Origin: an uncultured Winogradskyella sp.
GTDB taxonomy: Bacteria; Bacteroidota; Bacteroidia; Flavobacteriales; Flavobacteriaceae
Direction of reading: 5' to 3'
NCBI GenBank assembly: GCA_913055905.1
Contig: CAJXLB010000001.1
Span: forward strand, 806,001 to 870,000
Length of the DNA: 64,000 bases
Shown: positions 1 through 64,000 of the stretch, in pieces
Numbering within the stretch: position 1 is the stretch's first letter
How the letters are laid out: every line of letters begins with the position of its first letter
Notes under the pieces: model-generated
What the model was told of the DNA's origin: nothing
What the model saw: the letters and a program-made list of their open reading frames with translations, nothing else
Databases searched by the model: none
Made by a program: the position numbers and the translations under genes

Positions 1-832
1 TTTCCAAGTAGACACCGAGCAGCAGATCGTGTCTTTTATTAAAGAGGAAATTGAACCTGTGTTAAAACATGTGGTAAAATCAAGTTCTTTAAAGCAAGAG
101 GTTGACAAATATTTTGAACTTATTGACCATACAACACGTTCGGTGTATTATTACAGAAAAGAATATGATAAATCGATTGCTCTAATCAATAACGAAATGT
201 CTTCATTGCTCGATTTTAAGCAGCAAGAGGCACAGTCCATGTATCCACATTTTTTTGAGAGATACAAAACCGATGGTGTTGAGCATAATATGTACATCGG
301 AGAGTCCATAACAAAGGAAGACAGCTTTAATCCTGTTTACCTGTATAATTTAAGATTGTGGCAGCTCCAGGTCATGATAGAAATGGAAAATGCGTATTAT
401 CTTATGAGGTCAAAGCTTCCAGTAAGCTTGGATGTAGCTTCAATGATTTTGGTTTTTAATCAGCCATTGACCATTAGTTTTAGAATGGATGAAAAACAAT
501 TCGATGTAGATGGTACGTACAACGCGCGTTATGAAATAGTGAAAAAACGTGTAGACAAAGCTTTTATAAAAGGAACGAAAAAACGCGTAACCCAAAAAGG
601 GAAAATTACTATTGTCTATTCTCAAAAAGAAGACGAGCGCGAGTACCTCAGGTATATTAGATTTTTGCAAGCAAAGCAGTATTTAGATACAGATGAGGAG
701 GTTGTAGAGCTTCAAGACCTGCAGGATGTAACAGGACTAAAAGCCATAAGGGTTAGTGTACTTTATCACAAAGACCAAGACTCCAATGGGCTTTACACTT
801 ATGAGGATCTCATGAAGGAGATTGCAGACTAA
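1..832 (+). CDS. C-terminal part of a large unknown protein (5' end outside window)
   Basis: The reading frame is open from base 2 to the stop at 830-832, so this is the 3' end of a longer gene. A GTG at 29 could serve as a start, but codons upstream of it stay open and read as ordinary protein. The visible ~277 residues are soluble and mixed in charge, with no membrane segment or signal peptide and no catalytic motif I can name. Large GAF-domain proteins of flavobacteria came to mind, but the diagnostic part would lie upstream, so I do not assign a family. Its stop overlaps by 4 nt the stop of the convergent HD/Pycsar-effector-like gene, so the two mRNAs are complementary at their 3' ends. 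Confidence 0.75.
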   Translation, partial: FQVDTEQQIVSFIKEEIEPVLKHVVKSSSLKQEVDKYFELIDHTTRSVYYYRKEYDKSIALINNEMSSLLDFKQQEAQSMYPHFFERYKTDGVEHNMYIGESITKEDSFNPVYLYNLRLWQLQVMIEMENAYYLMRSKLPVSLDVASMILVFNQPLTISFRMDEKQFDVDGTYNARYEIVKKRVDKAFIKGTKKRVTQKGKITIVYSQKEDEREYLRYIRFLQAKQYLDTDEEVVELQDLQDVTGLKAIRVSVLYHKDQDSNGLYTYEDLMKEIAD

Positions 833-2040
833 ATAAGGGTGCTTGCTGGTCTTTCCGACAGTGCAAAAGCTAGTCCAAAAGCAATGACACTGACCACGAT
901 ACCAACCATAAAAACGGTATAAGTAATCCTGAGTAGATTATATTTCCTGTTTAAAACAAGACCTAGAAAATACAAATCCTTAGTCAAAGATCCGTACAGG
1001 TAATTCTTGTCTTGCATCATTTCTTGCATGGCCCATTCAAATTCATTCAATGGCATTTGATGAAAATTACCAAAAAAGAGCAAATTCACTTTCTTTTTGG
1101 CCACATCGTCCTTGGTAAATTGCCCTTTGGTAACATTGGGCCTCGTAGCCAGTACGGATAGAACAATACAGGCCACGGTAAAACACAAAAATATGAGTGT
1201 TGGATATATAAGATAGGTGTTAGAAGGGTTGTCTAACTTTGGCAATAGATTAGATAAGGCTACCGAAATAATGATGGCATTAACTGATAATAAAATATTC
1301 GCTTTGGTATCTGCAATATCACTTAAGGTGATATGGTTCCTCAAGGCCACCCTGAACATGGTCTCAATACCGCGATCTGGTAGGTCTAGTTTTTCTTTTT
1401 TGAACTTTAGTTCAGCCTTTTTTTGTTTAAGTTTTTCTGTCCTAGACTTTATTTTATTTTGACTCTGAATGAGCTGCGCCAGATTCCTACCTTTTCGGTC
1501 TTGCCATTTTTTCATGGCCACTTGCGAATAAAAGGTGTGCTTGGTTAAGAAATCTATATTTTGTTGAAGCCAATCAGCCCTGGAGATTTTTTTCCCCTGA
1601 GTCAGTTCCCACTCTTTGCGCAAAAGTGAGGCATAATCTTCGTACCTTTTGCTAGAGACATGAGCAGAATCAGCATCTCGGATAAGCCCTTCCAATTTAT
1701 TTTGTGGTTCATACGCCATCTCTGTGGCCAAAATAATTTTCTCTACCGCTTCTATATCCGATGCTTCTAGCCCTTGATTTTTTAAAAAAGAGGCTGCTAT
1801 TTTAGCACTGGCAATTTCGTGTTCTTCAATGGTCTCGGTAAATCCGGTATCATGAAACCACGCCGCGATGAGTAAGTGTTGTTCTTCGGTTTGGGTAAGG
1901 TCACTCTCTTCAATAAGCTCTTTTAATTTGCTGACAACCCTTTGGGTATGGGCTAAATTATGATAAACAAATTTTGGGTCGAGATGAGAATTTAGATACT
2001 CTACTACATAAGCCTCTGCTGCAGTTATTACTTTTTCCAT
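829..2040 (-). CDS. HD-domain protein with C-terminal Pycsar-effector-like membrane domain
   Basis: The 403-residue protein has two parts. Residues ~10-180 form an HD phosphohydrolase domain with the expected metal ligands: H31, the H63-D64 pair in WFHDTG, and an Asp in RDADSAH (122-124). HD domains of this type often hydrolyse nucleotides or cyclic nucleotides. A charged, probably coiled-coil linker (~190-220) follows. Residues ~228-400 contain about four hydrophobic segments and the signature MFRVALRNHITLSDIADTKA leading into ILLSVNAII, which I recognise as the PycTM-like membrane effector domain of Pycsar anti-phage systems. In Pycsar a pyrimidine cyclase makes cCMP or cUMP, which activates the membrane effector. 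No cyclase is visible nearby, so the gene may be a stand-alone signalling or housekeeping protein. The start is ATG 2040. It is divergent from selO with a 131-nt gap. Confidence 0.8.
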   Translation of the reverse strand: MEKVITAAEAYVVEYLNSHLDPKFVYHNLAHTQRVVSKLKELIEESDLTQTEEQHLLIAAWFHDTGFTETIEEHEIASAKIAASFLKNQGLEASDIEAVEKIILATEMAYEPQNKLEGLIRDADSAHVSSKRYEDYASLLRKEWELTQGKKISRADWLQQNIDFLTKHTFYSQVAMKKWQDRKGRNLAQLIQSQNKIKSRTEKLKQKKAELKFKKEKLDLPDRGIETMFRVALRNHITLSDIADTKANILLSVNAIIISVALSNLLPKLDNPSNTYLIYPTLIFLCFTVACIVLSVLATRPNVTKGQFTKDDVAKKKVNLLFFGNFHQMPLNEFEWAMQEMMQDKNYLYGSLTKDLYFLGLVLNRKYNLLRITYTVFMVGIVVSVIAFGLAFALSERPASTLI

Positions 2041-2171
2041 GGAGATAAACTATTGGCACTAATTTAAGAATAATTTATCGTCTTAATAGTCTGCTATTTG
2101 TAACTTTATCATGGTCTCATGGGTAATTTTACCCTCAACGCGTAACCTCCTGTCTTTTAATTGAATTGTAA

Positions 2172-3734
2172 ATGAAGAATATAAATATAGCAGACTCTTT
2201 TAATGTTGAACTTAAGGAAGATGAAAATGTAGACAATACAAGACGAAAAGTGTTTGAAGCTGCTTATTCTTTTGTAACACCACTCCAACCTTCAAAGCCA
2301 CAATTGATTCATGTTTCAATGGACATGGCCAAATCTTTAGGTATAGATCCAAAATCAGTTCATTCAGAGGAATTCTTAAATATAGTTTCAGGTAAGGAGG
2401 TTTATCCTAATACACGGCCTTACGCCATGGCGTATGCAGGACATCAGTTTGGGTCCTGGGCAGGGCAATTGGGCGACGGAAGAGCTATCAACCTCTTTGA
2501 AGTAGAACATAATCACAAGCGTTGGGCTTTGCAATTAAAAGGCGCTGGACCCACGCCTTATTCAAGGCAAGGTGATGGTTTAGCGGTACTTCGCTCCTCC
2601 ATTAGGGAGTATCTCTGTAGTGAAGCCATGTTTCATTTAAATGTGCCCACAACAAGGGCGCTTTCTTTAGTGCTCACAGGAGATGAGGTTTTAAGGGATA
2701 TGTTATACGATGGTAACGCAGCATATGAAAAAGGCGCTATTGTTTGTAGGGTAGCGCCAACCTTTATTCGTTTTGGGAATTTTGAATTATTTGCGGCGCG
2801 CCAAGATTTTAAGAACCTCAAGGCCTTAACGGATTATACGATTAGGTATTTTTTTCCACATTTAGGAGCACCATCCAAAGAGGTTTACATTTCTTTTTTT
2901 AGGGAAGTCGCCAATCGAACACTGGATATGATTGTGCATTGGCAACGCGTGGGCTTTGTTCATGGTGTAATGAATACGGATAATATGTCTATTCTTGGAT
3001 TAACCATAGACTACGGACCCTACGGATGGTTAGAAGGTTTTGACTTTGGATGGACACCCAACACCACAGACCGGCAAAATAAACGCTATCGCTACGGTAA
3101 CCAGCCTAATATCGCACTTTGGAATTTGCTTCAGCTCGCTAATGCGCTATTCCCGCTTGTTGAAGAAGCCAAACCCTTTGAGGCTATTTTACATAAGTAT
3201 CAAACGGATTTTGATCAGAAATTTTTGGACATGATGCGTTCTAAATTAGGCTTACAAACATCATCAAAGCAAGACAAATCGCTTATAGATAACTTACAGG
3301 ATTGCCTTCTTATGGCCGAAACGGATATGACCATTTTTTTCAGAAACCTCGCTTCATATGAAAAAGATAAAGATGCTATTAAGGCTATCTTAATGCCAGC
3401 CTTATACAGACCTAAAGAAATTAGTCCAAAATCCTTAGAGCTGTGGTCACAATGGTTTAAGGCATATGGTCAAAGACTAGGAAAAGAAACGCTTTCCAAT
3501 AAGGCAAGAAAGGGCGCAATGAATAAAATTAACCCAAAGTACGTCTTAAGAAACTATATGGCGCAAATGGCGATAGATGAAGCCAACGGAGGAAATTATC
3601 AGCTCATTGAAGAGTTATTTACCATGTTAAAAAAACCATATGACGAACAAACGGAATACGAAAAGTGGTTTGCCAAGCGCCCAGAATGGGCTAGGCACAA
3701 AGTAGGGTGTTCCATGCTATCCTGTAGCTCTTAA
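2172..3734 (+). CDS. selO: Protein adenylyltransferase SelO (YdiU/UPF0061)
   Basis: A 520-residue member of the SelO pseudokinase family, which transfers AMP from ATP to hydroxyl side chains of proteins and is linked to redox homeostasis. Family signatures are clear: [20 protein letters not shown] (~75-94), [25 protein letters not shown], the segment with [13 protein letters not shown], and the DYGP motif carrying the metal-binding Asp. The C-terminus ends SCSS, with Cys third from the end; human SELENOO has selenocysteine at the equivalent position, so this is the Cys form. The length is close to the bacterial norm (about 480-520). It starts at ATG 2172 and opens an apparent operon with the hydrolase/OsmC fusion (17 nt to its likely start) and egtB-egtD. 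Co-transcription with thiol genes supports an oxidative-stress role. Confidence 0.95.
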
Positions 3735-3751
3735 ATTTTTATGTATTGATT

Positions 3752-4975
3752 ATGAAACGAACCAAACTAAAAATAAAAAACCGAAAAGGTTTAACGCTTA
3801 ATGCACAACTGGAATTACCAGCTAACCAAAAACCCAGTCACTATGCCATTTTTGCCCATTGCTTCACCTGCAGCAGTAGCCTTAGTGCAGTAAGGCATGT
3901 AAGCAGAGCCTTGGCACAAGATGGCTTTGGTGTAGTCCGTTTTGATTTCACTGGTCTAGGGAGAAGTGAAGGTGAATTTGCCGATAGCCATTTTTCCGCG
4001 AATGTTGAAGATTTACTAGATGTGCATGATTACATTTCTCAACATTATCAAGCTCCGAGCCTGCTTGTAGGGCATTCTCTAGGAGGTGCAGCGGTCTTGG
4101 TTGCAGCTTCAAAATTAGATAGTGTTAAAGCGGTAGCAACCATTGGTGCCCCAGCTACGGTGGATCATGTTAAACGCTTGTTTTCACATCAAATTGAAAA
4201 TATCGAGGAGATGGGTAAAATTAAGGTGGATATTGGTGGCAGACCATTTGAAATAGATGAAGCGTTTATTTCAGAATTTGATAATACAGATTTGCCTGCT
4301 GTAGTGAAAGACCTCCGAAAACCTATATTGCTTATGCACGCGCCCTTTGATACTATCGTTGGAATAGAAAATGCGCAGCAGTTATATGCTATGGCCCATC
4401 ATCCAAAGAGCTTTATTTCCTTAGACGATGCCGACCATTTACTTTCTAGTGAAAAGGATAGCAGTTATGTCGGAGAGGTGATAGGAACCTGGGCCAAACA
4501 CTATTTTCCCGTAAAAGAAAATCAAATGTTGAGTACCCAAGGTGAGCAACTGGTAGGTTATCTCAACGTGATTGAAGATAATTTTACCACAACAATACAA
4601 ACCAAAAAGCACAGTCTCATAGCCGATGAACCAGTGGAGGCAGGTGGCAATGACTTTGGACCTTCTCCCTACGAATATTTAAATGCAGCTCTAGCAGCGT
4701 GTACCACAATGACATTAAAGCTTTACGCAGAACGGAAGGCGTGGGATTTAAAGGAAGTTTATGTGTACCTGTCTCATGCCAAAACACATACTGAAGATTT
4801 AAAACGAAACGACGAGTCTCCAAGATATTTGGATCATATTACCAAAAGATTAAAATTTGTGGGTAACTTAGAAGCAAATCAAATAGAAAAACTAAAGGAC
4901 ATAGCATCACGATGCCCAGTTCACAAAACATTGGCGAGTGAAGTTGTGTTTGATACACAAATTATTGAACCTTGA
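3752..4975 (+). CDS. Bifunctional alpha/beta hydrolase - OsmC family protein
   Basis: A two-domain fusion of 407 residues counted from ATG 3752; a TTG two codons upstream is a weaker alternative. Residues ~1-250 are an alpha/beta hydrolase with the nucleophile elbow GHSLGG (Ser ~109) and a late Asp/His pair ([14 protein letters not shown]). Residues ~260-407 are an OsmC/Ohr-like thiol peroxidase domain with the two conserved cysteines, one in AACTTM (~317) and one in RCPVHKTL (~388), which reduce organic hydroperoxides in this family. The natural substrate of the fusion is unknown; a hydrolase releasing an acylated or lipid hydroperoxide for the OsmC half is only an inference. The TGA stop overlaps the TTG start of egtB by 3 nt, which indicates translational coupling in a redox operon. 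Confidence 0.9.
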
Positions 4976-6147
4976 GTACAATTGAAGTTGAACATTCAGC
5001 AATAACGAGTAAAAAATTTTTACAAAGAAGGCAGCGCACCGAAGTCTTGTGTAAATCATTAAAAGCAGAGGATGTCTCATGTCAGCCAGTGGAGTTTGTA
5101 TCTCCTCCAAAATGGCATATGGCACATACGACTTGGTTTTTTGAACAGTTTGTTTTAGCGCCACATTACCAAGACTATAAAGTTTACAATAAAGATTATG
5201 CCTATTTTTTCAATAGCTATTACAATAATGTGGGTCCAAGGGTTTTAAGGCACAAACGCGGCCTTATGACCAGGCCAACTCTAAATGAGGTTTTGGCTTA
5301 CAGGAGTTACGTTAATGAGCATATGCAAAAGTTTATTGAAACTGGTTTAACAGAAGCTATAGCTAAGACCATAGAAATAGGTCTGCAACATGAGCAACAA
5401 CACCAAGAACTTCTCATTTATGATATAAAGTATTTATTTGGGCATCAACCGGCCTACCCAACTCTCGATTTTAAAATAGAGTTAAAAACTGAAGAACGAG
5501 ACCTTAACTTGATTTCTATACCAGAGGGTGTTTATGATATAGGCTATTCTGGTAATGGATTCTGTTGGGATAATGAACTTGGACAGCACAAAACCTATCT
5601 CCATCATTTTGAAATAGCTAATCGCCTTGTTACAAATGCAGAGTATTTGGAATTTATAAAATCTGGCGCCTATGACGACTTTAACCTGTGGCATGCCGAT
5701 GGCTGGGATTATATTAAATCAAATAATATAGAGGCACCGCTCTATTGGCACCAAGATGATAATCATTGGAAGCTCTACACATTAAACCATGGATTGGTAG
5801 ATTTAGAACCTAACGCACCTGTTTGCCATATCTCTTTTTACGAAGCATTTGCTTTTTCACAGTGGAGTGGCATGCGTTTACCAACCGAATCTGAGTGGGA
5901 GGTTGCTTCTTCTAAGTTTAATCACGGTCAACTGTGGGAGTGGACCAATAGTGCCTACTTGCCCTATCCCAATTACACAAAGGTAGATGGAGCTTTAGGA
6001 GAATACAACGGTAAATTTATGGTCAATCAAATGGTGTTGCGTGGTGGATCGGTAGCGTCTTCACCAAATCACGTGCGTAAGACTTACAGAAATTTTTTTC
6101 ATCCAGAAATGCGCTGGCTCTTTTCAGGAATTAGACTTGCCAAATAA
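4972..6147 (+). CDS. egtB: Ergothioneine biosynthesis sulfoxide synthase EgtB
   Basis: EgtB is a non-haem iron enzyme that joins a thiol donor (cysteine or gamma-glutamylcysteine) to trimethylhistidine with O2. The N-terminal DinB_2 half carries the iron ligands: a His in WHMAHTTWF (H49/H52) and the HxxxHxE motif HEQQHQE (H140, H144, E146). The C-terminal half is an FGE-sulfatase domain: [47 protein letters not shown] and [10 protein letters not shown]. The 391-residue length fits. TTG at 4972 is the probable start because it overlaps the upstream stop (TTGA); the first internal ATG would fall within the conserved N-terminal region. Which thiol is used cannot be told from the sequence. No EgtC amidohydrolase or EgtE lyase gene is adjacent. 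Confidence 0.95.
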
Positions 6148-7086
6148 ATGACAGATTCCTTTGCACAAGACGTTCATAAAGGTTTAAGCGCCGAGCACAA
6201 GTTTTTGCCATCAAAATACTTTTATGATGACAATGGCAGTAGGTTGTTTAAGCAGATAATGGACATGCCAGAGTATTATTTGACCAATTCAGAATTTGAG
6301 ATTATTTCCCTGCAATCAAAACAGATTTTTAAAGCTCTAGAGTTTTCGCAACCCTTCAATATAGTGGAACTAGGAGCGGGAGATGGCTTAAAAACATTCA
6401 AATTTCTAGAATTCCTGGTTCAGCAGGATATTAAATTTAATTATGTACCTGTAGATATTTCTTCAGAAGCTATGGAAATGTTAACGGCTAATCTCGAGAA
6501 AAGACTTCCTGGAATAGTTATAAAACCTAAGGTTGGTGATTACTTTAAAATATTAAGCATCAATAAAACAAGTCAATATCCCAGTTTGCTGCTATTTCTC
6601 GGTTCTAATATTGGGAATTATAAACAAGATAAAGCTAAAGAGCTTTTGAAACTGTTCAATGCAAATATGAAAAAGGGAGACAAATTGTTGGTGGGCTTTG
6701 ATCTAAAGAAAAATCCATTAACTGTTCATAAAGCCTATTTTGATTCCCAAGGGATTACAAAACGATTCAACCTTAATTTACTTCTGCGAATCAATAGGGA
6801 ACTAGATGCAGATTTTCAAATAGATAATTTCGACTTTTATTGTCATTACAATCCTTTATCGGGAGATGTAAGAAGTTACATTGTGAGTTTGAGGGCACAG
6901 CAGGTTCATATCAAAAAGATTGATAAGGTATTTAACTTCGATTATAATGAATTGATTAGTACCGAATTGTCTAAGAAATACAGTTTAGAAGAGATAGGAG
7001 CCTTAGCTAAAAACGCTGATTTTAAACTAAAAACTAATTTTTTAGATTGCAAGCATTATTTTACAGACAGCCTTTGGGAAAAATAA
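6148..7086 (+). CDS. egtD: L-histidine N-alpha-methyltransferase EgtD
   Basis: EgtD trimethylates the alpha-amino group of histidine with three SAM molecules to give hercynine, the substrate of EgtB. The 312-residue protein shows the DUF2260/EgtD layout: KYFYDDNGSRLFKQI near residue 23, the SAM motif NIVELGAGDGLKTFKF (~71-86), YVPVDISSEAM, LFLGSNIGNY, and VGFDLKKNP before the substrate-binding part. The ATG follows the egtB stop with no gap, so the two are surely co-transcribed. EgtB and EgtD together provide the two committed steps of ergothioneine synthesis; the final C-S lyase must lie elsewhere. Confidence 0.95.
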   Translation: MTDSFAQDVHKGLSAEHKFLPSKYFYDDNGSRLFKQIMDMPEYYLTNSEFEIISLQSKQIFKALEFSQPFNIVELGAGDGLKTFKFLEFLVQQDIKFNYVPVDISSEAMEMLTANLEKRLPGIVIKPKVGDYFKILSINKTSQYPSLLLFLGSNIGNYKQDKAKELLKLFNANMKKGDKLLVGFDLKKNPLTVHKAYFDSQGITKRFNLNLLLRINRELDADFQIDNFDFYCHYNPLSGDVRSYIVSLRAQQVHIKKIDKVFNFDYNELISTELSKKYSLEEIGALAKNADFKLKTNFLDCKHYFTDSLWEK

Positions 7087-7101
7087 ATTTTACCTAACCT
7101 A

Positions 7102-10100
7102 ATGTACAAGATCATAGACGTATTTCATTTGTTTAAGGACCGCTTTCAATTTTTAATGTTGGTAGCATTTATTTTTAGCTTTAGTGCTTGTGCAACCTAT
7201 GAATTGCAGGTTAATGAAGCGGTTACCAAAGGATTTCCTATTGAAAAAACACTGGAGCATTCCTTTTTTTTGATTGGTGATGCTGGCCTGGCAGCAGAAT
7301 CTGGTCGAGACTGGGCAGTGGTAACCCTTAAGGAACAATTGAAAAAGGCTGAATCCAACAGTACCGTGATTTATCTAGGTGACAATATTTATCCCAAAGG
7401 CTTACCAAAAAAAGATGACGAGTCCCGCGCATTTGCAGAGGCACAATTAGATGCACAAATTCAAGCTGTCAATGGATTTAAGGGAAATACCATTTTTATA
7501 CCTGGTAACCATGATTGGTACAGTGATGGACTCAACGGACTTGAACGACAAGAAAAGTATGTTGAGGATAGATTGGGTAAAGATTCGTTTTTGCCAGAAG
7601 ATGGTTGCCCTATTGAAAAAATAGATATTTCAGATGATATTGTGTTAATTATTCTAGATTCTGAGTGGTACTTGACCAACTGGGATAAGCATCCAAAAAT
7701 GAATGATAAGTGCGATATTAAAACAAGGGAAAAGTTTTTCGTAGAGTTTGAAGATGATATTAAAAAAGCCCGAGGAAAAACAACCATAGTGGCGATACAC
7801 CACCCTATATTTACCAATGGGCCTCATGGAGGACAATACAGTTTTAAAAGCCATTTGTCGCCAATACCAGTTTTGGGAAGCCTAAAGAATTTAATAAGAA
7901 AGACAGGAGGTGTTGTCACTGTAGATGTACAGAACAAGTTTTATAATGAATTTAGGGAACGCATCGTTGCTATATCCCAAGAAAATGATAAAACCATATT
8001 TGTTTCGGGCCATGAGCATACGCTGCAATACCTAATTCAAGATAACCTCCCACAAATTGTTAGTGGTTCTGGCTCCAAGACATCTGCAACGCGTAATGTT
8101 GGATCTGGACTGTTTTCATATGGAGAAATTGGTTTTGCAAGATTGGATGTCTTTACAGATGGCTCGTCACATGTTAGGTTTTATGCCAAAGGACATAATA
8201 GCCCAGTTTTTGAAACAACGGTCCATAAAGCCGATACGGAATATGTTCTGCCTGTCTTCGAGGAGATACCGACGACGAGGAAAGCCTCTATTTATTCCAA
8301 AGAGGAAATCACTAAAGGAGGACTTTATAGATTTTTTTGGGGCGAACGCTACCGCAAGTATTTCGGAACTGAAATAGAAGCGCCAACAGTACGTTTAGAT
8401 ACCTTGTTAGGTGGCCTAAAACCCGTGAGAAAAGGTGGTGGCCACCAATCAAAATCCTTGCGATTGGAAGATAAAATGGGACGTCAATACGTAATGCGAG
8501 CTTTAAGAAAGAATGCACTGCGCTATCTGCAATCCGTGGCATTTAAAAATCAATATATCGAAGGACAGTTTGAAGACACCTACACCCAAGATTTGCTTTT
8601 AGATGTATTTACGGGATCACACCCTTATGCACCTTTCACTGTTGCCAAATTGGCCGATGCGGTTGGGATTTATCATACCAAGCCTGTGTTGTACTATGTG
8701 CCAAAGCAAAAAGCGTTAGGAGCCTATAATGAAGATTTTGGAGATGAGCTGTACATGATAGAAGAGCATACCTCAGAAGGTCATGGAGACAAGGCAAACT
8801 TTGGTTATTCCAATGAGATTATCAGTACCGATGATGTTTTGGAAAAGTTGCTTGAGGATGAAGAATTTGTTCTAGATGAGGCATCCTACATAAGGGCACG
8901 TTTATTTGATATGGTCATTGGCGATTGGGATAGACATGAAGACCAATGGCGATGGGCAGAGTTTAAGGAAGATGATAGGGTAGTTTACAGACCTGTACCA
9001 AGAGATAGAGATCAAGTGTTTTCCATTATGTCAGACGGTGCTTTACTAGGTGTATTAACCACTATCGTACCTAGTTTAAGATTGCTTCAAAGTTATGATG
9101 AAGAACTTAAAAGCACCAAGTGGTTTAATCTTGAGCCATACGCTCTAGACATGGCTTTAATAAATAATTCAGGAAAACCTGTGTGGGACCAACAGGTTAA
9201 AATCATTCAAAATGGTCTTACCGACGAAATCATTGAAGAGGCCTTTTCCTTTTTTCCAGCTGAAGTGATGGATAGTACTATCGTTGAAATCAAGAAAAAA
9301 TTAAAAGGACGAATTCAACGGCTTCAGGACATATCCGATCGTTATTATGAGCAACTCAACAGAATTGCAGTTGTAAAAGGAACACATAAAGATGATTGGT
9401 TTGATGTTGTGCGCTTGCCGGATGGCAAAACCAAAGTTACGGCATATCGCATTAAAGGTGGAGACAAGGCCGATGTTATGCACGAGAGAATATACGATAA
9501 GGATATTACCAAGGAAATATGGATTTACGGCCTAGATGATGATGACATTTTTGAGGTATCTGGTAATGGCAAGAGTACCATTAAACTTCGGTTAATTGGT
9601 GGTCAAAATAAGGATGTTTATGGTATAAAAAATGGAAAGAAGGTTAAAATCTACGACTATAAATCTAAGGAGAGTGAATTTCTTACCCAACGCGGTACAA
9701 AAAAGTTAACCGATGATTATGACACCAATGTTTACAATTATAAAAAGTTAAAGTACAATAGTAATCAGTTCTATCCTAAAATTGGAGCAAATCCAGACGA
9801 CGGTTTAGCTCTTGGTTTTACAAATATCTACACGCGCTATGGCTTTGAGCGTAATCCGTTTAGCGCTCAACATAAAATTTCCGCTGGGTATTATTTTGCA
9901 ACACAAGGGTTCGATTTTGAATATAATGGTGAAATAGCCAATGTCTTAGGAAAATTGAATCTAGGACTGAATGCAAAATTTACAAGTCCTAATTATGCTA
10001 CCAACTTTTTTGGTATAGGAAATGAAACCAACAATCCGCAAGCTGAAGAAAATGATGGTTTGGATGTAGGTAGAGATTATAACCGTGTTAAATTGGAACA

Positions 10101-10809
10101 AACCAGCTTTACACCGTCTTTGGTTTGGAGAGGGCGCATGGGTGCTATGTTTCAATTTAGCTTAAGTTATGAGTCTTTTGAGGTAGAACCTACCGAAGGG
10201 CGTTTTATAAACACGGTAATAGGAGACAACGTGAGCTTTTCTGATGAATTCTATGGTGCTGACGTCATTTATAGCTATGCCAATTTTGATAACACCTCGT
10301 TTCCAACCCTTGGTATGAGTTTTGGAATGCATGTTGGTTACAGGCATAATGTTTCTACGAGCGATGGTTTTGGCTACATTAATCCAGAATTAGCAATAGA
10401 TTACAAGCTTACACCGTCCGGACAATTGGTTTTAGCCTCTAAGGTAAAAGGGCAAATAAATATTGGCGATGATTTCCAGTTTTATCAAGGCGCTAATTTG
10501 GGCCAAAATGAAGGGCTCAGAGGCTTTAGACGCGAGCGGTTCATTGGAAACTCAGCTTTTGCTCAGACAACGGACTTAAGACTAAATCTGCGAAAGGTTA
10601 AAACAGCATTACTGCCATTGAATATCGGATTCTTTGGAGGGTTTGATTATGGCAGGGTGTGGGCTGATGGCGAAGATTCTTCCATTTGGCATACCTCGGT
10701 TGGCGGTGGAATTTTTGCCGAAGCCGCAGAAATGCTATCCTTTAATCTTTCGGCCTTTAATAGTACAGATGGAGTTCTTTTTGCGTTCAGGCTCGGTTTC
10801 GGATTTTAA
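7102..10809 (+). CDS. Lipoprotein calcineurin-like phosphoesterase fused to an outer-membrane beta-barrel
   Basis: A 1235-residue envelope protein. The N-terminus has basic residues, a hydrophobic stretch and a lipobox ending at C30 (FSFSAC), so it is probably a lipoprotein. ATG 7102 is preferred to ATG 7156 because the latter would leave a very short signal with no positive charge. Residues ~50-370 are a metallophosphoesterase with the full motif set: LIGDAGL, YLGDNIYPKG, PGNHDWYSDG, AIHHPIFTNGP and VSGHEHTLQ. A middle region of unknown fold (~400-890) includes GDWDRHEDQWRW and RPVPRDRDQVF. From ~900 to the end, alternating aromatic strands finishing in FAFRLGFGF look like a BamA/surface-antigen-type barrel with a C-terminal Phe. 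Substrate and orientation are unknown. It is 15 nt downstream of egtD and could be read through from that operon. Confidence 0.85.
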   Translation: MYKIIDVFHLFKDRFQFLMLVAFIFSFSACATYELQVNEAVTKGFPIEKTLEHSFFLIGDAGLAAESGRDWAVVTLKEQLKKAESNSTVIYLGDNIYPKGLPKKDDESRAFAEAQLDAQIQAVNGFKGNTIFIPGNHDWYSDGLNGLERQEKYVEDRLGKDSFLPEDGCPIEKIDISDDIVLIILDSEWYLTNWDKHPKMNDKCDIKTREKFFVEFEDDIKKARGKTTIVAIHHPIFTNGPHGGQYSFKSHLSPIPVLGSLKNLIRKTGGVVTVDVQNKFYNEFRERIVAISQENDKTIFVSGHEHTLQYLIQDNLPQIVSGSGSKTSATRNVGSGLFSYGEIGFARLDVFTDGSSHVRFYAKGHNSPVFETTVHKADTEYVLPVFEEIPTTRKASIYSKEEITKGGLYRFFWGERYRKYFGTEIEAPTVRLDTLLGGLKPVRKGGGHQSKSLRLEDKMGRQYVMRALRKNALRYLQSVAFKNQYIEGQFEDTYTQDLLLDVFTGSHPYAPFTVAKLADAVGIYHTKPVLYYVPKQKALGAYNEDFGDELYMIEEHTSEGHGDKANFGYSNEIISTDDVLEKLLEDEEFVLDEASYIRARLFDMVIGDWDRHEDQWRWAEFKEDDRVVYRPVPRDRDQVFSIMSDGALLGVLTTIVPSLRLLQSYDEELKSTKWFNLEPYALDMALINNSGKPVWDQQVKIIQNGLTDEIIEEAFSFFPAEVMDSTIVEIKKKLKGRIQRLQDISDRYYEQLNRIAVVKGTHKDDWFDVVRLPDGKTKVTAYRIKGGDKADVMHERIYDKDITKEIWIYGLDDDDIFEVSGNGKSTIKLRLIGGQNKDVYGIKNGKKVKIYDYKSKESEFLTQRGTKKLTDDYDTNVYNYKKLKYNSNQFYPKIGANPDDGLALGFTNIYTRYGFERNPFSAQHKISAGYYFATQGFDFEYNGEIANVLGKLNLGLNAKFTSPNYATNFFGIGNETNNPQAEENDGLDVGRDYNRVKLEQTSFTPSLVWRGRMGAMFQFSLSYESFEVEPTEGRFINTVIGDNVSFSDEFYGADVIYSYANFDNTSFPTLGMSFGMHVGYRHNVSTSDGFGYINPELAIDYKLTPSGQLVLASKVKGQINIGDDFQFYQGANLGQNEGLRGFRRERFIGNSAFAQTTDLRLNLRKVKTALLPLNIGFFGGFDYGRVWADGEDSSIWHTSVGGGIFAEAAEMLSFNLSAFNSTDGVLFAFRLGFGF

Positions 10810-10817
10810 CCTTACCA

Positions 10818-11645
10818 TCACTGCTTGACGTTTTCTGGGGAAGCGTTTAGTTCAAACTCATAAATATTACCACCTTCCGGTCCATTGCGTTCATCTGTAA
10901 TAATTACAGTAGAGTTTGTTTTAAAACATACGCCTTCCTTTTGGGAATTATGGTTAAATTGTAGTTCTTCAATATTTCCAGAGAAAAAATCATCTCGATT
11001 AAACGCGGTCAATTTCCAAATTTTGTCATGGTTTAACAGCAGAACAGTTTTGCCGTCGTCGCTTATGTCGGCAGAAGTGATTTTGTTGTCCTTCCCAGGA
11101 AGATTGTAATCGGTTGTTTCAATGGCTTCATGTTTGCCTAAACGATTGGGCACTTTATAGACCTTAAAAGTTTTGGTCTCTTTTGTAAATATGTAGAAGT
11201 AATTGTTCAAAATAAAGAAGGCTTCAAAATCTTCTCCTTTTTTCTGTTTTGGCAAATAAAAATCTATTCGTTGGGCTTTAGTTTGGAATTTGTCTAAATC
11301 ATCTTTGTCAATTTTATAGATGGTATATAATCTTCCGTCCTTGGCATTATTGCCGAATTCACCAATATAGATATTCCCTTCCGAGTCCATGGTAAGATCT
11401 TCCCAATCCCTATTTTCGGCATTTTCAATGGTAATCGTCTTAATTATTTTACCATTTTGTTTGAGCCCATAGAGCGTATTTGAGTTTCCGGAATCTTCAA
11501 TGACCCATAAGACCTTAGCATCATGAGCATATTCTGCTGCAGACACTTCCTCTAAATCATTGCTCAGGTCGCCTAAAAGCTTCAAATTGCCTTGAGATTG
11601 GCAAGAGGATACAATGAGAAAAATAAAAATTAGTCTTTTGGACAT
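10818..11645 (-). CDS. Putative lipoprotein with beta-propeller-like repeats
   Basis: A 275-residue protein with a short signal peptide and lipobox (FLIVSSCQSQ, Cys ~15). The rest resembles SdiA-regulated or NHL-like propellers: segments such as VLWVIEDSGNSNTLYGL, DWEDLTMDSEGNIYIGEFGN, ITSADISDDGKTVLLLNHD and GVCFKTNSTVIITDERNG recur at roughly blade-length intervals. No catalytic motif is evident, so I give no function. The gene is convergent with the phosphoesterase-barrel gene (8 nt between stops) and divergent from the flavoprotein at 11680. Confidence 0.75.
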   Translation of the reverse strand: MSKRLIFIFLIVSSCQSQGNLKLLGDLSNDLEEVSAAEYAHDAKVLWVIEDSGNSNTLYGLKQNGKIIKTITIENAENRDWEDLTMDSEGNIYIGEFGNNAKDGRLYTIYKIDKDDLDKFQTKAQRIDFYLPKQKKGEDFEAFFILNNYFYIFTKETKTFKVYKVPNRLGKHEAIETTDYNLPGKDNKITSADISDDGKTVLLLNHDKIWKLTAFNRDDFFSGNIEELQFNHNSQKEGVCFKTNSTVIITDERNGPEGGNIYEFELNASPENVKQ

Positions 11646-11679
11646 TATACATGTAATTTTGAGATTTTAGACAATAGTA

Positions 11680-12894
11680 TTGCAGACATACAAAGATATC
11701 ATAATTATTGGCGGAGGCGCAGCAGGTTTTTTTGCGGCGATTAATATTGCGGAGAAGTATCCTGACAAAACCGTTTGCATCTTGGAAAAAGGTAAAACCG
11801 GACTTCAAAAAGTGAAAATTTCAGGAGGTGGTCGCTGTAATGTTACTCATGCCGAATTTATTCCTTCAGAACTGATTAAAAATTATCCAAGAGGAGATAA
11901 GGAACTTTTGGGACCTTTTCACCGCTTTATGACGGGCGATACAATGGCGTGGTTCGAAGAGCGAGGCGTATCGTTAAAAATTGAAGACGATGGTAGAATA
12001 TTCCCAGTTTCTAATTCATCAAGCACGATTATTGATTGTTTTTTAAGCGAGGCTGAGAAACATAAGGTGGAAGTGTTATACAGCTGTGCCGTTAACGGCG
12101 TCTACAAGAAGAATGACAGGTTTACTATTGCTACTAATAAGGGCCAATTTCAGTGTGAAAAATTAGTCGTAGCATCCGGAAGCAGTCAGAAAATGTGGAA
12201 TGTCCTAAAAGATATGGGACACTCTATCGTGCAGCCCGTACCATCACTTTTTACCTTTGACATCAATGACAAGCGCATAAATAGTATTCCTGGCGTTGTT
12301 GCAAAAAACGTAGAAGTGAAAGTGAGAGGCACAGCTCTAGTTTCCGATGGGCCTTTGCTTATAACTCATGTTGGTATGAGTGCTCCGGCCATATTAAAAC
12401 TTTCGGCCTTCGGAGCTTTAGAACTAGCCAAGCTAGGCTATAATTTTGAGATTGAAGTCAATTTTATCCGTAAGCCAACCGAAGCATGTGTAAGCGATTT
12501 AATAAAGGTTAAAAGTGCATTCCCTAAAAAGGCGGCAGTGAATACACCGCAATTTGGACTGCCCAAACGTTTATGGAAACAACTGGTATTAGCTTCACAA
12601 ATTACAGACACCGATAAATGGGCGAATCTTACCAAATACCAGGTGCAAAATTTGGCAGAACAGATCACCAATGCTGTGTTTCAAGTAACGGGCAAAAGCA
12701 CCTTTAAGGAGGAATTTGTTACTGCTGGTGGTGTTGACCTAAAGGAAGTTGACTTCAGAACTTTTCAAAGTAAGTTGGTGCCCAATCTTTATTTTGCAGG
12801 AGAAGTCCTTAATGTAGATGCCATAACAGGTGGATTTAACTTTCAGAATGCTTGGACAGGCGGTTATATAGTATCACAAGCTATAGGTTCTTAA
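11680..12894 (+). CDS. NAD(P)/FAD-dependent oxidoreductase, HI0933/BaiN family
   Basis: A 404-residue flavoprotein of the HI0933-like (YhiN/BaiN) family. The N-terminal FAD-binding motif is IIIIGGGAAGFFAAINIA (~8-25), followed by the family hallmark KVKISGGGRCNVTHAEF (~46-62) and a C-terminal FAD site with YFAGEVLNVDAITGGFN. Members are predicted oxidoreductases; the physiological substrate is unknown here. The start is TTG 11680, directly before the Rossmann fold; no upstream ATG is available in frame. It stands alone, divergent from the propeller lipoprotein and followed by a 134-nt gap before the mevalonate operon. Confidence 0.9.
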   Translation: MQTYKDIIIIGGGAAGFFAAINIAEKYPDKTVCILEKGKTGLQKVKISGGGRCNVTHAEFIPSELIKNYPRGDKELLGPFHRFMTGDTMAWFEERGVSLKIEDDGRIFPVSNSSSTIIDCFLSEAEKHKVEVLYSCAVNGVYKKNDRFTIATNKGQFQCEKLVVASGSSQKMWNVLKDMGHSIVQPVPSLFTFDINDKRINSIPGVVAKNVEVKVRGTALVSDGPLLITHVGMSAPAILKLSAFGALELAKLGYNFEIEVNFIRKPTEACVSDLIKVKSAFPKKAAVNTPQFGLPKRLWKQLVLASQITDTDKWANLTKYQVQNLAEQITNAVFQVTGKSTFKEEFVTAGGVDLKEVDFRTFQSKLVPNLYFAGEVLNVDAITGGFNFQNAWTGGYIVSQAIGS

Positions 12895-13003
12895 AGTGTT
12901 AGATTGTAATACATTGAGTACTGTAATGACTTACAATAATTCCAAATTAAACATTAAATGTGGTAGATTGTTGGGCATGGATACAACAACCGTTGGATTT
13001 GCG

Positions 13004-13011
13004 TATTTTTG
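13004..13011 (+). promoter_or_regulatory. Bacteroidota -7 promoter box upstream of mvaD
   Basis: TATTTTTG matches the Bacteroidota -7 consensus TAnnTTTG and lies 17 nt before the mvaD ATG, giving a short 5' leader. No convincing -33 TTTG sits at the usual spacing, so this is a moderate call. Confidence 0.45.
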
Positions 13012-13028
13012 CCCCATAGAAAAAGAGA

Positions 13029-14120
13029 ATGGTTGAAAAAGATTTTATATTAAACACTGAAAAAGCTACCCTTAAAAAAGGTAAGGTTAAATGGGAATCG
13101 CCCAGCAATATTGCCTTAGTTAAATATTGGGGAAAGAGGGAAAACCAAATTCCGGCAAATCCGTCAATTAGTTTTACACTATCAAAATCTAAAACCATTA
13201 CGGAACTTAGTTTTGAAAAAAAATCCGAAACCAAGAACTTTAGTTTTGACGTGTATTTTGAAGGCGAACGGTACGAAGCCTTTAAGCCAAAGATTGAAAC
13301 GTTCTTTCAGCGGATCGAACCTTATATGCCCTTTTTGAGGGATTATCACTTTAAAATCGATACTAAAAATACCTTTCCTCATAGTTCCGGTATTGCATCT
13401 TCAGCATCTGGGATGTCAGCACTGGCTCTGTGTTTAATGGACATGGAACGATTACTTTTTGGTATGGACGTGAGCCAAGACTATTTTAATAAAAAAGCCT
13501 CCTTTTTAGCGCGATTAGGCTCAGGGAGTGCTTGTAGAAGTATTGAAGGAGAAGTGGTCATTTGGGGTGAAAATGAAAGTTTTTCTGAAAGTTCTGATTT
13601 ATATGGTGTAAAATTTTCCGATGATTTACACCCAAACTTTAAGAATTTTCAGGATGCCATACTATTGGTAGATAAAGGAGAAAAACAAGTGAGTAGCACG
13701 GTAGGCCATAAGCTTATGGAGGGCCATCCTTTTGCGGCGCAACGATTTAACCAAGCACATAATAATCTATCTGAATTAAAAAATGTGCTCATTACAGGTA
13801 ATCTAAACCGCTTTATTGAAATTGTAGAAAGTGAGGCATTGACCTTGCATGCTATGATGATGACCAGTATGCCGTATTTCATTTTAATGAAACCGAATAC
13901 CTTGGAAATAATCCAGAAAATTTGGAACTATAGAGCTCAAAATAACTCTAATTTATGTTTTACTTTAGATGCAGGCGCTAATGTACATTTACTGTTTCCA
14001 GAGGCCGAAGCAGATGAGGTTTATGAATTCATTAAGAGTCAGTTAGTTGCATATTGCCAAAACGGTCACTATATTTGTGATAGTATTGGTAAAGGTGCGT
14101 CTCAATTAAAAACGCCCTAA
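13029..14120 (+). CDS. mvaD: Diphosphomevalonate decarboxylase
   Basis: A GHMP-fold enzyme of 363 residues that decarboxylates mevalonate diphosphate with ATP to isopentenyl diphosphate. Visible landmarks are ESPSNIALVKYWGKRE (~24-39), the phosphate-binding loop PHSSGIASSASGMSALAL (~117-134), and GSGSACRSIEGEVVIWG (~159-175), all diagnostic of this enzyme rather than other GHMP kinases. It starts at ATG 13029 and heads an isoprenoid operon with mevalonate kinase 15 nt downstream. Together they show that isoprenoids are made by the mevalonate route, as in many Flavobacteriaceae. Confidence 0.95.
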   Translation: MVEKDFILNTEKATLKKGKVKWESPSNIALVKYWGKRENQIPANPSISFTLSKSKTITELSFEKKSETKNFSFDVYFEGERYEAFKPKIETFFQRIEPYMPFLRDYHFKIDTKNTFPHSSGIASSASGMSALALCLMDMERLLFGMDVSQDYFNKKASFLARLGSGSACRSIEGEVVIWGENESFSESSDLYGVKFSDDLHPNFKNFQDAILLVDKGEKQVSSTVGHKLMEGHPFAAQRFNQAHNNLSELKNVLITGNLNRFIEIVESEALTLHAMMMTSMPYFILMKPNTLEIIQKIWNYRAQNNSNLCFTLDAGANVHLLFPEAEADEVYEFIKSQLVAYCQNGHYICDSIGKGASQLKTP

Positions 14121-14135
14121 CCCCAAATAAAAGTC

Positions 14136-15065
14136 ATGAAAGGACCCCTATTTTATTCAAAGATTCTGTTATTCGGAGAATACGGCATCATCAAAGATTC
14201 AAAAGGTTTATCTATTCCTTACAACTTCTATAACGGAGCTTTAAAGGTTGATGAAAATCCTTCAGAAGCTGCAGTAAAATCCAATCAGAGCCTGAGAGCT
14301 TTTGCAACCTATCTTTCTGAGATTGATCCAGAGCTCGTAACTTTCGACATTACAAAATTACAAGAGGATGTCAATGCAGGCATGTATTTTGACTCTTCTA
14401 TACCGCAGGGTTATGGTGTAGGGAGCAGTGGTGCTTTGGTAGCGGCCATATATGACAAGTATGCTAACAATAAAATAACCGTATTAGAAAACCTTACCAG
14501 AGAAAAACTGTTGAAGCTAAAGGCAATTTTCTCGGAAATGGAATCGTTTTTCCATGGTAAATCTTCTGGTTTAGACCCTTTGAACAGTTATTTAAGCCTT
14601 CCTATACTTATTAAATCCAAGGACGATATTGAAGCTACAGGTATTCCTGCACAAAAGTCAGACGGTAAAGGTGCTGTGTTCTTGTTAGACAGCGGAGTCG
14701 TTGGGGAAACAGCTCCTATGGTAAGCATTTTTATGGAAAATATGAAGAATGAGGGCTTCAGAAATATGCTGAAAGAACAATTTATAAAACACACAGACGC
14801 CTGTGTTGATGACTTTTTAAAAGGAGATATTAAGTCCTTGTTTCAAAACACAAAACAGCTTTCAAAAATTGTGTTGAACAATTTTAAACCGATGATCCCT
14901 GCACAGTTCCACGACCTTTGGAAAAATGGCATCGACACTAACGCCTATTATTTGAAATTATGTGGTTCTGGTGGTGGAGGTTATATCTTAGGATTTACCG
15001 AGGATATAGAGCGAGCTAAGGAAGCACTAAACGGCCATAAGCTCGAAGTGGTCTACAATTTCTAA
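14136..15065 (+). CDS. mvk: Mevalonate kinase (GHMP family)
   Basis: A 309-residue GHMP kinase. LLFGEYGIIKDSKGLSIPY near the N-terminus, the ATP loop SSIPQGYGVGSSGALVAAIY (~89-108), GKSSGLDPLNSYLS, and the C-terminal LCGSGGGGYILGF are typical of the mevalonate kinase branch. It phosphorylates mevalonate at the first committed step after HMG-CoA reductase. Position between mvaD and a polyprenyl transferase supports this over galactokinase or homoserine kinase. A phosphomevalonate kinase is not adjacent. Confidence 0.9.
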   Translation: MKGPLFYSKILLFGEYGIIKDSKGLSIPYNFYNGALKVDENPSEAAVKSNQSLRAFATYLSEIDPELVTFDITKLQEDVNAGMYFDSSIPQGYGVGSSGALVAAIYDKYANNKITVLENLTREKLLKLKAIFSEMESFFHGKSSGLDPLNSYLSLPILIKSKDDIEATGIPAQKSDGKGAVFLLDSGVVGETAPMVSIFMENMKNEGFRNMLKEQFIKHTDACVDDFLKGDIKSLFQNTKQLSKIVLNNFKPMIPAQFHDLWKNGIDTNAYYLKLCGSGGGGYILGFTEDIERAKEALNGHKLEVVYNF

Positions 15066-15078
15066 AGCCGAGATTTTC

Positions 15079-15180
15079 ATGGTAACATTATCCAATCTCA
15101 TTGTTTTTATAGCTTTGGTTGTATTTGGCGTTATTGTTATTGCATTAAGTTACCGTGGCGCGAAAAATAGAAAAAAGTAA
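15079..15180 (+). CDS. 33-residue single-pass membrane peptide
   Basis: A short ORF (ATG 15079, TAA 15178-15180) sits exactly between mevalonate kinase (13 nt) and the UbiA prenyltransferase (11 nt), same strand. It encodes a hydrophobic segment (SNLIVFIALVVFGVIVIAL, residues ~5-23) followed by a strongly basic tail (RGAKNRKK), the topology of a small N-out membrane protein. Spacing identical to real genes of the operon and the clean transmembrane-plus-basic design argue that it is translated. Its role is unknown; a subunit of, or modifier for, the adjacent membrane prenyltransferase is one possibility. Confidence 0.6.
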   Translation: MVTLSNLIVFIALVVFGVIVIALSYRGAKNRKK

Positions 15181-15191
15181 TTCTTACTGTT

Positions 15192-16094
15192 ATGCTATCT
15201 CGCAAACAGAAGCTTATTTTTCTGAAGTTTTTCAGCATGTTTTCCGTGGTGAGAGGCTATAACATTTTAGTTGTAGTTATTGCTCAATATTTAGCATCAA
15301 TTTACATTTTTGCACCTGACGTTCCCTTAAAAAAGGTGCTATTTGATGTCAATTTATTAATGTTGGTCTTGGCATCCTCTGCTGCAATAGCCGCAGGATA
15401 CATTATCAATAATTTTTACGACTCTGAAAAGGACCTCATCAACAGACCTCAAAAAACGATGCTGGACAGGCTGGTAAGTCAAAATACAAAGCTGTCATTT
15501 TACTTCGTTTTAAATTTCTTGGTTCTGGTCTTTGCAAGTTATGTGTCCTTTAGGGCAGTTGTGTTCTTTGCCCTATACATTTTTGCCATTTGGCTGTATT
15601 CGCACCGTCTTAAAAAGAGGCCAATGGTTGGCAATATTGTTTCGGCCATTTTAACGGTAACACCATTTTTTGCTATTTTTATTTATTACAGCAATTTTGA
15701 ATTAGTGGTTTTTGCCCATGCTGTTTTCCTCTTCTTATTGGTTTCCATGCGCGAGCTTACGAAGGATCTAGAGAATATTAAAGGTGATTTGGCCTTGGAT
15801 TATAGAACCGTACCAGTAGTTTATGGTGAAAGAATTTCAAAAATCATGCTATCCGTTGTTGCAGTGATCACTATAGCTTGGGCTTTTTTGTTGATTTTCT
15901 TTTTTGATATTGGTCATATGTATATCTTCTTTTATCTCTGCATAGTTTTATTGGTTGTGTTTCTTTTAATACTATGGAGATCCAAAAGGAAAATTCACTT
16001 TCTGATCTTGCACAATATGCTCAAACTTATCATTGTTGGAGGTGTATTTTCTATTTTGCTAATAGACGTTTCAGTTGTATTAAACCGAATATAA
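15192..16094 (+). CDS. UbiA-family prenyltransferase (geranylgeranylglycerol-phosphate geranylgeranyltransferase-like)
   Basis: A 300-residue integral membrane protein with about eight to nine hydrophobic segments. The first Asp-rich motif is INNFYDSEKDLINRP (NxxxDxxxD, ~76) and the second lies in RELTKDLENIKGDLALDYRT (~197-215), the two Mg-prenyl-diphosphate sites of UbiA enzymes. Bacteroidota proteins of this type are usually named geranylgeranylglycerol-phosphate geranylgeranyltransferase after archaeal DGGGP synthase; whether it makes an ether lipid or attaches prenyl chains to a quinone precursor is not decided by sequence. Placement after mevalonate genes fits a consumer of isoprenoid diphosphates. 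Confidence 0.85.
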   Translation: MLSRKQKLIFLKFFSMFSVVRGYNILVVVIAQYLASIYIFAPDVPLKKVLFDVNLLMLVLASSAAIAAGYIINNFYDSEKDLINRPQKTMLDRLVSQNTKLSFYFVLNFLVLVFASYVSFRAVVFFALYIFAIWLYSHRLKKRPMVGNIVSAILTVTPFFAIFIYYSNFELVVFAHAVFLFLLVSMRELTKDLENIKGDLALDYRTVPVVYGERISKIMLSVVAVITIAWAFLLIFFFDIGHMYIFFYLCIVLLVVFLLILWRSKRKIHFLILHNMLKLIIVGGVFSILLIDVSVVLNRI

Positions 16095-17042
16095 ATGGAT
16101 TCTACTTTAAAAATTGCGATGGCTCAAATTGCACCTGTTTGGTTAGATAAAGAGGCCACATTAAAGAAAATAGAAAAGGCTATAATAGAAGCAGCTTCTC
16201 AATCCAGTGAGCTCATTGTCTTTGGCGAGGCCTTGTTGCCTGGTTATCCATTTTGGTTGGCCTTAACGGGAGGTGCAGAATGGAATAAGGATTTAAATAA
16301 AAAGCTTCATGCACATTATGTATCAAATTCGGTTTGTATTGAAAAAGGCGACTTAGATGCCATCTGTAAATTGGCCAAATCTCACCATATTGCTGTGTAT
16401 TTGGGAATAATAGAAAGACCGCTGGACAGAGGAGGGCATAGCATCTATGCTTCGTTGGTATATATTGACCCAACAGGTGACATAAAATCGGTACACAGAA
16501 AATTACGTCCTACGTATGATGAGCGCCTCACGTGGTCTCCGGGAGATGGTAACGGATTACGGGTGCACGATTTAAAAGCTTTTACTGTAGGAGGCTTAAA
16601 TTGCTGGGAAAATTGGATGCCACTGCCAAGAGCAGCCTTATATGGGCAGGGTGAAAATCTACATATCGCGGCTTGGCCAGGTAGTGACCATAATACAAAA
16701 GATATCACACGTTTTATAGCACGCGAGTCGCGTTCTTTCGTGGTCTCCGTTTCTGCCATAATGAGGCCTTCGGACTTTCCTAAAACCACTCCTTTTTACG
16801 ATGAGGTTGTAAAAAATGCACCGCAATGGCTCGCTAACGGCGGCAGTTGCATAGCCGGACCAGATGGTGAGTGGATTGTTGAGCCAATAGTTGAAAAGGA
16901 AGAGCTCATTATTCAAACCATAGATTTTAATCGTGTGCTAGAAGAACGACAGAACTTTGATCCAGCTGGTCATTATTCAAGGCCAGATGTCACGAAACTC
17001 ATAGTGAATAGAGAACGTCAAAGTACCCTAGAAATAAAGTAG
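16095..17042 (+). CDS. Nitrilase / carbon-nitrogen hydrolase
   Basis: A 315-residue nitrilase-superfamily enzyme with the full catalytic triad: E45 in FGEALLPGYP, K136 in VHRKLRPTYDER, and the nucleophile C170 in GGLNCWENWMPL. The CWEN(W) context and the HRKLRPT motif are those of true nitrilases, which convert R-CN to carboxylic acid and ammonia, rather than of amidases or NAD synthetase domains. The natural nitrile is unknown. The ATG follows the prenyltransferase stop directly, so it belongs to the mevalonate/prenyl operon, an unusual place for a nitrilase. Confidence 0.9.
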   Translation: MDSTLKIAMAQIAPVWLDKEATLKKIEKAIIEAASQSSELIVFGEALLPGYPFWLALTGGAEWNKDLNKKLHAHYVSNSVCIEKGDLDAICKLAKSHHIAVYLGIIERPLDRGGHSIYASLVYIDPTGDIKSVHRKLRPTYDERLTWSPGDGNGLRVHDLKAFTVGGLNCWENWMPLPRAALYGQGENLHIAAWPGSDHNTKDITRFIARESRSFVVSVSAIMRPSDFPKTTPFYDEVVKNAPQWLANGGSCIAGPDGEWIVEPIVEKEELIIQTIDFNRVLEERQNFDPAGHYSRPDVTKLIVNRERQSTLEIK

Positions 17043-17043
17043 A

Positions 17044-17069
17044 TTGTGTTAACTATTGTTATACCTTTG
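17044..17069 (+). promoter_or_regulatory. Promoter-like site before the pseudouridine synthase
   Basis: TACCTTTG (17062-17069) fits TAnnTTTG, with TTG at 17044-17046 upstream at a somewhat short spacing of 15 nt. It lies 19 nt before the ATG at 17089 and just after the nitrilase stop, so the pseudouridine synthase could be transcribed on its own. Confidence 0.5.
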
Positions 17070-17088
17070 TAGCCTAATTTAATAAGAC

Positions 17089-17895
17089 ATGAACAGATTC
17101 AAAGGAGGCAGGGGAAAGTCAGAACAATCTGGTAAAAAGCATGAAAATAGGCCTAATAAGAAAGGGCCAAAAAAAGGGTCAGATACCCAAGACCTCATGC
17201 GATTGAATAAATATATTGCTAATTCGGGAATTTGTTCGCGAAGGGAAGCAGACCAAAATATTGCCCTTGGCTTGGTTACCGTAAACGGCAAGGTGGTAAC
17301 AGAAATGGGCTTTAAAGTGAAGCGAACAGACGAAGTTAAGTTTGATGGTAGACGGATAAACCCAGAACCATTAACTTATGTGCTCTTAAATAAGCCAAAA
17401 GGATTTGCGACTACAACAGCCGAAGGAAAAGGAAGAACGGTGATGGACTTAGTGGCCAACGCTACTAATGCCAAAATAAAACCTATAGGTCGCTTAGGAA
17501 GGAACTCATTGGGGCTTTTGTTATTTACTAACGATGATAAAGTAGTACAAAAGTTTACTAACTCTAAAACTGGTGTGGCTAGATTATTTCATGTAGAACT
17601 AGACAAAAACTTAAAACATGAACATTTAATTGCTATTAAAGAAGGTTTTAAGATTGAAGATAAACTTATAACGGTAGAAGATATCAGCTATGTGCAAGGC
17701 GAAGCCAAGAACCAAATAGGTATCAAGATTAAAAATACCGGGAATTCCATTTTGAGAACAATTTTTGACCATTTCAATTACAACATCGTGAAAATTGACT
17801 GCGTGGCTATTGGCCACCTCACAAAAAAAGATTTGCCACGAGGACATTGGAAACATTTAACCAAGCAAGAGGTTAACACCCTAAAAATGCTGTAA
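17089..17895 (+). CDS. RluB/RsuA-type rRNA pseudouridine synthase
   Basis: A 268-residue protein with a low-complexity basic N-terminus (~1-38, rich in G, K, R and P), an S4 RNA-binding domain (MRLNKYIANSGICSRREAD, ~42-60, and GLVTVNGKVV), then the pseudouridine synthase core. The catalytic motif appears as IGRLGRNSLGLLLFTNDD, where the usual RLDxxTxGLLLLTNDG shows Gly-Arg-Asn in place of the canonical catalytic Asp region. RluB-like enzymes modify helix 89 of 23S rRNA. The apparent change of the Asp (RLGRNS rather than RLDxxT/S) is odd and could mean altered or lost activity. It ends about 45 nt before the promoter of the polyamine operon. Confidence 0.85.
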   Translation: MNRFKGGRGKSEQSGKKHENRPNKKGPKKGSDTQDLMRLNKYIANSGICSRREADQNIALGLVTVNGKVVTEMGFKVKRTDEVKFDGRRINPEPLTYVLLNKPKGFATTTAEGKGRTVMDLVANATNAKIKPIGRLGRNSLGLLLFTNDDKVVQKFTNSKTGVARLFHVELDKNLKHEHLIAIKEGFKIEDKLITVEDISYVQGEAKNQIGIKIKNTGNSILRTIFDHFNYNIVKIDCVAIGHLTKKDLPRGHWKHLTKQEVNTLKML

Positions 17896-17937
17896 TTAAC
17901 TTCAGTAAATTTTTTTAAAAAAATAATGCGCTTTGTC

Positions 17938-17965
17938 TTGCGTATTAAAAAATAGTCTACTTTTG
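17938..17965 (+). promoter_or_regulatory. Probable promoter of the polyamine operon
   Basis: TTG (17938-17940), 17 nt, then TACTTTTG (17958-17965) fit the Bacteroidota TTTG...TAnnTTTG pattern. Transcription from here would give a leader of roughly 250 nt before the arginine decarboxylase ATG. Confidence 0.55.
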
Positions 17966-18223
17966 TTGTGCTTTTTTAGCTGAACAAATTGAAACGTGTT
18001 TTTACGTTCGGGTTTTTGAGAATAAGGAAGTCATGCTCAAAGACAGCTTATAAGATAGGCAACCGAAATTTAAAGCTAACTTCCGTTACTTCGATAAATG
18101 CTAGCCAGCATATCTATGGTTTTGTGCCAACTACGCAAGATCAGTTTCAGATTTGAATATAGTGATATAATTATCAATTGCACTTACATGTTTTAATCAC
18201 TTAATTCAAATTATTAATTTCAA
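17966..18223 (+). ncRNA. Long, possibly structured leader of the arginine decarboxylase operon
   Basis: This gene-free stretch between the promoter-like site and the ATG at 18224 has no convincing ORF. It can fold: AACG-N8-CGTT early on; GGCA (18058-18061) can pair with TGCC (18125-18128) and the adjacent ACC (18062-18064) with GGT (18118-18120), enclosing a hairpin ATGCT-AGCC-AGCAT (18098-18111). Nested pairing suggests a cis-acting RNA or attenuator controlling polyamine synthesis. I do not recognise a named riboswitch class, and chance folding of AT-rich RNA is not excluded. Confidence 0.35.
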
Positions 18224-19702
18224 ATGAATACTAAATATATTGATCTAATCGATCAATCGTTTCACTTTCCTCAAGACGAATTTAAGCTAGAGGGAAAGAC
18301 CTTGCAATTTCACGGTATAGATCTTATGGAGCTTATTGCCCAGTATGGAGCGCCCTTAAAATTTACCTATCTCCCAAAGATTTCCGAGAATATTCAGCGA
18401 GCCAAAACTTGGTTTTCCGATGCTTTTAGTAAACACGATTACAAAGGCAAATACCATTATTGCTATTGTACCAAGAGTTCTCATTTTAAGCATGTTTTAA
18501 ATGAGGCCTTAAAGAACAATATCCACATAGAAACCTCTTCAGCATTTGATTTAGATATCGTTGAGCACCTTAAATCAGAAGGAAAGATATCAAATGAAAA
18601 CTATGTGCTATGTAATGGTTTTAAACGAGAGCAGTACATTTTCAACATAGCAAAACTAATCAATGGAGGACATTACAATTGCATTCCTATCATTGATAAT
18701 TATGAAGAGATAGAACTGTTGTCCCAAGAGATAAAAGGAAAATATCAGATTGGGATACGCATAGCCTCCGAAGAAGAGCCAAAATTTGAATTTTATACAT
18801 CACGACTTGGCATAGGCTATAAAAACATCGTCCCTTTTTATAAAGCCCAAATTCAAAATGATGGAAAAGTAAGTCTAAAAATGCTCCATTTTTTCATCAA
18901 CACGGGTATAAAGGATAATGCCTATTATTGGAATGAGCTTACCAAGTGCTTAAAGGTTTATACGGCACTCAAAAAGATTTGTCCGACCTTGGACAGCTTA
19001 AATATTGGTGGAGGCTTTCCTATCAAGAACTCTTTAGCCTTTGATTTTGACTATGCGTACATGGTAGATGAGATTGTTAATCAAATAAAAACAGTCTGTG
19101 ATGAAGAAGGTGTAGAACCACCAAATATTTTTACGGAGTTTGGCAGTTTTACCGTTGGAGAAAGTGGAGGAGCTATTTACCAAGTGTTGTACCAGAAGCA
19201 ACAAAATGACAGGGAAAAATGGAACATGATTAACTCTTCCTTTATTACAACACTTCCCGATACTTGGGCTATTAATAAGCGATTTATAATGTTGCCCATA
19301 AATCGTTGGTACGATTCATACGAGCGTGTATTGTTAGGTGGCTTAACCTGTGATAGCGATGATTATTACAACAGTGAGCAGCATGTTAATGCAATCTATC
19401 TACCAAAATTCAATAAAGACAAACCGCTTTATATAGGCTTTTTCAATACAGGAGCGTATCAAGAGACTATTGGTGGGTTTGGTGGTCTTCAGCATTGTTT
19501 AATACCCGCGCCAAAACATATACTCATCCAACGCGACCAGAACGGAGACTTAATAACCGAAGTGTTTGCAGAGCAACAAAAAAGTGAGGAACTCCTCGGT
19601 ATTTTGGGTTATGGTGAGGCAAGCCATCAAAGAGAAGCCTTAAAACCCAGGAAAAATAAATCAGAATTATCCCAAACAAAACTTAGTTTAAAATTAAAAT
19701 GA
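18224..19702 (+). CDS. speA: Arginine decarboxylase (PLP-dependent, fold III)
   Basis: A 492-residue alanine-racemase-fold decarboxylase that converts arginine to agmatine. The PLP-binding Lys is K84 in YHYCYCTKSSHFKHV; the glycine-rich phosphate site is in LNIGGGFPIKNS, and the C-terminal part with GGLTCDSDDYYNSE supplies the active-site Cys-Asp of the ODC/DAPDC/ADC superfamily. The length and sequence match the shorter Bacteroidota arginine decarboxylases rather than E. coli SpeA. Identity as ADC is supported by the next gene, agmatinase, whose ATG overlaps the TGA stop by 4 nt. It follows a ~250-nt leader that may regulate it. Confidence 0.9.
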   Translation: MNTKYIDLIDQSFHFPQDEFKLEGKTLQFHGIDLMELIAQYGAPLKFTYLPKISENIQRAKTWFSDAFSKHDYKGKYHYCYCTKSSHFKHVLNEALKNNIHIETSSAFDLDIVEHLKSEGKISNENYVLCNGFKREQYIFNIAKLINGGHYNCIPIIDNYEEIELLSQEIKGKYQIGIRIASEEEPKFEFYTSRLGIGYKNIVPFYKAQIQNDGKVSLKMLHFFINTGIKDNAYYWNELTKCLKVYTALKKICPTLDSLNIGGGFPIKNSLAFDFDYAYMVDEIVNQIKTVCDEEGVEPPNIFTEFGSFTVGESGGAIYQVLYQKQQNDREKWNMINSSFITTLPDTWAINKRFIMLPINRWYDSYERVLLGGLTCDSDDYYNSEQHVNAIYLPKFNKDKPLYIGFFNTGAYQETIGGFGGLQHCLIPAPKHILIQRDQNGDLITEVFAEQQKSEELLGILGYGEASHQREALKPRKNKSELSQTKLSLKLK

Positions 19703-20640
19703 AAACAAAAACATACGCTGGTATTCCAGCAGAATTTTCAACCTTAGATCAATCCAAGATAGTTTTAATACCTGTGCCTTACGATGGTACAAGCACTTGG
19801 CAAAAAGGTGCAGACAAAGGTCCTGACGCATTTTTAGAGGCCTCTGAAAATATGGAGCTCTACGATATAGAAACGGACTCAGAAGTCTATCAGCAGGGTG
19901 TTTTTTTAGCAGATCCGGTTACGGAGAGCAATACACCAGAAAGCATGGTTGATGCGGTTCATCAAATCACTAAAAAATATATTAAAAAGAACAAATTTGT
20001 CACCTTATTTGGAGGAGAACACTCTATTTCCATTGGATCTATTAGAGCCTTTAACGACATGTTTGAAGACTTAACCGTCCTGCACATAGATGCCCATGCA
20101 GATTTGCGCCAAAGTTATGAAGGTTCTACCTGCAATCATGCTTGTGCTGTTTACGAAGCCAGCCAAATGACCAATTTAATACAAGTTGGTATACGGTCCA
20201 TGGATGCTATTGAAAAAACGGTTATGAATGAAGAACAGACTTATTTTGCCCATGAAATGGCTGAAGATGACGGTTGGATGGATTCAGCTATAGATCAAAT
20301 GACAGAAAATGTGTTTATTACCTTCGATTTAGATGCTCTAGACCCATCTATAATGCCAAGTACAGGAACGCCAGAACCAGGAGGTTTACTGTGGTACGAA
20401 ACCTTAGAGTTTTTGAAGCAGGTATTCGAAGAGAAAAACGTGGTTGGTTTTGATATTGTGGAGCTTTGTCCTAATAAAAATAACAAAGCACCAGATTTTT
20501 TAGCCGCGAAGTTATATTACAAAATGCTTAGCTATAAATTTCAAGATCAAGCTGTAGATGAGGAATTTGAGAGTAATTTTAGCGAAGGAAGCACAACGAA
20601 TTCAAAATTTTCAAAATTTAAAGACAACGATGACTACTAA
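19699..20640 (+). CDS. speB: Agmatinase
   Basis: A 313-residue ureohydrolase that cleaves agmatine to putrescine and urea at a binuclear Mn centre. All metal motifs are visible: GGEHSISIGSIRAF (~113-126), LHIDAHADLRQSYEG (~131-145) and FITFDLDALDPSIMPSTGTPEPGG (~210-233). The start overlaps the arginine decarboxylase stop, and its own 3' end overlaps the next gene by 11 nt. Together the pair makes putrescine from arginine without ornithine decarboxylase. Confidence 0.95.
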   Translation: MKTKTYAGIPAEFSTLDQSKIVLIPVPYDGTSTWQKGADKGPDAFLEASENMELYDIETDSEVYQQGVFLADPVTESNTPESMVDAVHQITKKYIKKNKFVTLFGGEHSISIGSIRAFNDMFEDLTVLHIDAHADLRQSYEGSTCNHACAVYEASQMTNLIQVGIRSMDAIEKTVMNEEQTYFAHEMAEDDGWMDSAIDQMTENVFITFDLDALDPSIMPSTGTPEPGGLLWYETLEFLKQVFEEKNVVGFDIVELCPNKNNKAPDFLAAKLYYKMLSYKFQDQAVDEEFESNFSEGSTTNSKFSKFKDNDDY

Positions 20641-21607
20641 TAAGGGCCATATATCCCAATTTATAGAGAACTATTACTTACACTTTAATGCGGCAGCTCT
20701 TGTTGATGCAGCAAAGGGCTATGAAGACCAATTGAAAAATGGCGCCAAAATGCTTGTGTCTCTAGCTGGAGCTATGAGTACTGCCGAAATTGGAAAAATT
20801 TTTGCCGAAGTTATAAGACAGGACAAAGTTCACATCATATCTTGCACAGGTGCTAACCTCGAGGAAGATATTATGAATCTGGTAGCCCACAATCATTATG
20901 AGCGCGTTCCCAATTATAGGGACTTAACGCCGCAAGATGAATGGAATTTGCTAGAGAAAGGCCTTAACAGAGTCACAGATACTTGTATCCCTGAAGAGGA
21001 AGCATTTAGACGATTGCAAAAACATATTTTCATAATTTGGAAAGATGCCGAGAATAATGGAGAGCGCTATTTTCCGCACGAATTTATGTATAAATTATTG
21101 CTCTCTGGTGTTTTGGAGGAGTACTATGAAATTGATCTTAAAAATTCTTGGATGTATGCCGCGGCAGAAAAGAACTTGCCTATTGTGTGCCCAGGTTGGG
21201 AAGACAGTACTATGGGGAACATTTTTGCAAGTTATGTGCTTAAAGGCGAATTAAAGGCGAGCACCATGAAATCTGGTATAGAGTACATGACATTTTTGGC
21301 AGACTGGTATACGGATAATTCTACTAAGGGAATTGGCTTTTTTCAAATAGGCGGTGGAATTGCTGGAGATTTTCCAATCTGTGTGGTACCCATGTTATAT
21401 CAAGATATGGAACGTACAGACACACCATTTTGGAGCTATTTTTGTCAAATAAGCGATAGTACAACCAGCTATGGGTCCTACTCAGGTGCAGTACCAAATG
21501 AAAAGATTACCTGGGGTAAACTGGATATAGATACACCAAAATTTATCATAGAAAGTGATGCTACTATTGTAGCACCGTTAATTTTTGCTTACCTTTTGGA
21601 TATGTAA
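20630..21607 (+). CDS. Deoxyhypusine-synthase-family enzyme, probable homospermidine synthase
   Basis: A 325-residue member of the deoxyhypusine synthase (DHS) family counted from ATG 20630, which overlaps the agmatinase stop; upstream in-frame codons back to 20558 are probably untranslated. NAD-site segments LVSLAGAMSTAEIGKIF, SCTGANLEED and FFQIGGGIAGDFP are present. The catalytic lysine is K297 in EKITWGKLD, equivalent to the Lys in the SWGK motif of eukaryotic DHS. Bacteria lack eIF5A, so bacterial DHS homologues act on small polyamines; homospermidine from two putrescines is the likely product, in keeping with homospermidine being a main polyamine of Flavobacterium-type bacteria. Spermidine use is the alternative. 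Confidence 0.85.
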   Translation: MTTNKGHISQFIENYYLHFNAAALVDAAKGYEDQLKNGAKMLVSLAGAMSTAEIGKIFAEVIRQDKVHIISCTGANLEEDIMNLVAHNHYERVPNYRDLTPQDEWNLLEKGLNRVTDTCIPEEEAFRRLQKHIFIIWKDAENNGERYFPHEFMYKLLLSGVLEEYYEIDLKNSWMYAAAEKNLPIVCPGWEDSTMGNIFASYVLKGELKASTMKSGIEYMTFLADWYTDNSTKGIGFFQIGGGIAGDFPICVVPMLYQDMERTDTPFWSYFCQISDSTTSYGSYSGAVPNEKITWGKLDIDTPKFIIESDATIVAPLIFAYLLDM

Positions 21608-21621
21608 ACCTAACCTATAAG

Positions 21622-21945
21622 ATGAACAGAAAAGACCAACACCTAAAACGCGTCATAGTAGACTTCAAGAAATTAACCCCTGAAATACTAGCTCTATTGG
21701 TAGAAAAATATCCAGATGGCTATGACGATGATCAAATTATTTCTTTTAAAAATGCCAAGAATGAATTGGTAGAAGCTGTAGAGGTTACTACAGAAGATAC
21801 AAAGTATCTAGTTAAGGTAAGTACAAAGTTGGCTGTGACCATGGAGAATTATGATGAAGATGACTACGAAGATTTTGATGATGATGATCCAGAGGCAGTT
21901 CAAGATCCAGAAGAATTCCCAGAGGAAGACGCTGATGAGGATTAA
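21622..21945 (+). CDS. Small protein with strongly acidic tail
   Basis: A 107-residue protein. Residues 1-75 look like a small folded alpha/beta domain (VIVDFKKLTPEILALLVEKYP). The last ~30 residues are almost all Asp/Glu with Tyr and Pro (ENYDEDDYEDFDDDD and EEFPEEDADED). I recognise the type from flavobacterial genomes but know no function. It lies 14 nt after the DHS-like gene and 34 nt before the RMD1 gene. Acidic tails can bind polyamines, basic proteins or metals; any link to the polyamine genes is only suggested by position. Confidence 0.75.
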   Translation: MNRKDQHLKRVIVDFKKLTPEILALLVEKYPDGYDDDQIISFKNAKNELVEAVEVTTEDTKYLVKVSTKLAVTMENYDEDDYEDFDDDDPEAVQDPEEFPEEDADED

Positions 21946-21979
21946 ATTATTCAATTGGCCTTGTAAGGCTTAAATTAAA

Positions 21980-22759
21980 ATGACATATAAGGTTGTCGCC
22001 TATAATGTGGCGAGCAGCATAGCAATTAAGAATTGCGCATCTGCATTGAATTTAAAGCCGCTTTTTTCTGATAGCGATGAGGTATTCCTAGAATATGGCC
22101 AGCACCAGTTTGTTTATGTTTTTCAATATGGTATGCTGAGTTTTTTCAACATGGAGGCACAAGAAATTTCCAACGTCATGGCTACGCTCAAGGACTACAG
22201 TAAAGGTTTTACCAAGAAGGCCATTGCAGAGGATATAGATGTAATTATTAGTAAGGATAAGACCGAAGTGCGCTTTGATGCTGTAGTTTTACCGTTTTTT
22301 AATCAGGAGATGATTCGCCTGGTAATGCTAAATGCTTCACAGTCGGTGGCTTTGGAACGATATGGCAACATTTCTGAAGCCCTGTTGGAAGAAACCAACA
22401 ACCACACAGAATATTTGGAGGCACACGGTAAATTAAATATATCTGGGCAAAAGCTTAAGAAATTTATCGGTAAAGTCTTAAATCTCAAAAATAAGATTTC
22501 CGAAAACCTTTACATTTTTGATGCTCCAGACATTACTTGGGAAGACGAACAACTTAACAACCTTAATATTGAATTAAAGAAGGGCTTTGATCTAAAGGAC
22601 CGTTACCATCTTATCCATGATAGATTGGAAATAATAAAGGAAAATTTAGAGCTATTCAAAGATATTATGGACCATAAGGAGAGCAGTCGGTTGGAATGGA
22701 TTATAATACTCTTAATCCTGGTCGAGGTTGTAGATATGTTTCTGTTGAAATTTATTTAA
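21980..22759 (+). CDS. RMD1/DUF155 family membrane-anchored protein
   Basis: A 259-residue protein of the RMD1/YagE (DUF155) family: an N-terminal domain with VFLEYGQHQFVYVFQYGMLSFFN (~36-58), a long predicted helical section (LLEETNNHTEYLEAHGKLN ... LYIFDAPDITWEDEQLNNL) and a C-terminal membrane anchor (WIIILLILVEVVDMFLLKF, ~240-258). In yeast, Rmd1-type proteins are associated with mitochondrial and sporulation functions; the bacterial role is not established. It ends a run of five same-strand genes beginning with arginine decarboxylase. Confidence 0.85.
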   Translation: MTYKVVAYNVASSIAIKNCASALNLKPLFSDSDEVFLEYGQHQFVYVFQYGMLSFFNMEAQEISNVMATLKDYSKGFTKKAIAEDIDVIISKDKTEVRFDAVVLPFFNQEMIRLVMLNASQSVALERYGNISEALLEETNNHTEYLEAHGKLNISGQKLKKFIGKVLNLKNKISENLYIFDAPDITWEDEQLNNLNIELKKGFDLKDRYHLIHDRLEIIKENLELFKDIMDHKESSRLEWIIILLILVEVVDMFLLKFI

Positions 22760-22894
22760 TAAAGCAATACTTCAGTGAATCAATAATTCTGTCACGTGTT
22801 CTATGGCATCGATGCTATAAACTAAAAGTACTGGGCTTGAGGTGCTAAAATCCCAGTTAAGTTCAAAAGTTAAATTTAAAGACATATAAAATCA

Positions 22895-23257
22895 ATGTAT
22901 ACACTAAAATTTTTAGCAGTAATCATAGCTTTTCTATCTATGGCAGAAATGAAACAGCAAAATGAAAACCATGACAGGCAAATAAACCAAGACTATACCG
23001 TTGTAGGTACTTTCGACGGCTATGATGAGGAAGATGGTTATACTTTTGTAATTACAGACGAAAATGGTGATGAGGGGATGATGTATTTTCAAAACATAAC
23101 ACCAGAAGCCTTGAAGCAATTTAACCTTAGATTGGATAGTTTAATAGGCGAACGTTTTAGCATTAGCTATCAAATCTTGGAACAAGTTACCGAAGATGAT
23201 GATGGCGTTGAATATACGTATGAGATCTTTACAATCACAGGGCTCGAAAAATTATAG
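22895..23257 (+). CDS. Small putative exported acidic protein, unknown
   Basis: A 120-residue protein with an N-terminal hydrophobic stretch (LKFLAVIIAFLSMAE) that may be a signal peptide, then an acidic, strand-rich domain (VVGTFDGYDEEDGYTFVITDENGDEG ... ) possibly OB-like. I do not recognise the family. It stands alone: 135 nt after the RMD1 gene and followed by a strong terminator placed inside the end of the convergent glycosyltransferase. Confidence 0.6.
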   Translation: MYTLKFLAVIIAFLSMAEMKQQNENHDRQINQDYTVVGTFDGYDEEDGYTFVITDENGDEGMMYFQNITPEALKQFNLRLDSLIGERFSISYQILEQVTEDDDGVEYTYEIFTITGLEKL

Positions 23258-23261
23258 TTGA

Positions 23262-24629
23262 TTAGGCCGCAAGTTCCCTTGCGGTCTTTTTTTTATTTAG
23301 TTCGTAAAGTAGAACAGTGAAAACAATCAAATATTCCATACCTACAATCCACAGATTCTCTTTAAAATTCTCATTACTGTAGGCCAAATAACTTAGAACA
23401 ATACATAAAGACCAAACTATAGGATATCTGTAATTGTTGAAAACACAAAGAACTACCAAGGTGCTTATATACCACGGATGTACTGTCGTACTTAAAAAGA
23501 AATATACACTTGTGGCAAATAGCATCGACGTTATAAGTTGTTGCGTCGTATAATTTCGTCTAAACAGGGCCAGCCCTAGAATACTCAAAAAGGTTAAAAT
23601 AGATAAAACAGGGCTAATTGTGCTTATGAGGTTAAAACCCGTAAACCAATAACCAAAAGCCCTAGCTATATAATAAAGACTAGCATTGAATTCAAATTGT
23701 CCAAACCATAAACCAATAGATGAGGTATAATTTTCTAAAAATTGAAAGGACAAAAAGGGAACGTATAAGCTGATAATTGTAAGTCCGACCAGGGAGTAAA
23801 AAGAAATGACCGTTTTAAGACCTTTTAACTTATTTGTATTGTTCTCCAGTTTCTTGATGTACTTAAAGAAAAGTGGCAACAACATTAAAGTTATGAGTTT
23901 GGTACCAATGGACAGAGCGAACACTACAGCAGCGCACTGCCATTTTCCCTTTTGAAGGAGATAAAGACTCCATACCAAAAAAAAGAGCATAACGCCTTCA
24001 AAGTGCAGATTCCCTGTAAGCTCTATTATAATAAGCGGATTTAGTGCATACAAAAAAATACGTGATTTTGGGAGATTCAAAGCTTCTAGAAGTTTTTTAC
24101 CCAAATAGATTATACCTATATCTGCAGTAATTATAATCAGTCGCAACACAAGAATTGATCCAAGGATATGTTTGCCTGATATCAGAGCTGCAATAAAAAA
24201 ACAAAGCTGATTTATGGGTGGGTAATTGGTATAGTTAGAAGCGCTCAATGCGCCCATGCCTTTGTAGAGTTCTAAGCCTTGATAAATAGGGAAGCTTCCT
24301 TCTTGGAAAAATGAAATAGGAAGGTATACATACGGATTCATTCCTTCTAACAAAAGCCTTCCATCCCAAATGAATCTATAAAAATCTTGAGATAAATTAG
24401 GCTCAGCAAACAGGAAAATAAGTCGAAATAAAACAGATGCAGCAACAAGTAACTTGAAATCAGAACATTGCTTTATGAGTAAATAAGCTAATACAAAGAG
24501 ACCAAAATATAAGCTTAAAAGTTTTAGACCGTCTTCACGATTAAGATCGTAGGCAAAAAGGACATAAAAGATTAAACTAAAACTAATTAAAAGCAGTGAC
24601 GTCTTGTGATATTTCCACAAGTCCATCAC
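23262..24629 (-). CDS. GT-C fold membrane glycosyltransferase (mannosyltransferase-like)
   Basis: A 455-residue polytopic membrane protein with roughly ten to twelve hydrophobic segments. The first periplasmic loop carries SQDFYRFIWDGRLLLEGMNPY (~79-99), the acidic motif common to GT87/PIG-M/MptB-like enzymes that use polyprenyl-phosphate sugars. STTVHPWYISTLVVL near residue 390 is a second feature of this group. The acceptor is unknown. Its ATG overlaps the stop of the CesA-like gene by 4 nt, and a DPM-like synthase sits two genes upstream, so it may use polyprenyl-phosphomannose made by its own operon. Confidence 0.8.
   Translation of the reverse strand: MMDLWKYHKTSLLLISFSLIFYVLFAYDLNREDGLKLLSLYFGLFVLAYLLIKQCSDFKLLVAASVLFRLIFLFAEPNLSQDFYRFIWDGRLLLEGMNPYVYLPISFFQEGSFPIYQGLELYKGMGALSASNYTNYPPINQLCFFIAALISGKHILGSILVLRLIIITADIGIIYLGKKLLEALNLPKSRIFLYALNPLIIIELTGNLHFEGVMLFFLVWSLYLLQKGKWQCAAVVFALSIGTKLITLMLLPLFFKYIKKLENNTNKLKGLKTVISFYSLVGLTIISLYVPFLSFQFLENYTSSIGLWFGQFEFNASLYYIARAFGYWFTGFNLISTISPVLSILTFLSILGLALFRRNYTTQQLITSMLFATSVYFFLSTTVHPWYISTLVVLCVFNNYRYPIVWSLCIVLSYLAYSNENFKENLWIVGMEYLIVFTVLLYELNKKKTARELAA
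23265..23294 (+). terminator. Intrinsic terminator within the convergent gene's 3' end
   Basis: GGCCGCAAG (23265-23273), loop TTCC, CTTGCGGTC (23278-23286), then a run of eight T. The 9-bp stem plus U-tract terminates the plus-strand gene ending at 23257. The stem also encodes the last residues (ARELAA) of the minus-strand GT-C protein; no U-tract follows on the minus strand. Confidence 0.85.
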
Positions 24630-26116
24630 ACTTTAGAAGTTAAAGACTTAAAAAACACATAACCAAAGCCAATAAAGAGCATAAGGTGAAAAGGGAAAAG
24701 ACCAAAGTCGCCTCCTTGGTCTCCGACAATGAAAGCGCTATACAGCCCAAAACCAAAATAGAGCATCAACAAACCTTCTAAAATAATGTGAGGGGAGAGT
24801 TTTTTTCTGAGGTATTTATTGCCTTTCCAAGAATCTCTAATCGTGTTTATGTTAAATTTAGGCGTTCGCACAAATTCACTGCGCTTACCTAAGTGACCTT
24901 CTACAACTGCGATGGAGTTATGTAACGAAAAGCCCATAGCAATGGAGAAAAACGTAAAGAACATACCTATATAACCAAAAAAACGTTTAAAACCACTACC
25001 GTAGATATTTCTATACATAAACCAATAGCACACAAAAAAGATAATGGTGCTAATCACAAAGAAACTCATTACATAGAAATAATTTCTTAAGTGGGCATAT
25101 TCATTTTTTATGTAAAGCATTGGAATGCTTAATACGGCGACTATAAAAATACTTAGGAACATGGTGCTGTTAAGCAGGTGTAATAACCCGTGAACCTTGG
25201 TCTTAAATGAAATCGTATCTGATTTAATAACACGCCAAAGCATCTTTCTAAAATTCTCAGCACCACCTTTATTCCATCTAAATTGTTGCGATCGAGCGGC
25301 ACTGATTACAACAGGTAGTTCTGCAGGTGTTTCAACATCTTCCAGATACTTAAATTCCCAGTTTTTTAATTGAGCTCTATAGCTTAAATCCAAATCTTCT
25401 GTTAGCGTGTCGCCTTCCCAATTTCCTGCGTCAATGATACATGCTTTACGCCAAACACCAGCCGTACCATTAAAGTTTATAAAATGGCCTTTGCTATTTC
25501 TACCTACTTGTTCGAGGGTGAAATGCGCATCAAGTGCAAAGGCTTGAATTCTCGTTAACAACGAATAATTTCGGTTTATATGTCCCCATCGTGTTTGTAC
25601 TACACCAATTTTTTCATTTTTAAAATAAGGGATAGTACGCTTTAACCAGTTGGGTCGTGGTAAAAAATCGGCATCGAATATGGCAATGAATTCACCTTTG
25701 GCAATTTTTAGGCCCTCTTTTAGTGCTCCAGCTTTAAAGCCTTTTCTGTTGGTTCTAGTAATATGCTTAATATCCAATCCCTGGGCGGCTAATTTTTCTA
25801 CATGAGCTTTGGTTGTTGCTAAGGATTCATCAGTGGAGTCATCCAAAACCTGAATTTCCAATTTATCTTTTGGATATTCTAGGAGGGCGATATTATCCAG
25901 TAAGCGTTCCATAACATAAAGCTCATTAAATACTGGCAGCTGAATGGTAACTGTAGGAACTTCGTCTGGATTGCTTAAGTCAAATTTTTCGACTTCTTCG
26001 CGACGTTTTTTAGAAGAGAGGTAATTAATCAGTAAGTTCAACTGAGCCAAAGCATACAAAAATATGAGTACAATGGCTATAGTATAAACGACTATGATTA
26101 CAGATTCTAATAGCAT
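24626..26116 (-). CDS. Processive family-2 glycosyltransferase, cellulose-synthase-like
   Basis: A 496-residue inner-membrane glycosyltransferase: one N-terminal membrane helix (~5-30), a cytoplasmic GT2 domain, and C-terminal membrane helices (~310-490). Catalytic signatures of the CesA/CsL group are all present: VLDDSTDES (first Asp), FDADFLPRP (DxD-like), LTEDLDLSYRAQ (catalytic base TED) and QQFRWNKGGAENFRK (QxxRW). The product could be a beta-linked polysaccharide or a glucosyl/mannosyl lipid; ceramide glucosyltransferase-like proteins share these motifs. It is co-transcribed with the GT2 gene (1-nt overlap) and the GT-C gene (4-nt overlap). Confidence 0.85.
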   Translation of the reverse strand: MLLESVIIVVYTIAIVLIFLYALAQLNLLINYLSSKKRREEVEKFDLSNPDEVPTVTIQLPVFNELYVMERLLDNIALLEYPKDKLEIQVLDDSTDESLATTKAHVEKLAAQGLDIKHITRTNRKGFKAGALKEGLKIAKGEFIAIFDADFLPRPNWLKRTIPYFKNEKIGVVQTRWGHINRNYSLLTRIQAFALDAHFTLEQVGRNSKGHFINFNGTAGVWRKACIIDAGNWEGDTLTEDLDLSYRAQLKNWEFKYLEDVETPAELPVVISAARSQQFRWNKGGAENFRKMLWRVIKSDTISFKTKVHGLLHLLNSTMFLSIFIVAVLSIPMLYIKNEYAHLRNYFYVMSFFVISTIIFFVCYWFMYRNIYGSGFKRFFGYIGMFFTFFSIAMGFSLHNSIAVVEGHLGKRSEFVRTPKFNINTIRDSWKGNKYLRKKLSPHIILEGLLMLYFGFGLYSAFIVGDQGGDFGLFPFHLMLFIGFGYVFFKSLTSKV

Positions 26117-26805
26117 TACTTAAAACTATATTTAAAAATCCATCCCAGGATTTTTACGCCTGCAAATATAGCACCTTTTACGGTACCCGAAACTTTTGAC
26201 TCGCCTATTCTGTTTCTATATCTTACTGGGATTTCCCTATAGGTTAATCTTTGTTTCAAAGCCTTTAACTGCATCTCAACAGTCCAACCATAAGTTTTGT
26301 CTTCCATCTTCAAGTCCATTAGCCTTTGGTATTTTATAGCTCTAAAGGGTCCAAGATCGGTAAATGTAGATTTAAAAAATAACCTCATGAGGGTTGTGGC
26401 GAGCCAATTACCGAAAATTTGTGGTAAGGTCATCGACCCTTTTTCTCTCAGTGCCTTTACTCTTGCGCCTACCACAAAGTCAATGTCTTCTTCAATAATT
26501 GGTTGAACGATTTTGGACATTTCTTCAGGATAATCGCTGTAATCACCATCTAAAAAAACAATGATATCTGGTGTCTCGTTTTGGTTGGCGATATAAGCCA
26601 TACCTTTTAAGCAGGCATAGCCGTACCCTTTTCGAGCTTCTTTTAAAACGGTAGCGCCCGCATCTAAAGCTACTTGTTCTGTTTGATCCGTAGAGTTATT
26701 GCTTACTACTATTATTTCGTTAGCGATTTCTGGAATAGCTTTAATAACCAAACCTATGGAGTCTTGCTCATTAAAAGCTGGAATAATCACTTTGATATTT
26801 GGCAT
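26116..26805 (-). CDS. Family-2 glycosyltransferase, DPM1/polyprenyl-phosphate mannosyltransferase-like
   Basis: A 229-residue GT2 enzyme starting at ATG 26805. Motifs: KVIIPAFNEQDSIGLVIKAIP, VVSNNSTDQT, a DxD in FLDGDYSDYPEEM, GARVKALREKGSMTLPQ, DLGPFRAIKY and GWTVEMQLKAL. These are typical of dolichol-phosphate-mannose-synthase-like enzymes, which load a sugar onto polyprenyl phosphate. It is first in a three-gene glycosyltransferase operon and is followed with 1-nt overlap by the CesA-like gene. Confidence 0.85.
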   Translation of the reverse strand: MPNIKVIIPAFNEQDSIGLVIKAIPEIANEIIVVSNNSTDQTEQVALDAGATVLKEARKGYGYACLKGMAYIANQNETPDIIVFLDGDYSDYPEEMSKIVQPIIEEDIDFVVGARVKALREKGSMTLPQIFGNWLATTLMRLFFKSTFTDLGPFRAIKYQRLMDLKMEDKTYGWTVEMQLKALKQRLTYREIPVRYRNRIGESKVSGTVKGAIFAGVKILGWIFKYSFK

Positions 26806-26824
26806 TGTATCGCTTTTGAAGGCG

Positions 26825-26832
26825 CAAAAATA
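26825..26832 (-). promoter_or_regulatory. Bacteroidota -7 box for the glycosyltransferase operon
   Basis: On the minus strand TATTTTTG (26832 to 26825) fits TAnnTTTG 19 nt before the ATG at 26805. A TTG lies upstream at 26857-26855, spacing 22 nt, inside the 3' end of the polyferredoxin gene. The site suggests the three glycosyltransferases are transcribed separately from the genes upstream. Confidence 0.5.
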
Positions 26833-26836
26833 CAAT

Positions 26837-28429
26837 TTATTGCTTCTTGTTGACCAATTCCATTAAGTTCACATCGTTTCCTAATAAAATTTCTGTTGGA
26901 TTAATTCGACCTTTCATACTGTCATTTTCCAGTTTTAGAACACCTCTAGGACAAACCGCAGCACAAATACCGCAGCCTACACAACTTGAACGGACTATAT
27001 TTTCGCCCTTCTGCGCATAGGCTCTGACGTCGATTCCCATTTCGCAATAGGTAGAGCAATTACCACAAGAAATGCACTGTCCGCCGTTTGTGGTTATTCT
27101 AAATTTTGAAAACAATCGCTGTTGAAATCCTAAAATGGCGGCCATAGGACAACCAAAACGGCACCATACTCTGTTGCCAAAGATGGGATAGAACCCAGTG
27201 CCAATGACGCCAGAAAAAATGGAACCAATATAAAGCCCATAGGCTGAACGCAAAGCACTAGATTTAACAAAAAATAATTTGTCAGTTGTTCCCGTGAAAT
27301 GCATGACCAATAGAAGCATTATGACTGTAAAAAAACCGATAGCACCATATTTAGCGTCTTTTCCAAATTCATGGCGCTTGAAAAGCATAACTCCTGTAAA
27401 GAGAATGGAAAGTAATCCAGTAACCAATGCAATAAAAACTCCACGAGTTAGCCAGAAATCATTTTTATCATAGCCTAAGTAAGAATATATCACAGCTGTT
27501 GTCATCACCACAGAAAAAACAAGCACGGTATGGATGAGCCAGCGTTCCATTTTCCACGCACTTAATTTTTTTGAGGAGAGGTGCCTGAAGGGATCTCCTG
27601 CTGTTTCTGCAAGTCCGCCACAACCGCAAACCCAGGAGCAGTACCATCTTTTACCATACTTATAGGTAAGAATTGGTGTGATTATAAATATGGAGATAAT
27701 ACCAAAAAGGAGTAGAGCAAGCCCAATGTGGCCAGCCGACAAAAAGGCTTTAACAGACCATTCATCAAACAGATAGTAATTTAGTGGCCAAATACTCTTT
27801 AAATCATAATAAGGTAAGTCGTTATTCATGACATACATAAACTCGGGAATTAAAAAGGCAAAGGCCAATTGAAAAAACATAACCGAGAATGTCCGCAATC
27901 TTTGGTACCTATTATGTCTGTACTTAAGCAAGAATTTATACCCAAAGACTAAAATGGCCATGGTATATAATGTGCCGTAAACAAACCATTGACTCGCATT
28001 CCTGCCGCTCAGCAACTGACTCAAAGGATCAAATAATCCAATAAGTCCTGTATTGTTGGCGCCGTCCGTACCTAAACCTAAATATTCCGGAAAAAAGTAC
28101 AGTACGATATAAAACCCGGTGAGTACCAAACCAATAATCCAACCCCAAAGACCACGAGCGGATGTGGATTTAAACCAAGCGCCATCATTTTTTATGCCCT
28201 CATGTTTAGATAAATACGCTTCTCGAGAATAGATAATGGTGCCTGCGGCAATTAAAATCATAGAAGCTGCTAAAAAGGTCTCTTTGTATGGGAAATTGAC
28301 GTTGGCCAGAGCTAAAACCAAAATAAATAAGCCTAAAAGCCCAATGACCACGGCTGATTTTTGCTTAATTGTTAGTTGTAAAGCATCAGGTTTTGCTATG
28401 GACATACTATGATTTAATTTGTTGCTCAT
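26837..28429 (-). CDS. Membrane polyferredoxin, NapH/CcoG/NosR-like 4Fe-4S protein
   Basis: Counted from ATG 28429 the protein has 530 residues; a longer in-frame start at 28462 would overlap the upstream gene. It has about ten membrane helices. YCSWVCGCGGLAE and WCRFGCPMAAILGF are the paired Cys motifs found in NapH/NosR/MauN-type membrane ferredoxins. Two classical clusters follow near the C-terminus: CISCGNCSTYCEMGID and CVGCGICAAVCPRGV. Such proteins move electrons between quinol or NAD(P)H and periplasmic or membrane oxidoreductases. It begins 1 nt after the FAD oxidoreductase stop, so the two likely form one electron-transfer module; the terminal acceptor is not in the window. Confidence 0.85.
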   Translation of the reverse strand: MSNKLNHSMSIAKPDALQLTIKQKSAVVIGLLGLFILVLALANVNFPYKETFLAASMILIAAGTIIYSREAYLSKHEGIKNDGAWFKSTSARGLWGWIIGLVLTGFYIVLYFFPEYLGLGTDGANNTGLIGLFDPLSQLLSGRNASQWFVYGTLYTMAILVFGYKFLLKYRHNRYQRLRTFSVMFFQLAFAFLIPEFMYVMNNDLPYYDLKSIWPLNYYLFDEWSVKAFLSAGHIGLALLLFGIISIFIITPILTYKYGKRWYCSWVCGCGGLAETAGDPFRHLSSKKLSAWKMERWLIHTVLVFSVVMTTAVIYSYLGYDKNDFWLTRGVFIALVTGLLSILFTGVMLFKRHEFGKDAKYGAIGFFTVIMLLLVMHFTGTTDKLFFVKSSALRSAYGLYIGSIFSGVIGTGFYPIFGNRVWCRFGCPMAAILGFQQRLFSKFRITTNGGQCISCGNCSTYCEMGIDVRAYAQKGENIVRSSCVGCGICAAVCPRGVLKLENDSMKGRINPTEILLGNDVNLMELVNKKQ

Positions 28430-28430
28430 G

Positions 28431-29735
28431 TTATGCAATTTGTAATTTTTTGTGAAACGCATCTACTATTTCAGTCTCATAGCGTGCATAAAATTCTGGG
28501 TCAAAATTAGCTTCGGCGAGATGTTCTATAACGTAATCTACCTTACGCTCTTCGCTTAGCCATTGGTTAAAAGTCTTGTGGCGCATCCTAATACCAAAGG
28601 TATTAATACCTAAAAACATTTTAGTGTCCTTATGGTAAGCCACAGTGATACATTTGGTGTCATCCTCATGCCTCCAATGGAATTGCGCCTCATAATCTGG
28701 TTTTTTCTTCTTACTGTGTACCCAGCCATAAGTTTGGTATTCTATATCGAAGAACTTGGCCGAGTTAAACCAATGCCCAGGATTATAAGGCATACGATTG
28801 CCGCACAAGGTCTGTGCTAGGGCTTCCCCCATCATTCGGCCTGTATACCAAACCGCCTCAATTGTAGGTCTGTTGCCTATGGCTTTGCGTTGTTCGGCAC
28901 AGTCGCCTATGGCAAATACGTCCGGAATATTGGTTTCTAAATATCGGTTTACCAGAACACCACGATTTGTTTCGATTTCAGAATTCTTAAGAAAGTCAAT
29001 ATTAGGAGAAACGCCAGCTGTTAAACCTACGACATCGCAAGAAATCTCTTCACCTGTTTCCTCTAATATGATAGAACTTACCTTGCCATTAGCACCTGCT
29101 TTTATTTCCTTGAGATTGCTTGAAAGACGAAGATCAATACCGTGTTTGATGATATGCCTGTTTATCATTTGACTCTCGCCTTCAGGTAAAACACCATTCC
29201 AAAAACTGCTTTCGCGAACTAAAAAGGTCACAGGGATACTGCGGGAGCTCAACATTTCTGCCAACTCAATGCCAATAAGACCACCACCCACGATGACAGC
29301 GCGTTTACAAACCTCATTATTCGGAGCATGTTTTTCTAGGTTGTCTAAGTCCTGCTTATGGTATAAGCCCATAACACCTTCTAAATCCTGTCCTGGCCAA
29401 CCAAATTTATTGGGTTTGCTTCCAGTGGCAATCACCAATTTGTCATAAGACATCGTTTCACCATTGGAAAACTTTAAAGTTTTACTATTGGTGTCTACTT
29501 TGTTTACAATGCCTTTTCTCAATTCTATTCGGTTTTTTTTCCAAAACCAATTCTCATAAGGTTGGGTGTGCTCAAATTTCATATGGCCCATATACACGTA
29601 CATTAGGGCAGTTCTAGAAAAAAAGTAGTCTGTTTCTCCAGAGATGAGCGTAATTCTGTGGTCCGAAAATTTACGTACATGGCGTGCAAGCGTTACTCCA
29701 GAAATACCATTGCCAATAATAACGATGTTATCCAT
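28431..29735 (-). CDS. NAD(P)/FAD-dependent pyridine nucleotide-disulfide-type oxidoreductase
   Basis: A 434-residue flavoprotein with an N-terminal FAD site IVIIGNGISGVTLARHV (~4-20), a central NAD(P)H site AVIVGGGLIGIELAEML (~146-162), the ATGSKP linker and the second FAD motif VFAIGDCAEQ (~276-285). It resembles ferredoxin- or rubredoxin-reductase-like members lacking the redox disulfide. Tight coupling with the polyferredoxin gene suggests it feeds NAD(P)H electrons into it. The last ~90 residues (HWFNSAKFFDIEYQTYGWV onward) are an additional domain seen in Bacteroidota homologues. Confidence 0.85.
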   Translation of the reverse strand: MDNIVIIGNGISGVTLARHVRKFSDHRITLISGETDYFFSRTALMYVYMGHMKFEHTQPYENWFWKKNRIELRKGIVNKVDTNSKTLKFSNGETMSYDKLVIATGSKPNKFGWPGQDLEGVMGLYHKQDLDNLEKHAPNNEVCKRAVIVGGGLIGIELAEMLSSRSIPVTFLVRESSFWNGVLPEGESQMINRHIIKHGIDLRLSSNLKEIKAGANGKVSSIILEETGEEISCDVVGLTAGVSPNIDFLKNSEIETNRGVLVNRYLETNIPDVFAIGDCAEQRKAIGNRPTIEAVWYTGRMMGEALAQTLCGNRMPYNPGHWFNSAKFFDIEYQTYGWVHSKKKKPDYEAQFHWRHEDDTKCITVAYHKDTKMFLGINTFGIRMRHKTFNQWLSEERKVDYVIEHLAEANFDPEFYARYETEIVDAFHKKLQIA

Positions 29736-29768
29736 TTAGATGTATGTTGTTGGTTAGGTCTTAGGTCG

Positions 29769-29787
29769 AAGGTTTTGTTAAAACCTT
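29769..29787. repeat. Inverted repeat between divergent genes
   Basis: AAGGTTTT-GTT-AAAACCTT is a perfect 8-bp dyad in the 98-nt gap between the divergent FAD oxidoreductase and GH113-like genes. It could be an operator or RNA hairpin; no U-tract supports a terminator. Confidence 0.35.
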
Positions 29788-29833
29788 AAGGGGCCCTATT
29801 GATTTTCTTTAAATTTAAGCATTATTTTAACCA

Positions 29834-30856
29834 ATGCGCTACTTCAGTATTAGTCTTCTTGTTATCCTTTTATTTGGTTGTGCTGCAGCAGAATATAAGC
29901 CGGAAAAAATAAATGGTGTGAGCTTTGTAGCAGCTCGCGAAGCTATAGATAGTACACATGTGGCACCAGTTGTGGATATTTTTAGCAATTATGCAGCAGT
30001 AATGCCATTTGGTTTTATAAGACAACTGGATAATCCTGACATCATTTTTAACACGGACCGACAATGGTTTGGTGAAACAAAATCAGGAGCCAGGCAGTAT
30101 ATCGAAGAACTAAGAAAAGCCAATCTTAAAATTATGCTCAAACCTCAAATTTGGGTATGGAGAGGCGAATTTACAGGGGAAATAATGATGGATTCTGAGG
30201 AGAACTGGAAAAAACTCGAATCTTCCTATACGGCTTTCATTATGGAGTATGCAACTCTCGCGGAAGAAGTCAAGGCCGAAATCCTTTGTATTGGCACTGA
30301 GTTGGAGTTGTTTGTAAAATTTAGGCCTGAATATTGGACAGAACTCATTACTAAAATCCGTTCAGTCTACAAGGGTAAATTAACTTATGCTGCAAACTGG
30401 GATGAATTTAGAAGAACACCTTTTTGGGACCAATTAGACTATATAGGTATTGATGCTTATTTTCCCATTAGCAATGAAAAAACGCCATCAATAGAAAGTT
30501 GTATAGAAGGTTGGAAGCAGCACAAACCTAGGATTAGGCAAATATCAAAAGAGAATAATCGACCCGTCTTATTTACGGAGTATGGCTATAGAAGTGTGGA
30601 TTTTTCTGCAGAAAAACCTTGGGTGTTTGACCGCAGCATGACCAATGTAAATCTAGAAGCTCAGAATAATGCGATGCAAGCCTTGTACATGACCTTTTGG
30701 GATGAAGATTGGTTTGCTGGTGGTTTTATATGGAAATGGTTTCATAAGCATAATGAGGTAGGAGGAGCAAATAATTTCATGTTTACACCACAGAATAAGC
30801 CTGTTGAACAAATTATAAAAAATCATTACGCAGAATATCACCCACTTAGCAATTGA
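29834..30856 (+). CDS. Lipoprotein glycoside hydrolase, GH113-like TIM barrel
   Basis: A 340-residue protein with a lipoprotein signal (LLVILLFGCAAAE, Cys ~16). The TIM-barrel part resembles GH113: LKIMLKPQIWVWRGEF, CIGTELELFVKF (probable acid/base Glu), YAANWDEFRRTPFWDQLDYIGIDAYFP and RPVLFTEYGYRS (probable nucleophile Glu), then GGFIWKWFHK. GH113 members are beta-mannanases or mannosidases; the substrate here is not proven. It is a stand-alone gene, 98 nt from the divergent oxidoreductase. Confidence 0.75.
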   Translation: MRYFSISLLVILLFGCAAAEYKPEKINGVSFVAAREAIDSTHVAPVVDIFSNYAAVMPFGFIRQLDNPDIIFNTDRQWFGETKSGARQYIEELRKANLKIMLKPQIWVWRGEFTGEIMMDSEENWKKLESSYTAFIMEYATLAEEVKAEILCIGTELELFVKFRPEYWTELITKIRSVYKGKLTYAANWDEFRRTPFWDQLDYIGIDAYFPISNEKTPSIESCIEGWKQHKPRIRQISKENNRPVLFTEYGYRSVDFSAEKPWVFDRSMTNVNLEAQNNAMQALYMTFWDEDWFAGGFIWKWFHKHNEVGGANNFMFTPQNKPVEQIIKNHYAEYHPLSN

Positions 30857-30939
30857 TAATCAGGCAAGGTTTTTTCTAGGTTTGCCAGCTTTACTTTTAT
30901 AATTACATTGGTTATCTTTAAAGTTTTAGGTCTTCGCTT

Positions 30940-31668
30940 ATGAGAACTTTGGTATTTGGTGATATTCATGGAGGTTTAAGAGCTCTAGAACAGCTTTTGG
31001 AACGATTAAAAGTAAATCCAACGGATACGCTTGTCTTTTTAGGGGATTATGTAGATGGTTGGAGCGAGTCTGCACAGGTAATTTCTAAATTGATTGACTT
31101 ATCTGAATCTAACAACTGTGTTTTTATTAAAGGTAACCATGATGTTTGGTGTGAGGATTGGTTGCGTGACGGTACTGCTAATCCGGTTTGGGTGCAACAT
31201 GGCGGCAAGGAAACGTTAGAGAGTTATTCAAAAGTGTCTAAAGCAGAACGAGATGAACATTTAAGGTTTTTTCAAAACATGCCGCTATATCATCTTGACG
31301 AGGAAAATCGTTTGTTTGTGCATGCAGGTTTTACTTCCATGCATGGTGTAGAGCGCGAGGTGCATCCGCAAACTTTTTATTACGACAGAACCCTTTGGGA
31401 AATGGCATTGACTATGGATAAACGAATTGAGCCAGACTCAGACCGTTTTCCAAAACGTCTAAAACATTATAAGGAAATCTATATTGGCCATACGCCTACA
31501 TTGTACTATCATAAATATGAACCCATGAAAGCTGCTAATGTCTGGAATATTGATACAGGAGCGGCATTCACAGGAAAGTTGTCTGCTTTGGATGTGAATA
31601 CCAAAGAATTGTACCAGAGTGACACCGTTACACATTTATATCCCAATGAACTGGGCCGCAATAAGTAA
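30940..31668 (+). CDS. Calcineurin-like serine/threonine protein phosphatase
   Basis: A 242-residue metallophosphatase of the PPP type. The three defining motifs are present: GDIHGG (~8), GDYVDGW (~36) and GNHDVW (~66), plus VHAGFTS and IGHTPT for the remaining metal ligands. It resembles bacterial PrpA/lambda-type phosphatases or diadenosine tetraphosphatases; substrates cannot be told. It ends 2 nt from the stop of the convergent CarboxypepD_reg-like gene, and no terminator hairpin is obvious. Confidence 0.9.
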   Translation: MRTLVFGDIHGGLRALEQLLERLKVNPTDTLVFLGDYVDGWSESAQVISKLIDLSESNNCVFIKGNHDVWCEDWLRDGTANPVWVQHGGKETLESYSKVSKAERDEHLRFFQNMPLYHLDEENRLFVHAGFTSMHGVEREVHPQTFYYDRTLWEMALTMDKRIEPDSDRFPKRLKHYKEIYIGHTPTLYYHKYEPMKAANVWNIDTGAAFTGKLSALDVNTKELYQSDTVTHLYPNELGRNK

Positions 31669-31670
31669 AC

Positions 31671-33206
31671 TTACTCCGATTCTATGGCTTTAAATTCCTT
31701 TATCGCTTGATTAGGTTCAATGATGTTGTAGCCTTTCCAGAAATCAGGGTCGTATTTCTTTAGGTATTCAGGAAGTACTTCAGCTTTTTCTTTAAACGCA
31801 TTGTAGTCTAGCTCTGTTAAGGCTTCTGTTTCAAAAACAATAAGTTCTGTTTTTTCAAGGTTATTTACTATAAAATCAACATCACCTTTCACCATATTTT
31901 GTTGGCGCCTACCTTTTACATTTTTATTCTTTTCAATAATCTTAATAGGCCGTTTTATTCCTACCCGTTGGCCAGAGGATTCATCCAGGTATTTTACGGA
32001 GTATTTGTCGTTGCTGTTTTTGTGGAAAATAATAGTACCCTCCTTGAGGTATTGATTTAGGGAAATCCCTAATAATCTAAATCGTCTTAAGGGTTTAACA
32101 TTTTGGTAATCTACGCGTACAACGGCAAAATCCTCAGTGTTTACATAAAAGGTTCCTTTGTAGTCTTCGCGTCGTTTAGGTTCAAAGGTTATAACATAAA
32201 CAAACATATCGTCCATAAAGGCATAGTCTTCAACCTTAAATCGATAACGATTGGATTTATGGATGAAGTTGAGATCGTTGTCCTCATCTACAAAATGATT
32301 GTTTTCTAAGCCGTGAATAATGCGTTTTCTAAAATTGAGAAACCCTGCTTTTCTAAGTGAATCTCTTTTACGTTGTTCTGAAAGTAGTGCGGCGGTAACT
32401 TCTTTCTCTTTTTTGACTTGTTCTGTATCTCCAAATAAACTAGAATCAATATCTTCCTTGGTACTGAACCAACCTGATTTGATTTTGAAATACGAGTCAC
32501 GTTTCACGTATTTCCTAAAAATCTTATTAAAGCGTTCTTCATAGTTTTCTAAGTTTACTTCGCTAGCTTCATCCTCTAATCGGCAGGCTTTAAGAATGTC
32601 CATTTTTTGTTTGCTGTAGGGCGCAATTTTACCATACAAGTTGCCTAACAGTTCAACATGATTACTGCTTGTTTTTGGAACATCATTAAGTAAACTATCT
32701 ATGAGCTGCTGATTGATTTCCGGAATTGTAGACTTATCTAAATTGACAACAGATTTGTCAATGTTATTATAGAAGGATTCCCTGAAGAATAATTTGCGTT
32801 TGGCGTAGTCTTTATCGTAATTGGTATTTAACCTGGCCTTGATGGAATCTAGAATTTCATCAACGGTATATTTTTTGTTTGTCAATAGTACCTCATCTAA
32901 GTCCACAGCCTTAGGGTTGAGATAAATGGTTTCCTTTTCAAAACCCTTAACGGCTAAACTTTTAGTTTCATAACCTAGACAGCTTATCACTAAGGAATCC
33001 TGAGGTTGAATAGCTCTATAAATGGAAATGCTAAATTCACCATTTTCATTGGTAATGACACCATTATTTGAACTGAATTGAATGGTGGCATAGGGAATTG
33101 GTTGTTCCGTTTTGGAGTCCATCAACTTGGACGAAATCGTGGTTTGACCGCTGAGTTTAAAAGTCGAAATAACACTTATGAAAAATAAAATTGTAACCGT
33201 TCGCAT
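31671..33206 (-). CDS. Exported protein with N-terminal CarboxypepD_reg-like domain
   Basis: A 511-residue protein from ATG 33206. A signal peptide (VTILFFISVISTFKLSGQ) is followed by a carboxypeptidase-regulatory-like beta-sandwich (SKLMDSKTEQPIPYATIQFS ... ITNENGEFSISI, ~25-100), the domain seen at the N-terminus of many Bacteroidota outer-membrane proteins. The remainder (~105-511) is soluble and charged, with DDMFVYVITFEPKRREDYKGTFYVN typical of DUF5686-like or hypothetical periplasmic proteins. No barrel or TonB box is apparent. Function unknown. Confidence 0.8.
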   Translation of the reverse strand: MRTVTILFFISVISTFKLSGQTTISSKLMDSKTEQPIPYATIQFSSNNGVITNENGEFSISIYRAIQPQDSLVISCLGYETKSLAVKGFEKETIYLNPKAVDLDEVLLTNKKYTVDEILDSIKARLNTNYDKDYAKRKLFFRESFYNNIDKSVVNLDKSTIPEINQQLIDSLLNDVPKTSSNHVELLGNLYGKIAPYSKQKMDILKACRLEDEASEVNLENYEERFNKIFRKYVKRDSYFKIKSGWFSTKEDIDSSLFGDTEQVKKEKEVTAALLSEQRKRDSLRKAGFLNFRKRIIHGLENNHFVDEDNDLNFIHKSNRYRFKVEDYAFMDDMFVYVITFEPKRREDYKGTFYVNTEDFAVVRVDYQNVKPLRRFRLLGISLNQYLKEGTIIFHKNSNDKYSVKYLDESSGQRVGIKRPIKIIEKNKNVKGRRQQNMVKGDVDFIVNNLEKTELIVFETEALTELDYNAFKEKAEVLPEYLKKYDPDFWKGYNIIEPNQAIKEFKAIESE

Positions 33207-33316
33207 AATGATTGATTTTGGACCAAAGTAGCACATTGGATTAAACCGGATCTAGAGTTTAAAATTTTATTAAGTAAGATTTATCTTAAGTTTAACAAGA
33301 GGGTTTTGCTAAATAA

Positions 33317-34009
33317 TCAAGTAATATTGTTCTTGTAGTAGGTATAAAGTTCTTCTGCCGAGGCACCGAGCCAGCGTTTTATATAGATTCTAATAAAAAG
33401 GTATTGTAACCGCCAAACACCAATCTTTTTATAGAGTCGAGCCGAAGTTTTTATTTTTTTATTGATGACCACAAATTGTCTTCTTCGGTAAAGTTCATTG
33501 ATTAAGATATTGTCTTCGTAAATAATATAGTCTTCATTATACCCGCCAATATCTTGGAACAAGGCTTTTGTGATAAATAAGCTCTGATCACCACCGCGAC
33601 AAGGTCGCCAATTAAACTGTGTTAACCAACTTGCCAATTTTAACCACCAGTGGTTGCTATCAAACTGCATTCTAAAGCATCCAGCTTTGTTGCCTTGAAC
33701 TACTTCATCAATAATTAATTGGTCAAAATTTTTGGGAGGAAAGGCATCGGCATGCAGGAAATAAAGAATAGCGCCTTTGGCTTTTCGAGCTCCAGTATTC
33801 ATTTGTTTGGCGCGTCCCTTTTCTGAAGCTATTAGAGTAACATCCTTAAATTTAGTTACAATACTTTGAGACCCATCCGTACTACCACCATCAACAACAA
33901 TAATATCTTCAATATTTTCCTTTGAACTGTTTTCTTGCAAATGATTGAGAAGTTCTCCAATGAAATCGCATTCGTTGAAAATGGGAATAATGATAGAAAT
34001 CTTAGTCAT
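33317..34009 (-). CDS. TIGR04283-type arsenosugar biosynthesis glycosyltransferase
   Basis: A 230-residue GT2 family protein. ISIIIPIFNECDFIGELLNHL, IVVDGGSTDGS and ASEKGRAKQMNTGARKAKGAILYFLHADAFPP are characteristic of the TIGR04283 family, which is named for its occurrence in arsenosugar clusters. CRGGDQSLFITKALFQDIGGYNED follows. It probably transfers or modifies a sugar in the late pathway; donor and acceptor are unproven. It is last in the operon and overlaps the DUF547 gene by 8 nt. Confidence 0.9.
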   Translation of the reverse strand: MTKISIIIPIFNECDFIGELLNHLQENSSKENIEDIIVVDGGSTDGSQSIVTKFKDVTLIASEKGRAKQMNTGARKAKGAILYFLHADAFPPKNFDQLIIDEVVQGNKAGCFRMQFDSNHWWLKLASWLTQFNWRPCRGGDQSLFITKALFQDIGGYNEDYIIYEDNILINELYRRRQFVVINKKIKTSARLYKKIGVWRLQYLFIRIYIKRWLGASAEELYTYYKNNIT

Positions 34010-34694
34010 TTAAGTCCCAATTATAGTCGAGATAATTGATTTTAGCTTTTGCAGAAACATCTATTTTAGAGTACTTACGAATAAAATCAATCACACCACC
34101 TGCATTATTGAAGTCTTTGGAAAACCATCTAAAGATTTTGGAAATCTCTAAGAATTCTTTTGAAATTTTGTTTTTAGAAGTATCGTTAAGAAATTCTAGG
34201 GTTGCCTCATCAAGTTGTTGTTCAAGATTTTTTGCTGTAAACGCTGCATTTTGAAGTTTAGGGCAAGACATTGAAGCACAAACGATGGCAAAATGAATTC
34301 TCGGTTCTTCCATTTTACGCAAAACCTTATGTTCAATATCATTCAGACTGATCCAATCGTCTCCAAATTTCCAAAGTGTTTGGTCCCATGGTTTTTTAAT
34401 ATCCTTAATGCTGTTTAAGGGATAATGTCTCAAAATGAGGTCAATGGTCAAAGCGTTATAGGCATTTATCCAATACGCTAACTTTTCATTTTTATTCCAG
34501 CTTTCCTCAGGAATATTCTTTTGTAGGGATTGGATATATGCATTTAAAGCCTGCGGATTTTTTTTGATTGCATCGTAATTTACCCTTCCGTCTTGAGACA
34601 CATGGGTGCTTAAAATCTGTGTCCAAAGTTGGTGATTCACCTGACACAACACGCTATTGCTAAAAATTAAACATATAAAGATTAAGACTTTCAT
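34002..34694 (-). CDS. DUF547 domain-containing exported protein
   Basis: A 230-residue protein with an N-terminal signal (MKVLIFICLIFSNSVLCQ; the Cys could be a lipobox). The DUF547 core is clear: LAYWINAYNALTIDLILRHYP (~70-90), IKKPWDQTLWKFGDDWISLNDIEHKVLR and RIHFAIVCASMSCPKL (~130-145). The family is common in bacteria and plants and has no proven biochemical function. Its location between ArsM and the TIGR04283 glycosyltransferase, with 8-nt overlap to the latter, places it in the arsenosugar operon. Confidence 0.9.
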   Translation of the reverse strand: MKVLIFICLIFSNSVLCQVNHQLWTQILSTHVSQDGRVNYDAIKKNPQALNAYIQSLQKNIPEESWNKNEKLAYWINAYNALTIDLILRHYPLNSIKDIKKPWDQTLWKFGDDWISLNDIEHKVLRKMEEPRIHFAIVCASMSCPKLQNAAFTAKNLEQQLDEATLEFLNDTSKNKISKEFLEISKIFRWFSKDFNNAGGVIDFIRKYSKIDVSAKAKINYLDYNWDLND

Positions 34695-34770
34695 AATTAC
34701 AAAATTAGCACGGCTTATTCCCTTTATATTTTGCTCCTTTTAGCATAGTATTTTTTAATTAAATGCAGTT

Positions 34771-35739
34771 TTAACAACAGCCGCCACCATCGTAGTGAAA
34801 CGTAGATTCTGAAATAAAAATATCTTCACGATTGAGTTTGGCTAATGCTCCTGCTGTTTTATCACAGATAGCTAAAGGCTGATTTTTTAGTAAAACATGT
34901 CCTGCTTTATCATCAAAATAATCCTCTTCACCAAAATAAATTGCTGCTTTACCCGTAAAAACGCAGGGACCGTCTTTAGGCATTGGATCTTTTATGGCGG
35001 CTACTTCTACAGATTCAATGTAGATTAATTCTTCGGTTGGATAATGTTTAGGGTCTAGAATTCGGTAAGGTTTCCTTGCTCTTATTTCAATAGTTCCAAA
35101 CCCAGCATCTGTAAGCATTTTTACATAATCTGCAATAGGTAAACTGCCACTAAGGCAAAGCGCTCTCAGCCGTTCGTCATTTCTCAAGGTATCGTTCATG
35201 GGTTGCTCACAGGTTGGGTCGCTCATAACGAGTCGGCCATGAGGCTTTAAAACCCTGTACATTTCGGCAATAGCTTGTTTAAGGTCATCTTCCTTAAAAA
35301 TATTGAACAAGCAGTTTTGGGCGGCCACGTCAATACTGTTATCTGCTACAGGCAAATGCATGGCGTCACCTTTCTTTAGGTCTACAAATTCTGATTTAAA
35401 CCAAGGATTTAGGGCTTCGGCTTCCTTAAAATTTTTTCTTGAAGCCTCTAACATCTCGTCTACCACATCAACGCCAATAACGCCCCCTTTTTGTCTGCTG
35501 AAATAGGAAAACTGCAAGAGTTCCATGCCGCCACCAACGCCAACGTATAAGATTTTCGGATTATTTACTAAGTCTCTGGCATGAACGGTAGACCCACAGC
35601 CATAGTTCATTTCTTGCATGATTTTAGGAATTTTTAAACCAGGCAATTCCCAAATAGGATTCGTGGTACAGCACAAGCCAACATCTGGAGTTAAGGCAGC
35701 TTCTTTGTAAACGTTATGTGTAGTATCTAAATAGCTCAT
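34771..35739 (-). CDS. arsM: Arsenite methyltransferase, arsenosugar type (ArsM)
   Basis: A 322-residue SAM methyltransferase predicted to methylate As(III) to dimethylarsenical. The SAM-binding motif is ILYVGVGGGMELLQF followed by VIGVDVVDEML. Candidate arsenic-binding cysteines occur in the expected contexts: NYGCGST (C48), SDPTCEQPM and RALCLSGSLPI, with an additional CC pair at 23-24 and a GGGCC terminus. The opening LTPDVGLCCTTNPIWELPGL and this terminus mark the arsenosugar-associated subclass. The ATG overlaps the PNP stop by 1 nt. The neighbours ArsS, TIGR04282 and TIGR04283 make this assignment firm. Confidence 0.93.
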   Translation of the reverse strand: MSYLDTTHNVYKEAALTPDVGLCCTTNPIWELPGLKIPKIMQEMNYGCGSTVHARDLVNNPKILYVGVGGGMELLQFSYFSRQKGGVIGVDVVDEMLEASRKNFKEAEALNPWFKSEFVDLKKGDAMHLPVADNSIDVAAQNCLFNIFKEDDLKQAIAEMYRVLKPHGRLVMSDPTCEQPMNDTLRNDERLRALCLSGSLPIADYVKMLTDAGFGTIEIRARKPYRILDPKHYPTEELIYIESVEVAAIKDPMPKDGPCVFTGKAAIYFGEEDYFDDKAGHVLLKNQPLAICDKTAGALAKLNREDIFISESTFHYDGGGCC

Positions 35740-36551
35740 TAAAAAGTTTTAATTAATTCTTTGAAAAGGGCGATCATTTCTGGTTCTGCTTTGGCAGCCA
35801 TGGCAATGATGTCATCTATATTAACGGGTTCTAGATGGTCAGGGTCGCACTCATCGGTGAGTACTGAAACAGCTGCTGCTTTCAACCCTAAGTGATTGGC
35901 CACAATGATTTCTGGAACCGTACTCATGCCCACGGCATCTGCTCCAATGATTTTTAACATTCTATATTCGGCTCGTGTTTCTAATTGAGGTCCAACAACA
36001 CTGGCGTAGACGCCTTTATGTATTTTGATGTTGTGGGCCTTGGCAATAGCCTCAAATTTAGAATTCAACTCGGCATCATAGGGTGCGCTCATATCTGTAA
36101 AGCGTGTTCCTAAATCAGAAACACCTTTAAATGCCAGAGGGGAACTTCCTTGAAGGTTGATATGGTCATCAATGAGCATAAGTTCACCTTTATTGAAATT
36201 GAGATTGATAGCGCCAGCAGCGTTTGAAACTAGCAGGGTCTTAATCCCTAATTTTTCCATGATTCTAACCGGAAAAGTTACGTCTTGTAAAGTGTAGCCT
36301 TCATAAACATGGAATCGGCCTTGCATAACGATTACCTTTTTGCCTTCCAAGGTGCCATAAATCAATTTTCCTTTATGAAACTCAACCGTAGCCGTAGGGA
36401 AATGTGGTATATGATTGTAGCTCGCTTGTACTTCTATATCTATGTCATTGATGAGCTGCCCTAAACCTGTTCCTAGAATGATTCCTATTTCTGGTTTTTT
36501 AAAGCCCCTTTGTATTAAATATTCGGTGCTTTCTAAGATTTGTTTAATCAT
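35739..36551 (-). CDS. Purine nucleoside phosphorylase in the arsenosugar operon
   Basis: A 270-residue trimeric-type (class I) purine nucleoside phosphorylase. IGIILGTGLGQL (~23-34), HFPTATVEFHKGKL, MQGRFHVYEGYTLQDVTFPVR, VSNAAGAINLNF, VVGPQLETRAEYRMLK and VGMSTVPEIIVANH are family signatures. The enzyme splits nucleosides with phosphate. In this operon a plausible substrate is the adenosyl-arsenical made by ArsS, from which removal of adenine would expose the ribose C1 for glycosylation; general purine salvage is the alternative. It overlaps both neighbours. Confidence 0.9.
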   Translation of the reverse strand: MIKQILESTEYLIQRGFKKPEIGIILGTGLGQLINDIDIEVQASYNHIPHFPTATVEFHKGKLIYGTLEGKKVIVMQGRFHVYEGYTLQDVTFPVRIMEKLGIKTLLVSNAAGAINLNFNKGELMLIDDHINLQGSSPLAFKGVSDLGTRFTDMSAPYDAELNSKFEAIAKAHNIKIHKGVYASVVGPQLETRAEYRMLKIIGADAVGMSTVPEIIVANHLGLKAAAVSVLTDECDPDHLEPVNIDDIIAMAAKAEPEMIALFKELIKTF

Positions 36552-37176
36552 TTAAATGCTGAATTTTTTCTTGTAACTGAAGGTTAGATTTATAAAAATT
36601 TGACGTGATTAAATCCTCAAATGTGTCAATATCATTTAGAGTTTCTAAAGTACTAATCTTAAGATTTAATTTAGCCAAATCTTGCAAGGTAATTTTGAAT
36701 AGTTGAGGTTGGCTCCAAGGTTTATTCTCAAAAATTTCGGGTACTAAGGTTTTTAGACCAACTAGGTAATAACCACCATCTTTGGCTGGTCCAAACACAA
36801 TATCGCTGGTATTGAGTTGGGCAAAGGCTTGCTTCAGGTGACTTTCGTTCAGGTCTGGTAGATCAGAACCAATAAGTACAATTTTATCATAACCCATACT
36901 AAAGCCATCCTTAAAAGCATTGAACATGCGTTCACCTAAATCAAGGCCATTTTGCACATATTTTTTGTTCTTTGGCCATAATTCAGAACTAATTTTACTT
37001 GAAAAATAAATGTGTGTGTCAATGTTTGGTAGGTTTTCGGTGATGCGCTCCGTTAAGCGCACAAGTTCTTTATAAACACCAAGTGCTTCAGCATGGCCAA
37101 TTTGTGCAGCAAGACGTGTTTTAACCTTACCAAGTTCTAAATTTTTCACAAAAACAATGACCAGGTCTTTACTCAT
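36544..37176 (-). CDS. TIGR04282-type arsenosugar biosynthesis glycosyltransferase (DUF2064)
   Basis: A 210-residue nucleotidyl/glycosyltransferase-like protein. VIVFVKNLELGKVKTRLAAQIG (~5-26), VLIGSDLPDLNESHL, FGPAKDGGYYLVGL and NDIDTFEDL are diagnostic of TIGR04282/DUF2064, a CofC/MobA-like fold. It may activate or transfer the sugar unit of arsenosugars. It overlaps the rhodanese and PNP genes by 8 nt on each side, so expression is tightly coupled. Confidence 0.9.
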   Translation of the reverse strand: MSKDLVIVFVKNLELGKVKTRLAAQIGHAEALGVYKELVRLTERITENLPNIDTHIYFSSKISSELWPKNKKYVQNGLDLGERMFNAFKDGFSMGYDKIVLIGSDLPDLNESHLKQAFAQLNTSDIVFGPAKDGGYYLVGLKTLVPEIFENKPWSQPQLFKITLQDLAKLNLKISTLETLNDIDTFEDLITSNFYKSNLQLQEKIQHLND

Positions 37177-37666
37177 AAACTTTTATGCCTTGTTTGAGCC
37201 ATTTGCCCCATTTCTTGGAGTAAGCATGTATGCTATCGGTAGCTTTGTTATTAGTATTATAGATAGGTAGGGAGGCGTTTTTCCAGTTAAAGATGCCTCC
37301 AAATAAATTATAAACATCAGTATAGCCTGCTGCTTTAAGCTCCTCTGCAATATCTTCTGAGCGTACACCTATGGAACAGTACACGACAATGGTTTTAGAT
37401 GTATTTCCCAGCTTTTTGGTTACGGCCTCTATATCAAAATCTTCATAACCGACATAAACAGCATCGTTAAGATGGCTTACATTGTACTCAGCACGCTCTC
37501 TGGCATCTAGAATTATAACCTTATCTGTCGATTCCAAAAGTTGATCAGCGGTAATGTATGGGATGCTTTCAGAATTATATTTTTTTAAAACTTCGGACAG
37601 ACTGCCTTGTGCAAATCCTGAAAAGGCTGCCAAAAAATAAGCTGTAAAAATTAAGACTTTAAACAT
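37169..37666 (-). CDS. Exported rhodanese-like protein
   Basis: A 165-residue protein from ATG 37666; the frame is open upstream into arsS but the signal peptide MFKVLIFTAYFLAAFSGFAQ begins here. A single rhodanese domain follows: VIILDARERAEYNVSHLNDA and the active-site loop VVYCSIGVRSEDIAEEL, with the catalytic Cys in a CxxGxR context. It may transfer sulfur or act as a thiol reductase in the periplasm. It starts 5 nt after the arsS stop and overlaps the TIGR04282 gene. A role in thio-arsenical chemistry is conceivable but unproven. Confidence 0.88.
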   Translation of the reverse strand: MFKVLIFTAYFLAAFSGFAQGSLSEVLKKYNSESIPYITADQLLESTDKVIILDARERAEYNVSHLNDAVYVGYEDFDIEAVTKKLGNTSKTIVVYCSIGVRSEDIAEELKAAGYTDVYNLFGGIFNWKNASLPIYNTNNKATDSIHAYSKKWGKWLKQGIKVYE

Positions 37667-37671
37667 TTCTA

Positions 37672-38727
37672 CTAAGTTACAGAACCTTGGCAGCTGCTGC
37701 CTGCACCAGCAGTACAACCATAGCAGTGCTGAGAGATAACTATGGGCCTTCCTTCAAGCAAATCTTCATTGTAGTCGGAGATGTGCTTTACCTTGCTATT
37801 TACAGGGAGCTCCAGCATTTGATTAAAGTCACAATCATATAAATAACCATCCCAACTTACGGAAATGGTATTGGTGCACATCACGTTGGCAACGGCCGAA
37901 GGATTAAAGGCTTCAACAAGAGAATACATATAGTCTTCGTAATTTTCTGAAGCGATTAAATAATCTAAAAACCGACTTATAGGAAGGTTGGTTATCGCAA
38001 ACAAGTTATGGAAATGAATTCCGAAATCTTCCAACAAGGCTTTTTTAAAGTCTTTTTCAAGTGACGCTTGGTCGCCTGGAAGAAATGCACCAGAAGGGTT
38101 GTAAACCAAATCCAGTTTTAAGGAACTATCTGGCATGCCATAACCTACGGCATTCAAATCTTTTAAGGCTTGAATGGATTTATCAAAAACACCATCGCCA
38201 CGCTGTTTATCTGTTTTTCCTCTTGTCCAGTGCGGCATGGAACTAACGACGTGTACATTATATTTTTTGAAAAACTCTGGTAAGTCATGGAATTTTTTGT
38301 TCGCCCTTATAATGGTAAGGTTGGATCGTACAATAAAATCCTTTACGCCCACTTTTGAGGCTTCTTCAACAAACCATCTAAAGTTAGGGTTCATCTCCGG
38401 AGCACCACCAGTAAGGTCTAGCGTGTGTGCGCCAGTTGTTCTTATCACTTCCAAGCATTGTTGCATGGTTTCCTTGGTCATGATTTCCTTGCGGTCAGGA
38501 CCAGCATCAACATGGCAGTGCGAACAGACTTGGTTGCACATGTACCCTACATTAATTTGTAAAATCTCTATTTTTTTGGCTTTCAGTGGAAATTGATTGC
38601 TTTCAGCAATTTTATCTGCAAATTTTGGTAAGTCTCCACTTTGAAAGATACCATTGGAGAGTATTTCTAGTTGTCTTTTTTTATTGGCGAGCTCACTCTC
38701 TCGCCTTAATAAGGATTTAGTTGCCAT
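37672..38727 (-). CDS. arsS: Radical SAM arsenosugar biosynthesis protein ArsS
   Basis: A 351-residue radical-SAM enzyme from ATG 38727; an in-frame ATG 13 codons upstream (38766) is possible. The [4Fe-4S]/SAM motif is CNQVCSHC (C64, C68, C71), followed by HVDAGPDR and LDLTGGAPEMNPNFRWF. The C-terminal SPASM-like region ends CYGCTAGAGSSCQGSVT, a hallmark of ArsS. ArsS-type enzymes transfer a 5'-deoxyadenosyl group to dimethylarsinous acid, giving the precursor of arsenosugars. It is the defining gene of the operon; the AhpD-like gene lies 70 nt upstream. Confidence 0.95.
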   Translation of the reverse strand: MATKSLLRRESELANKKRQLEILSNGIFQSGDLPKFADKIAESNQFPLKAKKIEILQINVGYMCNQVCSHCHVDAGPDRKEIMTKETMQQCLEVIRTTGAHTLDLTGGAPEMNPNFRWFVEEASKVGVKDFIVRSNLTIIRANKKFHDLPEFFKKYNVHVVSSMPHWTRGKTDKQRGDGVFDKSIQALKDLNAVGYGMPDSSLKLDLVYNPSGAFLPGDQASLEKDFKKALLEDFGIHFHNLFAITNLPISRFLDYLIASENYEDYMYSLVEAFNPSAVANVMCTNTISVSWDGYLYDCDFNQMLELPVNSKVKHISDYNEDLLEGRPIVISQHCYGCTAGAGSSCQGSVT

Positions 38728-38797
38728 GTATTCTTTTTCTTTTTCCGGATTCTTGTTTAGGGGCAATCAATTGTGCAATTTTGTTTATTGGTTTGAT

Positions 38798-39133
38798 TTA
38801 CATTTCTAGCTTATTAACCTTGTTCATCATTTGCACGCCATGAACCAAAGATGCGCCACCTCTAATAGCACCAGCTACATGGAGCGCTTCCATCATTTCT
38901 TCTTTTGTAATACCTCGCTGCAGGCCGTCTCCAGTGTAGGCATCGATACAGTATGGACACTGGATGGTATGAGCCACAGCCAAGGCTATTAGTGACTTTT
39001 CGCGTGCTGTAAGGTGGCCTTCTTCAAATACCTTAGCATAATAATCAAAAAATTTGGCGCCGAGTTCTTCGTTCCAATCTGATATTTTTCCGAATTTTTT
39101 TAAGTCTGCTGGGTCGTAATAGGTTTTAGACAT
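38798..39133 (-). CDS. Arsenosugar-associated peroxidase-like protein (AhpD/CMD family)
   Basis: A 111-residue carboxymuconolactone-decarboxylase-like protein with the AhpD CxxC pair C59/C62 in TIQCPYCIDAYTGDG and a downstream His in EALHVAGAIRGGASLVHGV. Small AhpD-like proteins of this form regularly accompany arsS. They could reduce oxidised arsenicals or peroxides; activity is unproven. It is the first gene of the arsenosugar operon, with a 161-nt upstream gap that should hold the promoter; I saw no strong TAnnTTTG match there. Confidence 0.9.
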   Translation of the reverse strand: MSKTYYDPADLKKFGKISDWNEELGAKFFDYYAKVFEEGHLTAREKSLIALAVAHTIQCPYCIDAYTGDGLQRGITKEEMMEALHVAGAIRGGASLVHGVQMMNKVNKLEM

Positions 39134-39294
39134 GCGTTAAAAATTAAATTATGTGTACGAATTTTCAATATACCTTTTTTTGTCGAACAGATTTAAGAAT
39201 GTTTACAGAAAATTTTCTTAAAAATTAGCCTCAATCGTGATTTATGGTATTAGAATTTGAAAACAACTCCCAAAGACTTAATATGACATAATTT

Positions 39295-39771
39295 CTAGTA
39301 TTGGATTTTATCCTCCTTAAGATCCCAATATTTAAACGTCTTTAAAGTCGCCTCTCTTTGAATCTGTTCAAAGGGAATGCGACGCTTTGAAAATGGTAAG
39401 GGGAGTTCGTCATAGATAAAAGCATCATCAAAACCTGCTTTTGCAGCGTCTGCCTTATTTGAACCAAAAAATACTTTGGCAGGTCTAGCCCAATAAATGG
39501 CCCCTAGACACATAGGGCAAGGTTCGCAAGTGGTATAAATTTCGCAATTTTCTAATTGAAATGAATTGAGATTTTTACAGGCATTTCTAATGGCAACAAC
39601 CTCTGCATGTGCGGTTGGGTCATTGCTAGAGGTGACTTCGTTGTGCCCTTTTCCTATGATTTCACCATCTTTCACGATAACACAGCCAAATGGGCCACCG
39701 TCGTTATTATCCATACCCTTAATGGCTTCATCGATGGCAGCTTGCATAAACTTTTCCTTTTCTTTTGACAT
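39295..39771 (-). CDS. Nucleoside deaminase (guanine deaminase-like)
   Basis: A 158-residue zinc deaminase. The zinc motif is TAHAEVVAIR (HAE) plus TTCEPCPMCLGAIYWA (PCxxC). The C-terminal half with FFGSNKADAAKAGFDDAFIYDEL matches the domain-swapped guanine deaminase (B. subtilis GuaD) branch better than TadA. It converts guanine to xanthine in that family. It sits upstream of the arsenosugar operon, separated by 161 nt, and may be independent. Confidence 0.88.
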   Translation of the reverse strand: MSKEKEKFMQAAIDEAIKGMDNNDGGPFGCVIVKDGEIIGKGHNEVTSSNDPTAHAEVVAIRNACKNLNSFQLENCEIYTTCEPCPMCLGAIYWARPAKVFFGSNKADAAKAGFDDAFIYDELPLPFSKRRIPFEQIQREATLKTFKYWDLKEDKIQY

Positions 39772-39924
39772 TCTGCTTTGTATTAATAATGTCTAAAATA
39801 TTTAAAATTTCTTTGTTTAAACACTTGAGCCTCATCTTAATCTTTAGCTCATCAACTTTAAACCTTGATTATGGAATTTTATGTATGCTTAACTCTTTGG
39901 AATAGTATTAAGGTTTATCCTATA

Positions 39925-41019
39925 TTATTTATAGATTTTATCTATAAATTTAGAATTTAACAATCTGGCAACGGCCATATAATTAGGGATAAATCTGATT
40001 TTGTCGCCCACCTTAAATTTGGTTTCACCAGATTCGGTTTTATTATCTCCCAAATCAATAACAAGCATGTCTGAAGTAACTCCTACAAAGGACATGTCGT
40101 CTTCAGCTTCAATATCTTTCTTATCAACATCCAACAAGCCAAAATCCAAAATAGCTTTATAAGACGTTTTGGTTTTGTGTTCTGGTTTAAAAACCGTCGT
40201 TTCTCCGATATTGGCATCTCCAATAATGCCGTCCGGTACCATGTTCTTTTCTTCCAGTTCGATAATATTGGCATAAAATTCAAAGGTATCTGTATGAAGA
40301 TTTTTAAAGCGTTTGCCATCCAATGGACTAATTCCAAAAAAGGCTGCTTCTCCAATGCGGTAGTGATTGACTTCTTTAGGAACCAATCCTTTATCCAAAA
40401 GCGGTAGTGTTATAGAAGTTCCTCCTGTAACAAATTTAAGGTCCTTATTAAATTTGGCAGATATGAGTTCCTTATATAGCGTGAGTTGCAGTAACTTATC
40501 GTAAGTTGGTTCCACTCCATACATACAGCCTAGATTTGAGCCAATACCTATGACCTCAATATGGGAAAGGTCAAAAACATTCTGATAAAAATCAATGATG
40601 TCCTCTCTGTTAACTCCTTCTCGTAATTCGCCAAGCTCAATCATAATTATGACCTTGTGGACAATACCTTTCTTTTTAGCAGATGCGTTTAGCGCTTCAA
40701 TAGTAGACAAGGAAGTGTTTAATGAAATGTCTGCATACTCAACAACATCATCTGCGTAGATTTTTGCAGGAGGTTTAATGTAGATGGTTCTTATGTCTGG
40801 ATTGACCTCTCTTAAATTCCTTAAACTTGTTAGCCTGGAGTCACCAACGGAATTTATTTTTTCAATAACACCTTCGGTGAGAATGGTTTTAAGGAAGGTC
40901 TTGTCTCCTGAAAACACTTTGGTAATGAGACTCCACTCGATATCATGAGACTCAAAGTAATTACTGAGGTATTTTATGTTTTCCTTTATTTTATCGGAAT
41001 GAATAATTAGCTCTGCCAT
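39925..41019 (-). CDS. Alanine/ornithine racemase-family PLP enzyme
   Basis: A 364-residue alanine-racemase-fold protein. The PLP lysine is K34 in WSLITKVFSGD, followed by barrel motifs MIELGELREGVN, IGIGSNLGCMYG and FVTGGTSITLPLLDKG, and HYRIGEAAFFG. The sequence resembles the alanine/ornithine racemase family (YhfX-like) rather than biosynthetic Alr, so the substrate is uncertain. It overlaps the SSS symporter by 13 nt, which suggests uptake and racemisation of one amino acid or related solute. Confidence 0.85.
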   Translation of the reverse strand: MAELIIHSDKIKENIKYLSNYFESHDIEWSLITKVFSGDKTFLKTILTEGVIEKINSVGDSRLTSLRNLREVNPDIRTIYIKPPAKIYADDVVEYADISLNTSLSTIEALNASAKKKGIVHKVIIMIELGELREGVNREDIIDFYQNVFDLSHIEVIGIGSNLGCMYGVEPTYDKLLQLTLYKELISAKFNKDLKFVTGGTSITLPLLDKGLVPKEVNHYRIGEAAFFGISPLDGKRFKNLHTDTFEFYANIIELEEKNMVPDGIIGDANIGETTVFKPEHKTKTSYKAILDFGLLDVDKKDIEAEDDMSFVGVTSDMLVIDLGDNKTESGETKFKVGDKIRFIPNYMAVARLLNSKFIDKIYK

Positions 41020-42443
41020 TTTAACGATTTTATATCAATATATTGAATCACTGCAAATACAAGTAAGGCTGCGGTTATGCCAAAAAAGTTAGCATCTAAT
41101 CCTCCAGGTAATTTAAGGTTTAGAATAATTAGAGCCAAGGTGGTGCTGCCACCCATGAGCATGGCGTAGAATGCAGCTTTGGATGATGGTTTTTTTAAAA
41201 CTAAACTGGCTATAACTGGAACCAAAAGACCTGAGACCATAAAGGCATAAGAATAGAGCATTAGCTCCAATACGTTTTGCATCGCTGTGGCGAGAAGTAT
41301 AGCCAAACTTCCCAGAAGGAGTGTGAGGAATTGCGTATGCTTTATCGAAATATGCTTTTTAAAATAACCTAAGATATCTGTATTTAAATTACCAGATGCA
41401 GCCATTAAACAACTATCTGCTGTAGACATAATTGCTGAAAAGTAGGCAGACATCATCAAGCCCATTAAACCTATGGGTAAAACGGTTCTTAAGAGAAGCG
41501 GTAGTCCTAATTCGGAGTCCAAGGCTGTATTGGCACCGTAACCGATAGATGCAAACATGTCTTGTTCAAAAGCGACTCTAGAAAACAAACCTAAAGCCAC
41601 GCCCATAAATGCCATGATTGGATACTCAAATAAACCTGCAATGCTCCACGCCTTTTTTGCTGTTTTTTCATCTTTGCAGGCATAAATACGCTGATAAAGT
41701 GTCATGCCTACAAACCAAATGGGCACAATGGTAATAAACCAATTAAAAAAATCTATAAAACTTAGGTTGGATAAGGTTAGAAACTCATCTGGTAAGGTTT
41801 GCCTAATGGCACTCCAACCACCAATTTCAATAAACCCTAACGGAATGCCAATTCCAATAAGCCCAACCATTAAGATAATCCACTGTATGGTGTCGGTGTA
41901 AATTACGGCTTTAATACCTCCTATAACGGTATAAACTACCGCAATAATGCCCATGAATAAAACAGCTGTAGTTATGGAAATGGATGGAAACGTTGCAGCA
42001 GCAAGCTTTGCCCCAGCCAAAATTTGAGAACTGGTAAAACCAATATAGCCAATAAGCGAAATGATACCCGCCATAAATGCTACCTTGGCATTATAGTGAA
42101 ACGCCAAGGATTCTGGGAACGTTAAAAAGCCGTGTTTTTTAGCAATTGGATACACTTTCGGAATCAGTAGTACGGCACTAAGCCATGCACCGACCAAACC
42201 CGTAAAAAGCATCCAGCTGCCAGAAAGGCCCATTACAAAACCCAATCCGCCAAGACCTATAGAAAAGCCACCACCTACATCTGTGGCCACGACAGATAAA
42301 CCAATATGTCCAGCAGACATATTTCTGCCGCCGACATAATAATCATCTTTGGACTTATTTTTTCTCAGAAAATAAAACCCAATCCCTAGCATAAAGATGA
42401 GATAGGCCACAAAGATTGTTAAGTCTATAATGTGAATGTCCAT
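41007..42443 (-). CDS. Sodium:solute symporter (SSS family)
   Basis: A 478-residue transporter with about 13 membrane segments of the LeuT-fold SSS family. MLGIGFYFLRKNKSKDDYYVGGRNM (~18-42), VATDVGGGFSIGLGGLGF and the SSS signature region with MSAYFSAIMSTADSCLMAASGNL (~330-352) are visible. The driving ion is probably Na+; the substrate is unknown, but coupling to a racemase-like enzyme suggests an amino acid or similar compound. It starts 3 nt after rpsU. Confidence 0.9.
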   Translation of the reverse strand: MDIHIIDLTIFVAYLIFMLGIGFYFLRKNKSKDDYYVGGRNMSAGHIGLSVVATDVGGGFSIGLGGLGFVMGLSGSWMLFTGLVGAWLSAVLLIPKVYPIAKKHGFLTFPESLAFHYNAKVAFMAGIISLIGYIGFTSSQILAGAKLAAATFPSISITTAVLFMGIIAVVYTVIGGIKAVIYTDTIQWIILMVGLIGIGIPLGFIEIGGWSAIRQTLPDEFLTLSNLSFIDFFNWFITIVPIWFVGMTLYQRIYACKDEKTAKKAWSIAGLFEYPIMAFMGVALGLFSRVAFEQDMFASIGYGANTALDSELGLPLLLRTVLPIGLMGLMMSAYFSAIMSTADSCLMAASGNLNTDILGYFKKHISIKHTQFLTLLLGSLAILLATAMQNVLELMLYSYAFMVSGLLVPVIASLVLKKPSSKAAFYAMLMGGSTTLALIILNLKLPGGLDANFFGITAALLVFAVIQYIDIKSLKWQS

Positions 42444-42446
42444 TAT

Positions 42447-42641
42447 CTACTTTTCCTGTTCCAATAGATATTGCTGTTTGTATCGTGCTTTTTGAAGTTG
42501 TTCACGTCGGCGTGTAGACGGTTTTTTATACGCCTGTCGTTCTCTGATTTTTTCTTTTACCTTGGTGTCTCTATGCTTTCTGCGGTAACGCTTAATCGCT
42601 CGTTCAATTCTTTCACCTTCTTTTACTTCTATTTTTAACAT
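42447..42641 (-). CDS. rpsU: 30S ribosomal protein bS21
   Basis: A 64-residue, very basic protein with the bS21 signature EGERIERAIKRYRRKHRDT and KPSTRRREQLQKARYKQQ. In Bacteroidota bS21 helps occlude the anti-Shine-Dalgarno tail of 16S rRNA. The 20 nt before the ATG show no AGGAGG-like sequence. The gene lies 20 nt after rpoD and 3 nt before the symporter gene, recalling the rpsU-rpoD linkage of the macromolecular synthesis operon, without dnaG. Confidence 0.95.
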   Translation of the reverse strand: MLKIEVKEGERIERAIKRYRRKHRDTKVKEKIRERQAYKKPSTRRREQLQKARYKQQYLLEQEK

Positions 42642-42661
42642 ATGGTCTTCATTTTATGGAT

Positions 42662-43525
42662 TTAGCCTAAATAAGGCTTTAAAATTTTTGATTTTGATTG
42701 ATGTCTCAATCGTCTTATGGCTTTTTCCTTGATTTGGCGTACGCGCTCTCGAGTTAAATCAAAGGTTTCACCTATTTCCACCAAGCTCATGGCCGGTTGG
42801 TCATCTATCCCATAGAAAAGCCTTATGACGTCTGCTTCCCTCGTTGATAATGTTTCGAGAACCCTGTTGATTTCTACGCGTAGGGATTCCTGAAATTGCT
42901 GTTTTTCTGCATTAGACATTTCATTGCTGCGATAAACATCGTAAAGAGTGGATGATTCGCCTTCTTTTAAAGGTGCATCCGTGGAGACATGTCTGCCAGA
43001 ATTCTTCAAGGAATTCTTAACATCTTTAACGGTCATATCCAAGGCTTTGGCAATTTCCTCGGGCGATGGTGCTCGCTCATTATCTTGTTCTAATCGAGAT
43101 ATGGCTTTATTGATTTTACTTATACTGCTTACTTTGTTCACCGGAAGTCTAATAACCCTCGATTGTTCGGCTAGAGCTTTTAAAATAGATTGGCGAATCC
43201 ACCAAACCGCATAGGAGATAAATTTAAACCCTCGTGTTTCGTCAAAGCGCTTTGCCGCTTTAACAAGACCAATATTTCCTTCGTTAATAAGGTCAGGTAG
43301 TTTTAAACCCTGGTTTTGGTATTGTTTTGCAACGGATACTACAAAGCGCAAGTTGGCATTAACAAGCCTTTCTAGTGCGCGCTGGTCACCAGCTCTAATT
43401 TTTTGAGCGAGCTCAACCTCCTCGTTGGCCGTTATTAACTCTATTTTACCGATGTCTTGTAGGTACTTATCTAATGATTTTTCCTCTCTATTGGTAACTT
43501 GTTTTATGATTTTAAGTTGCCTCAT
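42662..43525 (-). CDS. rpoD: Primary RNA polymerase sigma factor RpoD/SigA
   Basis: A 287-residue sigma-70 of the short Bacteroidota type, lacking region 1.1 and the non-conserved region. Region 1.2: [22 protein letters not shown]; region 2: [30 protein letters not shown] and [17 protein letters not shown]; region 3: [10 protein letters not shown] and SPEEIAKAL; region 4: [18 protein letters not shown] and [18 protein letters not shown]. It recognises the unusual TTTG/TAnnTTTG promoters found through this window. It follows the GNAT gene by 1 nt. Confidence 0.97.
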
Positions 43526-43526
43526 A

Positions 43527-43964
43527 CTATCGTTTTAATCGCATTTCTAAGTAGGGATTGGTAAATCCCAACTTTTCATATAAAAATTTGGCCGGATTAT
43601 CTTTTTCTACGTGTAGGGCAATATCTCCTTTGCAGTTATCAATGGCATATTGCATTAATTTTTTTCCTAATCCTTGGCCTCTGTAATCCTTATGGGTGGC
43701 TATGTAGACGAGAATATTTTCCGGGATGTACTCATCCATTCCTGTTTTATTGATAACCACGGCACCAACAATCTTATGGTTATCTTCCATTAAGAAAATA
43801 TAGCCTCCCAACCCAGTGCGTTCTTTGGCAGCATAGGCTATGGCTTTCATTATGGCGCTTTTGTCATCACCATATTTGCCTAAATGCTCATGGAGAAAAT
43901 TGGTCACTTTTTCCATTTGCAATGGCGTTATTCTATTAAAGGCGTCATAAGTAGTTAAAGTCAT
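43527..43964 (-). CDS. GNAT-family N-acetyltransferase
   Basis: A 145-residue GNAT protein. The acetyl-CoA pyrophosphate loop is [19 protein letters not shown] (~92-110), preceded by [11 protein letters not shown] and followed by [17 protein letters not shown]. Substrate unknown. It immediately precedes rpoD (1 nt), so it is co-transcribed with the sigma factor. A 44-residue ORF lies 11 nt upstream. Confidence 0.9.
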
Positions 43965-43975
43965 GTCTAGAAGTA

Positions 43976-44110
43976 TTAAATGAACAAGTTGCAGTCGTCA
44001 TTGTTTTTCACTTTACCATGGTAGGTTTCCCGATATTCGTGAAGTGTTTTTATAGGAATACCAAGAAGGTATCGTTTTATGTAAGTCACATAGGTGATGA
44101 GCACACCCAT
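43976..44110 (-). CDS. Small 44-residue protein upstream of the sigma-factor operon
   Basis: From ATG 44110 the ORF encodes a compact basic peptide containing IKRYLLGIPIKTLHEYRETYHGKVKN, which reads like a real, conserved small protein. The same frame stays open to 44272, but the upstream part looks like untranslated sequence. It ends 11 nt before the GNAT ATG. I do not know its function. Confidence 0.5.
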   Translation of the reverse strand: MGVLITYVTYIKRYLLGIPIKTLHEYRETYHGKVKNNDDCNLFI

Positions 44111-44577
44111 TTTTGGTGAATATCTGCGTTCTGTCTTCGTATTTCTTTTGATATAAAGTAATTTCAAATTTTTCTGTTTATAGTTATTAAAAGTTTTGTG
44201 CCTTACGGCTAAGTTTTTGAGTTGATTGGATGGCAGGATTGAGACTATTTGTGAGTTAAGACTTTTAATCAAGGCAGAGCCATGACTGTATCGTTAGATA
44301 TCCTGCTTGTAATTGGGAGAATGACTTAAAGGGTCGGTGGAATAAATTGTTCCGATTGAATACGGAACACTAGAAAATTGAAGCTAAAAATGCGTTTATT
44401 CTTTTTGTCCTTGAGTTTTTTCACCATGTTTTGCAAAGGTATCTTTTGTAGTTGAAACCTACAATTTATTTCGGGCTTAAATCTGTTTGAATGCTTAGTT
44501 GTCTTGATTAAAAGACCAATCCTATAATATAAGAAATATCTAGCTATTCTAAAAACAAATTAGGGTATATTTAAGGT
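44111..44577 (-). other. Leader and gap upstream of the sigma-factor operon
   Basis: No convincing gene lies here. Reading on the minus strand from the promoter-like site at 44464-44434, a leader of about 315 nt precedes the 44-residue ORF. It contains a perfect 7-bp dyad TGTTCCG-N8-CGGAACA (44348-44369) able to form a hairpin. Between this promoter and the XRE stop at 44578 the sequence is AT-rich and featureless. Confidence 0.4.
44434..44464 (-). promoter_or_regulatory. Promoter with overlapping inverted repeat for the rpoD operon
   Basis: On the minus strand TTG (44464-44462), 20 nt, then TACCTTTG (44441-44434) match the Bacteroidota consensus closely. The -33 element and spacer lie inside an inverted repeat TTGTAG-N7-CTACAA (44446-44464), which could bind a regulator. 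Confidence 0.6.
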
Positions 44578-45450
44578 TTACTGTGATAAAAAGGTCTTAA
44601 AAGAGCCTTCTACCAATCGAGGTGCATCTTTAAGCCCAAATTTTTCCTTAATGCCTAAGTCTTGCCATACTGTTTTTACGCCCAGTTGCTCGCTCATATT
44701 ATGCGAATCATACCTAGAAGTTAGCAAGGCATAGAGATAATTGCCCAAGGGAGCATCCCTGAAGAATTTTAAAACAGCGCCTATGATGTAAAAAAAGTTT
44801 TCGTTGCAATCTGCAGTGATGCTATGGCAGTAAAAAATAGGTTTTTCTTGCGTTTTATAATTAACGAGGTCCCTTGCGGTTAATTGTTTTTCGGTTATTT
44901 CCCTAGAACGAATTTTTTGATACGTTTCTGGACGGATAGAAAAGTACACACAGTGCCCGGAATAATAACCAGACTGATCCAATAAAATCATATTTAGCTC
45001 CGGTAGATTTTTTGCAGCCTCCAAAAATAAATCTTCGTCCACAGTCTTAAGCGGATTTTTCTGTAATTGGGTATGTCTTACAACAGGAGCAAGGTCTTCT
45101 TTGGAAGTGATTATCTTTAGGCGATCGGTTTTTACATCTATTTTAGATTTAATCCAATTGGCGTCCGGGAGTTCGCTTGAAAGTGCCGATAAGGAATATT
45201 TTCTTAAATCGAAATCATAAAAGGTAGGGATTTGGGTTGAAGAATTTAAATTTCGGATAACTTGGTAGGGAATAAATGTAACTCGAGCCAATTCAGCCTC
45301 TTTTTCGGGATTTAAGAGGGTTTCGTTTTTTTCCCAACGAATAACGGAACGAATATCAACATCCAAATCTGATGCAAGGTCGGTTTGGGATATTTCGTGA
45401 TGGGCACGAAAAGCCTTAATCAATTCTCCTAAAGTTTGAAATTTTTTCAC
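44578..45450 (-). CDS. XRE-family helix-turn-helix regulator with large C-terminal domain
   Basis: A 290-residue protein. Residues ~8-62 are an HTH_3 domain (LIKAFRAHHEISQTDLASDLDVDIRSVIRWEKNE). The ~220-residue C-terminal part has SGYYSGHCVYFSIRPETYQKI and FYCHSITADCNENFFYIIGAVLKFFRD, a layout that could be a degenerate GNAT-like fold, but I cannot assign it. Such a domain would sense a ligand or modify the regulator. It is a single gene downstream of the candidate small RNA terminator. Targets are unknown. Confidence 0.8.
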   Translation of the reverse strand: MKKFQTLGELIKAFRAHHEISQTDLASDLDVDIRSVIRWEKNETLLNPEKEAELARVTFIPYQVIRNLNSSTQIPTFYDFDLRKYSLSALSSELPDANWIKSKIDVKTDRLKIITSKEDLAPVVRHTQLQKNPLKTVDEDLFLEAAKNLPELNMILLDQSGYYSGHCVYFSIRPETYQKIRSREITEKQLTARDLVNYKTQEKPIFYCHSITADCNENFFYIIGAVLKFFRDAPLGNYLYALLTSRYDSHNMSEQLGVKTVWQDLGIKEKFGLKDAPRLVEGSFKTFLSQ

Positions 45451-45523
45451 ATGTGCTTTTTATAAAAATACATGATTTAAGTTACATTGCAGAGCAAAAC
45501 CTCTATTTTTGAAGCATATAACA

Positions 45524-45550
45524 AAAGAGCGCCCGCAATGGGCGCTCTTT
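45524..45550 (-). terminator. Intrinsic terminator of the candidate small RNA
   Basis: A perfect 11-bp stem AAAGAGCGCCC / GGGCGCTCTTT with a 5-nt loop; on the minus strand it is followed by TTTTGTTAT. It would also stop read-through from metX into the XRE gene. Confidence 0.85.
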
Positions 45551-45681
45551 ACAATTAAGGGTTAAAAGAGAGAAGCTAATCGCTATTAACCAACTTGAAC
45601 TTAATTTACCATCTCATCAGGATACTAAAAAACACTCCTCTCTTTTTTATAATGTAAGTAGTTAGGGCTTACTTACTTTTG
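45524..45681 (-). ncRNA. Candidate structured small RNA (~155-160 nt)
   Basis: On the minus strand a -7 box (TATCTTTG, 45694-45687) is followed by three potential stems and an intrinsic terminator, with no ORF of note between. Stem 1 is GTAAGTA-N9-TACTTAC (45676-45654). Stem 2 pairs AAAAGAGAG (45646-45638) with CTCTCTTTT (45572-45564). The terminator is an 11-bp GC-rich hairpin AAAGAGCGCCC-N5-GGGCGCTCTTT (45550-45524) ending in a T-rich tail. The element lies between metX and the XRE gene. I do not recognise a named RNA family. Alternatively it is a metX 3' UTR. Confidence 0.5.
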
Positions 45682-45686
45682 AGGTA

Positions 45687-45732
45687 CAAAGATACGCCCC
45701 GATTAAGGAGTGCAGTATGACACGTCGTGTCA
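45687..45732 (-). promoter_or_regulatory. Promoter box with palindromic operator
   Basis: TATCTTTG (45694-45687, minus strand) is a TAnnTTTG match with no good -33 TTG. Instead a perfect palindrome TGACACG-T-CGTGTCA (45718-45732) is centred about 44 nt upstream of the predicted start of transcription, where an activator, or an overlapping repressor, would bind. Confidence 0.5.
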
Positions 45733-45791
45733 CGAACAAAAAATATTCGTTTTTAACAGTATTAGATAACAAAGAAGCAACAGAAAACTAA

Positions 45792-46817
45792 TCAAGCGCA
45801 CCTTTGAATGTCTAATGATGCCGACTTTGAATTTTGGTCACTTTTAAAAATTGGTTTGAGAAAACGCTTTAATTGACCAAATTCAATAAGAAAAGCATCG
45901 TGTCCATGAAGCGATTTAATTTCACTGATAAACACATTGTCCTTTACAGATTTTAAATCGACATAAGTGGTCCAATTTTCTTCGGGTTTAAAGAAAAGAT
46001 CGGAGTTTATGGTGATAATATGTATGCTCGAAGTGATTTTTTGAGCCACATCTATAAAACTTTCATTGTCTCTAGTGATGTCAATGGTTTTAAGAATTTG
46101 ATTCATCATTTTATAAGCAGATAAACTAAAGCGTTGCTCTAATTGTCTACCATGGTAATCTAACCAGGATTCTGTGTTGTAGCATTCTGGATTTTTGGCG
46201 TTTAAACTTCTATTGAATTTATGGCTCAAGGATTCTGGTGTTCGATATAATGTCATGGCGTGTGCCCTGGCATCAGCTATTGGTGCAACAGAATGATTTA
46301 AAATCAAATCCTGAATATGGCAATTAGAGATGAGCCAATCAGTAGCCTTCCAATCTGTTGCTATTGGTATAAGATGTTTGGCTAGTTTTGGTCTTAATGC
46401 AGCTAATTCCCAGGCAATCCCACCGCCTACCGAGGCACCTATAATGGCAAAGAGTTGGGTTATCTCTAAAAGGTCTAGTCCTAAGGCAAAAATTTGGGCG
46501 ATGTCTCTAGCGGTAAACTTTTTATAATATTCTGAAATTTCCTTGTTCTGTAAGCTGTACCCATTGCCAGGCACATTAAATGCTAGTACCGTATAACGCT
46601 TTGTATCAATGACCTTGTCAGTGCCAACCATATCGCACCACCAGCCATTAGGACCACATACATTTGAATTTCCGGTAAGTGCATGGTTTATGAGAATGAT
46701 TGGTGCTTCATGCAAGTTTTTCCCAAACAATTGATAGCTTAAGTCTATATCGCAAATGTATTGGGAAGTGGTTTTAAACCTCTTGATTTTTAGATATTCA
46801 ATTTTTTTCACTTTCAT
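45792..46817 (-). CDS. metX: Homoserine O-acetyltransferase-like alpha/beta hydrolase
   Basis: A 341-residue MetX-type acyltransferase from ATG 46817. The oxyanion region LINHALTGNSNVCGPNGWW (~45-63), the nucleophile elbow IGASVGGGIAWELA, and the catalytic His in SLHGHDAFLIEFGQ agree with homoserine acetyltransferases. It makes O-acetylhomoserine, the substrate of MetY encoded 70 nt upstream in the same operon. The protein is somewhat divergent (SVGG in place of the common SMGG), so succinyl- rather than acetyl-CoA use cannot be excluded. Confidence 0.88.
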   Translation of the reverse strand: MKVKKIEYLKIKRFKTTSQYICDIDLSYQLFGKNLHEAPIILINHALTGNSNVCGPNGWWCDMVGTDKVIDTKRYTVLAFNVPGNGYSLQNKEISEYYKKFTARDIAQIFALGLDLLEITQLFAIIGASVGGGIAWELAALRPKLAKHLIPIATDWKATDWLISNCHIQDLILNHSVAPIADARAHAMTLYRTPESLSHKFNRSLNAKNPECYNTESWLDYHGRQLEQRFSLSAYKMMNQILKTIDITRDNESFIDVAQKITSSIHIITINSDLFFKPEENWTTYVDLKSVKDNVFISEIKSLHGHDAFLIEFGQLKRFLKPIFKSDQNSKSASLDIQRCA

Positions 46818-46887
46818 AATTTTTTTGGTTAATCGGGTGCTTTCCCAACGATGAAAACACCCGATGCTAACTAACAACAAAGACAGG

Positions 46888-48186
46888 CTAGGCTTTAAGC
46901 AGTTGCTTTTGCTTCACAACGGCAAAAGCTTGTTTTAAATCGGCTTTGAGGTCTTCGATGTTTTCTAACCCAACCGATAACCGAATTAAATCCTTGGTTA
47001 CTCCTGTTAATTCTTGAGCTTCATCGCTGAGTTGTTGATGCGTTGTGCTAGCTGGATGGATTATAAGGGACTTGGTATCTCCAATATTGGCTAAAAGTGA
47101 GAATAGTTTTGTAGTATCTGCGATGGTTTTGGCGCTTTCATAACCACCTTTTGTTCCAAACGTAACAATACCGCTCTGGCCTTTTGGTAAATAGTTGTCT
47201 GCAAGATTCTTGTAAGGGCTAGAATCTAGGCCAGGATAGTTAACCCAAGTAACTTCATCCTGCTCTTGAAGCCATTGTGCCAATTCCAAGGCGTTTTCGC
47301 TATGTTTGGTAATCCTAACTTCTAAAGTTTCCAAGCCTTGAAGGATTTGAAAAGCATTGAATGGACTCAGTGCTCCACCATAATCCCTAAGTCCTTCAAT
47401 TCTAACCTTTGCAATAAACGCGGCAGCCTCTAAAACTTCAGAATAAACCAAACCGTGGTAGCCTGGAGAAGGCTCGGTAAATTCAGGAAATTTACCATTG
47501 GTCCAATCAAAAGTGCCAGCATCTATTATGATGCCTCCCAGTGTGGTACCGTTACCGTTGATGTATTTAGTAAGGGAGTGAATAACAATATTGGCGCCGT
47601 GCTCAATTGGATTTAGCAAGTACGGTGTGGCGACAGTATTATCTACAATTAAAGGCACTTTATAAGTCTTGGCTTGCGATGATATCGCTTTAATATCAAG
47701 GACGTCCAATTTGGGATTACCAAGGGATTCTACAAAAAATGCTCTGGTGTTTTCCTGTGCTGCAGCCTCAAAACTTCCTGGTACAGATGGGTCTACAAAT
47801 GTGGTGGTAATACCATGTCTTGGAAGCGTAACGCTCAATAGATTATAGGTGCCGCCATACAGACTGTTAGACGCTACAATATGATCGCCTGCTCTCAACA
47901 AGGTTAATAGAGTTGTAGCGATGGCAGAGGTTCCTGAAGCGGTTGCCACGGCGCCAATGCCTCCTTCCAAGGCAGCTAAGCGTTGTTCTAAAATATCATT
48001 CGTAGGATTGTTGATCCTTGTGTAGATATTACCTGGCTCTGCTAGGGAGAATAGGTTGGCAGCATGGTCCGAATCGTTAAATACGTACGCTGTGGATTGA
48101 TAAATGGGAACCGCTCTAGTTCCGCCATTTTTTGCGACATCATGTCCTGCATGCAACGCTTTGGTTGCGAAATTTTGTGTACTCAT
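46888..48186 (-). CDS. metY: O-acetylhomoserine aminocarboxypropyltransferase (sulfhydrylase)
   Basis: A 432-residue Cys/Met-metabolism PLP enzyme from ATG 48186; an in-frame ATG at 48231 lies inside the riboswitch expression region and is unlikely. TKALHAGHDVAKNGGTRAVPIYQSTAYVF, ASGTSAIATTLLTLLRAGDHIV and the PLP lysine in VIHSLTKYINGNGTTLGG are visible; the C-terminal LSVGLENIEDL is typical. It combines O-acetylhomoserine with sulfide to homocysteine. A SAM-I riboswitch lies in the leader, so the operon is shut off when SAM is plentiful. Confidence 0.95.
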   Translation of the reverse strand: MSTQNFATKALHAGHDVAKNGGTRAVPIYQSTAYVFNDSDHAANLFSLAEPGNIYTRINNPTNDILEQRLAALEGGIGAVATASGTSAIATTLLTLLRAGDHIVASNSLYGGTYNLLSVTLPRHGITTTFVDPSVPGSFEAAAQENTRAFFVESLGNPKLDVLDIKAISSQAKTYKVPLIVDNTVATPYLLNPIEHGANIVIHSLTKYINGNGTTLGGIIIDAGTFDWTNGKFPEFTEPSPGYHGLVYSEVLEAAAFIAKVRIEGLRDYGGALSPFNAFQILQGLETLEVRITKHSENALELAQWLQEQDEVTWVNYPGLDSSPYKNLADNYLPKGQSGIVTFGTKGGYESAKTIADTTKLFSLLANIGDTKSLIIHPASTTHQQLSDEAQELTGVTKDLIRLSVGLENIEDLKADLKQAFAVVKQKQLLKA

Positions 48187-48284
48187 TTTTCTAAATTTTT
48201 TTGAGTTAATACTAATTAAACCCAAAGCCAAATAAGCTTCTGTTTAGAAGCGTACTTATTAGAAAAATGTTATTAAGAAATTTA

Positions 48285-48306
48285 CAAATAGCAGATGAGC
48301 TATTTG
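48285..48306 (-). promoter_or_regulatory. Hairpin downstream of the SAM aptamer (possible expression platform)
   Basis: On the minus strand CAAATAGC-TCATCT-GCTATTTG forms a perfect 8-bp stem 4 nt after the aptamer, followed by TAAATTTCTT. It could act as a weak terminator. A second hairpin (48231-48260, AGAAGC stem) follows before the metY ATG. Confidence 0.5.
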
Positions 48307-48310
48307 TTGG

Positions 48311-48426
48311 GTTATCTATCTATTTTTTAATTCCGAATTAAAAAATGAGTAGAATTTAGCACCTTCTTTGTGACAAAGGGTTGCTAAGGCTTCATAGGGT
48401 CTATTCCCTCCACCTTTCTTGATAAC
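48311..48426 (-). ncRNA. SAM-I (S-box) riboswitch upstream of metY-metX
   Basis: The minus strand reads as a canonical SAM-I aptamer. P1 is GTTATC (48426-48421) with GATAAC (48316-48311). The core AAGAAAGGTGGAGGG, ACCCTATGAAGCC and TAGCAACCC are followed by P3 CTTTG-TCA-CAAAG, then AAGGTGCTAAATTC. P4 is an extremely AT-rich stem around 48334 (ATTTTTTAATTC / GAATTAAAAAAT), then the AGATAGATAAC closing strand. It controls the methionine operon metY-metX in response to S-adenosylmethionine. The remaining ~125 nt to the ATG hold the expression platform. Confidence 0.95.
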
Positions 48427-48455
48427 ATTTCAGTAAGTCTTTGAACTTTGTGTTA

Positions 48456-48488
48456 CAAATATTGCATAACATAAATTAAAATTCCAAA
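48456..48488 (-). promoter_or_regulatory. Probable promoter of the riboswitch-metYX transcript
   Basis: On the minus strand TTTG (48488-48485), 21 nt, then AATATTTG (48463-48456), one mismatch from TAnnTTTG. It lies about 30 nt before the start of the SAM-I aptamer. The remainder of the 384-nt gap toward ppc (48489-48570) shows only AT-rich sequence that should hold the ppc promoter. Confidence 0.5.
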
Positions 48489-48570
48489 TTTTTTTAATCC
48501 TTTTTAAGAATCAATCTAAATATGATATCTTTAAGATTCCGAAGAATTCAAACAAAAAGCAATCAACTTT

Positions 48571-51150
48571 ATGCATACGGAACCTAAGTTAATACGCTTT
48601 AACCAAAACGTATTATCCAAATACCAGATTTACAACAGTATTTTTATGACCTTGCCATTTGATGCATTGTCAAAAACAGTGGCCTTATTGCCTTTGTTTC
48701 ACGAAACCTGCAAACAAGGATTTGAAAACAATGATGATCCCACCACTATTGTCAATTCCTTTTTCCAAAAGTATCAAGCAAGGCGATCTGAGAAAAGTCA
48801 AATCAATTTACTGTTTCGGTTTATTCAGTACATCGAGCGCCAAGTGGTTTTATTCGATGCCATCGAAGATGCTGCCTTCGCCGTTGTGAATAACATGGAG
48901 GGTGTTGGGTCTTTAAGGAGTTTAAAGGAGAATGCGGCTTCAGAAAACAAAACACAACTACTTCAAGATTACTTGGAATCTTTTAACGTTAGGATAGTGC
49001 TTACTGCCCATCCCACACAATTCTATCCAGGAACTGTCTTGGGTATAATCACTGACCTGGCTGAGGCCATAAAAACAGATAACTTACCAGAGATTAGGAG
49101 TTTACTTGGGCAATTGGGAAAGACGCCTTTTTTTAAGGATAAAAAGCCTACACCTTATGATGAGGCCGTTAATCTCATTTGGTATTTAAAGAATGTTTTC
49201 TATCACTCTTTTGGTGGCATCTATGATTACGTTCAGCAGAATATTTTTGATTATCGGGATATCAATAACTCTATTGTAAATATTGGTTTTTGGCCTGGCG
49301 GTGATCGCGATGGCAATCCGTTTGTGACACCAGAAATCACACTGAATGTAGCGAAAAAGCTCAAAGAGGCCATTATTAAAAATTACATCAAGGACATAAA
49401 ATACCTGCGAAGGCGCCTTACCTTCAGAGGTATTCGTCCGCGTGTCATAGACTTGAATCATCGCTTGCACAATACACTATTGAATAAGGACGAACAGATT
49501 TCTTTAAAAGCGTTTCAAGAAGAGCTTGTAGAGATTAGAGATCTTTTAATCATTGAGCACCAGTCCTTATTCGTGGATAAGGTGACCTCTCTAATCAATA
49601 AAACAAAATTATTCGGTTATCATTTTGGAAGCTTGGATATCCGGCAGGATAGCCGAGTCCATGATAGTATGTTTAAGGCTCTCGTTCAAGAGCTTATTGA
49701 AAATGGCAGTGACTTATTCCCTTCAAACTTCTTTGAACTTTCACTACAGGACCAAAAAGAACATTTGGCTTCAATTTCAGGATCTATAGGAACCATAGCA
49801 TTTAAGGATAAGCAAGCGGTTGATATTGTAGAAACCATCAAGGCCATGAGATCCATTCAAGAAACAAATGGAGAAGTAGCTTGCAATCGTTACATCATAA
49901 GCAATAATCAAACGACGTTGAATGTACTTCAGCTTTTCGCTATGCTAAAGATAGTGGCATTTCATGAAGCCTTAACTGTAGATGTTGTGCCTTTATTTGA
50001 AACGGTTACCGATCTAGAAGCTGCGCCTTCCGTGATGAAAGAGTTGTACAGTAATTCACATTACCGCAAACACCTTGAAGCTAGAAACAACAGGCAAACC
50101 ATAATGTTAGGATTTAGCGATGGTACCAAAGATGGCGGTTACCTCATGGCGAATTGGGGCATCTTTAAAGCTAAGGAAGCACTAACAGCCTTGTCACGAG
50201 ACTATGGAATTGATGTGATTTTTTTCGATGGAAGGGGAGGACCTCCGGCACGAGGCGGAGGAAAGACCCATCAATTTTATGCGTCTTTAGGTCCCACTAT
50301 TGAGGATAAGGAAATTCAATTAACCATCCAGGGACAAACCATTAGTTCAAATTTTGGAACCTTGGCTTCTTCGCAATATAATATGGAGCAGTTGATTAGT
50401 TCTGGCATAATGAACAGGCTTAATGATAAAAATCATGAGATGCAACCAGATGATAAGGCAGTTATGGATGATTTAGCCAATTTAAGTTACAAGGCCTATG
50501 CAGATTTTAAGGCACATCCCAAGTTTTTGCCTTATCTCGAGCATATGAGCACCTTGAAATATTATGCCAAAACAAATATTGGTAGCAGGCCATCGAAGAG
50601 AGGAAAATCAGAAGGGCTAGATTTCAAGGATTTGAGAGCTATACCGTTTGTTGGCTCTTGGAGTCAATTAAAACAAAACGTGCCTGGCTTTTATGGCGTT
50701 GGAACGGCATTACAACACTACGAAGCCACGGGTGAGTTTGACAAGGTTCAGCAGTTGTTCGAAAATTCCAGATTCTTTAGGACCTTAATAGCTAATAGTA
50801 TGATGTCCCTGTCCAAATCCTTTTTTAATCTTACACGCTACATGGCAGATGACACAGAATATGGTGATTTTTGGCAGATGATTTATGCGGAATATGAAAC
50901 CACTAAACGGTTAATTTTAAAATTGACAGGATATAAAGAGCTTATGGAGGATGAACCTGTCTCAAAGGCCTCTATCGCCGTGCGCGAATCTATTGTGCTT
51001 CCGCTTTTAACCATTCAGCAATATGCGCTAAAGAAAATGCAGGAGTTGAAAAAAGCTGAACCAAAGGATGAAGAAAAAATCGCTGTTTTTGAGAAGATGG
51101 TAACCCGTTCATTATTCGGAAATATTAATGCAAGTCGAAATTCGGCTTAG
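48571..51150 (+). CDS. ppc: Phosphoenolpyruvate carboxylase
   Basis: An 859-residue PEPC that carboxylates PEP to oxaloacetate to refill the TCA cycle. Motifs: VLTAHPTQFYPG (~151-162, catalytic His), GFWPGGDRDGNPFVTPE (~248-264), LGSLDIRQDSRVH-like segment, MLGFSDGTKDGGYLMANW and the glycine-rich FFDGRGGPPARGGGKTH (PEP/Mg loop). NIGSRPSKRG near the C-terminal third is also conserved. It is a single gene with its own leader, divergent from the met operon, ending in a bidirectional terminator shared with amtB. Confidence 0.97.
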   Translation: MHTEPKLIRFNQNVLSKYQIYNSIFMTLPFDALSKTVALLPLFHETCKQGFENNDDPTTIVNSFFQKYQARRSEKSQINLLFRFIQYIERQVVLFDAIEDAAFAVVNNMEGVGSLRSLKENAASENKTQLLQDYLESFNVRIVLTAHPTQFYPGTVLGIITDLAEAIKTDNLPEIRSLLGQLGKTPFFKDKKPTPYDEAVNLIWYLKNVFYHSFGGIYDYVQQNIFDYRDINNSIVNIGFWPGGDRDGNPFVTPEITLNVAKKLKEAIIKNYIKDIKYLRRRLTFRGIRPRVIDLNHRLHNTLLNKDEQISLKAFQEELVEIRDLLIIEHQSLFVDKVTSLINKTKLFGYHFGSLDIRQDSRVHDSMFKALVQELIENGSDLFPSNFFELSLQDQKEHLASISGSIGTIAFKDKQAVDIVETIKAMRSIQETNGEVACNRYIISNNQTTLNVLQLFAMLKIVAFHEALTVDVVPLFETVTDLEAAPSVMKELYSNSHYRKHLEARNNRQTIMLGFSDGTKDGGYLMANWGIFKAKEALTALSRDYGIDVIFFDGRGGPPARGGGKTHQFYASLGPTIEDKEIQLTIQGQTISSNFGTLASSQYNMEQLISSGIMNRLNDKNHEMQPDDKAVMDDLANLSYKAYADFKAHPKFLPYLEHMSTLKYYAKTNIGSRPSKRGKSEGLDFKDLRAIPFVGSWSQLKQNVPGFYGVGTALQHYEATGEFDKVQQLFENSRFFRTLIANSMMSLSKSFFNLTRYMADDTEYGDFWQMIYAEYETTKRLILKLTGYKELMEDEPVSKASIAVRESIVLPLLTIQQYALKKMQELKKAEPKDEEKIAVFEKMVTRSLFGNINASRNSA

Positions 51151-51155
51151 GGAAT

Positions 51156-51192
51156 AAAAAAGCCCTTAAGGTTAGAACTTAAGGGCTTTTTT
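51156..51192. terminator. Bidirectional terminator between ppc and amtB
   Basis: AAAAAAGCCCTTAAG, 7-nt loop, CTTAAGGGCTTTTTT: a 15-bp stem bordered by A and T runs, so it works for ppc on the plus strand and amtB on the minus strand. Confidence 0.92.
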
Positions 51193-51209
51193 AGTTTTAT
51201 CAACTAAAG

Positions 51210-52505
51210 TTAGTGTTCGTTGAGTCTAAAGTCTGGATACGCATCCATGCCGTGCTCGTGGGCATCCAAGCCTTCTAGTTCTTTGCGTTGTGAGACTCTT
51301 ATGCCAACTGTTTTCTTCATGGTAAAAATGATGATAAATGAAGAAACGACACAAATTCCCGCATAGGCCAGAACACCGTAGAGTTGCGGTAAAAATGCCA
51401 ACTCATTGGCAGCTTCAGCTAAGGTGCTTACGACTTGTCCTCTGTCATTTAAAAATTCTCCAGCGTCATTTGTTACGGCTTTAAATCCGAAGATTCCAAC
51501 GGCTAATGTGCCCCAAACACCACAGACGAGATGTACTGCAATGGCACCAACAGGATCGTCTAAACGCAGTTTGTCAATAAAGCTTACGGCAAAAACAATT
51601 AAAGTCCCTGAAACGATACCAATAATTATGGCATCCGTTGGTGACATGACATCGGCACCTGCCGTAATTCCAACCAAGCCTCCCAAAATACCATTAAGAA
51701 ACATGGTTAAATCCAAATTTTTATAGATTGCCGTTGATACCATCGCGGATGCTACGCCTCCTGCTGCAGCGGCTAAACAGGTAGTGACTAAAGTTAGTGA
51801 GGTGGCTGCTGGGTCTGCAGAGAGTACCGATCCACCATTAAACCCAAACCAGCCCAACCATAGGATTAGCACTCCAGCAGTAGCTAATGGTATATTGTGT
51901 CCAGGAATGGCCTGTGAGACTCCATTTTTGAATTTTCCTAATCGAGCACCTAGTAGAAAAACGGCGACCAGTGCAGCCCAACCTCCCACGGAGTGAACCA
52001 AAGTAGATCCTGCAAAGTCATAAAAACCAAGGTCATCCAAGAAACCGCCGCCCCATTTCCATGAGCCAGCTATAGGGTAAACTAAACCGACATAAAGTAC
52101 GGTGAACATCATAAATGGGCCGATTTTAATACGTTCGGCAACTGCTCCAGAAACTATGGTTGCAGCTGTAGCGGCAAACATACCTTGAAAGAGAAAATCG
52201 GTCCAATAGGTGTAGCCTGAATTATAGGAAAGGTCTAAAACTCCACTGCTGCCAACGGGAGAATCCAAGCCGAAGCCAGCGAAACCGAAAAAGCCATTAA
52301 AATCTCCAGGGTACATCAAATTAAAACCAACTAGGGCATATAACAATAGCCCTACGGTAATAATAAACATATTCTTAAATAGGATATTAAGGGTATTCTT
52401 TTGCCGCGTGAGTCCTATTTCCAATAGACCAAAACCTAAGTGCATGAAAAAGACTAAGGCCGTGCATATCATCATCCAAACATTATTTGTTGTAAGAACT
52501 TCCAT
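51210..52505 (-). CDS. amtB: Ammonium transporter
   Basis: A 431-residue Amt/Rh channel with about eleven membrane segments. FFMHLGFGLLEIGLTRQKNTLNILFKN (~19-45), DFAGSTLVHSVGGWAALVAVFLLGARLG (signature with the conserved His, ~165-192), LGWFGFNGGS and AVHLVCGVWGTLAVGIFG (second conserved His) are characteristic. The cytoplasmic C-terminus carries the GLDAHEHGMDAYPDF motif that docks a PII protein, encoded 5 nt upstream. Confidence 0.96.
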   Translation of the reverse strand: MEVLTTNNVWMMICTALVFFMHLGFGLLEIGLTRQKNTLNILFKNMFIITVGLLLYALVGFNLMYPGDFNGFFGFAGFGLDSPVGSSGVLDLSYNSGYTYWTDFLFQGMFAATAATIVSGAVAERIKIGPFMMFTVLYVGLVYPIAGSWKWGGGFLDDLGFYDFAGSTLVHSVGGWAALVAVFLLGARLGKFKNGVSQAIPGHNIPLATAGVLILWLGWFGFNGGSVLSADPAATSLTLVTTCLAAAAGGVASAMVSTAIYKNLDLTMFLNGILGGLVGITAGADVMSPTDAIIIGIVSGTLIVFAVSFIDKLRLDDPVGAIAVHLVCGVWGTLAVGIFGFKAVTNDAGEFLNDRGQVVSTLAEAANELAFLPQLYGVLAYAGICVVSSFIIIFTMKKTVGIRVSQRKELEGLDAHEHGMDAYPDFRLNEH

Positions 52506-52510
52506 AAGAT

Positions 52511-52849
52511 TTAATTAAGTGTTTGACCTCCTTTTTCCCCAGTTCTAATTCGGTAGCATTCGTTAATGTCCGAAACGAATATTTTACCGTCACCAACATC
52601 GCCTGTGGCTCCAGATTTTAATATGGCCTGTATGGCAGCTTCTTCAAATTCATCATTGACAACTATAGATAAATACCGACGTTGAATGTCGCTAGTACTA
52701 TAACTGACGCCACGGTAGACGTGGCCTTCTTTTTCGTTACCTAAACCTGTGACGTCCCAATAGGAGAAAAAATTCACTCCAACATCATGAAGGGCCTCTT
52801 TAACGTCGCTGAATTTCGACTTTCTGATAATGGCTTCAATTTTTTTCAT
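52511..52849 (-). CDS. glnK: PII nitrogen regulatory protein
   Basis: A 112-residue PII protein. MKKIEAIIRKSKFSDVKEAL, the T-loop with Y50 in VYRGVSYSTSD, and the C-terminal GDVGDGKIFVSDINECYRIRTGE are the family landmarks. Binding of ATP, ADP and 2-oxoglutarate at the T-loop governs blocking of AmtB. The T-loop sequence differs from enteric GlnB/GlnK although the Tyr equivalent to Tyr51 is kept, so uridylylation is possible but uncertain. It is first in a glnK-amtB operon. Confidence 0.93.
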   Translation of the reverse strand: MKKIEAIIRKSKFSDVKEALHDVGVNFFSYWDVTGLGNEKEGHVYRGVSYSTSDIQRRYLSIVVNDEFEEAAIQAILKSGATGDVGDGKIFVSDINECYRIRTGEKGGQTLN

Positions 52850-52891
52850 ACGTATTATGCGATTTAAAATTCAAAAATTGATAATTCCCGC

Positions 52892-52923
52892 CAAAAATAT
52901 ATTTTTTTGAGGGTATAAAACAA
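52892..52923 (-). promoter_or_regulatory. Promoter of glnK-amtB
   Basis: On the minus strand TTG (52923-52921), 21 nt, then TATTTTTG (52899-52892), a match to the Bacteroidota pattern, about 43 nt before the glnK ATG. Confidence 0.6.
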
Positions 52924-52946
52924 CATAAATAGATAAAAAGGTAAAT

Positions 52947-52969
52947 TAACCCTATAAAAAATAGGGTTA
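52947..52969. promoter_or_regulatory. Perfect inverted repeat upstream of glnK (operator candidate)
   Basis: TAACCCTAT-AAAAA-ATAGGGTTA, a 9-bp perfect dyad with 5-nt centre, 24 nt upstream of the -33 element of glnK-amtB. Position and symmetry suit an activator of nitrogen-limitation genes; the protein is unknown. Confidence 0.5.
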
Positions 52970-53261
52970 TAAATGAATAAACCTTATAAATAACATATTT
53001 AACCCCAATATTTTGGTAGTTTATATTTTTTAATTCAGTAAGGTCGTTGTGTTGTAATGGTAGTAGGTATGCCGTTCTTTGTTAAAGCAACTTAAATGTT
53101 CATTGCTGCCTTTTTAAGGGGAGTTCCAATACATTATATAATGAAACGGTGTAACGCATTGGGTTAATTTTATGATGGTTTGTAATACTGTGATTTAAAT
53201 TCCATTAAGATATTATCGGCCTAATTAAGGATTAGAAGCTTTTACTCAAGTAACTCCAAAT

Positions 53262-54098
53262 TTGAAGACACAGGACACAACTAAAGACAAAAAAATACCC
53301 TCGGAAACTACAAAACCGCAGCAGCCAAAAACTCACAAGCAGATTTTAATTGAACAACTCTGCGAAGGCATGGAAACCTATGAGCATAATAAGACAAAAG
53401 TGCTTTTAGGGTCTTTTACCGCGGGATTGGAATTAGGATTCTCTTATTTTCTTATTGCTATGGTCTATACATTATTGGCAGGTAGAATTCCTCCGGAATA
53501 TATTCCATATGCAGCCGCCTTTGTCTATCCGGTTGGATTTATTATGGTTGTCATGGGACGCTCAATTTTATTCACGGAGCAAACCTCTTTGCTTTTTCTT
53601 CCTGTTTTGCATGGAAAGCGACAGCTGAAAGAGTTGGCGGTCTTATGGGCTACCGTCATTTTTGGAAATTTGTTGGGAGGGATTGCAATAGCCTTAATTT
53701 TAGTATGGGTTGGAACTCATATAGGAATAATTGATGAAGAGGCACTTAAGAACATCGCACTTCATGTTATAGATTTTTCCAATTATACCATTTTTGCCAG
53801 TGCTGTATTGGCCGGTTGGCTTATGGCCTTGCTTTCTTGGTTGGTTACCTCTTCAACAGATTCCATTAGTCGCATATTCATGGTCTACATGATTACATTT
53901 ATTGTAGGTTTTGCTGGTCTCCACCATAGTATAGTTGGAAATATTGAGGTATTTACAGGGCTTATAACCTCATCACAGATAAAGTTTTTGGATTATTTAG
54001 GTTTTCAAGTCACTGCACTCTTTGGAAATGCTCTGGGTGGTGTCTTTTTTGTTGCCTTATTAAGATATCGCGCCTTTTCAGCTAACTTAAATAAATAG
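53262..54098 (+). CDS. Formate/nitrite transporter (FNT) family protein
   Basis: A 278-residue pentameric channel-type protein with six membrane segments after a charged ~45-residue N-terminus. GSFTAGLELGFSYFLIAMVYTL, VYPVGFIMVVMGRSILFTEQTS (~90-111), VLWATVIFGNLLGGIAIA and TFIVGFAGLHHSIVGNIEVFTGL fit the FNT (YfdC-like) branch. It may export or import formate, nitrite or another small anion. The start is TTG 53262; no ATG occurs before residue 37. It is next to nitrogen genes but on the opposite strand. Confidence 0.85.
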   Translation: MKTQDTTKDKKIPSETTKPQQPKTHKQILIEQLCEGMETYEHNKTKVLLGSFTAGLELGFSYFLIAMVYTLLAGRIPPEYIPYAAAFVYPVGFIMVVMGRSILFTEQTSLLFLPVLHGKRQLKELAVLWATVIFGNLLGGIAIALILVWVGTHIGIIDEEALKNIALHVIDFSNYTIFASAVLAGWLMALLSWLVTSSTDSISRIFMVYMITFIVGFAGLHHSIVGNIEVFTGLITSSQIKFLDYLGFQVTALFGNALGGVFFVALLRYRAFSANLNK

Positions 54099-54146
54099 AT
54101 CTAAACGTGCTAAAACCAAATAAAATCAATAAAACAATTATTCCTA

Positions 54147-54941
54147 ATGTATAAAGTACTACCGCTAATAAATCTGATTTCCGTTATACTCGTAATTTCG
54201 GTTAATTATTGTTCACAGGTTCTTCGTTTCAATGATACTACCATTGGTGAGATGAGTAACAATTACAGTAATTTATTCACACCGGCAAATTATGCCTTTA
54301 GTATTTGGGGACTCATTTTTTTGAGCTTATTCGCTTTGGGAATTTTTCAGGTTAACAGTGCGCTTTTCAGACAGAAACACTTAGACTTTATGGTTAAATC
54401 TGGATATTGGTTTGCGATTGCCAATTTATTAAATGGCCTCTGGGTGATTGCATTTGTTTATGATTACATCGGTATGTCATTGGTGCTCATGTGTGGTATT
54501 CTTTTTTCACTTATAAAAATCATTATAAATACTAATATGGAAAGTCATAAGACAGCATTACCAGTAATTATATTTTGTTGGTGGCCTATTTGTCTTTATA
54601 CTGGCTGGATAGCCGTAGCAACTATAGCAAACGTAGCTACCTTTTTGGTTAAAATAGGTTGGAATGGAGGATTCTTAACACCTGTACAATGGACTTTAAT
54701 AATGGTAGCCGCTACGGTAGCTATAAATATATTTATGATTATGGCTAGAAAAATGAGGGAATTCGCGGCTGTAGGTGTATGGGCATTAATCGCTCTGTAT
54801 GTAAGGCATGCTCAAGACAATGTTATGATTGCCTATACGGCTTTAAGCGGAGCAATTATTTTGAGTGTAGCGATTATTTGGCACGGTTACCAAAATCGAC
54901 ATGATAATGTAGTATTTACAAAATTTAAGGTTAAACTTTAA
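54147..54941 (+). CDS. TspO/MBR-like tryptophan-rich membrane protein
   Basis: A 264-residue protein with about seven membrane helices. NLFTPANYAFSIWGLIFLSLFAL (~42-64) and WNGGFLTPVQWTLIMVAATVAI resemble tryptophan-rich sensory proteins, which bind porphyrins and respond to stress or light. The match is partial and the protein is longer than classical TspO (~160), so I name it TspO-like. It lies 48 nt downstream of the FNT gene on the same strand. Confidence 0.7.
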   Translation: MYKVLPLINLISVILVISVNYCSQVLRFNDTTIGEMSNNYSNLFTPANYAFSIWGLIFLSLFALGIFQVNSALFRQKHLDFMVKSGYWFAIANLLNGLWVIAFVYDYIGMSLVLMCGILFSLIKIIINTNMESHKTALPVIIFCWWPICLYTGWIAVATIANVATFLVKIGWNGGFLTPVQWTLIMVAATVAINIFMIMARKMREFAAVGVWALIALYVRHAQDNVMIAYTALSGAIILSVAIIWHGYQNRHDNVVFTKFKVKL

Positions 54942-55060
54942 ATGGAAACTAACGCTATAATAGAAACATTTAGGCTAAACTTTCGTATGATTCCCTTAAG
55001 GTACGGATTCCTTCAGACTGACATTTATGGACCGTATGCCATTTTCGATAACGCTGAGTT

Positions 55061-55948
55061 ATGGTAAGACCCGAACAAAATTTTAAGTTACGCCATTTAC
55101 CAAGTTTGTTGGGAAAAACCTTCTCGTTATGGTTCAATGACCATCCTTTTAGGCTTAGTGCCATTGTAGCCTACTATGCGGTAATTTCATTACCAGCGCT
55201 ATTAGTTATTACCATTAATGTTGTTGGTTCGGTTTGGGGATATGAAATAGTGCAAGGTAAGTTAACGGCAGAATTTTCAGCGGTCCTTGGAAAGGATGTT
55301 GCGGGTTTTATTGAGTCCATTATCACCGAAACTCAGAAATCTGAAAAGAATACTATTTCTACTGTGTTAGGAATAGGAACGTTATTGTTTGGGGCAACAG
55401 GTGTTTTTTATCAATTAAAAATATCACTTAATAAAATTTGGAAGGTAGACACCACGTCTCAATCTAGACTATGGGCAATTTTAGTGGATAGGTTGTTAAG
55501 TTTTGCTTTTGTACTGGTCCTTGGCTTTTTACTTTTAGTAAGTTTTGTTTTAACTACGGCTATAAGTATGGTAAGTGATTATATAAAAGAAACGATGCCA
55601 GATATATTTTTGTACCTGGCCTATTCTTTTGACTTGGTGATTTCTATAGGGTTAATTACGCTATTGTTTGCGCTGATTTTTAAATTTCTCCCAGATGCCA
55701 AGGTGAAGTGGAAGACTGTATGGATTGGTGCGCTTATTACTTCAATTTTATTTGCAATTGGTAAATTTTTACTTGGACTATATTTTGGTGAGGCAGAACC
55801 AGCATCAACTTATGGTGCTGCAGGAACTATAGTTCTGGTTTTATTATGGGTATCCTATTCATCATTAATATTATTCTTTGGGGCAGAGTTCACTTACGTT
55901 TACGCTGAGCGTTATGGCTATGGTATCAAAAATAATAAAGGTTTTTGA
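55061..55948 (+). CDS. YihY/BrkB-family membrane protein
   Basis: A 295-residue inner-membrane protein with about six helices. LSAIVAYYAVISLPALLVI (~32-50), GIGTLLFGATGVFYQLKISLNKIW and ASTYGAAGTIVLVLLWVSYSSLILFFGAEFTYVYAERYG (~248-286) are the YihY/BrkB hallmarks. The family has no agreed biochemical role; it was once misnamed RNase BN. ATG 55061 begins just before the conserved part. Confidence 0.9.
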   Translation: MVRPEQNFKLRHLPSLLGKTFSLWFNDHPFRLSAIVAYYAVISLPALLVITINVVGSVWGYEIVQGKLTAEFSAVLGKDVAGFIESIITETQKSEKNTISTVLGIGTLLFGATGVFYQLKISLNKIWKVDTTSQSRLWAILVDRLLSFAFVLVLGFLLLVSFVLTTAISMVSDYIKETMPDIFLYLAYSFDLVISIGLITLLFALIFKFLPDAKVKWKTVWIGALITSILFAIGKFLLGLYFGEAEPASTYGAAGTIVLVLLWVSYSSLILFFGAEFTYVYAERYGYGIKNNKGF

Positions 55949-56012
55949 GGTTTTTTATCTGGATAAAAATAGGTAATTATTCTAATATTATTAATCATTC
56001 AATTCATTTGTA

Positions 56013-57335
56013 ATGTCATCAAAGGAACAACTGGAGAATAAAGGATTAAAGCGTTCCATGGGAATAGGTGCAGCAACTTCTGTTGGTGTTGGTACCATGG
56101 TGGGCGCTGGTATTTTTGTATTTCCTGGTATTGCTGGTGCCCAAGCTGGTGCTGCAGCTATATTGTCCTTTGCAATAGGTGGTTTAATTGCTTTACTTGT
56201 TGCTTTATGCACGTCCGAATTGGCAACCGCAATGCCAAGTAGTGGTGGGGCTTATGTTTTTGTCTCCCGCTCTTTTGGTTCATTGTGGGGAGCGCTAATA
56301 GGAATATCGCAGTGGCTTGGGCTTGTATTTGCTGCAGCCTTTTACATAATGGGATTTTCAGATTATTTTAAACGATTTTTGTCGAACATAGGCTACGACG
56401 GTACAACAGATACCATACTAATAGCTTTAATTCCTGTGCTGGTTTTATTCTTTTTAAATGTGGTTGGCACAAAGAAAGTTGGAAGCTTTCAAAATGCCAT
56501 GGTTACTTTACTTGCAGTACTTTTATTTGCTGTATTTTTCTATGGGCTTTTTGAAGTTTTAGGGTTTTTTGGACAGAAAAACCTTTACAGGGAATTTGCT
56601 CCCAAAGGCCTTGAACCTATATTCTCAACAACAGGATTGATTTTCACTTCATATTTAGGGTTTGTGCAAATCGCGACCATTGGAGGTGATATTAAGAATC
56701 CAAGAAAAAACCTCCCAATTGCTCTTCTTTCCAGTGTTGGGATTGTTTTAATCATGTATATTCTAGTGGTTTTTGTTACAACTGCTGTGCTAACAGTTGA
56801 GGAGCTCAGACAATATGGGCAATTGGCTATAGCAGAAGTCGCCAGAAAATTGTTAGGTGATAATGGGCCTATTTTTGTTATTATCGCAGGGTTACTTGCA
56901 ACTTTATCCAGCGCTAATGCATCAATTATTAGTGCCTCAAGGTCAGTCTATGCTTTAGCTAAAAATGAATTAATTCCCAAAAAATTAGCTCGTCTAAACA
57001 AGCGCTTTAAAACACCTCATTATGCATTACTTTTTGCTGTTTTACCTATTGTAGCCATGCTTTTTTTAGAAGACCTTGAGTTGTTTGCAGAGGTGGCTTC
57101 TTTCCTTCATTTGGTGATTTATGTTGCCGTCTGTGCCTCGTTGCTCTACTTTACCAAATGTAAACGGGATGATTATCAGCCAAGTTTTACCATACCTCTA
57201 AGGAGGGTTATTCCGGTTCTAGCAATCGCTGGTTGTTTGCTAGTGGCAATGTCTATGAACAGAATGTCAATTATTATAGGGGTCGTGATTTGTGCCATTG
57301 CCCTAGTTTATTATTTTTTCTTTAAGCGTAGTTAG
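56013..57335 (+). CDS. APC-superfamily amino acid permease
   Basis: A 440-residue transporter with twelve predicted membrane helices. GIGAATSVGVGTMVGAGIFVFPG (~17-39) is the helix-1 binding-site motif, followed by AMPSSGGAYVFVSRSFG and LGFVQIATIGGDIKNPRKNLP, all typical of the APC family. LSSANASIISASRSVYALAKN lies in helix 8/9. The substrate is probably an amino acid or polyamine; sequence alone does not decide. It is 64 nt after the YihY gene. Confidence 0.9.
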   Translation: MSSKEQLENKGLKRSMGIGAATSVGVGTMVGAGIFVFPGIAGAQAGAAAILSFAIGGLIALLVALCTSELATAMPSSGGAYVFVSRSFGSLWGALIGISQWLGLVFAAAFYIMGFSDYFKRFLSNIGYDGTTDTILIALIPVLVLFFLNVVGTKKVGSFQNAMVTLLAVLLFAVFFYGLFEVLGFFGQKNLYREFAPKGLEPIFSTTGLIFTSYLGFVQIATIGGDIKNPRKNLPIALLSSVGIVLIMYILVVFVTTAVLTVEELRQYGQLAIAEVARKLLGDNGPIFVIIAGLLATLSSANASIISASRSVYALAKNELIPKKLARLNKRFKTPHYALLFAVLPIVAMLFLEDLELFAEVASFLHLVIYVAVCASLLYFTKCKRDDYQPSFTIPLRRVIPVLAIAGCLLVAMSMNRMSIIIGVVICAIALVYYFFFKRS

Positions 57336-57480
57336 GATAATTGGAGCATTACCTTTTAGCATCAATTAAAAAAGTAACCGAGTTAAAATAATCGTCTTTT
57401 TCAGGGTATACTTTAGTAGTGGTGGCAAGAGTGCACCATGTGCACATTGCGACGCTAATGTTTAATTCTAAAGATACACC

Positions 57481-57618
57481 ATGGAAAATACAAAAAAGAG
57501 AAAGTTTAAGAGAGAAGTTGAGCAAGATCAACCTACTAATCCGAAAACCGACAATACTAAGTCGAATACGTTCGATATAGATTCAGAGACGATTAAGGAT
57601 AAGAAAAACAAGAAATAA
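57481..57618 (+). CDS. 45-residue charged small protein
   Basis: ATG 57481 to TAA 57616-57618 encodes a lysine-rich, hydrophilic peptide (KKRKFKREVEQ at the start, KDKKNKK at the end), 8 nt before the peroxiredoxin-like gene. Position and codon use like its neighbours suggest a real gene of the small, disordered stress-protein type. Function unknown. Confidence 0.5.
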   Translation: MENTKKRKFKREVEQDQPTNPKTDNTKSNTFDIDSETIKDKKNKK

Positions 57619-57626
57619 AAATCGTT

Positions 57627-58139
57627 ATGATAATTCCGAGTTCAAAATTTCCCAATATACAAGTGCCTTTAATTAATGGTACAAACTGGGATTTGCACAG
57701 GCAAAAAGGTCAAGACTTCACACTTATGGTTTTTTACAGAGGGTTGCATTGTCCTATTTGCAAATCGTATCTAGAGACACTAACAGAAAAATTAGATGAA
57801 TTTAAGTCTGAAAATGTTCATGTCATAGCCATTAGTTGTGATACTGAAGAACGCGCAAAAAAAGCAGGCCGCGATTGGGATATTTCAGGGCTGCCAATAG
57901 GCTATAATTTTGATATAAATAAGGCTAAAGAGTTGGGCTTATTCATTTCTAAAGCCATATCAGATGATGAGCCGTCAAAATTTTCTGAGCCTGGTGTCTT
58001 TTTAATCAAGTCAGACAATACGCTTTATGCGAGTTCGATTCAAACAATGCCTTTTGCAAGACCTAATTTCAATGAAATTCTGGAAGCCATTAGTTATATT
58101 AAAAGCAACGATTACCCTGCGAGAGGAACCTTATCTTAG
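57627..58139 (+). CDS. Peroxiredoxin-like AhpC/TSA family protein
   Basis: A 170-residue thioredoxin-fold protein. The redox motif is VFYRGLHCPICKSYLETL, where C42 is the presumed peroxidatic cysteine and C45 a nearby partner; ISCDTEERAKKAGRDW follows, as in AhpC/TSA proteins annotated peroxiredoxin-like. It probably reduces peroxides with thioredoxin. It precedes the ArsC-like gene by 35 nt. Confidence 0.85.
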   Translation: MIIPSSKFPNIQVPLINGTNWDLHRQKGQDFTLMVFYRGLHCPICKSYLETLTEKLDEFKSENVHVIAISCDTEERAKKAGRDWDISGLPIGYNFDINKAKELGLFISKAISDDEPSKFSEPGVFLIKSDNTLYASSIQTMPFARPNFNEILEAISYIKSNDYPARGTLS

Positions 58140-58174
58140 AATTCACAAATAATAACATCAAAAACTTAAAACCC

Positions 58175-58648
58175 ATGCCAATGATAGCTACAGATAAAAA
58201 TCAACTTACTTTAATTTATAATTCCAATTCCTACCTTGGGAAGCAAGTTGCAGGTTATGTGCAGGGAATACAGAAAAAAATTGACCTCATTGATATAAAG
58301 GAGCAACAGTTAAAGGACAGTATTTGGATTGAGCTGTCAGCTATGTTGGATATGCCTTTTGAAGCCATTTTTGAAGTCCAGAATAAGGAGTGGTACAAAT
58401 CGGCGCAAGACAAGGAAGCCTTTAATGATGAAGATTGGATTAAACTGATACATAGTAAGCCGCATTTGCTTGAGCGCCCAATTGCCATTGTAGGTAATAA
58501 AGCTAAAATCATCTCCCGTCATTCAGAAATTCTAGAATTTTTCGGGGTTGATTCTGCAGGTTTGGAGAAAACACAAGCACATGAAGACCCTACTATAAGT
58601 AGTACCACAGAAAACGAATCGTTTTTAAAAAACCCTAAAAAAGACTAA
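58175..58648 (+). CDS. ArsC/Spx-like thioredoxin-fold protein lacking the catalytic cysteine
   Basis: A 157-residue protein of the ArsC (arsenate reductase, YffB/Spx) fold. The N-terminus LTLIYNSNSYLGKQVAGYVQ aligns with the usual CxxC/CxxS active site, but Ser/Asn replace cysteine, and the whole protein contains none. The family end motif KPHLLERPIAIVGNKAKIISR is intact, and a ~30-residue disordered tail follows. Without cysteine it cannot be a classical arsenate reductase; an Spx-like or structural role is more likely. It is terminated at once by a strong hairpin. Confidence 0.75.
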   Translation: MPMIATDKNQLTLIYNSNSYLGKQVAGYVQGIQKKIDLIDIKEQQLKDSIWIELSAMLDMPFEAIFEVQNKEWYKSAQDKEAFNDEDWIKLIHSKPHLLERPIAIVGNKAKIISRHSEILEFFGVDSAGLEKTQAHEDPTISSTTENESFLKNPKKD

Positions 58649-58664
58649 TCTTTTTAGGGTTTTA
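58627..58664 (+). terminator. Terminator after the ArsC-like gene
   Basis: AAAACCCTAAAAA (58629-58641), 9-nt loop, TTTTTAGGGTTTT (58651-58663). The stem begins inside the last codons (NPKKD) of the ArsC-like gene. Confidence 0.8.
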
Positions 58665-58729
58665 ATTTAATTTATTTAATGGCTATTTTACTTTTTACTA
58701 GTGTGAAGGCCTTCAATATACCACCAACT

Positions 58730-58897
58730 CTAGCCTAAGTATCTATATGTAAGTACTACAGCTGCAATTAAGAGAATTAAGACAGCAAGGACAAAAAAGA
58801 AACCACCTAAGGTTATCTTGTCTTTTTTAAATATATAATTTCGTTTTTCGTCTGAAGGCTCTTTAACAAGTTCAAAATCTTCTTCACTTTGTTTCAT
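58730..58897 (-). CDS. 55-residue single-pass membrane protein
   Basis: ATG 58897 to TAG 58730 on the minus strand. A charged cytoplasmic start (KQSEEDFELVKEPSDEKRN) leads into one membrane segment (GGFFFVLAVLILLIAAVVLTYRYLG). The composition is that of a genuine small membrane protein. No relative recognised. It is convergent with the terminated peroxiredoxin/ArsC-like genes. Confidence 0.6.
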   Translation of the reverse strand: MKQSEEDFELVKEPSDEKRNYIFKKDKITLGGFFFVLAVLILLIAAVVLTYRYLG

Positions 58898-59067
58898 AAT
58901 AAATCATTTTTGGTTTTTGGATGAATACAGAATTCAATTATTAATGTGTTCAATAGCTTTATTTTATCTATCGCATTAAGTTGATATCATTGAATGGTCT
59001 GTTAAATCCATTCAATGATAAACAGGTTTGTTTTAATGCTTTGGTTTGATTTCTAATTATTGTAATC

Positions 59068-59649
59068 CTATTGCGGAAATGCATCAAAAATGGAATCTAC
59101 CATGGCTAGGACGTCTTCCTCGGTTTCAATGTCTGATAGGAAATCCTCGGCCGTTCCGCGCCAGACCAATTCTTTTGATTTTCTATCAAAAAGTTCAACA
59201 ATAAGAACCCCTTCTTTGACAGTGTCATAGTCTATATTATACATGTCATTTACGGGATAAGACTTATAATAATTGTAAGCTACTGTATCGTAATAAGCAC
59301 TAACAGGGTAATTATAAGTTCCTGTCATTGTAGAGTATTTTGGCTTCATTTCTTTCATTCGCTCGATGTCATAAGACGTATTGAGCAAAACCAAAAGGTC
59401 TGGGTTTTCTCTATTTAACATAAAGCCTTCTTCCACCATTTCATCGTTAAGGGCAGATATAACAGAAACAGCGACCGTTTCGTCTATTGGTTTCATGTTG
59501 TCAGCCACATCTAATGAGGTGTTGGGTAAATAAGCAAAAGATTCGTAATTGGTCATATTTGCTTTTTTAGTTGTGGTCACTTTTGGTCCACAAGACGCCA
59601 TAAAAGCGCAAGTAAGCAGTATGACTGTAATTTGTTTGATATTTTTCAT
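59068..59649 (-). CDS. DUF4136 lipoprotein
   Basis: A 193-residue lipoprotein with signal and lipobox TCAFMASC (Cys ~20). The DUF4136 domain follows: NYESFAYLPNTSLDVADN, ALNDEMVEEGFMLNRENPDLLVLLNTSYD and LIVELFDRKSKELVWRGTAEDFL. The family is an envelope lipoprotein group of unknown function, frequent in Bacteroidota and Proteobacteria stress regulons. It stands alone. Confidence 0.9.
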   Translation of the reverse strand: MKNIKQITVILLTCAFMASCGPKVTTTKKANMTNYESFAYLPNTSLDVADNMKPIDETVAVSVISALNDEMVEEGFMLNRENPDLLVLLNTSYDIERMKEMKPKYSTMTGTYNYPVSAYYDTVAYNYYKSYPVNDMYNIDYDTVKEGVLIVELFDRKSKELVWRGTAEDFLSDIETEEDVLAMVDSIFDAFPQ

Positions 59650-60037
59650 GATTATGAATTTTTAATTAACTCTATTTTTAAGTTAGTATAATTTGCTCGG
59701 CGTCTTAACTTAAAACCTTTGGATGTTAACCATATCGCAAACTGCGCATGACGTTGGATATTTTCCTGTTTAAAAAACCTTGGCATTTAAATGGTTAGAA
59801 GTAAAGTCGTGTTGTTAAAGCGTGAAATCAAGTTAGTAGTATCAGTCACTAACTGCCAGACTAGTTTATAAGGATAAGTACATTATATATTTAAATTGAC
59901 CGTTGGGGAACTTCTGAAGTTATAGTAATGTCTGGTGTTGATTAGCATTAAAACTTAATGCCATTACGTCAATGAATGCTTGACTTATTTCACATCTTCT
60001 TTCTTTATGTAATTAATATTTAAAACCTAAAAAACAT
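59650..60037. other. 388-nt gene-free stretch
   Basis: Between the divergent DUF4136 and DJ-1/PfpI genes I see no ORF worth reporting. It should hold promoters for both; a 7-bp dyad AGTTAGT-N10-ACTAACT (59831-59854) is the only regular structure noticed. Confidence 0.5.
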
Positions 60038-60601
60038 ATGAAATTAGAATCAAAAAATATTGCCATTTTAGCCACAAATGGTTTTGAAAAGTCTGAATTA
60101 TTCGATCCCATGAACGCGCTAAGAAATGAAGGCGCTAATGTAGATGTAGTTTCCACAGAACGTGATGAAATCAAAAGTTTAGATGCAGACGGATGGGGCC
60201 CAGCTTTAAAAGTAGATAAACATATTTTAGACGTAAACGAACAAGATTATAACGCCTTGGTTTTACCAGGTGGAGTGATGAACCCGGACACATTGAGAAC
60301 AGACACCTCTGTTTTAGCTTTCGTTAAATCCTTCTTTGAAAGTGGAAAGCCCGTCGCTGCAATTTGCCATGCACCATGGCTATTAATCAGTGCGGATGTG
60401 GTAGAAAATAGAAAGGTGACCTCATTCAAGAGTATAAAGGATGATTTAGTCAATGCTGGTGCCAACTGGTTAGATCAAGAAGTGGTGGTAGACCATGGAT
60501 TGGTGACAAGCAGAAACCCAAATGATTTACCGGCTTTTATCAATAAACTTATTGAGGAAATACGAGAAGGTAAACATGAGAAGCAGGTAGTTGACGCTTA
60601 A
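60038..60601 (+). CDS. DJ-1/PfpI family protein (YhbO-like)
   Basis: A 187-residue class-I-glutamine-amidotransferase-like protein. The conserved Glu is in NGFEKSE (E17), and the nucleophile C110 is in AAICHAPWLL; ALVLPGGVMNPDTLR is the oxyanion loop. YhbO/PfpI members protect from oxidative and glycation stress as hydrolase or glyoxalase-like enzymes. It is followed by its own terminator. Confidence 0.92.
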   Translation: MKLESKNIAILATNGFEKSELFDPMNALRNEGANVDVVSTERDEIKSLDADGWGPALKVDKHILDVNEQDYNALVLPGGVMNPDTLRTDTSVLAFVKSFFESGKPVAAICHAPWLLISADVVENRKVTSFKSIKDDLVNAGANWLDQEVVVDHGLVTSRNPNDLPAFINKLIEEIREGKHEKQVVDA

Positions 60602-60634
60602 TTGATGTAGCGCAAAACCTAGCTTAAAATACAT

Positions 60635-60672
60635 AAAGAGCTTTAGAAACTTTAACTTTCTGAGGCTCTTTT
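60635..60672 (+). terminator. Terminator after the DJ-1/PfpI gene
   Basis: AAAGAGC (60635-60641) with GCTCTTT (60665-60671), the stem prolonged by TAGAAA/TTTCTG pairing, then TTG. A moderately strong intrinsic terminator. Confidence 0.7.
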
Positions 60673-60757
60673 GTTGTAATTAATTACCGCAAATATTTAA
60701 TGGATTGGGTTATTCATTTTGCTGTTATTTATCGACTTTATTAAAAACAAATAAAAA

Positions 60758-61075
60758 ATGATAGCTAACTACGAAACGTGCATAAAGGCCTGTCAGCAGT
60801 GTCTTATAGATTGTCAAAATTGTCTTTCCTTTATGATTGGTAAAGAGAGTAAAAACGACTGCCCAAGATGCTGTTTGCAGTGCGTAGAGGCATGCCAGAT
60901 ATGCATAAAATACATGATTGCTGACAGTCGTTTTGTAAAAGATTATTGCCTGCTTTGCGCACAGGTTTGCGAATGGTGTGCAGAAGAATGTGCCCAGCAT
61001 GATAGTGAACATTGCCAAAAGTGCGCAGCCTCTTGTTTGGCTTGCGCCGCAGAATGCAGAACGTACGCAGCTTAA
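60758..61075 (+). CDS. Four-helix-bundle copper-storage-like cysteine-rich protein (Csp/DUF326)
   Basis: A 105-residue protein with 21 cysteines (20 %), spaced in repeating CxxxC/CxxC patterns along four predicted helices (CIKACQQCLIDCQNC; CPRCCLQCVEACQIC; CLLCAQVCEWCAEEC; CQKCAASCLACAAEC). This is the pattern of cytosolic Csp3-type copper storage proteins, in which the Cys thiols line the bundle and hold many Cu(I) ions. No signal peptide is present. It is 22 nt before the PNPOx-like gene. Confidence 0.9.
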   Translation: MIANYETCIKACQQCLIDCQNCLSFMIGKESKNDCPRCCLQCVEACQICIKYMIADSRFVKDYCLLCAQVCEWCAEECAQHDSEHCQKCAASCLACAAECRTYAA

Positions 61076-61096
61076 TTAAAATAAAAAGACAAAAAT

Positions 61097-61615
61097 ATGA
61101 GAACTAAACATTACGAAAATAGAGTTAAAGGATTAGGAAAGTTAAAAACATATCTTAGCGACATAGCTATTGTTATGCTTGCTACACGATTGGATAAAAG
61201 CCCAGTGAATATTTGCCCTATGGCATTCCAAGAGATTGATGACCAAGGGGATTTATGGTTTGTAACACATAAAAATAGTGATCACTTTGAAGACATTCAA
61301 AATGATAATAGAGTGCAGCTTATAGCTTCTAACACGGACAAGGGAACATATCTCTCTATATATGGCAATGCTACCCATGTCTATTCAAAAGATAAGCTTA
61401 ATGAATTTTGGGGACCTTTTCTAAAGCGATGGTTTCAGGATAAGGACGATCCTAATTTGGCCCTTCTAAATGTCAATGTGGAAACCGTGAAATACTGGGA
61501 TATAAAAAATGATATCACAGAAACTATTGTAGAGGTTTCGAATGGCCAATTTTCCGGTCATGTTATGAATTTGGGAGAAACAGGACTTATAAATCTACAA
61601 TACCATATTGAATAA
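61097..61615 (+). CDS. Pyridoxamine-5'-phosphate-oxidase-fold general stress protein
   Basis: A 172-residue split-barrel protein of the general-stress-protein-26 type. LSDIAIVMLATRLDKSPVNICPMAFQEIDDQGDLWFVTHKNSDHFEDIQNDNRVQL covers the flavin-binding core; the C-terminal part ends in SGHVMNLGETG. Such proteins bind FMN, FAD or F420. It follows the Csp-like gene closely, in a small stress operon. Confidence 0.88.
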   Translation: MRTKHYENRVKGLGKLKTYLSDIAIVMLATRLDKSPVNICPMAFQEIDDQGDLWFVTHKNSDHFEDIQNDNRVQLIASNTDKGTYLSIYGNATHVYSKDKLNEFWGPFLKRWFQDKDDPNLALLNVNVETVKYWDIKNDITETIVEVSNGQFSGHVMNLGETGLINLQYHIE

Positions 61616-61701
61616 GACACAGATATACATTTAAACGTTACATGATAAAAGTCTTGGCACCATTAAAGTAACAAGGCTTTTCTTTCAAATGTTCTATATG
61701 C

Positions 61702-62733
61702 TTAGGCCTTCACAGCAGCTCTGCGTTGGTGGTCCTGATAATTCTTGGGACTGCAGTTATATTTCTTTTTAAAGATTTTTGAAAAATAACTTCTACTTGT
61801 AAGACCGATGGAATAAACAATTTCGGAAATGTTTAAATCAGTGGTTCTAATCATTTTTTCGGCTTTTTCAACCCTTACGTTTCTAATGTAGTCGGACACT
61901 GTTCTATTATGAAGAATTTTAAACCCTTCCTGAAGTTTTGCTGGTGACAATGCAGTTTTTCTACTTATAACCTCTAAGCTGTAAGGTCTTTCAGGATAGT
62001 TTTGTATAAATTCTGCAAACTCTTTCACTGTAGCCATTTCATCAACTGATAAAGAACCGGTTTTGTTTTTAAGGTTTGCCAAATCTTTCTTGTGTTGGTC
62101 AATCTCCAAACCAAGAATGGTAAATACAATGCCCTTGGTTAAAAGACGTCTCACCAAGCCCTCTTGTTTAATGGCGTTTAGTTGTTTAATACGTTCTGCA
62201 ATAGTCAAATTGTATGAGCCAATATAGTAATAGGAGGAAGACCCATTATTTGGCATAAAGGTTTGCAGCAAACGCTCCCGTAAAATAAGGTCGTTTTCTC
62301 GTTCTTTTTCTACAGCTCGTGTATTAACCATTATAACTGAAGTGCAAACACGTTGATTTTTCTTAAAAATTAAACCCGTATTTTGAGGTGGCTCATTAGA
62401 GAAAATACCCGTTTGGAATTGCTCTAAATTGTGCTTGGCATCCTTGTCCTTAAAATTGAAGGTCAAATGACCCTGTGTTACATAAATAAAGTAAATGGGA
62501 TTCACGTCCAAGGCATTATATTCAAAGCAAAGGTCTTCTTTTGGCCTGATGTCAAAATCAATAAAAGAAATATTCTTATTGATGGAAGAACCAATGATTT
62601 CACCTTGAAATTTATTGTTATTAACATTTAAGGAATATTCTTTATTTAAAATGTTTAAAACTCCTCCAAGCTCTTGTTGTAAATTATTGAATAGTACTTC
62701 TATTTTGTTTGCGTTTAATGAAATATTGTGCAT
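61702..62733 (-). CDS. AraC-family transcriptional regulator
   Basis: A 343-residue regulator. The C-terminal ~100 residues hold two helix-turn-helices of the AraC type: SLEVISRKTALSPAKLQEGFKIL and LNISEIVYSIGLTSRSYFSKIFKKKYNCSPKNYQDH. The N-terminal ~240 residues are a sensor domain of unknown specificity. It is convergent with the PNPOx-like gene (86-nt gap), so the stress genes or the histidine kinase nearby are candidate targets. Confidence 0.92.
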   Translation of the reverse strand: MHNISLNANKIEVLFNNLQQELGGVLNILNKEYSLNVNNNKFQGEIIGSSINKNISFIDFDIRPKEDLCFEYNALDVNPIYFIYVTQGHLTFNFKDKDAKHNLEQFQTGIFSNEPPQNTGLIFKKNQRVCTSVIMVNTRAVEKERENDLILRERLLQTFMPNNGSSSYYYIGSYNLTIAERIKQLNAIKQEGLVRRLLTKGIVFTILGLEIDQHKKDLANLKNKTGSLSVDEMATVKEFAEFIQNYPERPYSLEVISRKTALSPAKLQEGFKILHNRTVSDYIRNVRVEKAEKMIRTTDLNISEIVYSIGLTSRSYFSKIFKKKYNCSPKNYQDHQRRAAVKA

Positions 62734-62921
62734 AATGTTGATAGTTTAGTTCTGTTGTAGTAATAAGATGCCATTATTACTTGGATTAGGTGTTATACAA
62801 TTGCAGTTTAATCTTGCACTATTACACTTTATGAAAGAATTAGTGCATTTTTTTTAGCCTTTTTAGAAGTTATAATGCAGATTTGGCCAAGAAATGTTTT
62901 AATAGCCTAGAGAATAGTACT

Positions 62922-64000
62922 TTATTGCACAGGTAAGAAAATGGTAAAGGTAGCGCCTTTTCCCAGAGTGCTATTGGCGAGTATATGTCCTTTATGATTC
63001 TCAACTATTTTTTTGCAAATAGCTAAGCCTATACCGGTGCCTTCATATTCGTCGCGTTGATGAAGTCTTTCAAACAGCTTGAAAATTTGATCCTTATACA
63101 ATGGGTCAAATCCAATGCCATTATCTTTAATTTCTAGGAAATGATAGTGGCGATGTCTTTTATTAAATGCCTCTTTTATCGCCGTTTTGGATAATTGCTT
63201 TGAGGAAATTTCAATGGTGCAATTTCCATTCGGATTTCTGTATTTAATAGCGTTACTAATAATGTTTGCAAATAGTTGTTCCATTTGAAAAGGAATACCC
63301 TTAAGCCTTGGTAGATTTTTATAATCAATAGTTACATTGTCATCATGTAACTCCTCAGGCAAGTCTGAAATGATGCCATCGATGATGTCGTTTAAATTAA
63401 CTTCCGTTAACATCTCATTTTGATTGCTTAGTCTTGAGTATGATAACAGATACTTTATGAGGGTTTGCATTCTGTTGGCGGCATTAGCCACTCTCTTAAA
63501 GTATAATGTTCCCTTTTCAGATAAACGTTGGGCTTCGATTTCTAGAATTCTGGAAATAAAAAGCTGGATTTTACGTGTAGGTTCTTGCAGGTCATGGCTT
63601 ACCACACGGTTAAATGATTCTAGCTCTTGGTTAATACGTTCCAGGGCCATATTCTTATCCCGTAGTTTCTTGTTTACAAGTACATCGTTGGTAATGTCTC
63701 TTACTACACCAATAGAAACGGGACGTTCCTTTCTGTAGCTGCGTTGGGAGTTTAAATATAGATGCTTAATGTGCCCTTCCTTGGTAATAACCCTATAAGC
63801 ATGTACATCTGAATGGCCTTCTTCCTTGGTCTGTAGTTGCATTTTTTCGTACAAATCACGGTCCTCTGGATGTATAAGGCTTTTATATTTTTCGTGAGTC
63901 ATGGTAAAGGCGTTAGGCTCGTAACCTAAGATGCGGAAAAAATTATCCGAGACTATGGCTTCTCCTGAATCCAAATACCAGATATAACTACCAATTTTGG
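62922..64000 (-). CDS. PAS-domain sensor histidine kinase (5' end outside window)
   Basis: The frame is open to the window edge, so the N-terminus is missing; the visible ~359 residues begin inside a PAS domain (KIGSYIWYLDSGEAIVSDNFFRILGYEPNAF). A second PAS/PAC-type segment (HIKHLYLNSQRSYRKERPVSIGVVRDIT) follows, then the DHp helix with the phospho-acceptor His in VVSHDLQEPTRKI, and the ATPase domain: NIISNAIKYRNPNG (N box), DNGIGFDPLYK (G1) and EGTGIGLAICKKIVENHKG (G2). No receiver domain or partner regulator is seen within the window. Confidence 0.93.
   Translation of the reverse strand, partial: KIGSYIWYLDSGEAIVSDNFFRILGYEPNAFTMTHEKYKSLIHPEDRDLYEKMQLQTKEEGHSDVHAYRVITKEGHIKHLYLNSQRSYRKERPVSIGVVRDITNDVLVNKKLRDKNMALERINQELESFNRVVSHDLQEPTRKIQLFISRILEIEAQRLSEKGTLYFKRVANAANRMQTLIKYLLSYSRLSNQNEMLTEVNLNDIIDGIISDLPEELHDDNVTIDYKNLPRLKGIPFQMEQLFANIISNAIKYRNPNGNCTIEISSKQLSKTAIKEAFNKRHRHYHFLEIKDNGIGFDPLYKDQIFKLFERLHQRDEYEGTGIGLAICKKIVENHKGHILANSTLGKGATFTIFLPVQ

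Follow-up and report, generated by a model that had tools for sequence, protein, structure and literature searches.

Eight genes of an uncultured Winogradskyella sp., arranged in a compact operon, very likely convert toxic arsenic to an arsenic-containing sugar. This kind of operon is already named through NCBI family names, and the added part is a proposal for the steps after the radical SAM enzyme ArsS. In the order towards which we lean, the action of ArsM and ArsS would be followed by phosphorolysis to arsenoribose-1-phosphate, nucleotide activation and transfer by a GT2 glycosyltransferase. The analysis shows to which families the proteins belong, how their genes are linked, what fold is predicted and which residues are conserved, and we infer all reactions after ArsS, as well as the roles of the AhpD, rhodanese and DUF547 proteins. 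The operon is well supported as one of the named kind; the proposal for the unsolved half is coherent, testable and unproven.

Layout and gene content of the operon

The ORF listing of the window, that is, the whole stretch of 64,000 nucleotides that was analysed, contains eight minus-strand ORFs at 33317-39133. Their order is AhpD-like, ArsS, rhodanese, TIGR04282, PNP, ArsM, DUF547 and TIGR04283, and a possible outer part of the cluster lies nearby:

38798..39133, minus strand: AhpD-like protein TIGR04169 with CxxC, first gene (188.9 bits, cut-off 120)
37672..38727, minus strand: ArsS, radical SAM protein TIGR04167, cysteine form with CxxxCxxC (445.7 bits, cut-off 300)
37169..37666, minus strand: rhodanese-domain protein NF045521 (203.4 bits, cut-off 145)
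36544..37176, minus strand: TIGR04282 protein (198.4 bits, cut-off 134)
35739..36551, minus strand: PNP-I family phosphorylase, Asp233/Glu191/Ile245 (TIGR01700, 300.5 bits, cut-off 293.35)
34771..35739, minus strand: ArsM, arsenosugar-class arsenite methyltransferase NF038099 (579.2 bits, cut-off 400)
34002..34694, minus strand: DUF547 protein (PF04784, 104.9 bits, cut-off 27; no NCBIfam family)
33317..34009, minus strand: TIGR04283 GT2 glycosyltransferase (233.6 bits, cut-off 182)
23265..29735, minus strand: possible outer part of the cluster, five genes, separated from the operon by three genes; putative members

Six of the eight proteins score above the curated cut-offs of arsenosugar-linked NCBIfam families: the five whose family descriptions cite arsenosugar biosynthesis (TIGR04169, TIGR04167, TIGR04282, NF038099 and TIGR04283) and the rhodanese (NF045521). 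The coordinates, order and family names given for the eight minus-strand genes in an earlier, sequence-only reading are thus borne out by ORFs and family scores, and its view of the operon as arsenosugar-type is supported by an arsenosugar-class ArsM and an ArsS above curated cut-offs. ATG starts were used for ArsS (38727 instead of TTG 38766) and for the rhodanese (37666 instead of TTG 37717). With these starts four of the seven junctions overlap, by 8, 8, 1 and 8 nt, and therefore the statement that most genes overlap by 1-8 nt is just true; the other three leave 70 nt (AhpD-ArsS), 5 nt (ArsS-rhodanese) and 76 nt (ArsM-DUF547). The putative outer part encodes an FAD/NAD(P) oxidoreductase, a membrane 4Fe-4S protein, two GT2 proteins and a multi-pass protein, whose relatives adjoin ArsS or TIGR04282 also in the distant Bacteroidota loci L161, L189, L192 and L103.

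Conservation and distribution of the gene set

Genome contigs were scanned with ArsS as the sole query, which gave at least 593 pattern matches, of which 579 were confirmed and the best 80 kept. Nearly all of these best 80 of 579 loci are labelled Flavobacteriaceae or its genera, and one is Chlorobiota. Partners were counted as tblastn matches of at least 60 bits on the ArsS strand. The full eight-gene set was present in 30 of the best 80, every time in the order of the window, and because this order recurs the arrangement is beyond chance. Among the same best 80 of 579, AhpD was found in all 80 loci, TIGR04282 in 74, PNP in 62, rhodanese and ArsM in 52 each, DUF547 in 41 and TIGR04283 in 35, numbers that are lower bounds because 12 loci have less than 9 kb past the ArsS start. 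The motifs of the two core enzymes are conserved in this sample (best 80 of 579 loci): ArsS keeps both CxxxCxxC and its Cys motif at the C-terminus in 80/80, and ArsM keeps YGCG in 51/51 and QNCLFN in 50/51. A selenoprotein form of the window's ArsS was rejected, as Cys stands at the motif and an in-frame stop (TGA) is absent.

A draw of 296 genomes from the phylum had ArsS above cut-off in 121. A comparison set was made of 40 genomes with ArsS and 40 without, hand-picked for family spread, and the co-occurrence of TIGR04282, TIGR04283 and ArsM was assessed by Fisher tests that ignore relatedness. TIGR04282 was above cut-off in 39/40 ArsS genomes versus 11/40 without, TIGR04283 in 32/40 versus 9/40 and arsenosugar-class ArsM in 16/40 versus 0/40; within the window's family, the last figure becomes 12/12 versus 0/9. 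TIGR04169 was above cut-off in 39/40 versus 0/40, with two weaker matches among the latter. The closest partner of ArsS is AhpD, and TIGR04282 is near but non-exclusive. The link to arsenic does not extend to all genes; it holds for AhpD and breaks down for rhodanese-TIGR04282-DUF547-TIGR04283, which, with or without PNP, are intact in some ArsS-less genomes. The set is not uniform either, a point against the route proposed below, given that 24/40 ArsS genomes have no arsenosugar-class ArsM above cut-off, 8/40 no TIGR04283 and 1/40 no TIGR04282. Beyond the window's family ArsS is accompanied by TIGR04282 and often by TIGR04283, without PNP, and within the family two genomes (G130 and G134) carry ArsS and AhpD at a distance from a PNP-TIGR04282-TIGR04283 cluster.

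A proposed route beyond ArsS

Enzymes of the ArsM family dimethylate arsenite, and those of the ArsS family add the 5'-deoxyadenosyl group of SAM to arsenic. The two operon proteins would do the same, ArsM turning arsenite into dimethylated arsenic and ArsS placing the 5'-deoxyadenosyl group from SAM onto the arsenic. The PNP would then swap the adenine of the ArsS product for phosphate, yielding 5-dimethylarsenic-5-deoxyribose 1-phosphate, and the TIGR04282 protein would join this arsenosugar 1-phosphate with an NTP into a nucleotide-activated form, from which the TIGR04283 GT2 enzyme would pass the arsenoribose on to glycerol, a lipid or another such acceptor. AhpD could be a thiol reductant that holds arsenic or the enzymes reduced, and the rhodanese and the DUF547 protein might act in the envelope on the product or the acceptor. 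A PNP generates an alpha-1-phosphate, nucleotidyl transfer retains the configuration and an inverting GT2 enzyme gives the beta-riboside of natural arsenosugars, with which the stereochemistry of the proposed route fits. In the literature that was accessible, mostly outside subscription papers, no assignment of the steps after ArsS was found. Three named enzymes, each with a defined intermediate, make these steps directly testable. Arsenosugars are the chief form of arsenic in seaweed (PMC5478658).

The sequence-only reading had taken both TIGR04282 and TIGR04283 as glycosyltransferase families. This stands for TIGR04283, which has a GT2 domain (PF00535, 80.1 bits) and the conserved acidic residues of an inverting GT2 enzyme; among the best 80 of 579 ArsS loci, D40 and D88 are kept in 34/35 and E165 and D166 in 33/35, the remainder being gaps. 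It probably does not stand for TIGR04282. Despite its glycosyltransferase name, the fold of the TIGR04282 protein is predicted to be CofC/FbiD nucleotidyltransferase-like, with a MobA-like NTP transferase fold and a three-Asp metal site (equivalents of D116, D188 and D190), and the three metal aspartates of FbiD are kept in 68-69 of 69 relatives. The CofC/FbiD guanylyltransferases share the predicted fold and the three-aspartate motif with this protein, which nevertheless falls below the CofC cut-off (TIGR03552, 34.4 bits versus 105), so that membership of that family was rejected. A nucleotidyltransferase is more likely than a glycosyltransferase, and the usual label may mislead.

In the rhodanese, Cys97 and Arg102 form CX4R in 52/52 proteins (best 80 of 579 ArsS loci). 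The loop of Cdc25/ACR2-type arsenate reductases is CX5R, which was found in 0/52 from those same best 80, and this identity was rejected. By eye, the N-terminus of the rhodanese is signal peptide-like and the DUF547 protein has an apparent signal peptide; in the latter family H134 and C139 are kept in 45/46 and C144 in 43/46.

The phosphorylase

The 6-oxopurine pocket of human PNP is formed by Asn, Glu and His, of which the operon PNP (Asp233, Glu191, Ile245) keeps Glu alone. Position 233 we take to be Asn in human PNP and Asp in MTA phosphorylase, and position 245 His in the former and hydrophobic in the latter. The operon protein thus resembles MTA phosphorylase at two of the three pocket positions. 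In place of Glu191, both MTA phosphorylases in the alignment carry Ser, which speaks against the route; at the third position they have Val and Ala. Membership of the MTA phosphorylase family was rejected (TIGR01694, 94.8 bits versus a cut-off of 274.85), another point against; the protein may act as an MTA phosphorylase though outside that family. Sixty PNPs from ArsS loci (best 80 of 579) comprise 58 with Asp/Glu/Ile, one with Asp/Glu/Val and one gapped there.

In the comparison set, PNPs of the Asp plus hydrophobic type occur in 39/40 ArsS genomes versus 20/40 without, the latter figure speaking against the route. One ArsS genome (G178) has Asn at position 233, and five of the 40 ArsS-less genomes have no PNP of the operon family at E <= 1e-25. 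The association is tighter in the window's family (12/12 with ArsS versus 1/9 without, the exception being G182) and in one genus (3/3 versus 0/7). Two solved PNPs from other bacteria, 4lna and 4m1e, show the same pocket motif, which again speaks against the route. From its pocket, the operon PNP looks like an old adenosine-type phosphorylase put to use, rather than one made for arsenic.

Also against the route, no PNP was found within the stretch retrieved in 18 of the best 80 of 579 loci, and none was seen in the neighbourhood of ArsS, by coordinates, in the 28 genomes with ArsS that belong to other families than the window. Such a lack of adjoining PNP in most of the phylum sample favours another account, in which the operon PNP would be an ordinary purine phosphorylase, or an arsenolysis aid to arsenate reduction, and adenine would leave the ArsS product otherwise, for example by direct transglycosylation or a nucleosidase. 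The protein passes the TIGR01700 inosine/guanosine model, and human PNP reduces arsenate in vitro, according to PMC12608789. However, the protein lacks the Asn/His combination of housekeeping PNPs, the genome has a separate DeoD-type phosphorylase, and three proteobacterial sets have MTA phosphorylase instead, and we consider this account unlikely. The PNP_UDP_1 family has three members in the genome: the operon PNP, the DeoD-type phosphorylase, whose neighbouring ORF looks by eye like deoC, and one more on contig 12. MtnA had no match in the genome.

The proteobacterial sets come from plasmids. ArsS had matches in 52 plasmid records, of which Burkholderia accounts for 47, and six plasmid loci were examined, one record per genus. 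MTA phosphorylase lies near TIGR04282/TIGR04283 in three of the six (Acinetobacter, Burkholderia and Cupriavidus), and no such phosphorylase was found within 7 kb in the Pseudanabaena, Hymenobacter and Thiodictyon loci, which counts against the route. The Acinetobacter and Cupriavidus loci, the latter from an unannotated record whose genes were called with our own models, carry the same set in differing orders: ArsS, DUF547, TIGR04283, TIGR04282, an ArsM-like protein, MTA phosphorylase and a phosphate permease. The MTA phosphorylase of Acinetobacter is encoded on the opposite strand, at a distance of 2.2 kb from TIGR04282. TIGR04282, TIGR04283 and MTA phosphorylase are adjacent in Burkholderia glumae, with ArsS 6 kb off on the other strand. 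With an MTA phosphorylase in proteobacteria and a partly similar PNP pocket in flavobacteria, the set is therefore accompanied by a phosphorylase fit for 5'-modified adenosines. This recurring phosphorylase alongside the set is the strongest argument for phosphorolysis.

Modules lacking ArsS

Four genomes keep much of the module without ArsS, which speaks against the route. G182 has rhodanese-TIGR04282-PNP-DUF547-TIGR04283; G154 and G142 have the same series with a fatty-acid-hydroxylase-like gene in the place of PNP; G045 has DUF547-rhodanese-TIGR04282-PNP, without TIGR04283. Their reading frames are open, and no ArsS above cut-off and no arsenosugar ArsM at E <= 1e-30 was found in the four genomes. 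These cases reflect either a loss of ArsS or a different product of the module. The second option leads to an account in which PNP, TIGR04282, TIGR04283, rhodanese and DUF547 would make up a general module for converting 5'-modified adenosines (MTA, 5'-deoxyadenosine) to activated derivatives of ribose that go into envelope glycosides, to which ArsM, ArsS and AhpD were added, arsenosugar being one of several products. The intact modules of G182, G154 and G142, that of G045 minus TIGR04283, and the presence of TIGR04282 and TIGR04283 in 11 and 9 of the 40 ArsS-less genomes point this way. This account is nonetheless improbable: TIGR04282 is strongly tied to ArsS, both families are linked to ArsS repeatedly in other phyla, the modules of G154 and G142 have no PNP, and loss of ArsS explains the ArsS-less cases equally well. 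In a wider and similarly doubtful form, TIGR04282/TIGR04283 plus a phosphorylase would be a general route from the 5'-modified adenosines of SAM chemistry to nucleotide-activated 5-substituted ribose for envelope glycosides; arsenosugars would be its arsenic branch, via an arsenic-bearing nucleotide sugar, and ArsS-less bearers of the module would produce a sulfur or deoxy counterpart that has so far escaped recognition.

Detoxification or a useful product

The earlier remark that the window has no arsenite pump extends to the assembly (2.95 Mb, 98.67% complete), in which neither ACR3 (TIGR00832) nor ArsB (PF02040) was matched at E <= 0.001. Ten ORFs of the window, six of which encode 105-211 aa, gave no ArsR when scanned against Pfam, and PF12840 had one match in the whole genome, in an ORF reading by eye as Lrp/AsnC. 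An ordinary ars resistance operon was rejected, there being no ArsB/ACR3 pump or ArsR among the eight genes. The further claim, that the chemistry is anabolic rather than resistance, is one that sequence cannot decide, because in a strain where no pump was found this chemistry could itself serve as the detoxification route. That the purpose is arsenic detoxification, not a useful metabolite, is a serious possibility, somewhat short of probable. Besides the lack of pump matches, it is favoured by the ArsC-family proteins of the assembly (four matches, three above the Pfam cut-off, of which one lies in the window at 58175-58648); an operon without ArsR or exporter argues against it. Detoxification is a question of purpose, compatible with the proposed route as the best explanation.

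Comparison with known systems

The ArsM-ArsS arsenosugar pathway of Synechocystis is reportedly the work of Xue in 2019 and Cheng in 2021. Like it, the operon combines an arsenosugar-type ArsM with ArsS, both above curated models. That these two are the proven cyanobacterial core, as had been claimed, is supported for the first part of the pathway: according to PMC8552651, in Synechocystis ArsS has been shown to act together with ArsM at the start of arsenosugar synthesis; the adenosylation step is credited to Cheng 2021 in PMC12159101. Compared with cyanobacteria, the window adds AhpD, rhodanese, TIGR04282, PNP, DUF547 and TIGR04283 in one operon, and the one cyanobacterial locus examined, on the Pseudanabaena plasmid, has ArsM and ArsS without the other six within 7 kb. 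The arsinothricin cluster arsQML of Burkholderia gladioli shares ArsM and a radical SAM enzyme forming a C-As bond, according to PMC8552651. The proteobacterial clusters of Acinetobacter (L264), Burkholderia glumae (L265) and Cupriavidus (L266) share ArsS, DUF547, TIGR04283, TIGR04282 and a nucleoside phosphorylase with the window. Rhodanese and TIGR04169 had no match with the models used in these three stretches, which differ from the window in gene order and in that a true MTA phosphorylase replaces the PNP-I protein.

Accessory genes of the arsenosugar-type clusters

A gene of the fatty-acid-hydroxylase superfamily was present in 19 of the best 80 of at least 579 ArsS loci, and its recurrent place is the interval between ArsM and DUF547 or, in two gammaproteobacteria, the vicinity of ArsS. 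This recurrence hints that the acceptor could be a lipid. A PiT-type phosphate permease, possibly a route for arsenate entry, lies inside the cluster in seven of these 80 flavobacterial loci and in two proteobacterial ones. Examples from other genomes and plasmids (L-numbers; L264 and L266 are Acinetobacter and Cupriavidus plasmid loci) are as follows.

L022:18593-19477, L263:6042-6947, L264:22384-23043: fatty-acid-hydroxylase-superfamily gene
L012:14136-15248, L264:20307-21419, L266:5973-7109: PiT-type phosphate permease

A SusC/SusD pair adjoins ArsS in some relatives (L024, L036, L049, L061, L069 and L072), accompanied by a sodium:solute symporter, a metallophosphoesterase and a short variant of TIGR04282. 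This set may represent an uptake branch. The symporter and phosphoesterase families occurred in 14 of the same best 80 loci, and AhpD is fused to the phosphoesterase in L059, L061 and L069.

Other genes of the window

23265-29735: FAD oxidoreductase, membrane 4Fe-4S protein, two GT2, multi-pass protein
58175-58648: ArsC-family protein, exceeding the Pfam cut-off

In L161, L189, L192 and L103, which belong to distant Bacteroidota, relatives of the first group are neighbours of ArsS or TIGR04282. The ArsC-family gene is about 19 kb from the operon.

DUF547 copies and upstream sequence

Four DUF547 genes stand in tandem ahead of TIGR04283 in L029 (16539-20432). In the window, TAATTTTG (34700-34707) lies a short way upstream of the DUF547 start codon and, perhaps by chance, looks like the -7 promoter element of Bacteroidota.
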